A stretch of DNA of 49,158 bases, taken from Acidobacteriota bacterium (lineage in GTDB: Bacteria > Acidobacteriota > Terriglobia > Acidiferrales > UBA7541). The stretch lies in assembly GCA_003166795.1 (NCBI GenBank), contig PMUS01000062.1:34973-84130 (forward strand), in the 5' to 3' direction. Below are positions 1 to 49,158 of the stretch, piece after piece; position 1 is the first letter of the stretch, and every line of letters begins with the position of its first letter. A program made the translations under genes and the position numbers. The notes under the pieces are model-generated. The model was not told where the DNA came from and did no database searches. It was given only the letters and a program-made list of their open reading frames with translations.

Positions 1-45
1 TCGCGTCCCGCAGCACCGAGGAGTTTCCACGGCGTTCATCGGGGT

Positions 46-1761
46 CTACTCTTTCCTCAGCCGCGCGGCTATTTCCGGCGGCGATTCGTGCAGCAGCTCC
101 AGGAATGCGGCATTCGTCCATCCGAATCCGGTGACGTTCTGCCTGTAGCCGGCGATGATACGCGTGGTGGAGGATTGCGTGACGACGTTGTATTTTTCCC
201 TGATCGTGTGATCGCGGCGGAAATTTTGGAGAATCATGGCCAGAAACTTGAACGTGATCCGGTCGCCATCGGAATCGTACCCGTAGCGCCGCAGCCCCTC
301 GATGGCCATCAGATGGATCGGAGCCCATCCGTACGGAAAGTCCCACTGCGCCCCGGTCTCGACGCGGCTCATTGCCAGCCCGCCTGGTTGTTCAAATAAC
401 GGCAAATTCCGCGCGACGGCGCGCGCCTCCTCCTTCGAAGCTAACCCGACCCACAGAGGGTAGAAGCTCGTGGCGTACTCGTAGGTGGATTGCGTGTGAG
501 TCGCGAAGTTGTAATCGAAGAAGAGACCTTGCCGTTCGTTCCAGAAATATTTGATGATTCTTACGCGGCGCAAGTCCGCTTTGCGCGCCCACTCGCGGGC
601 TTCATCTTTGCGGCCAAGCAGCAGGCTCATCTGCTCGAGATCCTTCTCGGTCTTGTAGAGCAGGCTGTTGAGGCACACCGGGGCGAAGCGATGCGTATCG
701 GCTCCGTAAGGACCGAAGCGAAACGTGACATCGAATCCCGATTCGCGCATGCTGCGATCGCCCTTGTAGAAATCGGCTGTGAGAGAAACTCGATCTTCCC
801 GTGAGCAGTCTGGCTTGGGAGTTTGTTTCGATTCCAGATCGCAGTCCTGAAGTTCGAAGATGGGGCCTGTGGCTTCCGCGGCAGGCGAGCCTGCATTGTG
901 TAAAGCCAAATAAGGGCTATTCTCGCCTTCGTGAATCAGGAAGAACTGCGCGGCACCGTGGTAGTAATTGCTGGGGTCGCCCATGATTTCAGGAACGGGA
1001 CCATCGCCTTCATCGAAGTAACGAGATAAACCCGTGTCGCCGGCAAGGTGAGGCTCGCGATTCCATTGTTCGTAGTCTTCGACCGCAAATCCATAGCTTC
1101 TCTCAAGCCACGGAATGTCGGGATGCCCGGCGACCTTGCCTGCTTCGTACACGGCCAAGATCATGGACGTGAGAAAGGGCGGCTGGGAACGGCCGAGATA
1201 ATACGTCCGGTTCGCATTCAACACGCCGCCGTAATGCTGAATCTCGTAAAAGAAATTCTCGACCATTCCCCTTGCCAGATCTCTGCGATGGTCTCGAAGC
1301 AGGCCGCGGATGATGAAATAGCTGTCCCAGCCGTACATTTCGTTGAATTGGCCGCCCGGTACGACATACGGATTCTCGAGATAAAGCAGCCCATGCCTTT
1401 GAATCGTGCCGAGAGTTTGCTCCGAAATCGTGGCGGGAAGATGTTCGACATCCACGCGACAGCGCTGGCGCATATCGCCTAAGCCCGAAGGAGTGGCGAC
1501 ATCGGCGGGAAGATACAACATCGGCTCGCCTTCGGTTTTGACGTCCTCGAAGGTTTTGCAATCCTTCAGCGAGCGCTGCAGATTGTCCCAACCATCGGAG
1601 ATGTAGCGGAGGATGTCATCGAGCGACTGGAAGGATTCCTGCCGGTGTGAAGACACCGGTTGCGCGCCTGCTAAGGTTTTGGCGGTGCGGTTTGGCATGA
1701 TCAGCAGGCTCGCCGAGAGCAGAACGCCCACGAGATAAGCCTGCCAGATTCCTCGGCCCAT
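46..1761 (-). CDS. treA: Exported alpha,alpha-trehalase (GH37)
   Basis: Hydrolyses trehalose to two glucose, probably in the periplasm. The 571-aa product starts with a hydrophobic signal-like segment (about residues 5-22). Trehalase signature 1 is visible at 135-149 (PGGQFNEMYGWDSYF) and signature 2 at 472-481 (QWDFPYGWAP). The GH37 general acid matches Asp344 in RESGFD and the base Glu522 in EKYNV, assigned by family knowledge of the E. coli enzyme. Length is normal for bacterial GH37. It stands alone on the minus strand, divergent from thymidine kinase with about 200 bases between them. The family call is strong; the exact signal cleavage site is not determined. Confidence 0.93.
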   Translation of the reverse strand: MGRGIWQAYLVGVLLSASLLIMPNRTAKTLAGAQPVSSHRQESFQSLDDILRYISDGWDNLQRSLKDCKTFEDVKTEGEPMLYLPADVATPSGLGDMRQRCRVDVEHLPATISEQTLGTIQRHGLLYLENPYVVPGGQFNEMYGWDSYFIIRGLLRDHRRDLARGMVENFFYEIQHYGGVLNANRTYYLGRSQPPFLTSMILAVYEAGKVAGHPDIPWLERSYGFAVEDYEQWNREPHLAGDTGLSRYFDEGDGPVPEIMGDPSNYYHGAAQFFLIHEGENSPYLALHNAGSPAAEATGPIFELQDCDLESKQTPKPDCSREDRVSLTADFYKGDRSMRESGFDVTFRFGPYGADTHRFAPVCLNSLLYKTEKDLEQMSLLLGRKDEAREWARKADLRRVRIIKYFWNERQGLFFDYNFATHTQSTYEYATSFYPLWVGLASKEEARAVARNLPLFEQPGGLAMSRVETGAQWDFPYGWAPIHLMAIEGLRRYGYDSDGDRITFKFLAMILQNFRRDHTIREKYNVVTQSSTTRIIAGYRQNVTGFGWTNAAFLELLHESPPEIAARLRKE

Positions 1762-1958
1762 GGTCGTAACACTTCTCTCCGGGTCAACATCCCATTCAAC
1801 GATAAACCAGTTTTGGCGCGAGCGGGAGATTGGTTCGCAACCTGTGTTTTAACCGGCTCGTCGCGGGCTTTGAGCGCAGAACTTGGTTCGGATTTCGAAT
1901 TTGAATGATAGGCTAACGCGCGGAGGCACCGAACGACGTGGACATCGTCAAGGGCAAC

Positions 1959-2573
1959 ATGGGTTGGATCGAAGTGATCGTCGGACCAATGTTTTCCGGA
2001 AAGAGCGAGGAACTGATCCGGCGTTTGCGCCGCGCGGAGTATGGGAAACAGCGCGTTCAAATCTTCAAGCCGGTGATCGATCAGCGGTATGCGAAAAGCG
2101 GGATCGTCTCTCATTCCGGCCTCGAAATTCCTTCGGAGCTAATTGGGGCCGGCAGCGAAATTCTGGAAAGAGTGGCCGCCCGCACAGAAGTGGTGGGAAT
2201 CGATGAAGCGCAATTTCTCGGCGAAGGCATCGTGGACGCTTGCTCGAGGCTTGCGGAACTCGGCAAGCGCGTGATTGTGGCCGGGCTCGACACCGATTTC
2301 ATGGGCAGACCCTTTGAACCGATGCCGCGCCTGCTTGCGGTGTCCGAGGAAATCACGAAGCTTCTGGCCATCTGCATGCGCTGCGGGAATCCAGCTGTTC
2401 ATACGCAGCGGCTCGTGGCGTCGGAGGAGTTGATCGTGGTGGGTGCAACCGGAATGTATGAGGCGCGGTGCCGCCGATGTTTTGAGCCGCAGCTGGCGCA
2501 CCAGAAAATCGAAGAAGAGAACAAACAGGCAACCGCGCCGAACCTGCTAAGAGCCCGCGCCGGGTCGAGCTAG
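1959..2573 (+). CDS. tdk: Thymidine kinase (type II, zinc-containing)
   Basis: Phosphorylates thymidine with ATP in the salvage pathway. The 204-aa product has the P-loop GPMFSGKS at residues 9-16, the catalytic IDEAQF with Glu83, and C-terminal zinc cysteines (CMRCG and the CRRC pair) of the TK1-like family. I chose ATG 1959 because AAGGG lies six bases upstream and the protein then begins directly before the first beta strand. An in-frame GTG at 1938 with a GGAGG further upstream would add seven residues and cannot be excluded. The last 20 or so residues are low-complexity and not diagnostic. Confidence 0.93.
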
Positions 2574-2633
2574 CGCTTCAGCTGCTGGAGGATGCGTTCC
2601 CCCGCGAACTTTGCATCGGGTGGTGACGCCGTC

Positions 2634-2987
2634 ATGGGATTTCAGCTCCACACACGGGAGATCAATCGCGTCGTCGTGGTCGAGGCGGTGGGGAGGCTCA
2701 CACTGACGGATGGTCACACCAAACTCCGTGACCTAATTCATGTGTCCACCGGCGAAGGCGTGAAGAAGTTCATATTCAATTTCGCGCAGGTGGAATACGT
2801 GGACAGTTACGGCGTCGGTGAGTTGGTGCGGTCCTATTCCGTCATCCGACAGACGGGTGGAGAGCTGAAATTGGCCTGCGTGAACCAGAAAGTGCTGGAC
2901 GTGCTCGAAATCTCCCGACTGAACAGGATTTTCGAAATCCACGCGGACGAGGGCGCCGCCCTTCAAGCATTCGGACAACATGCTTGA
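2634..2987 (+). CDS. STAS-domain protein (anti-sigma factor antagonist-like)
   Basis: A 117-aa single STAS domain, as in SpoIIAA/RsbV proteins that release sigma factors by binding anti-sigma kinases. The phosphoacceptor-like motif is VDSYGVGEL with Ser58, compared with the family DSSGLG. No partner kinase or sigma factor is adjacent, so the pathway is unknown. An in-frame ATG at 2592 would add 14 residues without STAS character; 2634 is preferred because the domain begins immediately, although the ribosome site is weak for both. It sits 60 bases after thymidine kinase on the same strand. Confidence 0.8.
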   Translation: MGFQLHTREINRVVVVEAVGRLTLTDGHTKLRDLIHVSTGEGVKKFIFNFAQVEYVDSYGVGELVRSYSVIRQTGGELKLACVNQKVLDVLEISRLNRIFEIHADEGAALQAFGQHA

Positions 2988-3101
2988 TGCATGGGCGAAG
3001 TCGCCAGCCTGACGTCGTTACACAGGTCCATGACTCGCGTAGATTGGCTCGCACATGGAGCGAAGCACTCTGGCCCGCATAGCGTATAGCGGAGGACATT
3101 T

Positions 3102-3860
3102 ATGGACTCACCGCAGAAGATCGCCATCGTAACTGGTGCAGGCAGCGGGATCGGCAAGGCTGTCGCCGTTGCCCTCGCCCGGGAGGGCTACTCGGTAGTT
3201 CTTGCCGGCCGGCGCAAGGAAACTTTGGAAGCGACCGCGCTTGAAACGGGGCGGCCCAACACCCCAATGCTCGTGGTACCCACGGACGTGAGCGATCCCA
3301 CCTCTGTGCGTGAGCTTTTCGCGAAAACAAAGGGCGCTTTCGGCCGGCTCGATCTGCTATTCAACAACGCCGGCACGTCCGGCCGCGCCATTCCGCTCGA
3401 GGACTTAACATACGAGCAGTGGAAATCCATCGTGGATACGAACCTCACCGGCACGTTTCTCTGCACGCAGGAAGCATTCATAATCATGAAGAGCCAGGAG
3501 CCGCGCGGCGGGCGCATCATCAACAACGGCTCGATTTCGGCGCACAGTCCCCGGCCGAATTCCGCACCCTATACGGCATCGAAGCACGGAGTCACGGGCC
3601 TTACCAAGGTAACGTCTCTCGACGGCCGAAAGTACGATATCGCCTGCGGCCAGATTGACATCGGAAACGCGTCAACTGGGATGGCGGAGAGAATGAAGAA
3701 GGGCGTTCCGCAGGCGAACGGCACGGTCGCCGTCGAGCCCACGATGGATCCCGCGGATGTTGCGCGGGCCGTGGTGTATATGGCGTCTCTTCCGCTCGAC
3801 GCCAACGTCCAATTCATGACCGTGATGGCGACGAAGATGCCCTTCATCGGTCGCGGTTAA
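3102..3860 (+). CDS. SDR family oxidoreductase
   Basis: A 252-aa classical short-chain dehydrogenase. The NAD(P)-binding TGAGSGIG is at residues 11-18, NNAG at 89-92 region, Asn114, and the catalytic Ser144/Tyr157/Lys161 (YTASK) with the usual Ser-Tyr spacing. Basic residues after beta-2 (GRRKE) suggest NADPH preference, which is an inference. The start is supported by GGAGG seven bases before the ATG. It converges on the selenoprotein gene across a 48-base gap that contains a 6-bp hairpin. Substrate cannot be predicted. Confidence 0.88.
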
Positions 3861-3868
3861 TCGTCAGC

Positions 3869-3883
3869 CCGAAGCAGCTTCGG
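3869..3883. terminator. Hairpin between convergent genes
   Basis: Perfect inverted repeat CCGAAG-CAG-CTTCGG in the 48-base gap between the SDR gene and the convergent UGSC gene. There is no T tract on either side, so termination is inferred from position and symmetry only. Confidence 0.4.
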
Positions 3884-3908
3884 AATCGCCAATTCGTGCT
3901 GAGTCCGA

Positions 3909-5687
3909 CTACATCCACTTGTCGATCGACGCGCTCCTGCCGTGGCGCATGTTCGCCACCTGGAAGAAGGCATTGGCCTGGCCGCCGCAAACGACCAAGT
4001 TAATGTCGGTGGTTCTCGGGAAAAAGGGAATCAGCGTGTCTTCTGGAACCTTGTACCAGGTGGCATAGGGCTCTCGTCCTTGCAGCGCGAGCGGATACAA
4101 GTGAAAGGGGGCTAAGAAGGACTCCCGAAAATCCTTCGCCGTGCGCATCGTATTCTTCCACAACCAGTCAATGAGCTTTTCCTTTGTGTCGTACCCCTGG
4201 TCCACCAGACGCCTCGCCACCAGCGGGTCGCAAATCACCAATGCACCGGACCCGCCGACCATGGATTGAAACATGAAGCTGATCTGTTCGTCGAACATCG
4301 CAGGCTCAGCCCCCGAGCCTCTCGCGCCATGACCCTGACGCATGTCCGGCCCGTCGAAAATACTGACAACGTTTTCCTCGGGTTTGAATCCCAACTGCAC
4401 GTGAAGTGGGGTCCAGGGGCTGCTCTTCTCGTCCTCCGCAATTACGCAGTTGTTGTAGTCCAACTGGTTGCCCTGCCCACCTTGATAGGTGTCGCCCGGT
4501 ATGCCAGCGTTGCTGAGGTTCTTGCCCATCAGCGTCCACGACCGCCCGATCGCGGCATTAGACTGCGCGAAGGGGCTGAGCGCGCCGAGCCCGTAGTTCA
4601 TGTTGAGCTTGTCGCGGATGGGACCGTTGATCACGAGCGCCGTGCCGGATGACGTCGTCGAGCCGAAAAGCCCCAATTGGCCCACGGAGGCCATGGCGAG
4701 GATCACCGGAAAATATTCCGGACGGCATCCCGCCATGACGGCGTTCACAGCTACCTGCCTCACCGTGTACGCCCAGCGCGCAGACGTATAGCCCACACCT
4801 TGCTGCGCCGTCCTGAGCACTTCATCCGGACTGTGGCTCGTTCCCTTAAGCATTGCCTGTACTTTTTCTTCCGTGGGAATGATGATCGGCATGTAATCCG
4901 TCATTCCGTTATTCATGAAGATTTCTTGCAGGTTATCGGCGATTTCCGGACCGTAGGTCGCCGGCCCTGCCGCGAGGGATTGCATCCCGGTCTTCAGCTC
5001 GTCCGCCGAAAGCGGCACGGTCAGATCGTCAACGATCTCCTTCATGATCTGTTTCTGGGATACCGGATCGGGATTTATCAGATACGCCGCGAGTTCCTTC
5101 TCTGATTTGCCTCCAACAGGGTGAGGAGTGAATACTTGACGTAAGTGCGGCATGCCTTCTCTTGCTGCGGTGAGGTTCGCCAATTCCGTGTAGGCCTTGG
5201 TGCACATCGGGATTGCAGGGACGCCCATCTTTTCCATCGTTACGCAGTGACTCACGGTCGCTGGGGCACAGCCTCCTCAATGGCCAATGGCCATGACGGT
5301 GGCGTAAGCGTTTGCCTTGATTTCCGCCCACAGCTTTGGGTCAGCCTCGGCATACACTCCGGCCTTCGTTCGGAAGACGGTCTTGACGGTGGGCATGTTC
5401 TGTTGAAACCAAGCCTGCATATTTTTCAGGAGCGTCGCGCTTCCATCAAAACTGGTGGCGTCAACCACGTAGATGGTTTTCCCGTCGAGGGAGCTGGCGC
5501 GAGGAGCCATAGCGAAGAGAGATACGGCCGGCGGAGTGCCTTTGGGACTGACCGCGAGGATTTTAGGTTCACTTCCCGCGGCGCTCTGCGCGCCCTTTTT
5601 CTTTTGCTCCGCGTCCGCCTGGGATCCGGCCAGAAGCGCCGGAGACATGCCCAGCAGCGACAATATTTTTCGCCTGTTAACTTTCAT
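3909..5687 (-). CDS. UGSC family selenoprotein with in-frame UGA (Sec137)
   Basis: The reading frame from ATG 5687 (GGGGGTG upstream) reaches TGA at 5279-5277 and then continues open for 455 codons in the same frame to 3909, giving 592 aa with the TGA read as selenocysteine. The residues around it are A-I-G-H-U-G-G-C, matching the U-G-S-C redox motif that names the UGSC family (known to NCBI and Pfam as a (seleno)protein family). The N-terminus has a twin-arginine-like NRRKILSLLG signal, so the protein is probably exported. The C-terminal half is a long conserved domain of unknown role. It is the last gene after cytochrome c, PQQ dehydrogenase and a lipoprotein on the same strand. Function is unproven; a thiol/selenol redox role is inferred from U-x-x-C. 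The alternative, a nonsense pseudogene, is less likely because the frame is otherwise intact. Confidence 0.85.
5245..5263 (-). promoter_or_regulatory. SECIS-like hairpin downstream of the recoded UGA
   Basis: On the coding strand CAGCGAC-CGTGA-GTCACTG folds as 3 bp, one C/A mismatch and 3 bp, with a five-base loop CGUGA that begins 20 bases after the UGA. A bacterial SECIS is expected just after the UGA (loop about 16-37 bases away) with a G among the first two loop bases, and this fits. The stem is short and imperfect, so this is a candidate from manual folding only. Confidence 0.5.
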
Positions 5688-5756
5688 GGATGAAACACCC
5701 CCGTATGTTTTGCCGAGCCTCTGCGACGTGGAGCGCACACAACTGGAACTGCGCAA

Positions 5757-6242
5757 TCATTTTACGTCTAAAGGCGCTGCAGGGTTCATCACGTCCACAA
5801 CGCACTTCCAGGAACCGTCAGGCTGCTTTTTCCAAATCGCCACTCCTCTGCTCTCCTCCGTCACGGACTTACCATCGGGACCATTTAAGGACATACGGTC
5901 GGTACCGGTGGAGTAAGCCAAATCGCCCGACTGGGCAACTTCCACTTTGTCAGTCTGCCAGGTGATCGAGAAACCCGGCGTAGCAAACGCGTCGGAGACG
6001 TATTTCCGAATCGCGTCCTTACCCACTACCGCTGGTATGCCCGGAGCGAGGATAGTGGCATCATCCGCCCAGAATGGGAGTATGCGATTCGGGTCGTGCG
6101 CACCCGCTGCGGCGAGCCAGTCAGCATCAGTCTTCCGAATAGCCGCTTCCTCAGCGGAGAGGTCCACTCTGCGATTTGCGCCGCATCCGGCGATTGTAAC
6201 CATAACAAGCGCTACGGTCGCGAAAAGCCCAAAGTTAGTCAT
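5757..6242 (-). CDS. SnoaL/DUF4440-like lipoprotein
   Basis: A 161-aa protein with a lipoprotein signal ending in TIAGC (lipid-modified Cys20), followed by a single NTF2/SnoaL-like fold of the DUF4440 type (EAAIRKTDADWLAA, then FWADDATILAPG and IWKKQPDGSWKCVVD). Such domains bind small ligands or act as isomerase-like or scaffolding domains; no catalytic role can be assigned. It lies between PQQ dehydrogenase (56 bases upstream) and the UGSC selenoprotein (69 bases downstream), so co-transcription and a periplasmic location are likely. Confidence 0.85.
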   Translation of the reverse strand: MTNFGLFATVALVMVTIAGCGANRRVDLSAEEAAIRKTDADWLAAAGAHDPNRILPFWADDATILAPGIPAVVGKDAIRKYVSDAFATPGFSITWQTDKVEVAQSGDLAYSTGTDRMSLNGPDGKSVTEESRGVAIWKKQPDGSWKCVVDVMNPAAPLDVK

Positions 6243-6298
6243 GGCTGAACCTTCCGGAATTGGGCTTTGGCAATTTGCCTCGCATCATCGAATCCAGA

Positions 6299-7906
6299 TT
6301 ACGGCAAATTGAAAGCGACAAAGCAGTTGCCAGAAGCTCCGATCAAGTATTGCTTGCCATCCACTTCATATGTAATCAAATTGGATTCAGAATTGGCGCC
6401 GCCTACAGTGAATTCCCACAACAGCTTTCCGCTCGCGGCGTCGAGCGCGAAGAAATTGCCTTCGTTACTGGTCGCGAAGACAAGACCGCCGGCGGTCGCA
6501 AGCGTGCTGGCCTCCACAGGGGCAAGCATCCGATATTCCCACTTCAACTTGCCGGTCATCACTTCGAGCGCGCGAATTGCTCCGTAGGAGTCATCTCCAG
6601 ACATCGCGTTTCGTCCGCCGCCACCGAAGCCGGGGAAGTCTACCTTGGGCAGGCCTGCCACCGTGTATGCGCCCACTTCACGAGCGGACACATAGAACAG
6701 TTTTGTCTGCGGACTGTAGGACGGGCTGTTCCAGTTCGTCCCGCCGTGGCCATCGGGATAGACCAAACTCCCTTCCGGAGTTGGCTCGATGTTGGGCAGC
6801 AAAATCGGCCGCCCTTTCTCGTCGAGGCCTTTGGCCCAGGTTTCCTTCACGAAGGGGACGCCGGCTACGAACTCGCCCGTCACGCGATTCAGAACGTAAT
6901 AAAATCCGTTGCGGTTCGCCAGCGCCAAATACTTTCCCGGTTTGCCGTTTACCGTGTCGTCGAACAACACGGGGACCTGGATTGCATCCCAGTCATGCGT
7001 ATCATGAGGCGTGAACTGGAAATACCATTTCACTTTTCCTGCATCGGGATCGATGGCGAGGACTGAGTTCGAGTACAGGTTGTCGCCGTCCCTATTATGG
7101 CCGTTGTAATCGGGAGCGGGATTTCCGGTAGTCCAATACAGCAGGTTCAGCTCCGGATCATAGGATCCGGTGCCCCATGTGCCTCCGCCGCCGGTGCCAG
7201 CCATGTCTTTTCCCCAGGTTTCCGAACCGGGCTCGCCCGGACTCGGAATGGTCCACACACGCCAGAGGCGCTTGCCGGTTTTCGCGTCGTAGGCGTCAAG
7301 GAAACCCCGAATCCCTACGTCGCCTCCGGAAACTCCGACAATGATTTTCCCGTCGAGCACTCGAGGCGCCCCGGTCATTGCGTAGCCCTGGCTATTCTCG
7401 TCAACGTGGACAGTCCATTTCACCGCGCCTGTGGTGGCGTCAAGCGCGACGAGATGCGCATCGAGCGTTTCCACGTAAACGGTGTTATTGAAAACTGCCA
7501 CTCCGCGATTCGAACGATGCACTCCGACCGTCAATATTTTTTCGGGAAGGTGAGCGGACCATGTCCAGATTTTCGTGCCCAGGCGCGCGTCGAGAGCAGT
7601 TACGGTACTAAGCGGCTCGGTGACGTACATAATCCCGCCGACGACGACGGGAGATGATTCGAACGGCTGAAGAGGGCGGTTGGGCTGGTACATCCATGCC
7701 GGTTTGAGGCTATGAACATTCACCCGGTTAATCTGCGTAAGCCTTGAAAAGCGCTGCGACGAATAATCTCCGCCGTACATGAGCCAGTCTTGAGGCGTGC
7801 TATCGGCGTGCAGCAGCTGTTCGTAGGTCACATCCTGCGCGAGCAAGCGCGCTGGAGCCGACGAAAGCGCAAAAACAATCACAAGCGCATACAGGAAGCT
7901 TTTCAT
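6299..7906 (-). CDS. PQQ-dependent dehydrogenase, lanthanide-type motif
   Basis: A quinoprotein alcohol or aldehyde dehydrogenase of 535 aa with a signal peptide (about 1-23) and repeated propeller W motifs. There is no fused haem domain; electrons would pass to the cytochrome c encoded directly upstream. Family positions seen: GGDVGIRG (Asp196 where MxaF has a metal-binding Glu), GNP with Asn262, and HDTHDWDA where Asp305 matches the catalytic Asp. Asp307, two residues later, is the extra acidic ligand typical of lanthanide-dependent XoxF/PedH-type enzymes. The vicinal disulfide Cys pair of methanol dehydrogenase is absent. The start codon overlaps the cytochrome stop as ATGA (7903-7906), so translation is coupled. 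Substrate is unknown. Confidence 0.9.
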   Translation of the reverse strand: MKSFLYALVIVFALSSAPARLLAQDVTYEQLLHADSTPQDWLMYGGDYSSQRFSRLTQINRVNVHSLKPAWMYQPNRPLQPFESSPVVVGGIMYVTEPLSTVTALDARLGTKIWTWSAHLPEKILTVGVHRSNRGVAVFNNTVYVETLDAHLVALDATTGAVKWTVHVDENSQGYAMTGAPRVLDGKIIVGVSGGDVGIRGFLDAYDAKTGKRLWRVWTIPSPGEPGSETWGKDMAGTGGGGTWGTGSYDPELNLLYWTTGNPAPDYNGHNRDGDNLYSNSVLAIDPDAGKVKWYFQFTPHDTHDWDAIQVPVLFDDTVNGKPGKYLALANRNGFYYVLNRVTGEFVAGVPFVKETWAKGLDEKGRPILLPNIEPTPEGSLVYPDGHGGTNWNSPSYSPQTKLFYVSAREVGAYTVAGLPKVDFPGFGGGGRNAMSGDDSYGAIRALEVMTGKLKWEYRMLAPVEASTLATAGGLVFATSNEGNFFALDAASGKLLWEFTVGGANSESNLITYEVDGKQYLIGASGNCFVAFNLP

Positions 7907-8757
7907 TGCGCGCTCTTCAAAGTCATAAGATAGGCCACCAGGTCATCCTGCTGCGCCGCGGACAATGTGTCCTTGAAGCTCGGCATGAAACTCTTTCCGG
8001 GTTCCTTTTCCAACGATCGCAGGTCAGGCTTCCAGAGTCCGTGAAATTTTCCACCGGCGTCCTTCAGGACAATCGTGAACGAGTCTTCACCGACGCGCAT
8101 TCCCTCAACGACGCGTCCGTTCTTTTCAATAGCGCGGTACATCAGATATTGCGCCCATCTGCTGCCGAAGGCGCCGCCGTCTCCGACCTGGGGCAAATTC
8201 GCGCCGGGATCCTGCAATCGTGCTTTCAAGCTCGTGGCGCCCCGCATGGCGCCGACGCGGGTCAACTCGGGTCCAATGCTGCCGCCCTGGCCGGCGATCA
8301 TATGGCAAGCCGAGCAGCCGCTGAAATTATAGAGAGCTTCGCCCTTCTTGGGATCGCCTGTTGCCGGGCCGGAGGTTGTTGCGCTGTCCAGCGTTCGTAA
8401 GTAAGCCACGATGTTTGCGGCTTGTTTGTCGGAGAGGGTGGAGGATCCCGGCATTGCGGTGCCCGGGATTCCTCTCCGGACGATGCCTTGCACCGTTGTA
8501 TCGCCCAAGCTGGCCGGAACTCCGTGAAGATTGGGACCGTCTCCGCCGCCAGCATCCGCTCCGTGACACGGAGCGCAGTTCTGCGCAAATAGATGCTTGC
8601 CCTGTTCAGGATCGGCAGGAGTGGCCGGCGAGGTCGGGGATTGCTGATCGGCGGGAGATTCCTGGCCCGCTGCCTGAGAAACGTGAAACGCATTCGCAGT
8701 CAGAGTCCACGCCATGAAAACCAAAGCGACACGCCTGAGACACCTGACTGAATTCAC
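7903..8757 (-). CDS. Di-haem c-type cytochrome, partner of PQQ dehydrogenase
   Basis: A 284-aa exported protein with a signal peptide (about 1-30), a Pro/Ser/Thr/Ala linker, and two cytochrome c modules with haem motifs CAPCH (61-65) and CSACH (148-152). Candidate axial methionines are in TAMPGSS (Met102) and KSFMPSF near the C-terminus. It is the first gene of the minus-strand unit and overlaps the dehydrogenase start by four bases, which fits a dedicated electron acceptor that passes electrons to the respiratory chain. Confidence 0.92.
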   Translation of the reverse strand: MNSVRCLRRVALVFMAWTLTANAFHVSQAAGQESPADQQSPTSPATPADPEQGKHLFAQNCAPCHGADAGGGDGPNLHGVPASLGDTTVQGIVRRGIPGTAMPGSSTLSDKQAANIVAYLRTLDSATTSGPATGDPKKGEALYNFSGCSACHMIAGQGGSIGPELTRVGAMRGATSLKARLQDPGANLPQVGDGGAFGSRWAQYLMYRAIEKNGRVVEGMRVGEDSFTIVLKDAGGKFHGLWKPDLRSLEKEPGKSFMPSFKDTLSAAQQDDLVAYLMTLKSAQ

Positions 8758-8905
8758 GCAACCCCCTCATCGCCCTTCGCCTGTCCCTCGCCAAAATTCT
8801 CGCGAGCGCCTGGTCCGCCCAGCTCACAAACCGTCACCCTACCGAATGCTTCAGCGAGGCTGGGATGCTGGAGTGCCCCAGGCGCATGGCTGATTCCTCG
8901 ACGGT

Positions 8906-10375
8906 TCAGATGGGATAGTGGGAGGGCGTGCGGCGAATGGTGATCCAGCGCAGCTCGGTGAACTCCTGCAGACCCGCGTGGCCGCCGAACCTGCCATAGC
9001 CGCTGTCCTTCATCCCCCCGAAGGGCATTTGAGGCTCGTCATGCACCGTGGCGCCATTGATGTGGCAGATTCCGAATTCGAGTTTCTCGGCAATCCGGAG
9101 AGCATTGTTCACATCGCGGGTGAAAACGGCGCTCGAGAGGCCGTAGGGAGTGTCGTTGGCGATGAGGAGAGCGTCCTCGGCATCGTTGGCGATCACGATC
9201 GGCTTCGCCGGGCCGAATGATTCCTCTCCATACATGCGCATCGCGGGCGTGACGCCGTAAACCACGGTCGGCGGATAGCAGGGTCCCTGCGCTTTTCCAC
9301 CGCAGAGAACTTTCGCGCCCTTCGCGACGGCGTCGTCCACCAACTCCTGCACGCGCTTGATGGCGCCCGGATTGATCATGCAGCCAAGCTGCGAATCGGG
9401 GCTGAGCGGATCGCCCACTTTCAGGGCCTGGCCCTTGGCCGCGAGCTTCTTTGCGAATTCCTCGGCGATGGATTTTTCGACGACGATGCGCTCGGTGGAC
9501 ATGCAGATCTGGCCCTGATTCATGAAGGCGCCAAAATTCGCCGCCGAGACTGCCGCATCTATATCCGCGTCCTTCAGAACGATCATCGGCGCTTTGCCAC
9601 CAAGCTCCAGCACCACGCGCTTGAGGTGCCGCCCGGCGCTCTCGGCGATGAGGCGTCCGATTTTGGTCGAACCGGTGAAGCTGATGCGGCGCGTCTTGGG
9701 ATTCGCAATCAACTCATCCACCACTTCGGCGGCATCGGCAGGCGCATTGGTGATGACGTTGACGACGCCCTTGGGGAAGCCGGCTTCTTCAAAGATGGAT
9801 GCAATCATGAGATGCGTGGCTGGACATTCCTCGGAGGCTTTCAGGATCACGGTGTTGCCGTACGCCAGTGGCGCGGCGATTGCGCGAATTCCCAAAATCA
9901 TCGGCGCGTTCCACGGGGCGATGCCTACCACGACGCCGACAGGCTGGCGAATGGCCATCGCTGTGGTGTCGGGCAAGTCAGTGGGAATTACTTCGCCGAC
10001 TGCTGCGTAGGCCTGCGCGGCGGCTTCGCGAAGCGTGCCGACGCTGAAAATACAATTGAACATGCCCCAGCCGAAGGTCTGGCCGGTTTCTTCGGCGGTG
10101 ATCTTCGCGACTTCCTGCATGCGGCGCTCGAGCACGTCGGCGACTTTCAGGAACAAGCCGCGGCGGACGGCCGGCGCGGTGGAACCCCATGTCTGGAAAG
10201 CGGCGTGGGCGGCTTCGATGGCGCGGCGCGCGTCCTCGCGCTTGCCGGAGGCAACGTGGGAAGCTACTTCGCCGTTGTAGGGATTCTTCTTTTGAAAAGT
10301 TGTACCGTCGGCGGCGCCGGTCCATTCGCCGTTGATGAACTGTTTTGCTTCGCGACCTGCGACAGCTTGTGCCAT
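8906..10375 (-). CDS. NAD(P)-dependent aldehyde dehydrogenase
   Basis: Oxidises an aldehyde to the acid in the cytosol. The 489-aa product has PWNAP with Asn156, the LELGG motif with Glu257 and the catalytic Cys291 in NQGQICMS. It most resembles the aromatic branch (vanillin, benzaldehyde and salicylaldehyde dehydrogenases). Lying 115 bases downstream of the Rieske oxygenase, it may act on vanillin-type aldehydes, but the substrate is an inference. The start is set by AGAGGAG six bases before ATG 10375. Confidence 0.92.
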   Translation of the reverse strand: MAQAVAGREAKQFINGEWTGAADGTTFQKKNPYNGEVASHVASGKREDARRAIEAAHAAFQTWGSTAPAVRRGLFLKVADVLERRMQEVAKITAEETGQTFGWGMFNCIFSVGTLREAAAQAYAAVGEVIPTDLPDTTAMAIRQPVGVVVGIAPWNAPMILGIRAIAAPLAYGNTVILKASEECPATHLMIASIFEEAGFPKGVVNVITNAPADAAEVVDELIANPKTRRISFTGSTKIGRLIAESAGRHLKRVVLELGGKAPMIVLKDADIDAAVSAANFGAFMNQGQICMSTERIVVEKSIAEEFAKKLAAKGQALKVGDPLSPDSQLGCMINPGAIKRVQELVDDAVAKGAKVLCGGKAQGPCYPPTVVYGVTPAMRMYGEESFGPAKPIVIANDAEDALLIANDTPYGLSSAVFTRDVNNALRIAEKLEFGICHINGATVHDEPQMPFGGMKDSGYGRFGGHAGLQEFTELRWITIRRTPSHYPI

Positions 10376-10490
10376 GGAAATCTCCTCTTTCTGACAGACT
10401 GTAAGAGCCTATTCGATCGCGTTTGAGAGCGCGAGTTCTTTTACCACATTCGGCGGGCGCGGAGAAGCCGGGCGGCGATTGCGAGAGCGT

Positions 10491-11519
10491 CTAGCGGGCC
10501 GCGGCACTCGCCTGGCGATCCAGCACGTGTTGAATGATTCTCCGGGCGTGCACGCCACCTGCATCGATTTTCAAGTTGCGCAGATCGCGATCCGGGCGCT
10601 GAAGGACGTTCCGCTGCTGCGATTCGAGTATCTGGGTATCCTCCTCAAAAACGGCCGCCTGTCCATCGCGGATGCGAAAGGTGAGGCCGCGATCGTCGGT
10701 CTGAAAATTCCGGACCATCCCCCAGTGATACCAGGTGGAGGTTTCCGTCTCCGGCGTCATGAGGTTTACGACGATGCCCGTGACTCCCTTGGACCGATCG
10801 CCTTCGGCTGCGCCCGTACCCGCCAGTGCGACACCGACATCTATCATGACGTTCGCCGGAAGAGAAAACATGCAGATCTGCCAGCGGTCGCATTTTTGCT
10901 GGGACTTCAAATTGGCGGACCAGAATGGCGGCGGATCTATATTTAACATCCAGCGAGTGACGGTCACGGAGTTCTCATCCGACACGGCTTTAATCGGAGC
11001 TTCGACGATTTCGTGCTGTCCGATGCTGCTCGGGTGGACGTAGGTTTCGTGGGATAGGTCCATCAGGTTGTCCACCAGCAACTGATAGTTGCACTTGATG
11101 TGATAGGTGCTTCCTTCAAAGATCCAGTTCGGGTCGGAGCACCAGTGCAGGTCGGGAATCTTACTTTCGTCGGCCCGCTGCGGATCGCCGATCCAAATCC
11201 AAACGAAGCGATATTTCTCTGCCACCGGATACGTCCCAATCAGCATGTCCTTTCGGACGCCTTCCTGGCCCGGCATCCATACGCATTTGCCGCCTTCGTC
11301 GAATTCAAGTCCGTGATACCTGCAGACCAGATGGTCGCCTTTGAGATATCCCATTGAAAGCGGCAGGAGGCGGTGGGGACAGCAGTCCTCGAAAGCGGAG
11401 AGAGCGCCGTTCGTTTGGCGGTAGAGCACGACCGGCTCGCCACAGACCGTTCGAGCCATGGGAGCGTGCTTGACCTCGAAGTCCCAGGCCACCGCATACC
11501 AGAAATCTCGCAGGAACAT
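10491..11519 (-). CDS. Rieske aromatic oxygenase, VanA-like
   Basis: Terminal oxygenase of the vanillate O-demethylase type: a Rieske [2Fe-2S] cluster passes electrons to a mononuclear iron that hydroxylates a methoxy or ring carbon. The 342-aa product has the Rieske ligands Cys47-x-His49 and Cys66-x2-His69 and the iron motif Asp154-x2-His157-x4-His162. The ATG at 11519 is chosen because AAGGAGG lies six bases upstream; the open frame continues upstream, but that stretch has no domain. No reductase (VanB-like) gene is adjacent, so electrons must come from elsewhere. It is divergent from the CADD gene, with a palindrome in the gap. Confidence 0.88.
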   Translation of the reverse strand: MFLRDFWYAVAWDFEVKHAPMARTVCGEPVVLYRQTNGALSAFEDCCPHRLLPLSMGYLKGDHLVCRYHGLEFDEGGKCVWMPGQEGVRKDMLIGTYPVAEKYRFVWIWIGDPQRADESKIPDLHWCSDPNWIFEGSTYHIKCNYQLLVDNLMDLSHETYVHPSSIGQHEIVEAPIKAVSDENSVTVTRWMLNIDPPPFWSANLKSQQKCDRWQICMFSLPANVMIDVGVALAGTGAAEGDRSKGVTGIVVNLMTPETETSTWYHWGMVRNFQTDDRGLTFRIRDGQAAVFEEDTQILESQQRNVLQRPDRDLRNLKIDAGGVHARRIIQHVLDRQASAAAR

Positions 11520-11641
11520 GGCAGCCTCCTTCGACGCCCTCCGGGCAATGCCCGGGGCGATGGTAATCCGAAGCGGCGGTTCAGGCAATGGACGTGGAAC
11601 GTGTCGACGATTGCGGGAGGGTGTTGGACGAGCTTTGGTGT

Positions 11642-11658
11642 GTTTCATCTTGTGAAAC
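11642..11658. promoter_or_regulatory. Palindromic operator candidate, site A
   Basis: Perfect inverted repeat GTTTCA-TCTTG-TGAAAC in the 258-base gap between the divergent Rieske oxygenase and CADD genes, about 120 bases from each start. Near copies occur upstream of the IclR/MetF pair and of the carboxylase operon, so it may be the binding site of the local IclR regulator. Confidence 0.55.
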
Positions 11659-11777
11659 GTACCGCCGCCCCGGAATGGCACATGGTCCGGCGATCTCTGG
11701 ATTTCCTCGCACATATCGGTTAGGATTTCGAAGTTTTGGATCAGCAACAGCCCTGAAAGGAAACCTGAAAAAAGGCG

Positions 11778-12467
11778 ATGCCTAAGAACAGCGCACGACC
11801 GAAGACTTTGCTTGAATCACTCGACATTCTGATCGAAAAACACCACCTGCTAAAACATCCCTTCTATCAGGCCTGGACCGAAGGGACACTCTCCAAGGAA
11901 TCGCTCCAGCTCTATGCGGGGCAGTATTACCAACATGTGCGCGCGTTTCCCGAGAATCTGCAGCAGCTCGCCGACCGGGCCGAAGGCCCCGTGGCAAAGC
12001 TCATCCAGGAAAACCTGGATGAAGAACTCGATCCGGTTTCTCCGCACCCCATGCTCTGGCGCCAATTCGCTGAATCGCTCGGCGTGAGCGAAGCCACACT
12101 CGCCGACTCGCGCCCGCTTCCGGGCATTGCGGCGCTGCTGGATACGTTCGACGAAGTGACCTCACAGGGCACGATGGCGCAGGCCGTTGCCGTGTTCTAC
12201 GCGTACGAGGCGCAGGTGCCGGAGATCGCAGCGCAGAAAATCTCCGGGCTGCGGCGTTTCTACGACATCACCGAGCCTCGCGCGCTCGCTTATTTCAGCG
12301 TGCACGAGGAAGCCGACGTGCGCCACCGCGCCGCATGGCGCTCCTGGCTGAATAATCAGAACGACGGGGACAACTTCGAAGTGCTCTGCGCGGCCGAGAG
12401 AAGCCTGAAGGCGCTTTGGGGCGCGCTCGACGCCGTGTACCCGCAGTCCTGCGCCGCGAAGAACTAG
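11778..12467 (+). CDS. CADD family protein (haem-oxygenase-like di-metal, p-aminobenzoate/folate)
   Basis: A 229-aa all-helical protein of the CADD family (a PqqC/TenA-like fold annotated as folate-related). Chlamydial CADD is a self-sacrificing enzyme that makes p-aminobenzoate for folate. The metal ligands of that enzyme are all present with an offset of two: Glu83, His90, Glu144, His176, Asp180 and His183 (in HEEADVRH). A lysine at 154 matches the position reported as important in CADD, and Tyr30 is a candidate donor tyrosine; these two assignments are from memory. Its neighbours include a tetrahydrofolate-dependent demethylase, so folate supply is a plausible role. A strong hairpin follows the stop codon. 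Confidence 0.85.
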   Translation: MPKNSARPKTLLESLDILIEKHHLLKHPFYQAWTEGTLSKESLQLYAGQYYQHVRAFPENLQQLADRAEGPVAKLIQENLDEELDPVSPHPMLWRQFAESLGVSEATLADSRPLPGIAALLDTFDEVTSQGTMAQAVAVFYAYEAQVPEIAAQKISGLRRFYDITEPRALAYFSVHEEADVRHRAAWRSWLNNQNDGDNFEVLCAAERSLKALWGALDAVYPQSCAAKN

Positions 12468-12479
12468 GTATCCTGAGGG

Positions 12480-12520
12480 GGCGCGTCCCGTAACACTTGG
12501 GGGTGGGGGGACGCGCCTTT
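12480..12520 (+). terminator. Intrinsic terminator after CADD gene
   Basis: Perfect 10-bp stem GGCGCGTCCC (12480-12489) and GGGACGCGCC (12508-12517), followed by TTT. The T run is short but the stem is strong, and it lies 13 bases after the CADD stop. Confidence 0.65.
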
Positions 12521-12618
12521 CGCGAAGCAGGTTCCCCAGCTTGGACCCAGCGCGTCCGCACGCGTATTGCGCGAGAGCGCGGAAGTCTGTCAGTATCTGG
12601 CCGCGCTTTGGCCGATAA

Positions 12619-14046
<1,428 letters not shown>

Positions 14047-14076
14047 GCTGCGCCGGTTGCGGTTCCGAAGTCGCGA

Positions 14077-14107
14077 GGGGCGGATGCTTTCGATCCGTCC
14101 CTTTTTT
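14077..14107 (+). terminator. Rho-independent terminator after LigM-like gene
   Basis: Stem GGGGCGGAT (14077-14085) pairs with ATCCGTCCC (14093-14101), with one G-U pair and a seven-base loop, followed by TTTTTT. This is a textbook intrinsic terminator 31 bases after the stop codon. Confidence 0.9.
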
Positions 14108-14236
14108 ATTGTCACCGGATCGGAAATGCGATACACCGACGCGTTGCCGTTTCGCGCAGCTATTTCACTGTTCGACTTTTCGCTGGCATCTGCATCATAT
14201 TAATAACGGCGCGAAGCTGGCTGTAAGGAGAATTCG

Positions 14237-15376
14237 ATGTCCTCGAATGTCACCGGAGCACCCCGCGGGCTGGAAGGCGTGGTTGCCGCTCAAACGCGCC
14301 TTAGTCATGTGGACGGGAAGAATGGCGTGCTCATCGTTGGCGGCTACACGATCGAAGAGTTCGCCGGGCATGTCGGCTTCGAGGCAGCCGCCCACCTGCT
14401 TTGGCGCGGACACCTGCCCGATCGCGCGGAGTTGACGAAACTCTCTTCGCAAATGGCGGAATTGCGGGAGCTGCCCGCGCTGACGCTCGAAGTTATTCGT
14501 GGCGCGGCAGCGGCACCGCCGATTGACGCGCTGCGCATGGCCTGCGCGACCCTTTCCCTGGGTCTCGCCGACCCGAATGCCATTACGCCGGAAGCTGATT
14601 TAGCGGCGGCCATGCGGCTGACGGCCTGCTTCCCAACTGTCGTTGCCGCTCATGCGCGCATCGGCAGAAAACAGGAGCCGATTCGTCCGCGCAAGGATCT
14701 TCCGCTCGCCGCGAATTTTCTCTACATGATTCATGGGAAGGAACCGGATCCATCGGCCGCGCAAGCGCTCGATACATATTGGGTAACGGTGATGGATCAC
14801 GGCATGAACGCCTCGACGTTCACCGCGCGCGTCATCGCCAGCACTCGCTCCGATCTCGTAAGCGCGGTCACCGGCGCGCTTGGCGCTCTGAAGGGACCGC
14901 TGCACGGCGGCGCGCCCGGACCCGTCCTCGATATGCTGCTTGAGATCGGCAGCGCCGATCACGCCGAAGCGTGGCTTCGAAATGAGCTCTCGCAAGGCCG
15001 CCGGATCATGGGCTTCGGCCACCGCGTTTACAAAGTTCGCGACCCGCGCGCAGAAGTGCTGAGCCGCGCAGCGGAACGCCTGGGGAAGGCTCAAATGGAA
15101 AACCGCCAACTCTACGATCTCGCGCTCCAGGTGGAACAGACTGCGCTGCGCGTCCTTGCGGAGGCCAAGCCGGGACGCAATCTACGGACGAACGTGGAAT
15201 TCTACACGGCGCTGGTTTTGCAGGCGCTCGGACTCGATCCCCGGCAGTTTGTCGCCATGTTTGCCTGCGGCCGCACGGCGGGCTGGTGCGCGCACGTGAT
15301 CGAGCAACACGCGGAAGATCATCTAATTCGTCCGCAGTCGGAATATATCGGGCCTGTCGGATTGAAAATCAGCTAG
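14237..15376 (+). CDS. Citrate synthase family protein
   Basis: Condenses acetyl-CoA (or propionyl-CoA) with oxaloacetate. The 379-aa product has the family histidines in GPLHGGAPG and GFGHRVYKVRDPRA. The third catalytic position reads NVEFY, with Glu where many citrate synthases have Asp; some bacterial citrate/2-methylcitrate synthases also carry Glu here. Sequence alone cannot decide between citrate and 2-methylcitrate synthase. TAAGGAG sits six bases before ATG 14237, and it is separated from the LigM-like gene by a strong terminator, so it has its own promoter. It is convergent with the kinase-TPR gene, leaving only 11 bases between stops. Confidence 0.88.
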   Translation: MSSNVTGAPRGLEGVVAAQTRLSHVDGKNGVLIVGGYTIEEFAGHVGFEAAAHLLWRGHLPDRAELTKLSSQMAELRELPALTLEVIRGAAAAPPIDALRMACATLSLGLADPNAITPEADLAAAMRLTACFPTVVAAHARIGRKQEPIRPRKDLPLAANFLYMIHGKEPDPSAAQALDTYWVTVMDHGMNASTFTARVIASTRSDLVSAVTGALGALKGPLHGGAPGPVLDMLLEIGSADHAEAWLRNELSQGRRIMGFGHRVYKVRDPRAEVLSRAAERLGKAQMENRQLYDLALQVEQTALRVLAEAKPGRNLRTNVEFYTALVLQALGLDPRQFVAMFACGRTAGWCAHVIEQHAEDHLIRPQSEYIGPVGLKIS

Positions 15377-15387
15377 CAGAACTGCGA

Positions 15388-17649
15388 CTAGGACTTGGGG
15401 CGGTCGTCGAGACCGACGAGCTTCCGGAACTCGGGCTCATCGTGCAGGCACTGGAGATCGGAATCGTTGGCTGCCCAATTCATGTTGCCATAGCCGGCGG
15501 CGAAGGTCTTCTTGAGCGTCTCGAGGGCCTCGACCTTTCGTCCCAGCACTCCGTAGGTGCACGCGGCGTTGTAGAGCGTGTTGGGATCGTTGGGGCGCAA
15601 GGCGACGGCGGTCTTCAGGTGACGAATGGCCTCGTCGGAATCCTGACCGTAGTAGGCGAGGTTCGTTGCGAGCAAGATGCGAGCGCGCACATCCTCGGGC
15701 ACGCGTTCTAGCTGCTGCCGAAGGACCTTCGTCATGCGATCGCGGACCTGCTCGGCTTCCTTCTTGCGTCCCAACCGCTCGAGGGACTGGTCGTAGGAAA
15801 TGTATGTATTGTAGTCGTCCCCGTTGCACTCCATGGCGCGCTCGGCCAGAGCCGCGGCTTCCTCGAAGCGGCCGGAGGCGAAATAAGCCCGGCCTAAAAT
15901 GTTCCACAGGCCGTCGCAATCCGGCTTGCGCTCGCTGGCACGCTGGGCCATCAACGCGGCTTCGGCATACTTCCTCTGCGCGTAGAAGAGCCGCGCATGC
16001 GCGACCAACACTTCGGGCAGATCCGGCGCCAGCGCGGTGGCGCGATCGCAGGCGGCGAGTCCGCGGTCAATCCACGCCTGCTTTTGCTCGCGAATCTCGT
16101 AGTTGAGCCCGCACAGGCCCGCAATGCCCGCGTGTGCCAGGGCAAAGTTCGGGTCGAGCTCGATGGCCTGCTCGAACATTTGCAGGGCGTACTCGATATT
16201 TTCGCGGCGGGTATAGCTTCTCCCGCGAAGATAAAAATCATAGGCCTGGGGATTTTCAGTGGGCTTTCGCGCGATGGTTTTTTCTTCCTGAGGGGTGAGC
16301 GTAATGCGCAGCGCCTGGGCGATGCTGCGGGCAATTTCCTCCTGAATCGCGAAGACGTCCTCGAGTTGCCGGTCGTAGCGCTCGGCCCAGACGGAACGCC
16401 GGGTAGATGCTTCCACCAGCTGCGCCGTGATACGCACGCGGTTGCCGGCACGGCGGATGGATCCTTCCAGTACGTAAGCGGCGCCAAGCTTCTGGCTGAC
16501 CTGTTGCACCGTCGTCGGCTTGTCCCTAAAAGCGAGCATCTCGGAGCGCGGAAAAATTTCCAGCTGCGCGATCTTGGAAAGCTCGGTGACGATGTCTTCG
16601 GTAATTCCGTCGCGGAAATACTCGTCTTCTTTCGCGCCGCTCTGATTTTCGAAGTAAAGCACGGCAACCGACTTTTGCAGCGTCGCAGCCGGTTGTGACC
16701 CGGAACCAGTCCCACTTTTCTCCGGAGCCGGCTGCCTGCTGGATTCCATGTCCCGCTTGAGCCGCTTCAGGTCGGCGCGGAGTTCGGCGGCCGTCTGGCC
16801 GCGCAGGTCGGGGTCCTTTTCGAGCGCCTTGCTGAGAATGGCCTCGAACGCGAGCGGCAGGCGCGGGTTGAGCTCCTTCGCGGATGAGGGAGTGGAATGG
16901 AGGATGCCGTCGAAGATGACCGCGGTCGTTGTGCCGGAAAACGGAAGAGACCCGGTGGCCATTTCGTATAGCACTACGCCCAGCGAAAACAGATCGGAGC
17001 GCGCGTCCAGCTCCTCGCCGCGCGCTTGTTCGGGCGACATATAGGCGATGGTTCCAAGCGAACTGCCCGGACTCGTCAGGTGGTCTTCCCGGAGTCCACG
17101 CGTCTGCGTCTGCAAGCTCATCGCGGTGGCGCCCACCGATTCGGCCGCGTACCGAAGCGCTGTCGTGAGCTTCGCCAGGCCAAAATCGAGAATTTTCGCC
17201 TGGCCGCGTTCGACCAGAAATATGTTCGCAGGCTTGATATCGCGGTGGACGATGCCCTTGGCGTGCGCCGCATCCAGGCCGTTCGTGATCTGAACGCTGA
17301 TCTCGAGCAGCTCCGAAATCTCGATGGGCTTTCCGGCGATCCGGTGCTTCAGGGTCTGGCCCTCGAGCAGTTCCATGGCGATAAACGGCCGACCTTCGAA
17401 CTCGCCGATGTCGTAAATCGTGCAGATATTCGGATGGTTCAGCGTGGAAGCGGAGCGCGCTTCGCGATGAAACCGCTCGATCGCCTGCGGATCGTGCGAA
17501 ACATCGTCGGGTAGAAATTTCAGCGCGACATTCCGCCCGAGGCGTGTGTCCTTGGCTTTATAGACGACGCCCATGCCGCCGCCGCCGACTTTGTCGATGA
17601 TTGTGTAGTGCGTGATGCTGCGTCCAACGATTGAGGGAGAATCAGCCAT
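15388..17649 (-). CDS. Ser/Thr protein kinase with TolB-like domain and TPRs
   Basis: A 753-aa eukaryote-like kinase. The glycine loop GGGGMG is at 22-27, the ATP lysine Lys44, HRDIKPAN with Asp137, DFG at 155-157 and a [15 protein letters not shown] activation segment. A TolB/FlgO-like domain follows (about 330-460, [12 protein letters not shown] and [11 protein letters not shown]), then several TPRs to the C-terminus. No transmembrane segment is evident, so it is probably a cytosolic signalling protein. This kinase plus TolB plus TPR architecture is common in Acidobacteriota. Targets are unknown. It lies between citrate synthase and metF but has no metabolic link that I can see. Confidence 0.92.
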
Positions 17650-17704
17650 GGGCTATGCATTTTACGCTGGCAATTGAGTTCAAGCAATCGCGCTGTAGGA
17701 GACC

Positions 17705-18571
17705 CTAGACGCGCTGGGCGTTGATCCAATCTACCGTCTTGTTGAAGCCACCGAAGACGAAGAAGTGCAGGCCGAGAATTCCGAGCGGCAGCCTGCTGCC
17801 ATTCCCGGGACCAATTCCAGCGGCAACTTCACGGATGATGGGCTCCGGGCCTTTATCAATGAGCAATTTCGCGAAAGCAGGCTTCTCCGTGAGGACCTTG
17901 ATCGAATTTCCCACGCCGCACTTGAGGGCATAGCGGGTGAGAGAAATCAGGCTGGCCGGACCCGCCAGGCCGATGCGGACAGGAACATCAATGCCCTCGG
18001 CGCGAATCCGCTTGAGCCATGTGACGATCGGCTCCGCGTCGAAACAAAATTGCGTTACGATCGTGAGCTGCAAGCCCGCGCTGCGCGCAAAATTCACTTT
18101 TGCGGGGAGCGCTTCGGCAAGCAGGGCGTCCGGAATATTCGGATTGCCTTCGGGAAATGCGCCAATGGCGATGCGCGTGATCCCGGCCTTCTGAAGCAGG
18201 CCGCCCTGCATGACCGCGAGGCTCGAATCATATGGACCGGCCGGTTGATCGCGGTCGCCGCCGATAATCAGGACGCGGTCGATTCCAGCTCCCACCGCAA
18301 GCTTGGCAAACTGTTCGAGTTGAGCCGCGCTCTCGATATGGCGCGCGCCAATATGAGGTACAGGGAACAGGCCGGCGCTGCGCAATTTCGCGGCTGGTGC
18401 AATCGTCTCCATCGGGTTCGTGCCGGGAATCCATGTGAGAAAAACCTCGGTGCCGGGATCGAGGCGAGTCGGGGCCGCATCGATAATCTTGGATTCGCCG
18501 GGATTCACTTCGATCGAAAATCCGCGCAGCATGTCGGCGACGCTGGGCGGAGCAGCAGAAATGTTTGTCAT
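17705..18571 (-). CDS. metF: 5,10-methylenetetrahydrofolate reductase, MetF-like
   Basis: Interconverts 5-methyl- and 5,10-methylene-tetrahydrofolate using FAD. The 288-aa product has the length of bacterial MetF and family motifs FSIEVNPG (Glu21 near the active site), PHIGAR, RVLIIGGDRDQPAG and AGITRIAIGAFPEGNP. It diverges from the IclR gene with palindrome site B between them. In a locus with a LigM-like enzyme it would most likely oxidise the methyl-THF formed by O-demethylation, as proposed for the metF next to ligM in Sphingobium; direction of the reaction is inferred. Confidence 0.85.
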   Translation of the reverse strand: MTNISAAPPSVADMLRGFSIEVNPGESKIIDAAPTRLDPGTEVFLTWIPGTNPMETIAPAAKLRSAGLFPVPHIGARHIESAAQLEQFAKLAVGAGIDRVLIIGGDRDQPAGPYDSSLAVMQGGLLQKAGITRIAIGAFPEGNPNIPDALLAEALPAKVNFARSAGLQLTIVTQFCFDAEPIVTWLKRIRAEGIDVPVRIGLAGPASLISLTRYALKCGVGNSIKVLTEKPAFAKLLIDKGPEPIIREVAAGIGPGNGSRLPLGILGLHFFVFGGFNKTVDWINAQRV

Positions 18572-18647
18572 AGGCGTGATTATAATACGAGCCGGCCAAT
18601 GTTCGTGGCGTGGCCGCCGCTTTCCTCCGAACTCGTTGTGTTTCTTT

Positions 18648-18664
18648 GTTTTACAATGTGAAAC
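18648..18664. promoter_or_regulatory. Palindromic operator candidate, site B
   Basis: GTTTTA-CAATG-TGAAAC, differing by one base from a perfect repeat, lies between the divergent metF-like and IclR genes, 73-77 bases from each start. Its placement next to the regulator gene fits autoregulation. Confidence 0.5.
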
Positions 18665-18736
18665 TACCTTTCAGTTTGGCATCGACGCCTCTCCTGGGAC
18701 TGACCTACAATTGGTCATCCAGCGAAATCCATAGGG

Positions 18737-19573
18737 ATGGGCGTGCGGATCAACAGGACATCGAGAAGGAAGCGGAGCCGTGCGAGGGGCGAGGCTGGCT
18801 CCAGCAAGTCCCTGCAGAAGGCCCTTCGCATTCTGATTTACATGGGCGACCACGGGCCGGCCCTGGGGGTGACTCAGCTCGCCTCGGGATTGAGCCTGAA
18901 CAAAACGACCGTTCACCGCCTGCTTCACGCCATGGAAAAGTTCCACCTGATCGAGAGGAATCCGGAAAGCGACCGGTACCGGCTGGGGCTGAAGCTGCAC
19001 GAGCTGGGGACCCGGGCAGTCGAATCGAGGACGCTGCGGACGGAAGCGCACCGATTCCTGCTGGAGCTTTCGCGCGCGTCCCGCGAAAGCGTGAGCCTAG
19101 CCGTGCCCGGGCCCGGAGGAGTGCTGTGCCTCGATCGCGTGGACTCGCGCGACAGTGTCATTACCGTGAGCACTCCCGTCGGCGCCCGGTTTCCTGCCCA
19201 TTGCACAGCCGCCGCAAAGGCGACGCTCGCCTTTCTGCCGGAGGATGAGGTGGACGCCATCCTTGCCATCATGGGGCTGACAGCCTATACGCCGCACACG
19301 ATGACGACCGTATCCGAGGTCAAGAAAAACCTCCGCGAAGTGGCCGAACGCGGTTACGCCCTCGACAGCCAGGAGACCGAGCGCGGCCTAAGCGGCGTGG
19401 CAGCGCCGGTGTGGTCGCGGGACGGGCGCGTGATTGCGGCGGTGGGTATGGCGGGGCCGACGCCGCGCTTCCGCGGCAAGGAACTCGCGCGAAAGATAGC
19501 ACTTACGAAGGAAACGACTGCGAAGATCTCTGCGAGTCTGGGCCATAATGAATCCAGCAACGACGGGTTTTGA
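18737..19573 (+). CDS. IclR family transcriptional regulator
   Basis: A 278-aa regulator. An N-terminal winged helix-turn-helix (about residues 20-80; LGVTQLASGLSLNKTTVHRLLHAM) is followed by the IclR ligand-binding domain with RVDSRDSVITVS, GARFPAHCTAAAKATLA and GVAAPVWSRDGRVIAAVGMAGP. IclR proteins in aromatic catabolism (PcaR, PobR) respond to pathway acids. The first 25 residues are basic and poorly conserved and the ribosome site is weak, so the start is uncertain. It ends four bases into the reading frame upstream of the next gene and is probably co-transcribed with the MetE-like genes. Confidence 0.9.
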   Translation: MGVRINRTSRRKRSRARGEAGSSKSLQKALRILIYMGDHGPALGVTQLASGLSLNKTTVHRLLHAMEKFHLIERNPESDRYRLGLKLHELGTRAVESRTLRTEAHRFLLELSRASRESVSLAVPGPGGVLCLDRVDSRDSVITVSTPVGARFPAHCTAAAKATLAFLPEDEVDAILAIMGLTAYTPHTMTTVSEVKKNLREVAERGYALDSQETERGLSGVAAPVWSRDGRVIAAVGMAGPTPRFRGKELARKIALTKETTAKISASLGHNESSNDGF

Positions 19574-19617
19574 TTCAGACACAGGGAATCGAACTACCCA
19601 TTAAGAGAGGCGAATCG

Positions 19618-20712
19618 ATGCCGGTAAAGTTCAGAGCAGACCATATCGGAAGTTTCTTGCGGACGCCAGATCTACTCGCCGCGCGGGCAAACGGAACCAA
19701 CCCGTCGCGCCTGAGAGCGATGGAAGACCAATATATTTTGAGGGCGCTCGCGAGGCAGAAAGAGCTTGGATTCCAGATTTTCACGGATGGCGAGCTGCGG
19801 CGCCGGAATTTCATGAGCGAGCTGACGGACGCGGTCGATGGATTCGATACGGACGATGGGATCGCGCGAGACTGGGACGCGTCGCAAGAGAAACCGAAGG
19901 TGGCTTCGGTGACGGGCGTGGTCAACCGAAGGTTGAAGCGGATGCATCCGCTGACGGCGCGCGAGTTGCCGTTTCTGAAGCTGCATAGCCCGGGCGACAT
20001 AAAGATCCTGCTGCCGAGCCCCACGCAATTCCCGGCGATCGCGTTCAAGCGAGGCGTGACCGATAAAGTCTACAAGGATCATTCGGCTTTGTTGTGGGAC
20101 ATCGTCGAGATCATAAAGCAGGATATGGCCCAACTCGCGGACGAGGGCGTGAAATACATTCAAGTGGACGCGCCGCGCTACAGCTATTACCTCGATCCGA
20201 AATGGCGCGAATGGATTAAGAGGGAGATGGGCCAGGACCCGGAAGAGGCGCTCGACGAAGCGATTGCCGCCGACAACGCATGCTTCGACGCGGCGAGAAG
20301 GCCTGGCGTGACAGTCGCGATTCACTTGTGTCGCGGAAACAATCGCAGCCACTGGTACGCGGAAGGCGGATACGACGCGATCGCGGAGAAGCTCTTCGGT
20401 GCGCTGAGAGTTGACCGGTTCCTGCTGGAATATGACGACGAGCGAGCCGGGACGTTCGAGCCGCTGCGGCTGGTCCCCAGGGACAAGATCGTCGTTCTCG
20501 GATTGATCACTACAAAGAAGGCGCAGCTCGAAAAGTCCGACGAGGTGGTGCGGCGAGTTAAAGAAGCGGCGAAATATTTTCCGCTGGAGAATCTGGCCGT
20601 GAGCCCGCAGTGCGGCTTTGCTTCGACGGCGGAGGGGAATTTGCTGACCGAAGACGAACAATGGGCCAAATTGAAGCTGGTGGTGGACACGGCGCGGCGA
20701 GTTTGGCACTAA
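19618..20712 (+). CDS. MetE-like zinc methyltransferase (C-terminal domain type), copy 1
   Basis: A 364-aa single-domain protein of the cobalamin-independent methionine synthase C-terminal family (UROD/MetE-like barrel). Zinc ligands are His236 and Cys238 in AIHLCRG, Glu271, and Cys332 in SPQCGF. Related enzymes move a methyl group from folate or another donor to a thiol; epoxyalkane:coenzyme M transferase also belongs here, so the donor and acceptor are open. ATG 19618 is chosen for AGAGAGG upstream; the frame is open earlier but overlaps the regulator. Context (LigM, MetF) suggests methyl-THF use. A duplicated copy of its last 26 codons follows. Confidence 0.82.
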   Translation: MPVKFRADHIGSFLRTPDLLAARANGTNPSRLRAMEDQYILRALARQKELGFQIFTDGELRRRNFMSELTDAVDGFDTDDGIARDWDASQEKPKVASVTGVVNRRLKRMHPLTARELPFLKLHSPGDIKILLPSPTQFPAIAFKRGVTDKVYKDHSALLWDIVEIIKQDMAQLADEGVKYIQVDAPRYSYYLDPKWREWIKREMGQDPEEALDEAIAADNACFDAARRPGVTVAIHLCRGNNRSHWYAEGGYDAIAEKLFGALRVDRFLLEYDDERAGTFEPLRLVPRDKIVVLGLITTKKAQLEKSDEVVRRVKEAAKYFPLENLAVSPQCGFASTAEGNLLTEDEQWAKLKLVVDTARRVWH

Positions 20713-20744
20713 AGGCCGCGCTTCCCCCGAATGTGCCCGGCGAC

Positions 20745-20825
20745 GAAGGAAATTTGCTGACCGAAGACGAGCAGTGGGCTAAGCTGCGTCTCGTGGTGGA
20801 CACCGCTCGCAAAGTGTGGGGCTGA
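20745..20825 (+). pseudogene. Remnant of a second MetE-like gene (last 26 codons plus stop)
   Basis: This stretch encodes EGNLLTEDEQWAKLRLVVDT and onward to a stop, in another frame, and repeats the C-terminus of the gene before it (20632-20712). By hand count 61 of 81 bases match, while 23 of 26 residues are identical, so most differences are silent. It looks like the tail of a once-functional tandem paralogue whose body was deleted. I see no start or upstream domain for it. Confidence 0.7.
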
Positions 20826-20855
20826 GCGGCACACGGGAATCTCCAGGCCCAAACA

Positions 20856-22301
20856 GTGAACCTGCATCTCAATTACACTCGGAAAGATTCCGCCCCCGCG
20901 ACTACCAGCGACGTTGTCGAAACGGTTTTGTCGCTTCTCGAAGAAGGACACATACAGCCGGCGCAATTCGCGCGGCTGGAGATTCACCTCGACTGGCTCC
21001 AATACAAGCAGAATTTCCGCGAAGCCGTCACCGTGATGCAAGGTGGCGATGAACATGGAGGAAGCGCCGCTCCCATGGAGATTCGCATCGATTCGAGGCA
21101 AGTGGCGCCGGGCGCGCTCCGGGGATTGCTGCAAGCAGCCATTGGTCCGGCGAAGCCGGGCGAGGAATCGGGACGCGTTTATTTCGAGGATTTTCGCTCG
21201 TTTCGCACGAGCATCGTTTGGGAGTTCAACCGGCTGTATTGGCAGCGTCTAAAAGATTGGGAAAGAGTCACGGGCAAGGCCTACGACCAGGCTCTGCCCG
21301 GCGGACAATCGGACGGCAACCAGGCGCAGTCCGTCGCGGATTCTGTTGCTGAATTCTGGAAGCTGCTGAAGGACCTGGAGGGCCAGAACCGATTACCGCC
21401 GGAGATTTTCATATTGGAAATCGGAGTCGGATCGGGGAAGCACGCTGCCCTCTGGCTGGATAGTTTTTGCGTCTTCGATCAGGAGCGCGGATCCAACTAC
21501 TACCCGCGATTGCGATTTCTGCTGGGCGACTACTCGCTTGCGACGCTCGAGTATTCCCGGCCCGCGGTCAAGAAGCACATCGACTTGTGCAGCTTTATCG
21601 CCATCGATGCGCTTGACCCGATCAGAACGCTTTCCTTTCTGCGCCATAAGGTGCTCCACGTTCACTCGACCAATATGTATGACAACTTGCCGGACGAGGA
21701 AGTCGTGTGGCGCGACAACCGCATTTATTGGGTGCAATCGCGCGCCTATCTGCCTCCAGCGGATGCCGCGCGGATCAGCAGAGCGTGTGACGTGGCCATC
21801 GAGGACATACCGAAAATCGCGAATCGGCTCCTCGAAGTCGGCGCGGTGGCCTTGCCGGACCGCGCCAAGGGTATGATCTTCTGGATGGAATTGTGGAAGG
21901 CGATGCGCACCGAAGAAAAGCTGGTGGACGCGGTGGATATGCCGGACGCTTCGTTCCCCGCCGGCCTCAGTTCCGCGCACATGGAAGATATACTCCGAAA
22001 TGCGCCAAACGATCTGCGATTTCACCTAAGCCCGGGAGCGCTCGAAAGCTTTCGCAATACGCTGCCGCTGCTGCATCCGCGCGGATATCTGCAGGTGCAA
22101 GATATTTTCGTCACCGATCTGCAGGACTACAGCATGGGGTTTCATGGCCCGGGGAAATTGGACGGGTCCATCGTGAACTGGGTTAACGGCGCCCTTTTGC
22201 GCGAGGTCGCCGAACGCGCCGGTTACGACTTGCACTTCGCGCCATTCAAATATCGGCCGGGATCAAAGACCTCGGTGCTGTATACGACACGACGGGAGTA
22301 A
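20856..22301 (+). CDS. Unrecognised protein with SAM-methyltransferase-like fold
   Basis: A 481-aa protein I cannot name. Around residues 184-200 it has IFILEIGVGSGKHAAL, a methyltransferase motif I (Glu188, GVGSG) for S-adenosylmethionine, followed by LLGDYSLATLEYSR and LHVHSTNMYDNLPDEEVVW, which resemble later Rossmann methyltransferase motifs. The N-terminal 180 residues are helical and family-specific. No signal peptide or membrane segment. GTG 20856 is the earliest start after the upstream remnant. It lies between two MetE-like genes (five bases before the second), which suggests a shared methyl-group pathway. MidA-like methyltransferases are an alternative relation. Confidence 0.65.
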   Translation: MNLHLNYTRKDSAPATTSDVVETVLSLLEEGHIQPAQFARLEIHLDWLQYKQNFREAVTVMQGGDEHGGSAAPMEIRIDSRQVAPGALRGLLQAAIGPAKPGEESGRVYFEDFRSFRTSIVWEFNRLYWQRLKDWERVTGKAYDQALPGGQSDGNQAQSVADSVAEFWKLLKDLEGQNRLPPEIFILEIGVGSGKHAALWLDSFCVFDQERGSNYYPRLRFLLGDYSLATLEYSRPAVKKHIDLCSFIAIDALDPIRTLSFLRHKVLHVHSTNMYDNLPDEEVVWRDNRIYWVQSRAYLPPADAARISRACDVAIEDIPKIANRLLEVGAVALPDRAKGMIFWMELWKAMRTEEKLVDAVDMPDASFPAGLSSAHMEDILRNAPNDLRFHLSPGALESFRNTLPLLHPRGYLQVQDIFVTDLQDYSMGFHGPGKLDGSIVNWVNGALLREVAERAGYDLHFAPFKYRPGSKTSVLYTTRRE

Positions 22302-22306
22302 GGCTT

Positions 22307-23308
22307 ATGACGCTTCCTATTCTTCCCACGACGATGGTTGGCAGCTATTCGATGCCGGGCTGGCTCGAACGGCTCAAGACCGATTACTTCGCCCGGCGAA
22401 TCAGCCGCCACGATTTGGACGAGATACACGACGCGGCGGTCCGCTCCGCGATCAAGGATCAGGAGATGGCCGGCCTCGATATTGTGACCGACGGAGAACT
22501 CCGCCGCGACAATATGATTGACTACTTCGTCGAGCGACTGCCGGGGATTCAGATTGACCGCTCGTCGAAAAAGTTCTACTACGATTTTTACGATAGCGAA
22601 GTGCTCGGAAAGATTCCGATGGCCGCGGTGGGCCTCGTGGAAGACTTCCGATTTCTGCTGGCAAACACGGAGCGGGCAGCGAAGATCTGCATCACGGGAC
22701 CGCACTCGCTGTGCAAGCGGGTCCGCAACAAACACTACCCGACCGAAGAAGCTCTGGCGACGGACATCGCCCGGGTGATGAACATGGAACTGAAGGAGCT
22801 GGTCAAGGCGGGCGCGAAATTCATTCAAATCGATGAGCCCTACTATTCCGGGTTCCCGGAAGACATCAGCTGGGGCGTCAAAGTGCTGAATATTTTGGTC
22901 GAAGGAGTCCAGGCGAAGATCGCCGTTCACATCTGTTACGGAAACCGGTACGGAAAACCTTCCTGGGAAGGAAGCTACCGGTATTTGTTCCCGGCGATTC
23001 TGGACGCAAAGGTGAATTCCCTGAGCCTGGAATTTGCGAGGCGCGGTGGCGAGGACCTGGATCTCTTCCGCGAATTCAAGGTGCCATTTGAATTGGGCGC
23101 GGGAGTGATCGACGTGAAGGATAATTCCGTCGAGACACCGGACATCGTCGCGGAGCGAATACGCAAGACGATGAAAGTTGTGCCGCCGGAGAAGCTGTAC
23201 GTTCTCCCGGATTGTGGACTTTTCCACCTACCCCGCGATATTGCTTTCGCCAAGTTGCGCGCGATGGTCGAAGGCGCGCGGATCGTCAGAAAAGAATTGG
23301 GAAAGTAA
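22307..23308 (+). CDS. MetE-like zinc methyltransferase (C-terminal domain type), copy 2
   Basis: A 333-aa single-domain relative of the MetE C-terminal barrel. Zinc ligands are His208 and Cys210 in AVHICYG, Glu242 in LSLEFAR and Cys303 in LPDCGL; the IDEPYY motif (Asp176-Glu177) matches the methionine synthase IDEP. It differs strongly from copy 1, so the two are old paralogues rather than a recent duplication. The start follows the methyltransferase-like gene by five bases. A thiol is the expected methyl acceptor, but whether it is homocysteine is unknown. Confidence 0.82.
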   Translation: MTLPILPTTMVGSYSMPGWLERLKTDYFARRISRHDLDEIHDAAVRSAIKDQEMAGLDIVTDGELRRDNMIDYFVERLPGIQIDRSSKKFYYDFYDSEVLGKIPMAAVGLVEDFRFLLANTERAAKICITGPHSLCKRVRNKHYPTEEALATDIARVMNMELKELVKAGAKFIQIDEPYYSGFPEDISWGVKVLNILVEGVQAKIAVHICYGNRYGKPSWEGSYRYLFPAILDAKVNSLSLEFARRGGEDLDLFREFKVPFELGAGVIDVKDNSVETPDIVAERIRKTMKVVPPEKLYVLPDCGLFHLPRDIAFAKLRAMVEGARIVRKELGK

Positions 23309-23403
23309 ATTTATCGCACCGAGTCCACTCGCCGGGAATGCGCCCGCCGGCGATTCGAAGCCGGGCGTTCCGACCTCCGCGATCTCCCGACAAGTCTTGC
23401 CCC

Positions 23404-23420
23404 CTCTCACAAAATGAAAC
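23404..23420. promoter_or_regulatory. Palindromic operator candidate, site C
   Basis: CTCTCA-CAAAA-TGAAAC keeps the right half and spacing of sites A and B, with two mismatches in the left half. It lies 116 bases upstream of the first carboxylase gene in a 227-base gap. Weaker than A and B. Confidence 0.35.
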
Positions 23421-23535
23421 AAGCGCCCAGCGGTAGCCAGCTGAAAAACCCGTCGTGAGTTGAATAACCCGCGAGGTAATGATTCAATGGCGTCTCGCAT
23501 TTAAGGTTTGGGACGGCGAAGGGTGGGTGGGCTTC

Positions 23536-25530
23536 GTGTGGACCGTTGATATTGATGTGGGCGGGACGCTGACCGATGGACTTTTTACCGGCGGCGATAG
23601 CGTAACCTGCGTGAAAGTTGATACGACGCCGCACGATCTGACCGTATGCCTGTTCGACTGCCTTGCGCAGGGAGCCGCGCAGCTGAATTTTCCCGATACG
23701 GCTGCATTTCTCGAGAACGTCGAGCTGATCCGCTGGTCCACCACGATTACCTCGAACGTCCTCGCGGAGTTGCGCGGGCCGCGCATCGGATTGGTCGTCT
23801 CCAAGGGCCATGAGAACAATTTGTACGGCAGCGAGGCTCAGAGCGGGATCCTGAACAGACTGCTGACATCCCGCGACGTGATCGGCATGGATGGCGCCGC
23901 GACTGAATCCACGATCATGAACGCGGCACGCGTGCTTCTGGAAAGCGGCGTGCGCCGGATTTGCATCAGCCTGGCGGGCGCGCACCGGCATCCCGACCGC
24001 GAAATCGCATGGAAGCGCGTCATCGATCAACAGTATCCCGATCATTTTCTTGGCTCTGTCCCCGTGCTCGCCGGAAGCGATATTTCGAAAAGCGCCGACG
24101 ATCGCACGCGCGCGTACTGCGCGGTGATCAATGCCTATACGCACGGCGCGCTGGCCGCCACCTTATTTAAGGCGGAAGACGATCTGCGTGATGTCTCGCG
24201 CTATGAAGGAACGTTTCTCGTAAGCCATATCAACGGCGGCGTCGCCGGCATCGCGAAAACGCGCGCGATTGACACTCTCGAATCAGGGCCCGTGCTCGGA
24301 ATTCTCGGCAGCGCGCACCTGGCGAAAGCGTACGGCCTGAAGGATGTGGTCGCGATGGATGTGGGCGGCACGACAGCGAAAATCAGCCTGCTCGCGGGTG
24401 GTGAGCCGATATACCGGAAGCCGTCCGACCTGTTTGGCATTCCCGTGGAGCTCTCACTTCCCTATTTGCGCTCGATCGCGCTCGGCGGCGGCAGTGTGGT
24501 GAAACCCCTGGCCGGCGCGAGAGCATCCGTTCAGTTGGGCCCTGAGAGCATGGGATCGTACCCGGGACCGGCGTGCTACGGCCTGGGCGGCGACCAGCCC
24601 ACGCTCACCGATGCATTCGTCGCTGCGGGACTCATCAATCCGGATTATTTTCTCGGCGGAACGAAACAGATTGACTGCGAGCTGGCCCGCAAAACGATTG
24701 AGGATTCGGTGGCGAAGCCCCTGAAGCTTTCCACCGAGGAAGCGTGCAGGCTCGCGATCGGGCGCGCATTCGAAATGGTTGCTGGTGTTATCGCGGGCAC
24801 GCAGGCCGAGCTTCAGCAGGACCTCTCGAAGCATGCGCTCTTTGCCTATGGAGGAAACGGCGGGCTTTTTGCCTGCAGCGTGGCCGAAAAGGCAGGGCTG
24901 AATTCCGTGTATGTGTTCTCGCTCGGCCCGGTATTCAGCGCATTCGGCTCGTCCGTTTCCGATATCTGCCACGTGTACGAGCGGGCGTTGCCTGAGCCGG
25001 CGATTTCGGACGACAACGTTGCCCGGATTCGCACGATGCTCGACGAGATGAAAGCGGAAGGAACCCAGGACCTGCTCGGCGAGGGAATCCGCCCGGAGCG
25101 GCTGAGCTACGGCCTGGAATTTGAGGTTACGGGAAAAGGCCGCCATTCGGTTCCTGTCGCGGTTGCCGAATCGTCGCTGCGCTCCGCCAAGGATTTGCAG
25201 GCCGCCCTCGAAAACGCGCCGGGATCGCCGCGCGGCGCAATTTCTCTCGACCTCTTCCGCTTGCGCGTAAGGAAGGAAATGTCCAAGCCGCGGCTTGTGG
25301 AGCGCGCATCGGAAGGCCCTGATTCATCACATGCGCGTGTGGGCAAGCGGCAGGTTTTCTGGGGTAGCCGCGGCGGAGAGGCGCAGATATACCGCTGGGA
25401 ATCGCTGCGGCCGGGCAACCGCGTCGAAGGATGCGCGGTGCTCGAAGGTCTGAATACCACGTACTTTGTTCCCGAGGGCTGGGCGCTGGTTATGGATGGA
25501 TATGGAAACGGAAAGCTGAGCCGGGCATAG
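23536..25530 (+). CDS. Aryl-ketone carboxylase-like subunit, HyuA family (first)
   Basis: A 664-aa hydantoinase A/oxoprolinase-type ATPase subunit. Phosphate loops DIDVGGTLTDG at the N-terminus and AMDVGGTTAKIS in the middle show an acetate-kinase-like ATP fold. GTG 23536 is preferred over ATG 23479, because from it the protein (MWTVDIDVGG) aligns residue for residue with the start of the paralogue at 25924 (MNSIDIDVGG). Its size (about 70 kDa) fits the alpha subunit of acetophenone carboxylase, the enzyme that carboxylates acetophenone using ATP. Plain hydantoinase or oxoprolinase is less likely because a small zinc subunit follows. Confidence 0.82.
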   Translation: MWTVDIDVGGTLTDGLFTGGDSVTCVKVDTTPHDLTVCLFDCLAQGAAQLNFPDTAAFLENVELIRWSTTITSNVLAELRGPRIGLVVSKGHENNLYGSEAQSGILNRLLTSRDVIGMDGAATESTIMNAARVLLESGVRRICISLAGAHRHPDREIAWKRVIDQQYPDHFLGSVPVLAGSDISKSADDRTRAYCAVINAYTHGALAATLFKAEDDLRDVSRYEGTFLVSHINGGVAGIAKTRAIDTLESGPVLGILGSAHLAKAYGLKDVVAMDVGGTTAKISLLAGGEPIYRKPSDLFGIPVELSLPYLRSIALGGGSVVKPLAGARASVQLGPESMGSYPGPACYGLGGDQPTLTDAFVAAGLINPDYFLGGTKQIDCELARKTIEDSVAKPLKLSTEEACRLAIGRAFEMVAGVIAGTQAELQQDLSKHALFAYGGNGGLFACSVAEKAGLNSVYVFSLGPVFSAFGSSVSDICHVYERALPEPAISDDNVARIRTMLDEMKAEGTQDLLGEGIRPERLSYGLEFEVTGKGRHSVPVAVAESSLRSAKDLQAALENAPGSPRGAISLDLFRLRVRKEMSKPRLVERASEGPDSSHARVGKRQVFWGSRGGEAQIYRWESLRPGNRVEGCAVLEGLNTTYFVPEGWALVMDGYGNGKLSRA

Positions 25531-25540
25531 GAAGGTGAAT

Positions 25541-25927
25541 ATGTCGCCTGAAACGCAGAGCCGGATTCGCGTTACTGAATATCTCGACCTGGATATCAAC
25601 CGCGAAGAATGGATGTGCAACCGTTGCGGCCGCGTGCTGGGCCCGGCGCGAGAGAATTATAAGAGGGGCTGCCTGATGCACGAACGCGACCCGCGGGAAA
25701 TCCATCCGCGCGTGGTTTCGGCCGATTTCAATTTTTCGCCCGATCCGCTCTGGATCCGCATTGTGGAATGCTATTGCCCGGGCTGCGGAACGCAGATCGA
25801 AACAGAATACCTGCCGCCGGGGCATCCCATCACTCACGACATCGAAATTGACATGGACAGCCTGAAGGAACGCTTGCGCAAAGGTGATTTCGTGATCCGT
25901 GAGAATCGTCTCGAGGCCGCCGAATGA
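25541..25927 (+). CDS. Small zinc subunit, acetone/acetophenone carboxylase gamma-like
   Basis: A 128-aa (about 15 kDa) protein with cysteines Cys26/Cys29 (CNRC), Cys44 and Cys79/Cys82 (CPGC), which should bind zinc. It resembles the small subunit found in acetone and acetophenone carboxylases, which distinguishes these from hydantoinases. ATG 25541 has AGGAAGG five bases upstream; a GTG at 25535 is also in frame. Its stop overlaps the next start (ATGA, 25924-25927), so the subunits are translationally coupled. Confidence 0.8.
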   Translation: MSPETQSRIRVTEYLDLDINREEWMCNRCGRVLGPARENYKRGCLMHERDPREIHPRVVSADFNFSPDPLWIRIVECYCPGCGTQIETEYLPPGHPITHDIEIDMDSLKERLRKGDFVIRENRLEAAE

Positions 25928-28044
25928 ACTCGATTGATATAGACGTCGGCGGGACATTCACCGACCTGGTCCTGAATTTCAAAGGCAAGGCCCTGATCAA
26001 AAAGGTGCCGACGACCCCCTACGATCTTTCCGTCTGCTTTTCGCGCGTGATCGAGGAAGGCGCGGCCACGCTGGGATTGAAGATTGAGGAGCTTTTGCCA
26101 GCAGTGGACATGATCCGGTACTCGACCACGATCGCTATGAACCGGCTGATTGAACGGAAGGGACCGCGATTGGCGTTGATCACCACGGAGGGCCACGAAG
26201 ACGTCGTCTTGATCGGCCGGGGGGCGCAGTGGATTGACGGCACGCGCGTCCAGGAGCGCAGGAATCTGGCGATCCAGTTCAAACCCGATCCGCTGATTCC
26301 CCGCGAGCTGATTGTGGGAGTCAAGGAGCGCGTGGACTCGCGCGGCAATGTGATTCGCCCGCTGGATGAGAAAAACGTCCGCGAAAAGGTCCGCTATCTG
26401 GTGAATCGCGGCGCGCGCGGCTTCGTCGTGTCGCTCCTGTGGGGATTTCTGAATCCGGTTAACGAACGGCGCGTGAAGGAAATCATCCGCGACGAATACA
26501 AGGAATTTCACATCGGCTATATGCCGGTGGTGCTGGCCGGGCAGGTGGTCGGCAAGCTCGGCGAATACGAGCGCACGCTCGCCGCAATTCTCGACGCCTA
26601 TCTCCAGCGCTCGATGCAGATCGAGCTCTCCGCCATGTGGGACAAGCTCCGCGAGCGCGGCTACAAAAAGCCTCTGCTGATGATTCAAAGCTCCGGCGGT
26701 ATCGCCGAGGTGTTTCGCACGTCGGCCAGCCGGACATTCAACAGCGGACCGGTGTCGGGCTTGATGGGCGCGCATCACGTCGCGAAATCACTCGGCTACC
26801 AGAACGTGGTGATGACAGACATGGGCGGCACGAGCTTCGATGTGGGGCTGGTGGTGAAGGACAGCGTACGCAGCTATGATTTCCGGCCGATCATTGACCG
26901 CTGGATGGTCGGCATCACGATGATCAAGACGCTTTCCATCGGCGCCGGCGGCGGTTCCATCGCGTACATTAACAAGCTGCTGCAAAATCGCGTGCAGGTC
27001 GGCCCGCGAAGCGCCGGCTCGATGCCGGGTCCGGCGTGCTTCAACCTCGGCGGAACGGAACCGACAGTCACGGACGCGGACGTCGTCCTCGGCTACATCA
27101 ATCCGGACTATTATTTCGGCGGGAAGATGCGGCTCGACAAGAACCGCGCGATTCAGGCGATCCGCGACAAGATTGCCAAACCCCTGGGCATCAGCGTGGA
27201 AGAAGGCGCGGCGCTCATCCGCAAGATCGTCAACGGCAACATGTCCTCCGCGATCATGAAGGAAGTGCACCTGCGCGGTTACAGCCCGGAAGATTTCATT
27301 TTGTTTGTTGGAGGCGGCGCGGGCGCCACGCACGCCGAAGGCTTCAAGGGCGACATTCGCAAAGCGGTGATGTTCCCGTTTTCACCGGTTTTCTGCGCGT
27401 ACGGCTCGTCCACGATGGACATCATGCACGTGTACGAAGCCTCGAAGAAACTCACGCTCATGACTCCAGGCGAGCAGCAGATCACGAAAGAATACGCAGT
27501 TTACAACGATGCGGTCGAGGCGCTGGTGAAGCAGGCGCGAAGGGACCTGATCGCGGATGGCGTCGATCCGTCGAAAGCCGCATTCGTGCTGGAGCTGGAC
27601 ATGCTGTACGGCGGACAGTTCCACGTGAAACGCGCACTTTCGCCGCGGATGTCGATTCATTCTGCCGAAGATGTCCGCGCCATCTGCGACGCGTTCAACA
27701 AGGAATTCAGCGAGGCGTTTAGCCCGTTTGTGGTGAATCCCGAGGGCGGCATTTTCATCGAGAGCTTTATTCTGAAGGCCATCGTGACCACGCCGAAAGT
27801 TGACTTGCCGAAATCGCCGCTTGAGGGACGCGATCCTTCCGCGGCGCGCAAGGGCGAGCGCCCGGCGTATTGGCCGGAAGAGAAAGCTTACCGCCCGACC
27901 TCGATTTTCACGTACGAATCGTTGCGCCCCGGTAATGTGATCGAGGGACCGGCGGTAGTCGAGGGCGAATACACAACGATCGTGGTGCCTCCGCTCATGA
28001 GGCTTTCGATTGACGAGCGAGGTCTCGGTATTCTGGAAGCGTAA
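25924..28044 (+). CDS. Aryl-ketone carboxylase-like subunit, HyuA family (second)
   Basis: A 706-aa HyuA-type subunit with phosphate loops DIDVGGTFTDL near the N-terminus and MTDMGGTSFDVGL in the middle, paralogous to the gene at 23536. Having two HyuA-like subunits around a small zinc subunit is the arrangement of acetophenone carboxylase (alpha and alpha-prime-like subunits) and not of oxoprolinase. It is translationally coupled to the small subunit and lies 26 bases before the HyuB-like gene. Confidence 0.84.
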   Translation: MNSIDIDVGGTFTDLVLNFKGKALIKKVPTTPYDLSVCFSRVIEEGAATLGLKIEELLPAVDMIRYSTTIAMNRLIERKGPRLALITTEGHEDVVLIGRGAQWIDGTRVQERRNLAIQFKPDPLIPRELIVGVKERVDSRGNVIRPLDEKNVREKVRYLVNRGARGFVVSLLWGFLNPVNERRVKEIIRDEYKEFHIGYMPVVLAGQVVGKLGEYERTLAAILDAYLQRSMQIELSAMWDKLRERGYKKPLLMIQSSGGIAEVFRTSASRTFNSGPVSGLMGAHHVAKSLGYQNVVMTDMGGTSFDVGLVVKDSVRSYDFRPIIDRWMVGITMIKTLSIGAGGGSIAYINKLLQNRVQVGPRSAGSMPGPACFNLGGTEPTVTDADVVLGYINPDYYFGGKMRLDKNRAIQAIRDKIAKPLGISVEEGAALIRKIVNGNMSSAIMKEVHLRGYSPEDFILFVGGGAGATHAEGFKGDIRKAVMFPFSPVFCAYGSSTMDIMHVYEASKKLTLMTPGEQQITKEYAVYNDAVEALVKQARRDLIADGVDPSKAAFVLELDMLYGGQFHVKRALSPRMSIHSAEDVRAICDAFNKEFSEAFSPFVVNPEGGIFIESFILKAIVTTPKVDLPKSPLEGRDPSAARKGERPAYWPEEKAYRPTSIFTYESLRPGNVIEGPAVVEGEYTTIVVPPLMRLSIDERGLGILEA

Positions 28045-28070
28045 GTCTTTTCAAGCATCGAAGGAGAGTT

Positions 28071-30128
28071 ATGCCTATCCCGACACTCGCGGAAAAACTG
28101 GAGTGGCTGAAACCCGCGCCGGCCACGCCGTACGAAATTGAATGCGCCGCCAAGGTTCCGCAGGGCGACTACGAAATCGGAGTGCAGGTCACCAACGACA
28201 TCCTGGATGAAGCCATGGAAGTATTTGTGCGCTCCTCGCGCAGCTATTTCGGCGTCTCCGGCGACTCGATGGTCGCCATCTTTACGGCAAACGGTGACCT
28301 GATCAACGCGTCGTGCGGCACCTACCTGCACGCGATCATCCAGCCGATCATCATCAAGTTCATTCAAAAGTATTACCAACAGAACCCCGGAATTAAGGAC
28401 GGAGACATCTGGTACACCAACGACGCGCTCTACGGCGGCATTCACAATCCCGATCAAGTCGCGCTGATGCCGATATTTCACAAGGGCAAGCTGCTGGCGT
28501 GGGGTTCCGCCGCGCTGCACACCACGGAAACCGGAGCGATCGAGCCGGGGGGGATGCCCGTGAGCGCGAAATCGCGCTTCGAAGAAGGCCTTAACCTGCC
28601 GCCCATGAAGATCGCGGAGAATTTCGAGATCCGCAACGACTTCCTGGAAATGTATTCCGCGTACGGGATGCGGGCGCCGGCCATGTTCATTTCGGACCTG
28701 CGCGCGCGCTGTACCACCGCGGACCGGGTTCGCGTGAGGGTGCTTGAGCTCGCGGAAAAGCGCGGGCCGGAGTTCGTCACCGGCCTGTTCCGCAAAATGT
28801 CCGACACCGCAGAGGCCGGAGCGCGGAAGAAGATTCGCGATCTCCCCGACGGAAAATTTCGCTCGATCGCTTTCAACGATGCGATCGGCATGACGCCCGC
28901 CCTGGTGCGCTCCTGTTATCTCACCCTGACGAAGAAGGGCGACCGAATCACCTTCGATTTCCACGGAACGTCGCCCGAGAATCCGTCGTCGTACAACGTG
29001 CACCCGCAAGCCGTCGTCGGCCACGTCGCGAATTTCATGTACGAATACATGTTCCACGATCTTCCCATTTGCAGCTCGACGTTCGCGCCGATTGATTTCA
29101 TTTTCCCCGAGGGCAGCATCATGTACCCCGACAAAATGGCGGCGACGAGTTGCTGCGTCTACATCGCCATGCAGACTCGCAACGCCACCCAGAACGCCTT
29201 CGCGAAAATGATTTTTTCCAATGGCGCGCTCTGGCGGCAGGTCGCCGCGCCTCCCGGCAGCCAGCACACGGCGCAGATTTGCGCGGGCCTGTCACAGTGG
29301 AAGCTTGCGTATTCGGACGTGCTGTCATTCGCATTGAACACCATGGGCCAGGGCGGCCGGTCCGCCGCGGACGGTATGGATTCCTACGGCTTCGCGTGGT
29401 GCGCTTTCGGCCGCGCGCCCGATTCCGAGCAGGTCGAAAGCGAGCTGCCCGTGACCGTCACGCTATCCCAGCACTGGAAGGATTCCAGCGGCCCAGGATT
29501 TCATCGCGGAGGATCGGGCGGTGTGCAGCACTGGATGGTCCACAAGGTTCCCGAAGTTATTTCCATGTGCATGGGCAACGGCAGCAAGGTGCCTCTTGGC
29601 CAGCCGCTCTTTGGCGGATACGCGTCCTCGCCGATTCCCGGCATCAGCATCCGCCATTCCGATTTGATGAAGCAAATGGCTGATGGAAATCCGCAACTCT
29701 CGCTCGACAATCGCGACATTCTCGAGCGCCAGTCCGTCCATGGTGACTGGAACTACGAACTGGTTGCGCGGACGCCCAAACCGTATGAGGAGGGCGATCT
29801 TCTTTTCGGATTCAGCGGCGGCGGACCCGGTTATGGAGATCCGCTCGAACGCGAGCCCAGCGAGGTTCTCGATGACCTTCGCAAGCAGATCATCTCGGAA
29901 TGGACCGCGCGAAATATCTACCGGATTGCATACGATCCCGAGCGCCGAAAGCTCGACGCCGAAAAAACGAAGCAGCTCCGGGACGAGGAAAGGCGCGCGC
30001 GGCTTGCTCGCGGGAAGTCTTTCAGCGAATTCGAAAAGGAATGGAATAAACTGAGCCCGCCGAAAGAAATCCTGCAGTGGTACGGCTCATGGCCAGACGC
30101 CAAACCTACCGGGCCAATTATCCGATAG
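28071..30128 (+). CDS. Aryl-ketone carboxylase-like subunit, HyuB family
   Basis: A 685-aa hydantoinase B/oxoprolinase-type subunit (about 75 kDa). Family stretches include FGVSGDSMVAIF, SCGTYLHAI, DIWYTNDALYGGIHNPDQV and a glycine-rich FSGGGPGYGDPLERE near the C-terminus. In acetone and acetophenone carboxylases the HyuB-like subunit carries the substrate carboxylation site. AAGGAGAG stands just before ATG 28071. The last 60 residues are charged and helical. Confidence 0.85.
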   Translation: MPIPTLAEKLEWLKPAPATPYEIECAAKVPQGDYEIGVQVTNDILDEAMEVFVRSSRSYFGVSGDSMVAIFTANGDLINASCGTYLHAIIQPIIIKFIQKYYQQNPGIKDGDIWYTNDALYGGIHNPDQVALMPIFHKGKLLAWGSAALHTTETGAIEPGGMPVSAKSRFEEGLNLPPMKIAENFEIRNDFLEMYSAYGMRAPAMFISDLRARCTTADRVRVRVLELAEKRGPEFVTGLFRKMSDTAEAGARKKIRDLPDGKFRSIAFNDAIGMTPALVRSCYLTLTKKGDRITFDFHGTSPENPSSYNVHPQAVVGHVANFMYEYMFHDLPICSSTFAPIDFIFPEGSIMYPDKMAATSCCVYIAMQTRNATQNAFAKMIFSNGALWRQVAAPPGSQHTAQICAGLSQWKLAYSDVLSFALNTMGQGGRSAADGMDSYGFAWCAFGRAPDSEQVESELPVTVTLSQHWKDSSGPGFHRGGSGGVQHWMVHKVPEVISMCMGNGSKVPLGQPLFGGYASSPIPGISIRHSDLMKQMADGNPQLSLDNRDILERQSVHGDWNYELVARTPKPYEEGDLLFGFSGGGPGYGDPLEREPSEVLDDLRKQIISEWTARNIYRIAYDPERRKLDAEKTKQLRDEERRARLARGKSFSEFEKEWNKLSPPKEILQWYGSWPDAKPTGPIIR

Positions 30129-30134
30129 CCGGAA

Positions 30135-31136
30135 ATGCCTGAGACGCCAACTCCTCGCCAGTTGGTCCAGGGATTGTTGCAGGGGACCGCGCCGCCGCGT
30201 CCGCTTTACTTGCCGATCGTGTTCTCTCACGGAGCGCGCGTCGAAAACGTGCCGCTTCCGGCGTTTCTCACCAATCCGACAAAAATCTCGAACGCACTCC
30301 GGCAAATACGGGGCCGCCTGCGCGCCGATGGCGTCACGTGTTACTTCGATCCGCTGCTCGAATCGGAGGCCTTGGGCGGCGCCGTGCGATGGGAAGCGGA
30401 AGATCGCCCTCCATCACTTCACTGGCCGCGACCCGCGGCGGTGGGCCATTTGCCCGATGGGCTTCGCCCACCTGAGGAAGCGGCGAAGAGCGGACGGGTT
30501 GGCGTCGCGGTCGAAGTGATCCGCCGGCTCAAGACCGTGCTGCGAGACGATTGCCTTCTCATGGCGGGCATCAGCGGCCCATTCACACTCGCCGCGCTGC
30601 TCACCCAACTGGAGAGCAACGACGTGCTGCGCGCGCCGGGAATTTCTTCGGCTATCGATCTCGCGAGCGCAGCGATCTCGGCCGTCGCCAAGGCATTGCT
30701 GGAAGCGGGAGCTGGAGTAATCTTCATCCGCGAGGAAGCGCTGCCTCCGCTTTCGGCTGAAGATGCATCGGGCTGGGCCTCGCGACTCGCTACCACGATC
30801 AACATCATTCGGTTTTATCAGGCGCTCCCGGTCCTGTTGCTGCCCGGTGGAAGCGCGGCCGCCGCAAATCACGAAGCGATCGTGCAGCGACATTGGGAAT
30901 GCGTGGTCTGTCCGGTGCTCGACGCCTCAGCGCGCGAGCTGCCTTCTGGTTTTGGCGTCGCTCTGCCGCTGGAGGCGTTCGAGCCCGGAGATTCCGGCGG
31001 CGCGAAGCTTGAGGAGAGCATTCGTCAAATCGTGTCGGGTCCGCGGACGGCAGTCGTGACTACTGCGGGCGACGTTCCGGCCGCTGCGGACATGGAGCGC
31101 CTGAACAAAGTATGGGAAAATATACGATTGCGATGA
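30135..31136 (+). CDS. Uroporphyrinogen-decarboxylase-like protein, fifth gene of carboxylase set
   Basis: A 333-aa protein with a weak URO-D/MetE-like barrel character (GISGPFTLAALLTQLE, GAGVIFIREEALPP, LPGGSAAAANHEAIV). It lacks the arginine-rich N-terminus of true HemE, so it is not a haem enzyme. Its size (about 35 kDa) and its position as fifth gene match the 34-kDa fifth subunit of acetophenone carboxylase; I rely on size and order, not on demonstrated homology. It starts six bases after the HyuB-like gene and overlaps the next start as ATGA. Confidence 0.65.
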   Translation: MPETPTPRQLVQGLLQGTAPPRPLYLPIVFSHGARVENVPLPAFLTNPTKISNALRQIRGRLRADGVTCYFDPLLESEALGGAVRWEAEDRPPSLHWPRPAAVGHLPDGLRPPEEAAKSGRVGVAVEVIRRLKTVLRDDCLLMAGISGPFTLAALLTQLESNDVLRAPGISSAIDLASAAISAVAKALLEAGAGVIFIREEALPPLSAEDASGWASRLATTINIIRFYQALPVLLLPGGSAAAANHEAIVQRHWECVVCPVLDASARELPSGFGVALPLEAFEPGDSGGAKLEESIRQIVSGPRTAVVTTAGDVPAAADMERLNKVWENIRLR

Positions 31137-33016
31137 GCGATCCGAAACATCCAGCGGGGCGAGGCACCGCCGAAGCAGGCGTGCGCCAGGTGCGTATGCG
31201 GACTTCTGGCGCGTCGCTCGAGCGCCTTCCCGGCGGCATACTTCTTGTCAAACCGGAGGAAGCGCTTCGTGCTTATCCCAAGGTTCTGACCGACCGTTTG
31301 ATCCACTGGGCGAAACTCTCTCCCGGGAAAACCTGCATAGCGAAGCGCGGCTCGGACGGAGAATGGCGGCGGCTGACTTACGCGCAGGTGTTGCGGTCGG
31401 TTGAAAGCATTGGCCAAGCGCTGCTCGACCGCGGACTCTCGGCCGACCGGCCCGTGGCGATTCTCTCGGAAAACGATCTGGAACATTTCCTGCTCACTCT
31501 TGCCGGCCAGCACGTCGGAATTCCCACGGGGCCTCTTTCCCCAGCCTATTCGCTCGTCTCCAAGGATTTCGGCAAGCTGCGCCACACCTTGAAAATCCTG
31601 ACGCCGGGACTGGTTTTCGCTTCAGACGGTATTCGATACGCCCCGGCGATCGAAGCCGCGGTCGGCGAACACGTCGAGGTCGTCACCACGACCGCGCCAC
31701 CGGACCGCCGCAAGGCAGGCGCCTTCGCCGATCTGCTGGAGACGACTCCAACGCCGGGCGTCGCTGCCGCTCACGAGAAAATCGTTCCCGACGGCGTGGC
31801 CAAATTTCTTTTCACATCCGGATCCACGGCCATGCCTAAAGCGGTGGTGAATACTCACCGCATGATCTGCAGCAACCAGCAGATGATCGCTCAGATATTC
31901 GGTTTTCTCGAGGACGATCCCCCGGTGATCGTGGACTGGCTGCCCTGGAATCACACTTTCGGCGGAAACCACGACGTTGGAATTGCGCTATATAACGGCG
32001 GGACCTTTTACATTGATGACGGCCGGCCCGGTCCCGGTTCGATGGAGAGGACGGTTCGCAACCTGCGCGAAATCTCCACGACCGTATATTTCAACGTCCC
32101 CAAGGGCTACGAAGATTTGCTGCCATTCTTGCGCGCGGATCGCGCCCTTCGGGAAAATTTCTTTCGCCGCCTTGGCCTGATGTTTTATGCCGGTGCGGGC
32201 CTGTCGCAGCCCGTATGGGATGCGTACCGCGAGCTGGCGTTTGAAACTTGCGGCGAGCGTATCATCATGGCGACTGGCCTGGGCTCGACGGAGACGTCCC
32301 CAATGGCGATGCAAACGACGTGGGAAACCGACCGCGCGGGCACGATCGGGATTCCTGTGCCCGGCGTGGAATTGAAAATCGTGCCTAGCGGAAGCAAGCT
32401 CGAGGCGCGGGTGCGCGGTCCCAACATCACTCCGGGATACTGGCGGCAGGATGAATTGACGCAAAAGGTTTTCGACGCCGAAGGCTTCTACTCGTTCGGA
32501 GACGCGGTACTGATGATTGACCCGAACGACATCAACAAGGGGCTGCTATTCGATGGACGCCTCACTGAAGACTTTAAGCTTGGCAATGGCACGTGGGTGA
32601 GCGTCGGCCCGCTCCGGGCCCGGATCATCGCGCGCTGCGCACCCTTCGTCCGCGACGTCGTGCTTGCCGGTCTCGATCGCGATTATATCGCCGCGCTAAT
32701 TTTCCCCGATGTGGACGCGTGCCGCACTCTCTGCCCTGAGCTGCCGCCGGACGCGACCGCCGAAATCCTGGCGCATCCCGCAGTGCGCGCGCGATTCCAG
32801 TCGCTGCTCACGAGTCTTGCGGCGGAATCCACGGGCAGCTCGAATCGAGTGACGCGCGCTGTGCTCCTGGGGGAACCGCCGTCGCTCGATGCCGGCGAAA
32901 TCACCGACAAAGGCTCGTTCAATCAACGAGCGGTGCTCGACCGCCGCGCCGCGCTGGTCGAGCAACTCTACCTCGAAGATCCGCCGCCCGTAATCCTGCA
33001 GATTCACCGGAAATAG
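31133..33016 (+). CDS. Acyl-CoA ligase, feruloyl-CoA synthase-like
   Basis: A 627-aa adenylate-forming enzyme that activates an aryl carboxylic acid with CoA and ATP. The AMP-binding motif TSGSTAMPKAV is at about 228-238, followed by LPWNHTFGG, GLGSTETSP and the hinge FDGRLTEDFKLGNG, which is typical of feruloyl-CoA synthases. ATG 31133 overlaps the upstream stop as ATGA, so I prefer it to ATG 31112. In acetophenone degradation the carboxylase genes are followed by a benzoylacetate-CoA ligase; here the ligase could act on an aroylacetate such as vanilloylacetate (inference). Confidence 0.85.
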   Translation: MSDPKHPAGRGTAEAGVRQVRMRTSGASLERLPGGILLVKPEEALRAYPKVLTDRLIHWAKLSPGKTCIAKRGSDGEWRRLTYAQVLRSVESIGQALLDRGLSADRPVAILSENDLEHFLLTLAGQHVGIPTGPLSPAYSLVSKDFGKLRHTLKILTPGLVFASDGIRYAPAIEAAVGEHVEVVTTTAPPDRRKAGAFADLLETTPTPGVAAAHEKIVPDGVAKFLFTSGSTAMPKAVVNTHRMICSNQQMIAQIFGFLEDDPPVIVDWLPWNHTFGGNHDVGIALYNGGTFYIDDGRPGPGSMERTVRNLREISTTVYFNVPKGYEDLLPFLRADRALRENFFRRLGLMFYAGAGLSQPVWDAYRELAFETCGERIIMATGLGSTETSPMAMQTTWETDRAGTIGIPVPGVELKIVPSGSKLEARVRGPNITPGYWRQDELTQKVFDAEGFYSFGDAVLMIDPNDINKGLLFDGRLTEDFKLGNGTWVSVGPLRARIIARCAPFVRDVVLAGLDRDYIAALIFPDVDACRTLCPELPPDATAEILAHPAVRARFQSLLTSLAAESTGSSNRVTRAVLLGEPPSLDAGEITDKGSFNQRAVLDRRAALVEQLYLEDPPPVILQIHRK

Positions 33017-33033
33017 TCCGGCCGCATAATCGC

Positions 33034-33990
33034 CTAGCGCCGAGCGAAATAAAGCAGCAACGCAAAAATGATCAGCGGTAGCAGAATCATCGCAGCGTAC
33101 AGCGCGATTCTTCGTGACACAGCCATCCCTGGCTTCTTCCAGTTTTGCAGTTCGGGGCGTTCGGCGACGCCGACCTGGTCGAGATGCTCGAGATCGAACG
33201 CGAAATCGTGGGCATTGGCGTAGCGATTCTGAGGTTCCCGTTCGAGCGCCCGATAGATCACTTCCTGCAGCTGAGGCGATATGGAGCGGTCGATTTCGCG
33301 CGGCGGGACGGGGTACCTCAGGAGGCGGTCGTTCATGATGGCATAAGCGTTGGCCCCTGTGAACGGGGCCCGTCCGGTCACCATCTCGTAAAGCATCACC
33401 CCGAGTGCGTAGAGGTCGCTGCGGCCATCGCCGCGCTTTCCCGTCACCTGTTCCGGAGAAATGTACTCAGGTGAACTGGTGAATTGAGAGATATTTGCGA
33501 ACGTTATCCGCGCCGCGCCAGTTTGCCCCGCGAGGCCGAAGTCCACAAGCTTGATGTGATCCTCGGAATCAACCATCACGTGTTCCGGTTTGAGGTCGCG
33601 GTGCACGATCCCATGGTTGTGGATATAGCCCAAAGCCTGGCAGATGCCGAGTGCGATCTTGACGGCCCGCTCGGGCGGCAGCTTTTTCTCCTCGCTGAGA
33701 ATCTGACTGAGCAGCTTGCCTTCGGCCCACTCCGTCACCATGTAGTTCTGCGAGCGGTGATTGTCGGCGAACACCTTCATGATGCCCGGGTGATCGAAAT
33801 GTTTGCCGATCTCCTGCTCGCGCTGAAAGCGCTGGGCGAAGATCTGGTCGCCGTCCATCTCCGGGTGGGGAAGCTTAATCGCTACCGTTCGTCCTGACTG
33901 GAGGTCGGTCGCGCGGTAAACCGTGGCCACACGGCTGCGGGAAACGATACTTTCAATCCTGTAGTGATCGAGTTGGTCGCCGGGTTTAAT
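33034..33990 (-). CDS. Ser/Thr kinase with C-terminal membrane anchor, probable ATT start
   Basis: A kinase of 318 aa if started at ATT 33990. The conserved N-terminal region PGDQLDHYRIESIVS is encoded only upstream of the first GTG (33930). In that stretch the frame holds no ATG, GTG or TTG before a TAA, but ATT 33990 has AAGGA six bases upstream. Numbered from there: Lys39 in VAIKLP, HRDLKPEH with Asp132, DFG at 150-152 and SPEYISPEQ. The glycine loop is degenerate (SRSRVATVY), and the catalytic-loop Asn is His. The C-terminus is one membrane helix (ALYAAMILLPLIIFALLLYF). It is the last gene of a TPR-antiporter-kinase unit. Confidence 0.85.
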   Translation of the reverse strand: MKPGDQLDHYRIESIVSRSRVATVYRATDLQSGRTVAIKLPHPEMDGDQIFAQRFQREQEIGKHFDHPGIMKVFADNHRSQNYMVTEWAEGKLLSQILSEEKKLPPERAVKIALGICQALGYIHNHGIVHRDLKPEHVMVDSEDHIKLVDFGLAGQTGAARITFANISQFTSSPEYISPEQVTGKRGDGRSDLYALGVMLYEMVTGRAPFTGANAYAIMNDRLLRYPVPPREIDRSISPQLQEVIYRALEREPQNRYANAHDFAFDLEHLDQVGVAERPELQNWKKPGMAVSRRIALYAAMILLPLIIFALLLYFARR

Positions 33991-34027
33991 TTCGAATCCT
34001 TATTCGCGGGGCCGCCGCGTCTCAACG

Positions 34028-35479
34028 TTACGAGGTGAAGCCAGATGCTGCATCGTTGGCCTCAAAAGCAAGCAGGCTCGTTCCGCTAGGCGTCATTACG
34101 CTGAAGCTGGATTGACCGGGCGGACTCCCGCTTCCAGGGGGCCCGACGCGCAGGGAAGCGGATGCCTGTCCGTTGATTGCGGGCATCTTCGGCTTTGGGT
34201 CTTCGATCCCCTCTTCGAAATCCTGCTGCGACTTCAGGTCAAACGCCCCACGCAGGGCGAGCGGCGTCAGCAGCGTCGTCAGCAGAACGACTGTGACCAT
34301 CACTGCCACTTCGGTTCGCCCGAAAATTCCCGTCGCGGCTCCCATCGCCGTGACGATCAGGCCGACCTCACCACGCGACATCATGCCGCAGCCGATTCGT
34401 AGACTGCGCACCCAATCCAACCCGGAGGCGAGCGCTGCAAAGCCGCAGCCGACTACTTTGCCGACCACCGCGACCAAGAGTATGAGCAGCATCAACGTCC
34501 AGTGTCCAGAGAGAGCGCGATAGTCGCTCGAAAGACCGATTGAGACGAAGAAGAGGGGAATCAGAAGTCCGTGGCCCATCGCATAAAAGCTCCGCTCCAC
34601 ATCCGCCTTGAACTGCGACCCGGCGAATACGTATCCCAGCAGGTAGGCGCCGGTAATGCCGGCCACGCTGCCGAGCCACTCGGCCGAAATTGCGTAGACC
34701 ATCACCAGTCCGAGCACGCAGGCAGGGACTGCCTCCGTGGCCGTGAGCTTGCGCATCTGGAGAATCAGCGGATCGAGCCAGCGCTTGGCCAACGCGTACC
34801 CGGCGACGAAAAACAATGCAACGCAAACGCTGAGCATCGTCATCTGGATAACCAGCGGATGGGCAGCCGCCGGAGCAACGCGCTCCTGCAGCCAGGCGCT
34901 GGCCATCGGCGCCAGTCCAAATGCCTGCCCCTTCACTGCGGTCGACGCTGCGAGCAACGCGAGAACAAAGAGACCCATGACGTCGTCAATGACAGCGGCA
35001 CCTAAAATGATGGTGCCCTCCGTCGAGGCCATGCGGCCGGCGTCCATTAGCGTGCGCGCGGAAATGGAGACGCTGGTGGCGGTCAGCGCGCCACCCATGA
35101 AACATGCTGTCTTCCACGAAAGGCCGAGGAGATGTCCGATTCCAGCGCCCAAAAAGAACGGCCAGATGACGCCGGAGAGCGCCACCACAAATGCCGTCAC
35201 GCTCGCTTCCTTCATGCGGTCAATGTCGGTTTCAACTCCAGCGATGAACATCAACACCAATGCGCCGATTTGAGCAAGAAGGAGCAGCGCCCCGGTTGCC
35301 TGGCCGCCTTCAAATAGCCGCCAGTGCAGCAAGTTGATGGCGCCCGGTCCGAGCCCGACGCCGACCAGAAGTTCACCAAGAATCGGTGGAATACCGAACC
35401 GGCTGCATAGAGAGCCTGCCAATTTACAAGCGGGGATCAGGACGGCGATCAACAGCGCGAGCTGCAGGGCCGATGACAT
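34028..35479 (-). CDS. CPA2 family monovalent cation:proton antiporter
   Basis: A 483-aa inner-membrane antiporter of the Kef/NapA type with about 12-13 hydrophobic segments. Transport signatures are the paired aspartates Asp165-Asp166 in GAAVIDDVMGL and the crossing helix ALTATSVSISARTL. There is no NAD-binding RCK (TrkA-N) domain; the last 70 residues are polar and Ser/Gly/Pro-rich. It would exchange Na+ or K+ for protons. It starts two bases after the TPR protein gene and precedes the kinase by 37 bases. Confidence 0.9.
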   Translation of the reverse strand: MSSALQLALLIAVLIPACKLAGSLCSRFGIPPILGELLVGVGLGPGAINLLHWRLFEGGQATGALLLLAQIGALVLMFIAGVETDIDRMKEASVTAFVVALSGVIWPFFLGAGIGHLLGLSWKTACFMGGALTATSVSISARTLMDAGRMASTEGTIILGAAVIDDVMGLFVLALLAASTAVKGQAFGLAPMASAWLQERVAPAAAHPLVIQMTMLSVCVALFFVAGYALAKRWLDPLILQMRKLTATEAVPACVLGLVMVYAISAEWLGSVAGITGAYLLGYVFAGSQFKADVERSFYAMGHGLLIPLFFVSIGLSSDYRALSGHWTLMLLILLVAVVGKVVGCGFAALASGLDWVRSLRIGCGMMSRGEVGLIVTAMGAATGIFGRTEVAVMVTVVLLTTLLTPLALRGAFDLKSQQDFEEGIEDPKPKMPAINGQASASLRVGPPGSGSPPGQSSFSVMTPSGTSLLAFEANDAASGFTS

Positions 35480-35481
35480 TG

Positions 35482-36078
35482 CTAGACGATGTCCACCGTG
35501 GCCAGAGCGTCGGCTTTATTCCGGTTCCTATTCCAGAACCGCCGGACGCGAGCGATCGAGAACCAGGGAGTTCTGTAGCCGTCGCGCTCGACTCCCTCCC
35601 GCAGCATGGTCCGCAATGTGGTCGCCTGGCGGCGCGCCATTTCCGCCTGCGCCATATTCTGCGCGAGCGTGGCCGCATAGCGCGTATGATCCTGAGCCTT
35701 CGTGCAGACCCGGAGCCGCATCCACAGCTCGCCCATCTTCATGTGGGCGATGAAGCTATTTGGATCAAGAGCGACTGCCTCGCCAAGCTCTTCCATCGCT
35801 TGTTGTACATCCAGATTCACGGAGAGTGCCATTCCTAGCACCACGCGCAAGTTCGCATCTTTGGGGTGCAACGCGACGCACTCGCGCAATTGCTTCACGA
35901 TCTCGGCCTTCTCTTCCTTCGCGAGCACGAGCGGATCGGCGAACATGCGCAGTAGCATGCCGTGTGTATGCGCGGGGACACCTACAAGAGAAAGCGGCGC
36001 GGGCATGGCAGGCGCGGGCTGTACTTCCGCGGAATTCTGATTTGCCCGCACGATGTTGGTTTCAGTTGTCTTGTTCAT
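35482..36078 (-). CDS. TPR-like protein of unknown function
   Basis: A 198-aa protein not recognised beyond helical repeats: residues about 60-115 form one or two TPR-like units (ECVALHPKDANLRVVLGMAL, ELGEAVALDPNSFIAHMKMGEL). No signal peptide; the first 30 residues are polar and Ala/Pro-rich. It is two bases upstream of the antiporter gene, so the two are co-translated, and a role in antiporter assembly or regulation is possible but unproven. Confidence 0.7.
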   Translation of the reverse strand: MNKTTETNIVRANQNSAEVQPAPAMPAPLSLVGVPAHTHGMLLRMFADPLVLAKEEKAEIVKQLRECVALHPKDANLRVVLGMALSVNLDVQQAMEELGEAVALDPNSFIAHMKMGELWMRLRVCTKAQDHTRYAATLAQNMAQAEMARRQATTLRTMLREGVERDGYRTPWFSIARVRRFWNRNRNKADALATVDIV

Positions 36079-36129
36079 GTTCGTAATGGCGCCGGACTGG
36101 TTGCGCTATGGAACTGCCCCTGAGAACAC

Positions 36130-36165
36130 GATGGCAAGGCGCCCCGAATCTCGCGCCTTGCCATC
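36130..36165 (-). terminator. Strong hairpin downstream of amt
   Basis: Perfect 13-bp inverted repeat GATGGCAAGGCGC and GCGCCTTGCCATC with a 10-base loop, 24 bases after the amt stop and before the TPR gene. There is no clean T run, so it may terminate or attenuate read-through. Confidence 0.6.
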
Positions 36166-36188
36166 ATGGTTTCCATAACTGAACCGAG

Positions 36189-37880
36189 TTATGCGGCCAT
36201 CGCCTCCTTATTCGCCTGCAGGATAAAGTCCGGCTCCGGCCTGAAGACGAACTCGGGGTATCCGAGCTGGCCCATTTCCGGAAGATCCAGACCTGCTACT
36301 TCTGTCTCGATTGAAACCCGTTGGCCAACGAAGATTTCAACAACGAGGTTAATGAGGAAGCTGAGCGTGAACACAAACCCGATCAGCGTGGAAATGCCGA
36401 CGAGTTGTGCGGCAAGCTGGGTGGCATCACCGTAGAACAAACCGGTGACCGAACCCGTCACGCCGTTCCATGAACCGCCGTAGTTGCTGGTTCCATCAGC
36501 TAGCAGACCGACGGAAAGTACGCCCCATAGGCCGCACGTTCCGTGAACGGAGATTGCGCCGACCGGATCGTCAACCTTCATTACGCTTTCGATGAAGGCA
36601 CAGCTGAGGCAGACCAAGACGCCTGCGACAAGGCCGATGATGCAGGCACCGACCGAGCTGACGAAGCCGCTGGGCGCCGTGATCGCGACCAAGCCGGCCA
36701 GCAGACCGTTGCCGCACATCGAAGCGTCAACCTTGCCGTTCTTCATCCACATGAAGAGCAAAGCGCCAAATGTGCCGGTGCAGCCAGCCAGCATGGTATC
36801 CACGGCGATGGTCCCGATCCGCAGGTTACCTGCTGCGGATGCGCCCAGCGTGCTGCCGGGGTTGAACCCGAACCAGCCGAATGCGAGGATGAAGCAGCCG
36901 ATCAGCACGGCCGAAATGTCGTGGCCGATGATCGGGTTGCTCGAGCCGTCGCGGTTGAACTTTCCAATCCGCGGGCCGATGATGAAAGTCACGGCAAGCG
37001 CCGTAATGCCTCCGACCGCGTGCACTACGCCGGAGCCGGCGAAGTCGCAGTAACCCTTGCCCAACTGGTTATTGGTGCCCAGCTGCGAAAGCCAGCCGCC
37101 GCCCCAAGCCCAGTTGCCATACAACGGGTAGGTAATGGCGCCCATGATCGACGAAGAGACGCAAAACGCCAGGAATTTCCAGCGTTCCGCGCAGGCTCCG
37201 GTGACGATCGTGAGGGCGGTGTCCATGAACACCATTTCAAACAGGAAAATCACCATGACGCCGACGTCATAGGTGTGCCCGGAGAGGAAGAACCCGGCAG
37301 CGCCGAAAAGACCCCAGGTCTTCCCGAAAAGCGACATGGTGTGTTCGCCCGTGAGGGAATTGAGGCCACCCAGGTTCCCGTTGCCGGCCGCGCCGCCCAT
37401 TTGAACCGCAAAGCCCATGATCCAATAGGAGAACAACCCGCACGCGTACACCATGAAGTTCATCATGTACGTGTGGTTTGCGTTCTTTACACGGCAAAGG
37501 CCCGATTCGACCATCGCAAATCCTGCCTGCATGAACATGACGAGGAATCCCGTAACCAGTGTCCAGATAAAGTTGGCCGCGATTTTATTCTGGCCCACCT
37601 GGTTAGCCACATCGGGCAGTGTCACGCCCTTTGTGGAGTCGGCGGCTGGTACATCATTGATGGTTCCGGTGATGGTGCCGCCCGGATCGCCCTTGGCCAA
37701 ATCTGCAGTCGTAGGTGCTTTGGCTGCCGCAGCCGCAAGCTGGGCGTCGGCGGCCGAAGGAGGAGGCGCAGCCGCGGCAGCAGAGGCCGCAGCGGGTGCC
37801 TGCGCGTGGACTACTACGCCGACCGCCAAGCCGATTGCGAGAATACAAAGTAGGAGACTACTAGCTCTGGTTAAGTTCAT
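36189..37880 (-). CDS. amt: Ammonium transporter (Amt)
   Basis: A 563-aa ammonium channel. It has an exported N-terminus (about 1-26), then an unusually long Ala/Pro-rich periplasmic stretch (about 27-95) before 11 membrane helices. Amt signatures are AMVESGLCRVKNANHTYMMN, DFAGSGVVHAVGG with the first pore His, and SVHGTCGLWG with the second. ATG 37880 follows GGAG; an upstream start at 37934 adds 18 polar residues before the signal and is rejected. No glnK is adjacent, although it normally accompanies amt. Confidence 0.93.
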   Translation of the reverse strand: MNLTRASSLLLCILAIGLAVGVVVHAQAPAAASAAAAAPPPSAADAQLAAAAAKAPTTADLAKGDPGGTITGTINDVPAADSTKGVTLPDVANQVGQNKIAANFIWTLVTGFLVMFMQAGFAMVESGLCRVKNANHTYMMNFMVYACGLFSYWIMGFAVQMGGAAGNGNLGGLNSLTGEHTMSLFGKTWGLFGAAGFFLSGHTYDVGVMVIFLFEMVFMDTALTIVTGACAERWKFLAFCVSSSIMGAITYPLYGNWAWGGGWLSQLGTNNQLGKGYCDFAGSGVVHAVGGITALAVTFIIGPRIGKFNRDGSSNPIIGHDISAVLIGCFILAFGWFGFNPGSTLGASAAGNLRIGTIAVDTMLAGCTGTFGALLFMWMKNGKVDASMCGNGLLAGLVAITAPSGFVSSVGACIIGLVAGVLVCLSCAFIESVMKVDDPVGAISVHGTCGLWGVLSVGLLADGTSNYGGSWNGVTGSVTGLFYGDATQLAAQLVGISTLIGFVFTLSFLINLVVEIFVGQRVSIETEVAGLDLPEMGQLGYPEFVFRPEPDFILQANKEAMAA

Positions 37881-37921
37881 CGTATGGGCTCCATGATTGT
37901 TTGAATGTTGGCTGCCACCAT

Positions 37922-38311
37922 CTAGCTTTTCCAAACCGCGTTCTTGTTAAAGGCTGCTGGCAAAATGACGATGATCCCGAAAAGGCTTACCCCGATCCCT
38001 ACTAGCGCCAGGACGATGCGCCCGCCGACACTCGGAGTGAGGTGCATCCCGAACAGCGTGATACCCCATCCCAACAACGAGCAGGCGGCTCCGGCTAACT
38101 TCATCGCCGCCGGATTCGACTTCAACGCTGTTTTCCCCTCGAGCGGCTTAATTCCCAGCATGCCGAATAGACTTCCGATCAAGCCTATTGCACCTACAAC
38201 CAGTAGCAGCTTCCCCGTTCCGCTGGAGTACTCGTAAAATCCAGCGCAGAGGACCGTCGAAGCCACCAGAAATAGCCCGTAATAACTTCCTTGCGCCCTA
38301 TTTGCTGCCAT
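37922..38311 (-). CDS. Small four-helix membrane protein, unknown
   Basis: A 129-aa protein with about four hydrophobic segments (GLFLVASTVLCAGFYEY, LLLVVGAIGLIGSLFGML, CSLLGWGITLFGM and IVLALVGIGVSLFGIIVIL). I do not recognise a family. AGGAGGTG lies five bases before ATG 38311, which decides the start over GTG 38317. It precedes amt by 41 bases on the same strand and is probably co-transcribed. Confidence 0.75.
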   Translation of the reverse strand: MAANRAQGSYYGLFLVASTVLCAGFYEYSSGTGKLLLVVGAIGLIGSLFGMLGIKPLEGKTALKSNPAAMKLAGAACSLLGWGITLFGMHLTPSVGGRIVLALVGIGVSLFGIIVILPAAFNKNAVWKS

Positions 38312-38338
38312 AAACACCTCCTCCTCGACCCGTGAAGG

Positions 38339-38815
38339 TCATGCGCTAACCTTGAATTGCACGCCGCCGTCCTCCATTGCGAGCGGCTCCAACACCCCGT
38401 CGTCCATCTGGAAGTGAAAGCCGCACAGCTTGGCTTTCATGACGGGGGAAGTAACCCGGGGCACGGATGGCATTTCCCGCGTAACCGTGCCGTTGATGAT
38501 TAAAACGGGAGGCTCGCGAGCCTCCTGTCGAAAAGTTCGAAAATCGGCGCTCTGAACCTCTGGGAGCGCCGCGAACAGCATCTCGCGCAAAGCCACGGCA
38601 TCCTGCAGCGCCTGCAGCGAAGCGTCGCGATCCCGAACGTGACGCGGCAGCGTACCCGCCCACACATCCTGAGGACGCGCCAGCCAGTCGCATTGCGCAA
38701 TATCGCCTCGCAATTCCAGGCGCAGCAGCCGGATGGGCGCCCGGGAGAGCTCGCCGAACCGCATCCGAGCTCGAATCCTGCGGACGAATTCTCCGACTTC
38801 CCACAAATCCTTCAT
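38339..38815 (-). CDS. Hypothetical protein, translationally coupled
   Basis: A 158-aa soluble protein without recognised domains (start MKDLWEVGEFVRRIRARM; end LAMEDGGVQFKVSA). The ATG at 38815 overlaps the stop of the preceding small membrane protein as ATGA, which supports this start; the frame is open further upstream, but that part lies over the neighbouring gene. Mid-protein LRLELRGDIAQCDWLARPQDVW suggests an alpha/beta fold. It may be a cytosolic partner of the membrane protein encoded upstream. Confidence 0.65.
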   Translation of the reverse strand: MKDLWEVGEFVRRIRARMRFGELSRAPIRLLRLELRGDIAQCDWLARPQDVWAGTLPRHVRDRDASLQALQDAVALREMLFAALPEVQSADFRTFRQEAREPPVLIINGTVTREMPSVPRVTSPVMKAKLCGFHFQMDDGVLEPLAMEDGGVQFKVSA

Positions 38816-39117
38816 CCACGGGCCTCTGCCCTGGCCGTGGCCCGCGTCGGAATCGCGAGAAACAGCACAAACATCAGCGCCACCGTGATCTCGAGAACCA
38901 ACGGCATGCCCTTCTGCATCCGTATCACCAGAACAAACGCCACCATCGAGAACCACTGCCATCGCGAGCGGCGCAGCCTTTCGATGCGTCCCGGAAGGCG
39001 CAGCAAATCGCCGAAGTGCAGCTTGCCATCCTGCGCGGCGGGTACCGATGTGCGCATGCACGCCACGGCAAAAAACCCTCCAAGAATCAATTCCACCAAC
39101 ATCGCCTGCTGATTCAT
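38812..39117 (-). CDS. Small membrane protein, unknown
   Basis: A 101-aa protein with about three hydrophobic stretches (MLVELILGGFFAVACM, WFSMVAFVLVI and LVLEITVALMFVLFLAI) and a basic loop between the first two. AAGGAGG seven bases before ATG 39117 is a strong ribosome site. It is the first gene of the minus-strand run towards amt and overlaps the next gene by four bases. No family recognised. Confidence 0.7.
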   Translation of the reverse strand: MNQQAMLVELILGGFFAVACMRTSVPAAQDGKLHFGDLLRLPGRIERLRRSRWQWFSMVAFVLVIRMQKGMPLVLEITVALMFVLFLAIPTRATARAEARG

Positions 39118-39500
39118 CGAAGATCCTCCTTCATAGGACTCGCCCGCACGGTGCCATTGAACAGCCCGCGCTCACGAGAGAGGAAAACACCCGCCCGCTC
39201 GCAGTTAACTTTCTGGCCCAATAAGAAATGCGATGTGCTTACGGAACGGACACGACGGTGTGTCCTGCGAAACTCAGACCAAGCAGAGACTCGCTGTGGG
39301 CTTCCCACTCGACGTGGAAAGGAAAGCTCGAAGGACCTGCACGGCCACTTCCAATTAGGGGCGGAGTTTGCGAGAGCTCTGACTTAATGTCCAACTCAAA
39401 TTATTGATGGCGGTTATCGGATTTGCGGATTCGATGCTTGCGACCGCTCGCCTCGATGTGCATCATAAGAATTCATTCGGCTACCTAAGGAGGCTCCACA
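39118..39500. other. 383-base intergenic region between divergent genes
   Basis: This gap separates the small membrane protein (minus) and the DUF302 gene (plus), so it must hold both promoters. A weak sigma-70-like pair, TTGCGA (39438-39443) and CATCAT (39461-39466) with 17-base spacing, precedes the DUF302 gene. No repeat, RNA gene or convincing ORF is seen in the rest. Confidence 0.4.
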
Positions 39501-40094
39501 ATGGAAATGCCATCTGCCTGCTTTGCGGTGCTCTTTACGTTCATGGCCGTCGGTTTCACCGCGATTCCAAGTTCAGGCGCCGACGACGCTCCTCCCGTGC
39601 GTTCGGTGACCGTAAGCTCAACGACTCACGTCAATTTCAAGTCGTCGAAATCATTCGATGTTGTGACTGCGGCCATCGAAAAACAGCTGGGGAAATTCGA
39701 TGCGCCGGTCTTTGGTGCGACGATGAAGGATGTGTCAAACCCTGCCGAAGTGGAAGCAAAGATTCACGCCATGGAAGGAACGAGCGGCTTCATGCTTTTT
39801 GCCGTGCGCGATCACGGACAGCTGCTGTCATTAAAAGGAAGGAAGGCGTTTGACCGGCAATATGAAATCGGGAACCCTCTGATCGCTGTCGAAATGACAC
39901 AGTCGGATCTTCGCGCGGGAGAATACGCGCCGCTGAGAATTTGCGTTTACGTGGGCGAGGACCAGCTGACGCACGTTGACTACGATCTTCCGTCCACTGT
40001 TTTTGGCAGGTTCAAGTCAGCCCAAGTGGACAAGGTTGCCAAGGATCTGGATCGAAAACTGGAAGCATTGATCACAAACGCCTTGAAGGATTGA
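39501..40094 (+). CDS. Exported DUF302 protein
   Basis: A 197-aa protein with a signal peptide (about 1-26) and a DUF302 domain (about 50-175), recognised by KSFDVVTAAIEKQL, a central MLFAVRDHGQLLSL and the paired VEMTQSDLRAGEYAPLRICV. DUF302 function is not established; the fold may bind a small ligand. AAGGAGG lies eight bases before the ATG. It is followed by the MaoC-like gene after 23 bases. Confidence 0.8.
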   Translation: MEMPSACFAVLFTFMAVGFTAIPSSGADDAPPVRSVTVSSTTHVNFKSSKSFDVVTAAIEKQLGKFDAPVFGATMKDVSNPAEVEAKIHAMEGTSGFMLFAVRDHGQLLSLKGRKAFDRQYEIGNPLIAVEMTQSDLRAGEYAPLRICVYVGEDQLTHVDYDLPSTVFGRFKSAQVDKVAKDLDRKLEALITNALKD

Positions 40095-40117
40095 GCCCGG
40101 CACGAGGAGGAGTGAAG

Positions 40118-40588
40118 ATGAATCCGGCACCCGAGCCAACGAAAGCGTTATATCTGGACGACCTGTCCGTCGGCCAGCGATTCACGACGGGTTCGTATCG
40201 CATGGATGAGGGGCACCTCAAGGCATTCGCCGCGGAATTCGATCCGCAACCGTTTCATCTGGACGAAGCTGCCGCGCAGAACAGCATTTTTCGCGGGCTC
40301 GCAGCCAGTGGATGGCACACGGCGGCCGCAACCATGCGTCTTATCGTGGACGGCGAACTCCGGCTCGCAGCCGGAACGATCGGCCTGGGAGGTGAGATCG
40401 CGTGGCCAAGACCCACGCGGCCCGGCGATACGCTACACGTGGAAAGCGAAATCCTTGAGATCGTGCCGTCGCGCTCCAAACCGAATCAGGGAATCGTCAA
40501 GGTTCGAAACGCGACGCTAAATCAAAACGGCGAGGAAGTTCAGGTATTCACCGCGAAACTTATCGTTTTCAAGCGCCCACCCAGTTGA
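40118..40588 (+). CDS. MaoC-like hot-dog dehydratase/hydratase
   Basis: A 156-aa hot-dog-fold protein that hydrates enoyl-CoA or a related acyl substrate. The hydratase-2 motif is AAEFDPQPFHLDEAAA with the catalytic dyad Asp42 and His47, followed by FRGLAASGWHTAA. ATG 40118 has GAGGAGG upstream; the frame is open to 40091, but those nine residues lack support. It is convergent with the MFS gene, leaving seven bases. Confidence 0.85.
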   Translation: MNPAPEPTKALYLDDLSVGQRFTTGSYRMDEGHLKAFAAEFDPQPFHLDEAAAQNSIFRGLAASGWHTAAATMRLIVDGELRLAAGTIGLGGEIAWPRPTRPGDTLHVESEILEIVPSRSKPNQGIVKVRNATLNQNGEEVQVFTAKLIVFKRPPS

Positions 40589-40595
40589 AGGCGCA

Positions 40596-41978
40596 TCACT
40601 TTCGCCAGAACGCTTCGATTTCCTCGAGCGTGCGCCCTTTCGTTTCCGGAACAAGATAGTAAGAGAAGAGCCACGCCCCGATGGCGCACAATCCATAGAG
40701 CCAGAAAGTCCGAGTGGCCCCAATCTCCTGCAACAGCGTCAGAAACGTCAGGCTAACCAGAAGATTCGAACCCCAATTGAAGGTTGCGGCGACGCCCTCG
40801 GTGGAGCTGCGGACCTTCAGGGGGTAGATCTCCGCAATCAAAAGCCAAAAGATGGGTCCCAGGCTGATCGCGAACGATGCGACATAAAGCATGATGCTAA
40901 TCACGGCAATCCACGAAAGCGCGCCGGTGGGGCTCGCGGAGTGAAACGCCCATCCAAGCACGCCCAGCGTTACGACCATCCCGGCAATGCCGGTCAGCAA
41001 AAGCGGCCGGCGGCCAATTCGGTCAATGAGCCACATCGAAACGATCGTCATCAACACGTTAACGATGCCGATGCCGGCGGTGGTGAGAATAGCGCCGGAA
41101 GCGGAAGAAATGCCGGCTGACTGGACAATCATCGGTGCGTAGTAGATGACGGTGTTGATGCCGGTGACCTGCTGAAAGACCGCGAGGCCGATGCCGACAA
41201 TCAGGGCCGGCCGAAGGCGCGCGCTGAGCAGGTCCCGCCAGTTGCCGTGCTCCTGCGCCTGATCCAGGCTGCGCTGGATCTCCTGGAGTTCCGCATCTAC
41301 ATCGCTTGTGTCCCGGATGCGTGAAAGTATGGCGCGGGCAGCATCGAGACGTCCGCGTTTGGCGAGCCAGCGCGGCGACTCCGGCAGGAAAAACATTCCC
41401 AACGCGAATATGGCGGCGGGCACGACGGCCAGACCGAACATCCAGCGCCAGCCCTGGACGCTCGCGAACGCATAGTCCACGATGTAAGCGAGCAGAATTC
41501 CCAGCGTAATCGCCAATTGGAAGAGCGAAACGGTCCAGCCTCGTGCATCCGCGGGAGAAACTTCGGAGATATACACGGGGACCGTGCTGGAAGACAAACC
41601 GATCCCGAAGCCAACGATGATCCGGCCGACAATCAATATCGTGGGCGATGTGGCTGCAGCGCAAAGGACGGCACCAGCGGCAAAAATGAGCGCGGTGAAA
41701 ATTAGCAAGGTTCGCCGGCCAAAGATGTCCGCCAGCCGCCCTCCCAGCAGCGCCCCCGCGGCAGCTCCGGCCAGCACGCCGCTAACGATGACTTCGAGCG
41801 CGAAAACAGAAAGCGAGAAATCATTCTTGAAGAAGAGTTCCGCGCCGGAAATGACGCCCGTGTCGTATCCGAAGAGCAGGCCGCCCAAACCCGCGAACGC
41901 AGCGGCGAGATAAACAAATCGGCGATTCTGGGGACGGATGGGAGCCGAGCCTTTCTGCGGCGGCGCTTCTGCGCTCAT
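40596..41978 (-). CDS. Sugar:proton symporter, MFS sugar porter family
   Basis: A 460-aa inner-membrane permease with 12 hydrophobic segments. Sugar porter signatures are GYDTGVISGAELFF (helix 1), GRRTLLIF after helix 2, IPVYISEVSPADARG-like (here VPVYISEVSPADARG), PESPRWLAKRGR between helices 6 and 7, and PETKGRTLEEIE at the C-terminus. It resembles XylE, GalP and AraE types. The adjacent exported glycosidases suggest uptake of released sugars such as xylose or glucose, which is an inference. Confidence 0.92.
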   Translation of the reverse strand: MSAEAPPQKGSAPIRPQNRRFVYLAAAFAGLGGLLFGYDTGVISGAELFFKNDFSLSVFALEVIVSGVLAGAAAGALLGGRLADIFGRRTLLIFTALIFAAGAVLCAAATSPTILIVGRIIVGFGIGLSSSTVPVYISEVSPADARGWTVSLFQLAITLGILLAYIVDYAFASVQGWRWMFGLAVVPAAIFALGMFFLPESPRWLAKRGRLDAARAILSRIRDTSDVDAELQEIQRSLDQAQEHGNWRDLLSARLRPALIVGIGLAVFQQVTGINTVIYYAPMIVQSAGISSASGAILTTAGIGIVNVLMTIVSMWLIDRIGRRPLLLTGIAGMVVTLGVLGWAFHSASPTGALSWIAVISIMLYVASFAISLGPIFWLLIAEIYPLKVRSSTEGVAATFNWGSNLLVSLTFLTLLQEIGATRTFWLYGLCAIGAWLFSYYLVPETKGRTLEEIEAFWRK

Positions 41979-42067
41979 GGCGTGAAGGTCCCCTTTGAAT
42001 CGCGGCGTTGGTTAATCATGGGCGCCTCTCCAGCAATCAGTTTCCGGATCGGCCAGGGGCGCCCTAT

Positions 42068-43072
42068 CTAGCGGAATCTATATCCTTCTTTGAGTTCGCA
42101 GCGATAGCTCTTTGTTTGAGCCTTCTCAACTTTGACGTTGCAAGAGGCCCAGCTGAGATTCGGGGCCGGGCCCAGCGGAAAAACAATATTCGTTCCGCTC
42201 AGCTCCGCTTCCAGACTTGGCCCCTCCGCCGCAGCCGGCAAACTGAAGTTCAGCGCGCGGCCAAAAATTACGGGATAGGATTCCCGTACGATATCGCTGA
42301 TCTCCTGCCGGAACACTTCCGCCTGAAACAAGAACGTGGTTGTGTCGGACCAATCCAGAACCGACACGGCGATGTTGCGTCCCCCGTGGGAAAACTCGTC
42401 GGATTCAATCTTCGTGAACGGGCACGGACCCGCGATGCAGGACACGCGCGCATTTCCGAAGACGTTTCCTTGCCCGGCATCGAGAGACGCCGAACCGATC
42501 GCGGCCTTCCATTTGTTGTCCGGTGAACAGGCGGAGTGATGATCGCAGGGAACATTCCCGGTATTCACAGCCTGGAATGTCGTTACTCCAGCTCCAACGT
42601 TCACCGACGCAGTCGTCTCGATCGAATACCTGACGAAAACATTGGAAATCGCGACTTGGGGACGTCCCGGCTGGTCGCCGGCGTCTGGATGGAGCGGCGT
42701 CATGCGCACAACGTATAGCTTGTCTCCCACGATTACCGGCAGGTCAACCGGCTGGAAATCCGGATGACGAAATTGGAGAACGATTGGTCGGCCTCGTTTG
42801 ATGCCGCGACGCAGGGTCAGCCTGAAAAAGCCGGAAAAGTCCGATTTCGTATCCGCGGGAGCTAGATTGTTCGTCACTCCCACTTCGACATCCGTGATGG
42901 GCGATTGTTTGCGTGTTTCGGATTCCTCCTGGATGATCGCGCCCTTGAGGGAAATCGGTTTACGGGCGTAGTACAGGGCGACCGCGGCAAGGGCGATGCC
43001 GAGGACCGCGCCGAAAACTAGAAACGCAGCGATCCGACCACGAACCCTCCCGTTGCCGCCGGCGAGTTTCAT
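42068..43072 (-). CDS. Membrane-anchored protein with carboxypeptidase-regulatory-like domain
   Basis: A 334-aa protein with one N-terminal membrane helix (about 14-36, AAFLVFGAVLGIALAAVALYY) and the rest outside. Residues about 42-125 look like a carboxypeptidase regulatory-like beta sandwich (SPITDVEVGVTNN, then SDFSGFFRLTLRR). The remainder, with four or more cysteines (NVPCDHHSACSPDN, VSCIAGPCPF), is not recognised. The start has only a weak ribosome site. It diverges from the glucanase-like gene. Confidence 0.7.
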   Translation of the reverse strand: MKLAGGNGRVRGRIAAFLVFGAVLGIALAAVALYYARKPISLKGAIIQEESETRKQSPITDVEVGVTNNLAPADTKSDFSGFFRLTLRRGIKRGRPIVLQFRHPDFQPVDLPVIVGDKLYVVRMTPLHPDAGDQPGRPQVAISNVFVRYSIETTASVNVGAGVTTFQAVNTGNVPCDHHSACSPDNKWKAAIGSASLDAGQGNVFGNARVSCIAGPCPFTKIESDEFSHGGRNIAVSVLDWSDTTTFLFQAEVFRQEISDIVRESYPVIFGRALNFSLPAAAEGPSLEAELSGTNIVFPLGPAPNLSWASCNVKVEKAQTKSYRCELKEGYRFR

Positions 43073-43176
43073 CCCACCGGCAATCTTAGCAAACGGCGGG
43101 AAAGGTAGTACAAGAGTGTGCTATGCCCTCGAGGATGGGCTACACCGGCATCTCCATAGTCCCTATAATTCATGGT

Positions 43177-44553
43177 ATGAGGGATGGACGAGCAGGATGG
43201 GGCAGACTCTCGCGCCGCGAACTCTTGAGGCTAGGGGTTCGGGCCGGTGCGCTCGCTCCTCTGGCCACTTCCATCATTCTGCCCTCCGCGTGGGCCCTGG
43301 GCGTGCAGAAGCCTCGGCCCGCCGCGGCTCCCACAGCCTCGCCTTTCTATCAAGTTGACGAGGTTCTTCTTGAAGCGATGGAGAAAGCCAATTTCCGGTA
43401 TTTCTGGGAACAAGCCAATCCGTACACTGGAATCGTTCGGGACCGCTGCAACGCGACGTCGCCCGATAAGAGCGACCTGGGGAGCATCGCCGCGACGGGA
43501 TTTGGACTCACGGCGCTCTGCATCGGCGATGAGCGCGGGTACCTGGGGCACGCCGCTGCCCGTGAACGCGTGCTCAACGCCATGCGTTTTCTGTGGAAAA
43601 TGCCCAATCATCGGGGATTTTTTTATCACTGGGCCAACGTGAACACGGGCGAGAGACTCTGGGATTCGGAAGTTTCCTCTGTTGATACGGCGATTCTGCT
43701 TTGCGGAGTGCTTACGTGCCGCCAGCACTTCCAGCATTCCGAGATCAGCGACCTGGCGTATGAAATCTTCAACCGCGTGGATTGGACGTGGCTTTCCGAA
43801 GACACGCGCATCCTTCCTCACGGATGGACGCCGGAAAGCGGCTTCCTGCAGTTCCGCTGGGACAACTACAGCGAAATGATGATGATGTATCTGTTGGGAT
43901 TGGGATCTTCCTCTCATCCCTTGCCGGCGGAAACCTGGACCGCCTGGAAAAGAGTTACTTTCGAATACGACGACATCCGGTACATAGGCTCTTTTGCGCC
44001 TCTCTTCGTCCACCAATATTCACAAGCATGGTTTGATTTTCGCGGCAAACGCGACCAGTACACCGACTATTTCCAGAATTCGATCACCGCGACGGAAGTC
44101 CACCGCCGTTTCTGCATGGATTTGAACTCGCAGTTTTCTGATTACAGCGAAAACCTGTGGGGCATCACCGCTTCGGATTCTGCAAGGGGCTACGTCGTAT
44201 GGGGGGGGCCGCCGGCCACGGGACCCATTGATGGCACCGTGGTTCCTTGCGCGGCCGCGGGTTCGCTGCCGTTTCTTCCGCAACCGGCCGTGCGCGTGCT
44301 GGAAACGATGAAGAATCGCTACGGGCAGCGTGCCTGGACGCAATACGGTTTCGTTGATGCGTTTAATCCGCTGACGAACTGGTACGACAGCGACGTGGTC
44401 GGTATCGACACTGGAATTTCCATGGTCATGGCGGAAAATGCCCGGACGGGATATGTGTGGAATACATTCATGAGAAATCCGGAAGCAGTGCGCGGAATGG
44501 AACGCGCCGGATTCAAGAAATACACCCCATCAAAGCCGACAGCGACTGACTAG
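43177..44553 (+). CDS. Exported glucoamylase-like protein (GH144-type beta-1,2-glucanase family)
   Basis: A 458-aa exported enzyme with a twin-arginine signal (RLSRRELLRLG, about 10-22). The alpha/alpha barrel matches the glucoamylase-like family that includes GH144 endo-beta-1,2-glucanases: ANFRYFWEQANP, GSIAATGFGLTALCIG, GFFYHWANVNTGERLWDSEVSS, and NPLTNWYDSDVVGIDTG. ATG 43177 is preferred because the signal begins there; earlier ATGs at 43123 and 43135 add non-signal residues. A TATAAT at 43164-43169 sits just upstream. Substrate is inferred from family. Confidence 0.83.
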   Translation: MRDGRAGWGRLSRRELLRLGVRAGALAPLATSIILPSAWALGVQKPRPAAAPTASPFYQVDEVLLEAMEKANFRYFWEQANPYTGIVRDRCNATSPDKSDLGSIAATGFGLTALCIGDERGYLGHAAARERVLNAMRFLWKMPNHRGFFYHWANVNTGERLWDSEVSSVDTAILLCGVLTCRQHFQHSEISDLAYEIFNRVDWTWLSEDTRILPHGWTPESGFLQFRWDNYSEMMMMYLLGLGSSSHPLPAETWTAWKRVTFEYDDIRYIGSFAPLFVHQYSQAWFDFRGKRDQYTDYFQNSITATEVHRRFCMDLNSQFSDYSENLWGITASDSARGYVVWGGPPATGPIDGTVVPCAAAGSLPFLPQPAVRVLETMKNRYGQRAWTQYGFVDAFNPLTNWYDSDVVGIDTGISMVMAENARTGYVWNTFMRNPEAVRGMERAGFKKYTPSKPTATD

Positions 44554-44592
44554 CACTACCGCCGGCTGACACCTGCGCGACGGACCGGACCA

Positions 44593-46158
44593 CTACTGAA
44601 GCTCGATCAACGCAAGTCCCTGGGGCGGGAGCACCAAAGTGAGCCGCCCGCGCGCCAACGATTTCAGCTCGGGAGCTGGAAGTTCCGCCGCCTTGCGAAG
44701 TTCGGCGATTTGCTGCGAAGTGGGATAGGGGGGCCTCCCCATCGCGTAGTAAGCAGGCAGCAATGATCCATGCATCGCATCGAGACGATACATACGGACG
44801 CGATGGCCGCCGGAGTAGCCCTTTATCGAAAGCGTAACCGTCTTCGGCGCGCCTTCGTCCTCCGGTAAGAACAGATTCCAGACTGCTATCACCAGAGCAC
44901 CATCGCCGCGCTTGGTTACAAGCGCCGATTCCGAATCGTTGGGTAGCCTTTGGACGCCCAGGCGATGCAGAAGCTTGAAAGCGTTGAAGGAGGGCTTCGG
45001 CAAGTCGTCCTCCGCGATCAGACCAAAGCCGCCGTAGAGCGGCTCCTTGACCACGCCTTGTTCCTCGAAAACGTCGGAGAACGCCCAATACGCCAGGATG
45101 TTGACCAAACCATCGCACTGGCGAACCGTATCGGCGATCCATGGCCCCATGAAGACCGCATCGGTGACGTCCGTTTCATTCTTGTAGCTCGCGTTGTACT
45201 CACTCCAAATAATTGGAAGCTTGGGAAGCGGAGATTCCGCTACCTGATCGTGAACCTTGTGAACGGCACGGCAGACCATTTGCGTGCGAGGAATCTGCTC
45301 GCTTGTGCCGAAGACATCCTTCGCCGAGTCATTTCCATAGACATGCGTGGACACAAAATCCACAGGAACATGATTTTCGGTGCAGTGGCGAATGAAGCGG
45401 TCAATCCACGCGGCCTGAGCCGTTGCTGGTCCGCCAACGCGCAACCTGGAATCGACGGCTTTGAGCGACCGGGCCGCAACATCATAAAGCTGGTAGTAGG
45501 TTTGCTCTTTCGGATCGCCTGCCCAGAAATCGATGTTGGGCTCGTTCCAGACTTCGAAATACCACTGGGAGACTTCATTGATTCCGTAGCGGTCAACCAG
45601 GTGCTGAGCAAAATGCGAAACCAGGTCTCCCCACTTGTTCCAATCCTTCGGAGGCGAAATGATTGGCCTGTACCAGAACGGATTCACAATCTGTTCGGCG
45701 GCCAGTTTGCGGGGCATGAAGCTTAGTTCGACAAACGGGCGAACGCCATTCTGGAGCAAACCGTCATAGATCTGATCCACGTAGGAAAAATTGTAAGCGG
45801 CGTTACCCTGGGCATCCTCATCGTACACGCCGACTTCGTCGTTCAGAACTGCGTGGAAGCGCATGTATTTGAAATCAGTGGCGCTCTTCACCTCACGCAA
45901 ATCGCGGCGATAACTGTCGCGCAAACTCAGAATCGCCCGCCCGGATCCGAACATTTGTTCCCAATAGTGCGGGAACGGATCAGCCGGCGCCGATGGATCG
46001 ATCGTAATTGTTTCCGCGAGCGCCGCGGCCGGGGGACTGGATTGCGGCGAAGACTTGGATAAAGCCTGTGTTCCAGCTTGTGGCGCGGCGAAAACGACAG
46101 TTAAGCACAGGAAAAGGAGGCGAGCGGAGCAGCGCGGCTGCGATTTTACAAGTCTCAC
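44593..46158 (-). CDS. Exported glycoside hydrolase family 39 (beta-xylosidase-like)
   Basis: A 521-aa secreted enzyme with a signal peptide (about 1-32). The TIM barrel has the GH39 acid/base Glu206 in EVWNEPN and the nucleophile Glu320 in IWSEYNAS, with HYWEQMFGSGRAILSLR at the N-terminal strand. GH39 contains beta-xylosidases and alpha-L-iduronidases; xylan-type side activity is likely here. The start is GTG 46158 with GAGG upstream. It is convergent with the glucanase-like gene. Confidence 0.88.
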   Translation of the reverse strand: MRLVKSQPRCSARLLFLCLTVVFAAPQAGTQALSKSSPQSSPPAAALAETITIDPSAPADPFPHYWEQMFGSGRAILSLRDSYRRDLREVKSATDFKYMRFHAVLNDEVGVYDEDAQGNAAYNFSYVDQIYDGLLQNGVRPFVELSFMPRKLAAEQIVNPFWYRPIISPPKDWNKWGDLVSHFAQHLVDRYGINEVSQWYFEVWNEPNIDFWAGDPKEQTYYQLYDVAARSLKAVDSRLRVGGPATAQAAWIDRFIRHCTENHVPVDFVSTHVYGNDSAKDVFGTSEQIPRTQMVCRAVHKVHDQVAESPLPKLPIIWSEYNASYKNETDVTDAVFMGPWIADTVRQCDGLVNILAYWAFSDVFEEQGVVKEPLYGGFGLIAEDDLPKPSFNAFKLLHRLGVQRLPNDSESALVTKRGDGALVIAVWNLFLPEDEGAPKTVTLSIKGYSGGHRVRMYRLDAMHGSLLPAYYAMGRPPYPTSQQIAELRKAAELPAPELKSLARGRLTLVLPPQGLALIELQ

Positions 46159-46215
46159 GACGGCCTCAGTATGCCGTAGATTTATCCGCTCTGGACAGGC
46201 CCTAATTCTGGAATT

Positions 46216-47637
46216 CTAACCGGTGCCCTGGATCACCGATCCATCCGGCGTCCGAAACTCATTGGGATGCTCGTCGGTGATGGGGTGTTTTGCCGCGAGT
46301 GCTTCGTCAACTTCGATGCCCCAGCCGGGTTTCTCGCTGATCCACGCGTAGCCGTCTTTAATTTCAAGACAACCCTGGAAAATATCCTGGACGACCTGCG
46401 GGTACTCGAAATGCTCGTGAATGCCGAAATTGTTGTTGGTGAGATCGAGAGTCAGATTGGTCATATGGCCAACCGGGGAATTCGGGCCGCCGTGCCAGGC
46501 GAACTTCACCTCATAATTCTCGGCAAACGCGGCAATTTTCCGGGCGGCGGTGAAGCCACCGATGTGGGAAACATGGTGACGGATGAAATCAATCTCACGC
46601 GCTTCCACCAGCGGCTGCCATTCATGCGGATTATTCCAGAGTTCGCCGATCGCAAGAGGCGTGGTGCATTGCTGCCGGACGATCCGATAGTGGCCGGCCT
46701 CTTCGGGTGCAAACAGGTCTTCGCAATAAAATAATCTGAAGGGCTCAACGTCCTTGCAGAACTGAACGGCTCGAATACTATCCAGTAGCGAGTGCACGTC
46801 AACGCCCAGCCCGATTTCCGGAGGCATTTCTTTTCTGAACGACTCAAACGCCGCGAGAACCTTGCGAGTTTCCTTGTCGCGGTCGAAGGGCACGGAGCCG
46901 TCATCAAATTTCGGCTGCCTATACAGGTTGTTGACAGCGCCATCGCGAAGAAACATCGCGACGAGCAGATTGCGGCATCCCTTATCAACGAGCTTCATCG
47001 AATTCTCCACAAGCTGTTTGCCAGGATCCTGCGAGCCCATACCGACGTGCAGGTAGATGTCCGCGGCCTCGCGGCACTTGCCGCCAACCAGTTGGTACAC
47101 CGGCATTCCCGCCTGGCGGCCTTTGATATCCCATAGCGCGTCGCAGACGCCGCCGATGGCACAGTTCAGAACCGTGTCGTTCTTGTAGTACGAACTCATG
47201 TAACAGATTTGCCAGATTTGCTCGATCCTGTCGGTGGTCCGGCCCATCACCAAAGGCTTCAGATACTGTTCGACCGCCGCGCTGACAAGTTTGTAGCGCC
47301 CGCCGGGGAAGGTGTTCGTGGCACAACCATAGCCGTAGAGACCCGGCTGATCGGTTGTAACCTTTACGACGGTCGAATCGTTGGTGCCGCCGCCCCCTAC
47401 CTGAATCACGCTGACATCTTTTATGCGCGGAGCGGGCATCCCGCGCGTGGCGTGATCTACCGCTGCTTGTGCTTCCTGTTCCCTTGGTGTCGTGCCCGCC
47501 TGAGCGATCGAGCCTCGGAAAAAACCGGCTACTGCAGCGCCTCCGCCCAGCATGGCCCATTTCAGCATCGTGCGACGATCTTGAGCGCCGCCGGCGGACG
47601 GCTCTGTTCCTGCGCTGCCAGGCTTGGGTTTTGTCAT
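46216..47637 (-). CDS. Exported mannonate-dehydratase-like enolase superfamily protein
   Basis: A 473-aa protein of the mandelate racemase/D-mannonate dehydratase group. Metal ligands are Asp280 (GVDVH), Glu306 (YCEDLF) and Glu332 (IGELWNNP); acid-base histidines are His282 and one of His355/His358 (HHVSHIGG). ManD converts mannonate to 2-keto-3-deoxygluconate. Unlike typical cytosolic ManD it carries a twin-arginine-like leader (DRRTMLKWAMLGGGAAVAGFF), so it is predicted to act outside the cytoplasm. The sugar acid used is unknown. Confidence 0.87.
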   Translation of the reverse strand: MTKPKPGSAGTEPSAGGAQDRRTMLKWAMLGGGAAVAGFFRGSIAQAGTTPREQEAQAAVDHATRGMPAPRIKDVSVIQVGGGGTNDSTVVKVTTDQPGLYGYGCATNTFPGGRYKLVSAAVEQYLKPLVMGRTTDRIEQIWQICYMSSYYKNDTVLNCAIGGVCDALWDIKGRQAGMPVYQLVGGKCREAADIYLHVGMGSQDPGKQLVENSMKLVDKGCRNLLVAMFLRDGAVNNLYRQPKFDDGSVPFDRDKETRKVLAAFESFRKEMPPEIGLGVDVHSLLDSIRAVQFCKDVEPFRLFYCEDLFAPEEAGHYRIVRQQCTTPLAIGELWNNPHEWQPLVEAREIDFIRHHVSHIGGFTAARKIAAFAENYEVKFAWHGGPNSPVGHMTNLTLDLTNNNFGIHEHFEYPQVVQDIFQGCLEIKDGYAWISEKPGWGIEVDEALAAKHPITDEHPNEFRTPDGSVIQGTG

Positions 47638-47679
47638 GCGCGTCTCACCATGATGAATTCTGAGGACTTAGTTTCACTT

Positions 47680-49158
47680 CTACTGTGCCGTCTGGCTTTT
47701 GAGTGACGCTTCCCGTATCGCCTTGAATTCCGCGCCTGCTTTCCATTCGGGCATCTTATCGGCATTCGCCACGTGGTCGCCAATGTCAAAATATAGCTGG
47801 CTGTCTTCCGCCGCGCCGCTGAGATCCCAGCCCGGTTTGATTACGTCGCTCGGTTTGTGGTAATTGTTCGCGGTGTACTCTTCTTTCTTCATCATTCCCC
47901 AGCCCGGCGGCTTCCCCAGGTAATCAATGCCGCTGTCAGGATCAAATGCCGGGACTCCTACGTTCGCGAAACTGAAGTGGTCGGAGCGATAGTAGAGACC
48001 TTTTTCCGGCTCAGCGTCTGGAACGATCACTCTTCCCTGGTCTTTGGCCGCCTCCGCCGCTACTTCGTCGAGCGTCGATTTGCCCATCCCAATCTCGATG
48101 ATGTCGTGGGTCCTTCCCCACGTATTCATTCCGTCCATGTTGATGTTCGCGGCGGTTCGCGCGATGGGATACAACGGGTGGGTCGCGTAATACTCCGACC
48201 CGAGGAGCCCCTGTTCTTCGCCCGTAACAGAGATGAACAGCATCGTCCGCCGCGGCGGAGTCTTCAGCTGCGCGTAAGCGCGCGCGATCTCCAGCAGCGC
48301 CGCCGATCCCGAGGCGTTGTCCGCCGCGCCATGGTAAATATTGTCGCCATTCACCGGCGGACCGATCCCAAAATGATCCCAGTGCGCCGAGTAAATTACG
48401 TACTGATTCTTCAGCACGGGATCGCTTCCGGTTCGTTTGGCGATCACGTTGTGAGAATCAATCGTCCTGATCGTGTTGTGAATTACGAGATGCGCGTTCA
48501 TCCCCATCGGCACCGGATGAAAATCGGGGCTCACGGCCTGCTGTTTCAACTTTTCGTAATCGAGTCCCGCCGCGGTGAAAAGCTCCTGCGCCTTTTCGTG
48601 CGAGATCCATCCCTCCACTGCCGCCCGGCTCATACCTTTGTCCGCGGATAGGAGACTGAACGATTCGCCGCTCCAACTGTTCCGCACCACTTCCCAGGGA
48701 TAGCCCGCGGGCCCCGTCTCATGGACGATCAGACATCCCGCTGCCCCCAATTCCGCCGCCTTCTCGTACTTGTAGGTCCAGCGCCCGTAATACGTCATCG
48801 CTTTCCCGCCAAACATCGCGTCATCGAGAACAGGCGGGTTCCCCTTGGTAACCGGCGGATCGTTGACGAGCACGACGATCACCTTTCCTTTCACATCCGT
48901 GCCCTTGAAATCATCCCACTTGTATTCGGGCGCCTGCACGCCGTAGCCCACGAAAATCATCTCCGCATCGAGAGTCACTGAATCCGACACACGCCTCGTC
49001 AACGCCACAAAGTCATCGCGGAACGCAGCGTGGACCGTCTTCCCGTGCCCGGCAAACGTCATCTCCATGCTCGGGTCCGGCCGGATCCCCACCATGGGCA
49101 CATTCTGCAAGTACGTTCCGTCAGGATTGCCGGGCTCGAGCCCCGCCGCGCGATACTG
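47680..49158 (-). CDS. M28 family metallopeptidase, N-terminus outside window
   Basis: A partial protein of 492 visible residues, open through the window edge at 49158, so the start and any signal peptide are missing. A PA-like domain (GKVIVVLVNDPPV, ELGAAGCLIVHETGPAGYPW) is followed by an M28 zinc peptidase domain with YSAHWDHFG (His and Asp ligands), GAADNASGSAALLE (bridging Asp) and SVTGEEQGLLGSEY (catalytic Glu). Members are exported aminopeptidases. It lies 42 bases before the ManD-like gene on the same strand. Confidence 0.9.
   Translation of the reverse strand, partial: QYRAAGLEPGNPDGTYLQNVPMVGIRPDPSMEMTFAGHGKTVHAAFRDDFVALTRRVSDSVTLDAEMIFVGYGVQAPEYKWDDFKGTDVKGKVIVVLVNDPPVTKGNPPVLDDAMFGGKAMTYYGRWTYKYEKAAELGAAGCLIVHETGPAGYPWEVVRNSWSGESFSLLSADKGMSRAAVEGWISHEKAQELFTAAGLDYEKLKQQAVSPDFHPVPMGMNAHLVIHNTIRTIDSHNVIAKRTGSDPVLKNQYVIYSAHWDHFGIGPPVNGDNIYHGAADNASGSAALLEIARAYAQLKTPPRRTMLFISVTGEEQGLLGSEYYATHPLYPIARTAANINMDGMNTWGRTHDIIEIGMGKSTLDEVAAEAAKDQGRVIVPDAEPEKGLYYRSDHFSFANVGVPAFDPDSGIDYLGKPPGWGMMKKEEYTANNYHKPSDVIKPGWDLSGAAEDSQLYFDIGDHVANADKMPEWKAGAEFKAIREASLKSQTAQ

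What the first reader, a model, noticed from the sequence alone, without database searches (positions are those of the whole stretch)
5277..5279. In-frame TGA read as selenocysteine in an exported UGSC protein
The minus-strand frame is open for 136 codons, meets one TGA, then stays open for 455 codons in the same frame. The TGA lies in A-I-G-H-U-G-G-C, the active-site position that names the UGSC family. An automated caller would split this into two hypothetical genes or a pseudogene. The leader looks Tat-like, and the gene follows a PQQ dehydrogenase/cytochrome c unit, which is an unusual setting for a selenoprotein and suggests periplasmic redox chemistry.
Basis: partly seen in the sequence, partly recalled or inferred. 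Interest (0 to 1): 0.85.

Follow-up and report, generated by a model that had tools for sequence, protein, structure and literature searches.

The report
Exported selenoprotein fused to unknown domain
A bacterium appears to read one stop-like codon as the rare amino acid selenocysteine in a probably exported enzyme, one of nine such genes in its genome, whose selenium site resembles that of glycine and proline reductases and whose second half matches no named family.

Summary
The TGA at 5277-5279 (-) is real and very probably selenocysteine. Read through, the gene is one 592-residue protein. The genome has a selC-selD-selA-selB cluster and nine UGSC loci with U in the same motif. Over the window and 79 related loci this column is U 62, C 13, L 2, M 1, gap 2. 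Genomes behind Cys-type loci mostly lack SelA (9 of 13); those behind U-type loci rarely do (3 of 33). Synonymous codons are frozen around the UGA, over a conserved hairpin that is weak in the window copy. Residues 48-201 are Pfam UGSC. A 2008 paper reported UGSC fused to an "Unknown_1" domain and guessed a Trx-like fold. Here the UGSC domain aligns with the Sec half of GrdB/PrdB (E 3e-9), not with thioredoxins. The C-terminal domain matched no family or solved fold searched. The leader looks Tat-like, untested. PQQ-dehydrogenase neighbours recur in acidobacterial relatives. Most likely a selenol-dependent catabolic enzyme; substrate unknown.

The parts
3909..5687 (-). Whole gene, 592 residues with U137, stop included
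5277..5279 (-). TGA read as selenocysteine (residue 137)
5610..5687 (-). Twin-arginine-like leader MKVNRRKILSLLGMSPALLAGSQADA (residues 1-26); end point inferred by eye
   Evidence: low pLDDT there; relatives' leaders
5085..5546 (-). UGSC domain (PF24696), residues 48-201, with the U137-x-x-C140 motif
5245..5263 (-). SECIS-like hairpin, CAG.GACC-loop-GGTC.CTG in the clade, beginning at base 17 counted from the T of the TGA; its innermost pair is C.A in the window
3912..4982 (-). C-terminal domain of unknown kind (residues 236-592), probably the 'Unknown_1' of the 2008 paper
5757..6242 (-). SnoaL/DUF4440-like gene directly upstream; its leader looks like a lipoprotein's by eye
6299..7906 (-). 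PQQ-type alcohol dehydrogenase: TIGR03075 at 527 bits, above its cut-off; also TIGR04528 'acido-empty-quinoprotein' at 538 bits, below its cut-off of 650
7903..8757 (-). c-type cytochrome (PF13442, two stretches)

Best explanation
Shown by sequence: the gene is a selenoprotein gene in a genome that carries the genes to make selenocysteine, and one of nine UGSC genes there. Inferred: SelB with a hairpin just after the UGA inserts Sec at residue 137; the folded protein is exported by the Tat route; the N-terminal alpha/beta domain, a relative of the Sec half of GrdB/PrdB, puts the selenol of U137 near the start of a helix with C140 as partner; the selenol attacks a substrate held by the C-terminal domain, probably an organic acid or related compound, and is reset by a thiol or flavin reductant (a Pyr_redox_2 flavoprotein of thioredoxin-reductase size in several leaderless relatives). 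In the exported form the quinoprotein and cytochrome c next door probably belong to the same breakdown pathway rather than reducing the selenol.
For: selC, selD, selA, selB in one cluster on C113. Column U 62, C 13, L 2, M 1, gap 2 of 80. SelA missing in 9 of 13 genomes behind Cys-type loci against 3 of 33 behind U-type loci, Fisher p 1e-4. Two haloarchaeal relatives have Cys. Synonymous identity up to 0.87 beside the UGA against a mean of 0.49 (sd 0.09) over 526 windows, the best 12 windows all there. UGSC domain against extended GrdB/PrdB: 96%, E 3.2e-9, Sec on Sec and Cys on Cys; controls 0.4-0.8%. AlphaFold mean pLDDT 89.5 with U137 between strand 129-135 and helix 140-153. A Pyr_redox_2 flavoprotein within 75 bases of the match in L102, L103, L105, L119, L123, and a NAD(P)/FAD oxidoreductase two genes upstream in Variovorax. 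Neighbours for carboxylate uptake and CoA chemistry.
Against: No protein or 75Se data. The window hairpin is not more stable than shuffles (z +1.06) nor than synonymous versions (z 0); it has one broken pair, the clade shows no covariation and the shuffle control is uninformative. The NCBIfam UGSC model scores 76 bits, below its 125 cut-off. High-potential PQQ/cytochrome c partners would not be expected to reduce a selenenylsulfide (recalled redox chemistry), so the electron route in the periplasm is open. Three relatives have Leu or Met at the column although their genomes keep SelA, so some members seem to work without Sec or Cys there. Four Cys-type genomes also keep SelA. No PF07355 protein in this genome.
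Confidence: 0.6

Rival explanations
1. Sec is inserted, but the protein is a general thiol/selenol oxidoreductase (antioxidant or disulfide handling, Trx-like in role) and not a substrate-specific catabolic enzyme.
For: UxxC motif; the 2008 paper marks UGSC as a thiol-oxidoreductase homologue or Trx-like fold protein; Pyr_redox_2 flavoprotein next to several relatives.
Against: No profile match to six thioredoxin-family sequences (0.8%); predicted beta-alpha-beta-alpha-beta order before the motif; catabolic and transport neighbours; nine paralogues; the C-terminal domain has 17 invariant residues in the 58-row alignment, none of them Cys.
Confidence: 0.25
2. The TGA is a true stop: two proteins, or a decayed gene, or an assembly error.
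For: Table 11 reads it so.
Against: Same codon in the same motif in nine loci of the genome and at the column in 61 of 79 related loci; Cys stands there mainly where SelA is missing; synonymous constraint around it.
Confidence: 0.02
3. The TGA is read as Trp or another residue (reassigned code).
For: None found.
Against: Neither Trp nor Arg at the column in 80 rows; two of the three tandem paralogues in L064 end in TGA as their stop; a tRNA-Sec with anticodon tca is present.
Confidence: 0.01
4. Sec insertion is partial and regulated: with little selenium the 136-residue piece is released, so the UGA also acts as a selenium switch.
For: UGA termination competes with SelB insertion in general (recalled); weak hairpin in this copy.
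Against: Nothing here tests it; the short piece lacks the active-site motif and is an unlikely functional product.
Confidence: 0.1

Closest known systems
UGSC family (seleno)protein, PF24696 / NF041046 (UGSC-containing protein of PMC2398784)
   Same: UxxC motif, domain match at 104 bits over a 25-bit cut-off, Sec or Cys at the column in nearly all aligned relatives
   Different: Twin-arginine-like leader, UGGC instead of UGSC, below the NCBIfam cut-off, nine UGSC loci in one genome
UGSC + Unknown_1 fusion (PMC2398784, Figure S1A; text section read, figure not held)
   Same: A UGSC domain fused to a conserved domain of unknown function
   Different: Whether Unknown_1 is this C-terminal domain could not be checked
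Glycine reductase component B (GrdB) and D-proline reductase PrdB, PF07355
   Same: Sec half: UxxC, following helix, E..GIPTV-like stretch; profile match E 3.2e-9
   Different: Only 93 columns match; no PF07355 hit in the protein or genome; C-terminal domain unrelated to GrdB by profile
Tat-exported formate dehydrogenases FdnG/FdoG (recalled)
   Same: Selenoproteins that leave the cytoplasm by the Tat route
   Different: Molybdopterin enzymes, a different family (recalled, not compared here)

Membership tests
Bacterial selenoprotein gene | tRNA-Sec, SelA, SelB and SelD in the genome | tested here: met
Bacterial selenoprotein gene | Sec/Cys exchange at the column among homologues | tested here: met
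   U 62, C 13, L 2, M 1, gap 2 of 80
Bacterial selenoprotein gene | SECIS hairpin just downstream of the UGA | tested here: inconclusive
   Conserved helix, 95% of cells paired against 21-32% when slid, and codon freeze; but ordinary energy, one broken pair in the window, no covariation; no Rfam hit at gathering scores
Bacterial selenoprotein gene | Selenium shown in the protein | not testable with these tools
   Needs 75Se or mass spectrometry
UGSC family PF24696 | Score above the Pfam cut-off | tested here: met
   104.4 bits against 25
NCBIfam NF041046 UGSC equivalog | Score above 125 bits | tested here: not met
   76.4 bits; so not filed as this equivalog
GrdB/PrdB (PF07355) | Match to the PF07355 model | tested here: not met
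   Not among families found for the protein or its 51 aligned relatives, nor in the genome
GrdB/PrdB superfamily, Sec half | Profile homology through the UxxC motif | tested here: met
   96%, E 3.2e-9; controls 69, 75, 91 negative
Thioredoxin fold | Profile or fold match to thioredoxins | tested here: not met
   0.8%; none among the 50 PDB hits listed of 1476
Tat substrate | RR motif, hydrophobic stretch, export shown | tested here: inconclusive
   RR plus moderately hydrophobic stretch in the window and its clade; no predictor or experiment

The most novel reading that the evidence does not exclude
A periplasmic branch of the GrdB/PrdB selenoprotein superfamily: a Tat-exported selenol enzyme fused to a domain of unknown fold, multiplied to about nine copies in one acidobacterium-like genome, each tuned to a different substrate and coupled to quinoprotein/cytochrome c breakdown of organic compounds.
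Probability: 0.3. Interest if true: 0.75.

Novelty: new variant of a known kind. Interest (0 to 1): 0.52.

Why it matters
[quoted passage not shown] Linking the UGSC domain to GrdB/PrdB and not to thioredoxin suggests a testable chemistry (selenol attack on a bound substrate). Linking it to a C-terminal partner with no named family, to Pyr_redox_2 reductases and to carboxylate pathways narrows the search for the substrate. Gene callers that stop at TGA will split such genes, so genomes like this one may hide a larger selenoproteome.

Tried and rejected
Genuine stop or reassigned codon: rejected. Thioredoxin fold: not supported. PF07355 rows cut at the UGA gave no match to UGSC, because that match ends just before the Sec codon; extending the same loci past it gave the match. 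Of 15 such loci, 12 went into the extended alignment; L165, L172 and L177 were dropped after (no UxxC read by my pattern, or a reading that turned unlike the others after the motif). Fold of the C-terminal domain: Foldseek found nothing at E 1e-3 or better; class I fumarases lead at E 8e-3 with TM about 0.2 and 16 A rmsd, which I do not use. PDB sequence profile: two matches at E 1.2 and 2, taken as chance. Hairpin energy as proof of SECIS: failed for the window itself; the group test is only moderately in favour (67 U genes mean z -1.31, 13 Cys genes 0.14, but 3 Leu/Met genes -1.11; L158, L161 and L162 skipped). Rfam on the window at gathering scores: nothing. Sigma-70 promoters in 3000-10500: none. 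Paper searches: searches returned no paper; some searches gave listings only. Papers seen: PMC2398784 (passages, section 9), PMC13188914 (passages), PMC9312934 (passages).

Full report
OBSERVATION. The minus-strand frame is as described: 136 codons from ATG 5687, TGA at 5277-5279, then 455 codons to TAG 3909-3911. A table-11 caller sees two ORFs. Both pieces match Pfam UGSC separately and better together, 104.4 bits over residues 48-201. The NCBIfam equivalog scores below its cut-off (76.4 against 125).

MACHINERY. The window lies in a 3.9-Mb genome of 115 contigs, 92.9% complete. On contig C113 there is a tRNA-Sec with anticodon tca (67 bits; ARAGORN agrees), followed on the same strand by selD (372 bits), selA (476 bits summed) and selB (329 bits summed) (frames). 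A second SelA-like gene on C104 lies in two frames.

PARALOGUES. Pfam UGSC finds nine loci in the genome, each with one TGA inside; I read the motif at all nine, and each has U in G[HD]U[GS]xC. Three stand in tandem on C113. Six further copies align over their whole length with the window protein at 27-62% identity. One copy on C47 ends early and one on C109 runs into undetermined bases.

HOMOLOGUES. In a MAFFT alignment of the window and the 79 loci, the column of residue 137 is U 62 (window included), C 13, L 2, M 1, gap 2; the two gap rows are C-terminal-domain matches without a UGSC part. Cys at +3 is kept in 73 of 78. In a phylum sample 40 of 396 genomes matched; 60 of 60 rows spanning residue 137 have an in-frame TGA by my count. 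In several of these genomes the two domains lie in separate frames close together (for example G077, G131, G009, G259). I asked for SelA in the genomes behind 50 of the loci (all 13 Cys, all 3 Leu/Met, 34 of the 61 U loci); 49 were held. SelA was above cut-off in 30 of 33 U, 4 of 13 Cys and 3 of 3 Leu/Met genomes (Fisher test of U against Cys p 1e-4). These genomes are not independent and are mostly metagenome bins. Two haloarchaeal UGSC proteins have Cys.

SECIS. After the UGA the window and its clade share CAG.GACC-GTN-GGTC.CTG. It is almost invariant, so there is no covariation and the shuffle control says nothing; 95% of cells pair against 21-32% when the partners are slid. Its energy is unremarkable in the window. 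The stronger evidence is codon choice: across 13 genes (each at least 47% identical to the window protein), identical-codon use at shared residues is 0.49 on average (sd 0.09, 526 windows of nine codons), and the twelve highest windows (0.77-0.87) all begin at codons -2 to +9 of the UGA. In ten Cys-type genes (mean 0.59, sd 0.08) the highest windows are scattered along the gene; one of the twelve best begins at +12, none closer. Two Cys-type genes of the same clade, L087 and L091, are no longer predicted to form the helix.

FOLD AND KINSHIP. AlphaFold2 on 52 aligned sequences gives mean pLDDT 89.5; the UGSC domain has strands 71-76, 102-107, 129-135 and 158-163 alternating with helices, with U137 between the third of these and the next helix. 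No hit in the PDB is significant; no thioredoxin is among the 50 listed. A profile of 35 UGSC domains (chosen from 74 available rows) aligns with 12 GrdB/PrdB-type sequences extended past their own Sec codon at 96% probability, E 3.2e-9, Sec on Sec. Controls: thioredoxins 0.8%, C-terminal domain against GrdB 0.4 and 0.7%; GrdB/PrdB cut at the Sec codon also gave nothing. The E-value is for one pair, and the 93 columns centre on the motif. The 2008 paper suggested a Trx-like fold (section read); in the passages I saw, PrdB and UGSC stand as separate families. Searches brought up no title or passage stating the GrdB link, but I did not read all the listed papers.

C-TERMINAL DOMAIN. Residues 236-592 match no Pfam or NCBIfam family in the window protein; among 52 aligned members only single weak hits appear beside UGSC. 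It folds confidently (pLDDT 88.2) but has no significant PDB match. Highly conserved residues include D264 (80 of 80), R382 (79) and E418 (78); none of its 17 invariant columns is Cys. In Halorientalis the UGSC gene sits between two separate homologues of this domain.

SETTING. Minus-strand order: cytochrome c (7903-8757), PQQ dehydrogenase (6299-7906), SnoaL-like (5757-6242), this gene. The dehydrogenase passes TIGR03075 but also scores 538 bits, below cut-off, with the 'acido-empty-quinoprotein' model, so PQQ binding is not certain; PqqE is present in the genome (509 bits). PQQ-type genes occur in 8 of 85 regions examined (79 loci, five own-genome regions, the window's first 14 kb); six members besides the window's were confirmed by Pfam, and L116 lies over 5 kb away. 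Other relatives have a Pyr_redox_2 flavoprotein (a cluster in 8 regions; the five within 75 bases of the match were confirmed by Pfam; a CxxC motif was not looked for), TctC-type binding proteins (a cluster in 8 regions; two confirmed), or, in named plasmids, CoA transferase, CoA ester lyase or malonyl-CoA genes. By a rough rule 12 of 77 have RR plus a hydrophobic stretch, 9 a hydrophobic stretch only and 56 neither (the rule missed L084, whose leader resembles the window's).

MECHANISM. My odds: Sec insertion about 0.97; U137 acting as nucleophile or redox centre with C140, from the GrdB/PrdB kinship, about 0.7; the C-terminal domain binding an acid or related substrate, from context, about 0.4; export about 0.75 but untested.

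Noticed in passing
L109 5592-7397, L117 6001-7764, L126 6001-7611: Three relatives have Leu or Met instead of Sec/Cys, though their genomes keep SelA. L117 and L126 lie near a glycyl-radical enzyme and a radical-SAM protein.
   Followed up: partly
L070 (G000 contig C104) 636-2001: A second SelA-like gene in the same genome, in two frames on a 5.5-kb contig; may be a decayed copy or contamination.
   Followed up: no
L067 6044-7306 and L066 9156-10004: Two of the nine UGSC paralogues are cut: one by an early stop, one at undetermined bases.
   Followed up: no
L186 3983-6645, L187 2840-5539: Haloarchaeal plasmids carry a three-gene set: hypothetical, Cys-type UGSC, hypothetical, with CoA transferase and TRAP transporter genes near; in L186 both hypotheticals are homologues of the C-terminal domain (not compared for L187).
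   Followed up: partly
L163-L177: GrdB/PrdB-like proteins in 11 of 24 genomes searched, most with an in-frame TGA right after the PF07355 match.
   Followed up: partly
window 8906-13998: Aldehyde dehydrogenase, VanA-like Rieske oxygenase, haem-oxygenase/PQQC-like protein and GcvT-like protein lie upstream; a GcvT-like gene also lies within 1 kb of UGSC genes in L067, L068 and L085: possible O-demethylation theme.
   Followed up: partly
L120: A metagenome bin labelled Klebsiella pneumoniae carries a Sec-type UGSC gene between two TctC-type genes; the label is probably wrong.
   Followed up: no
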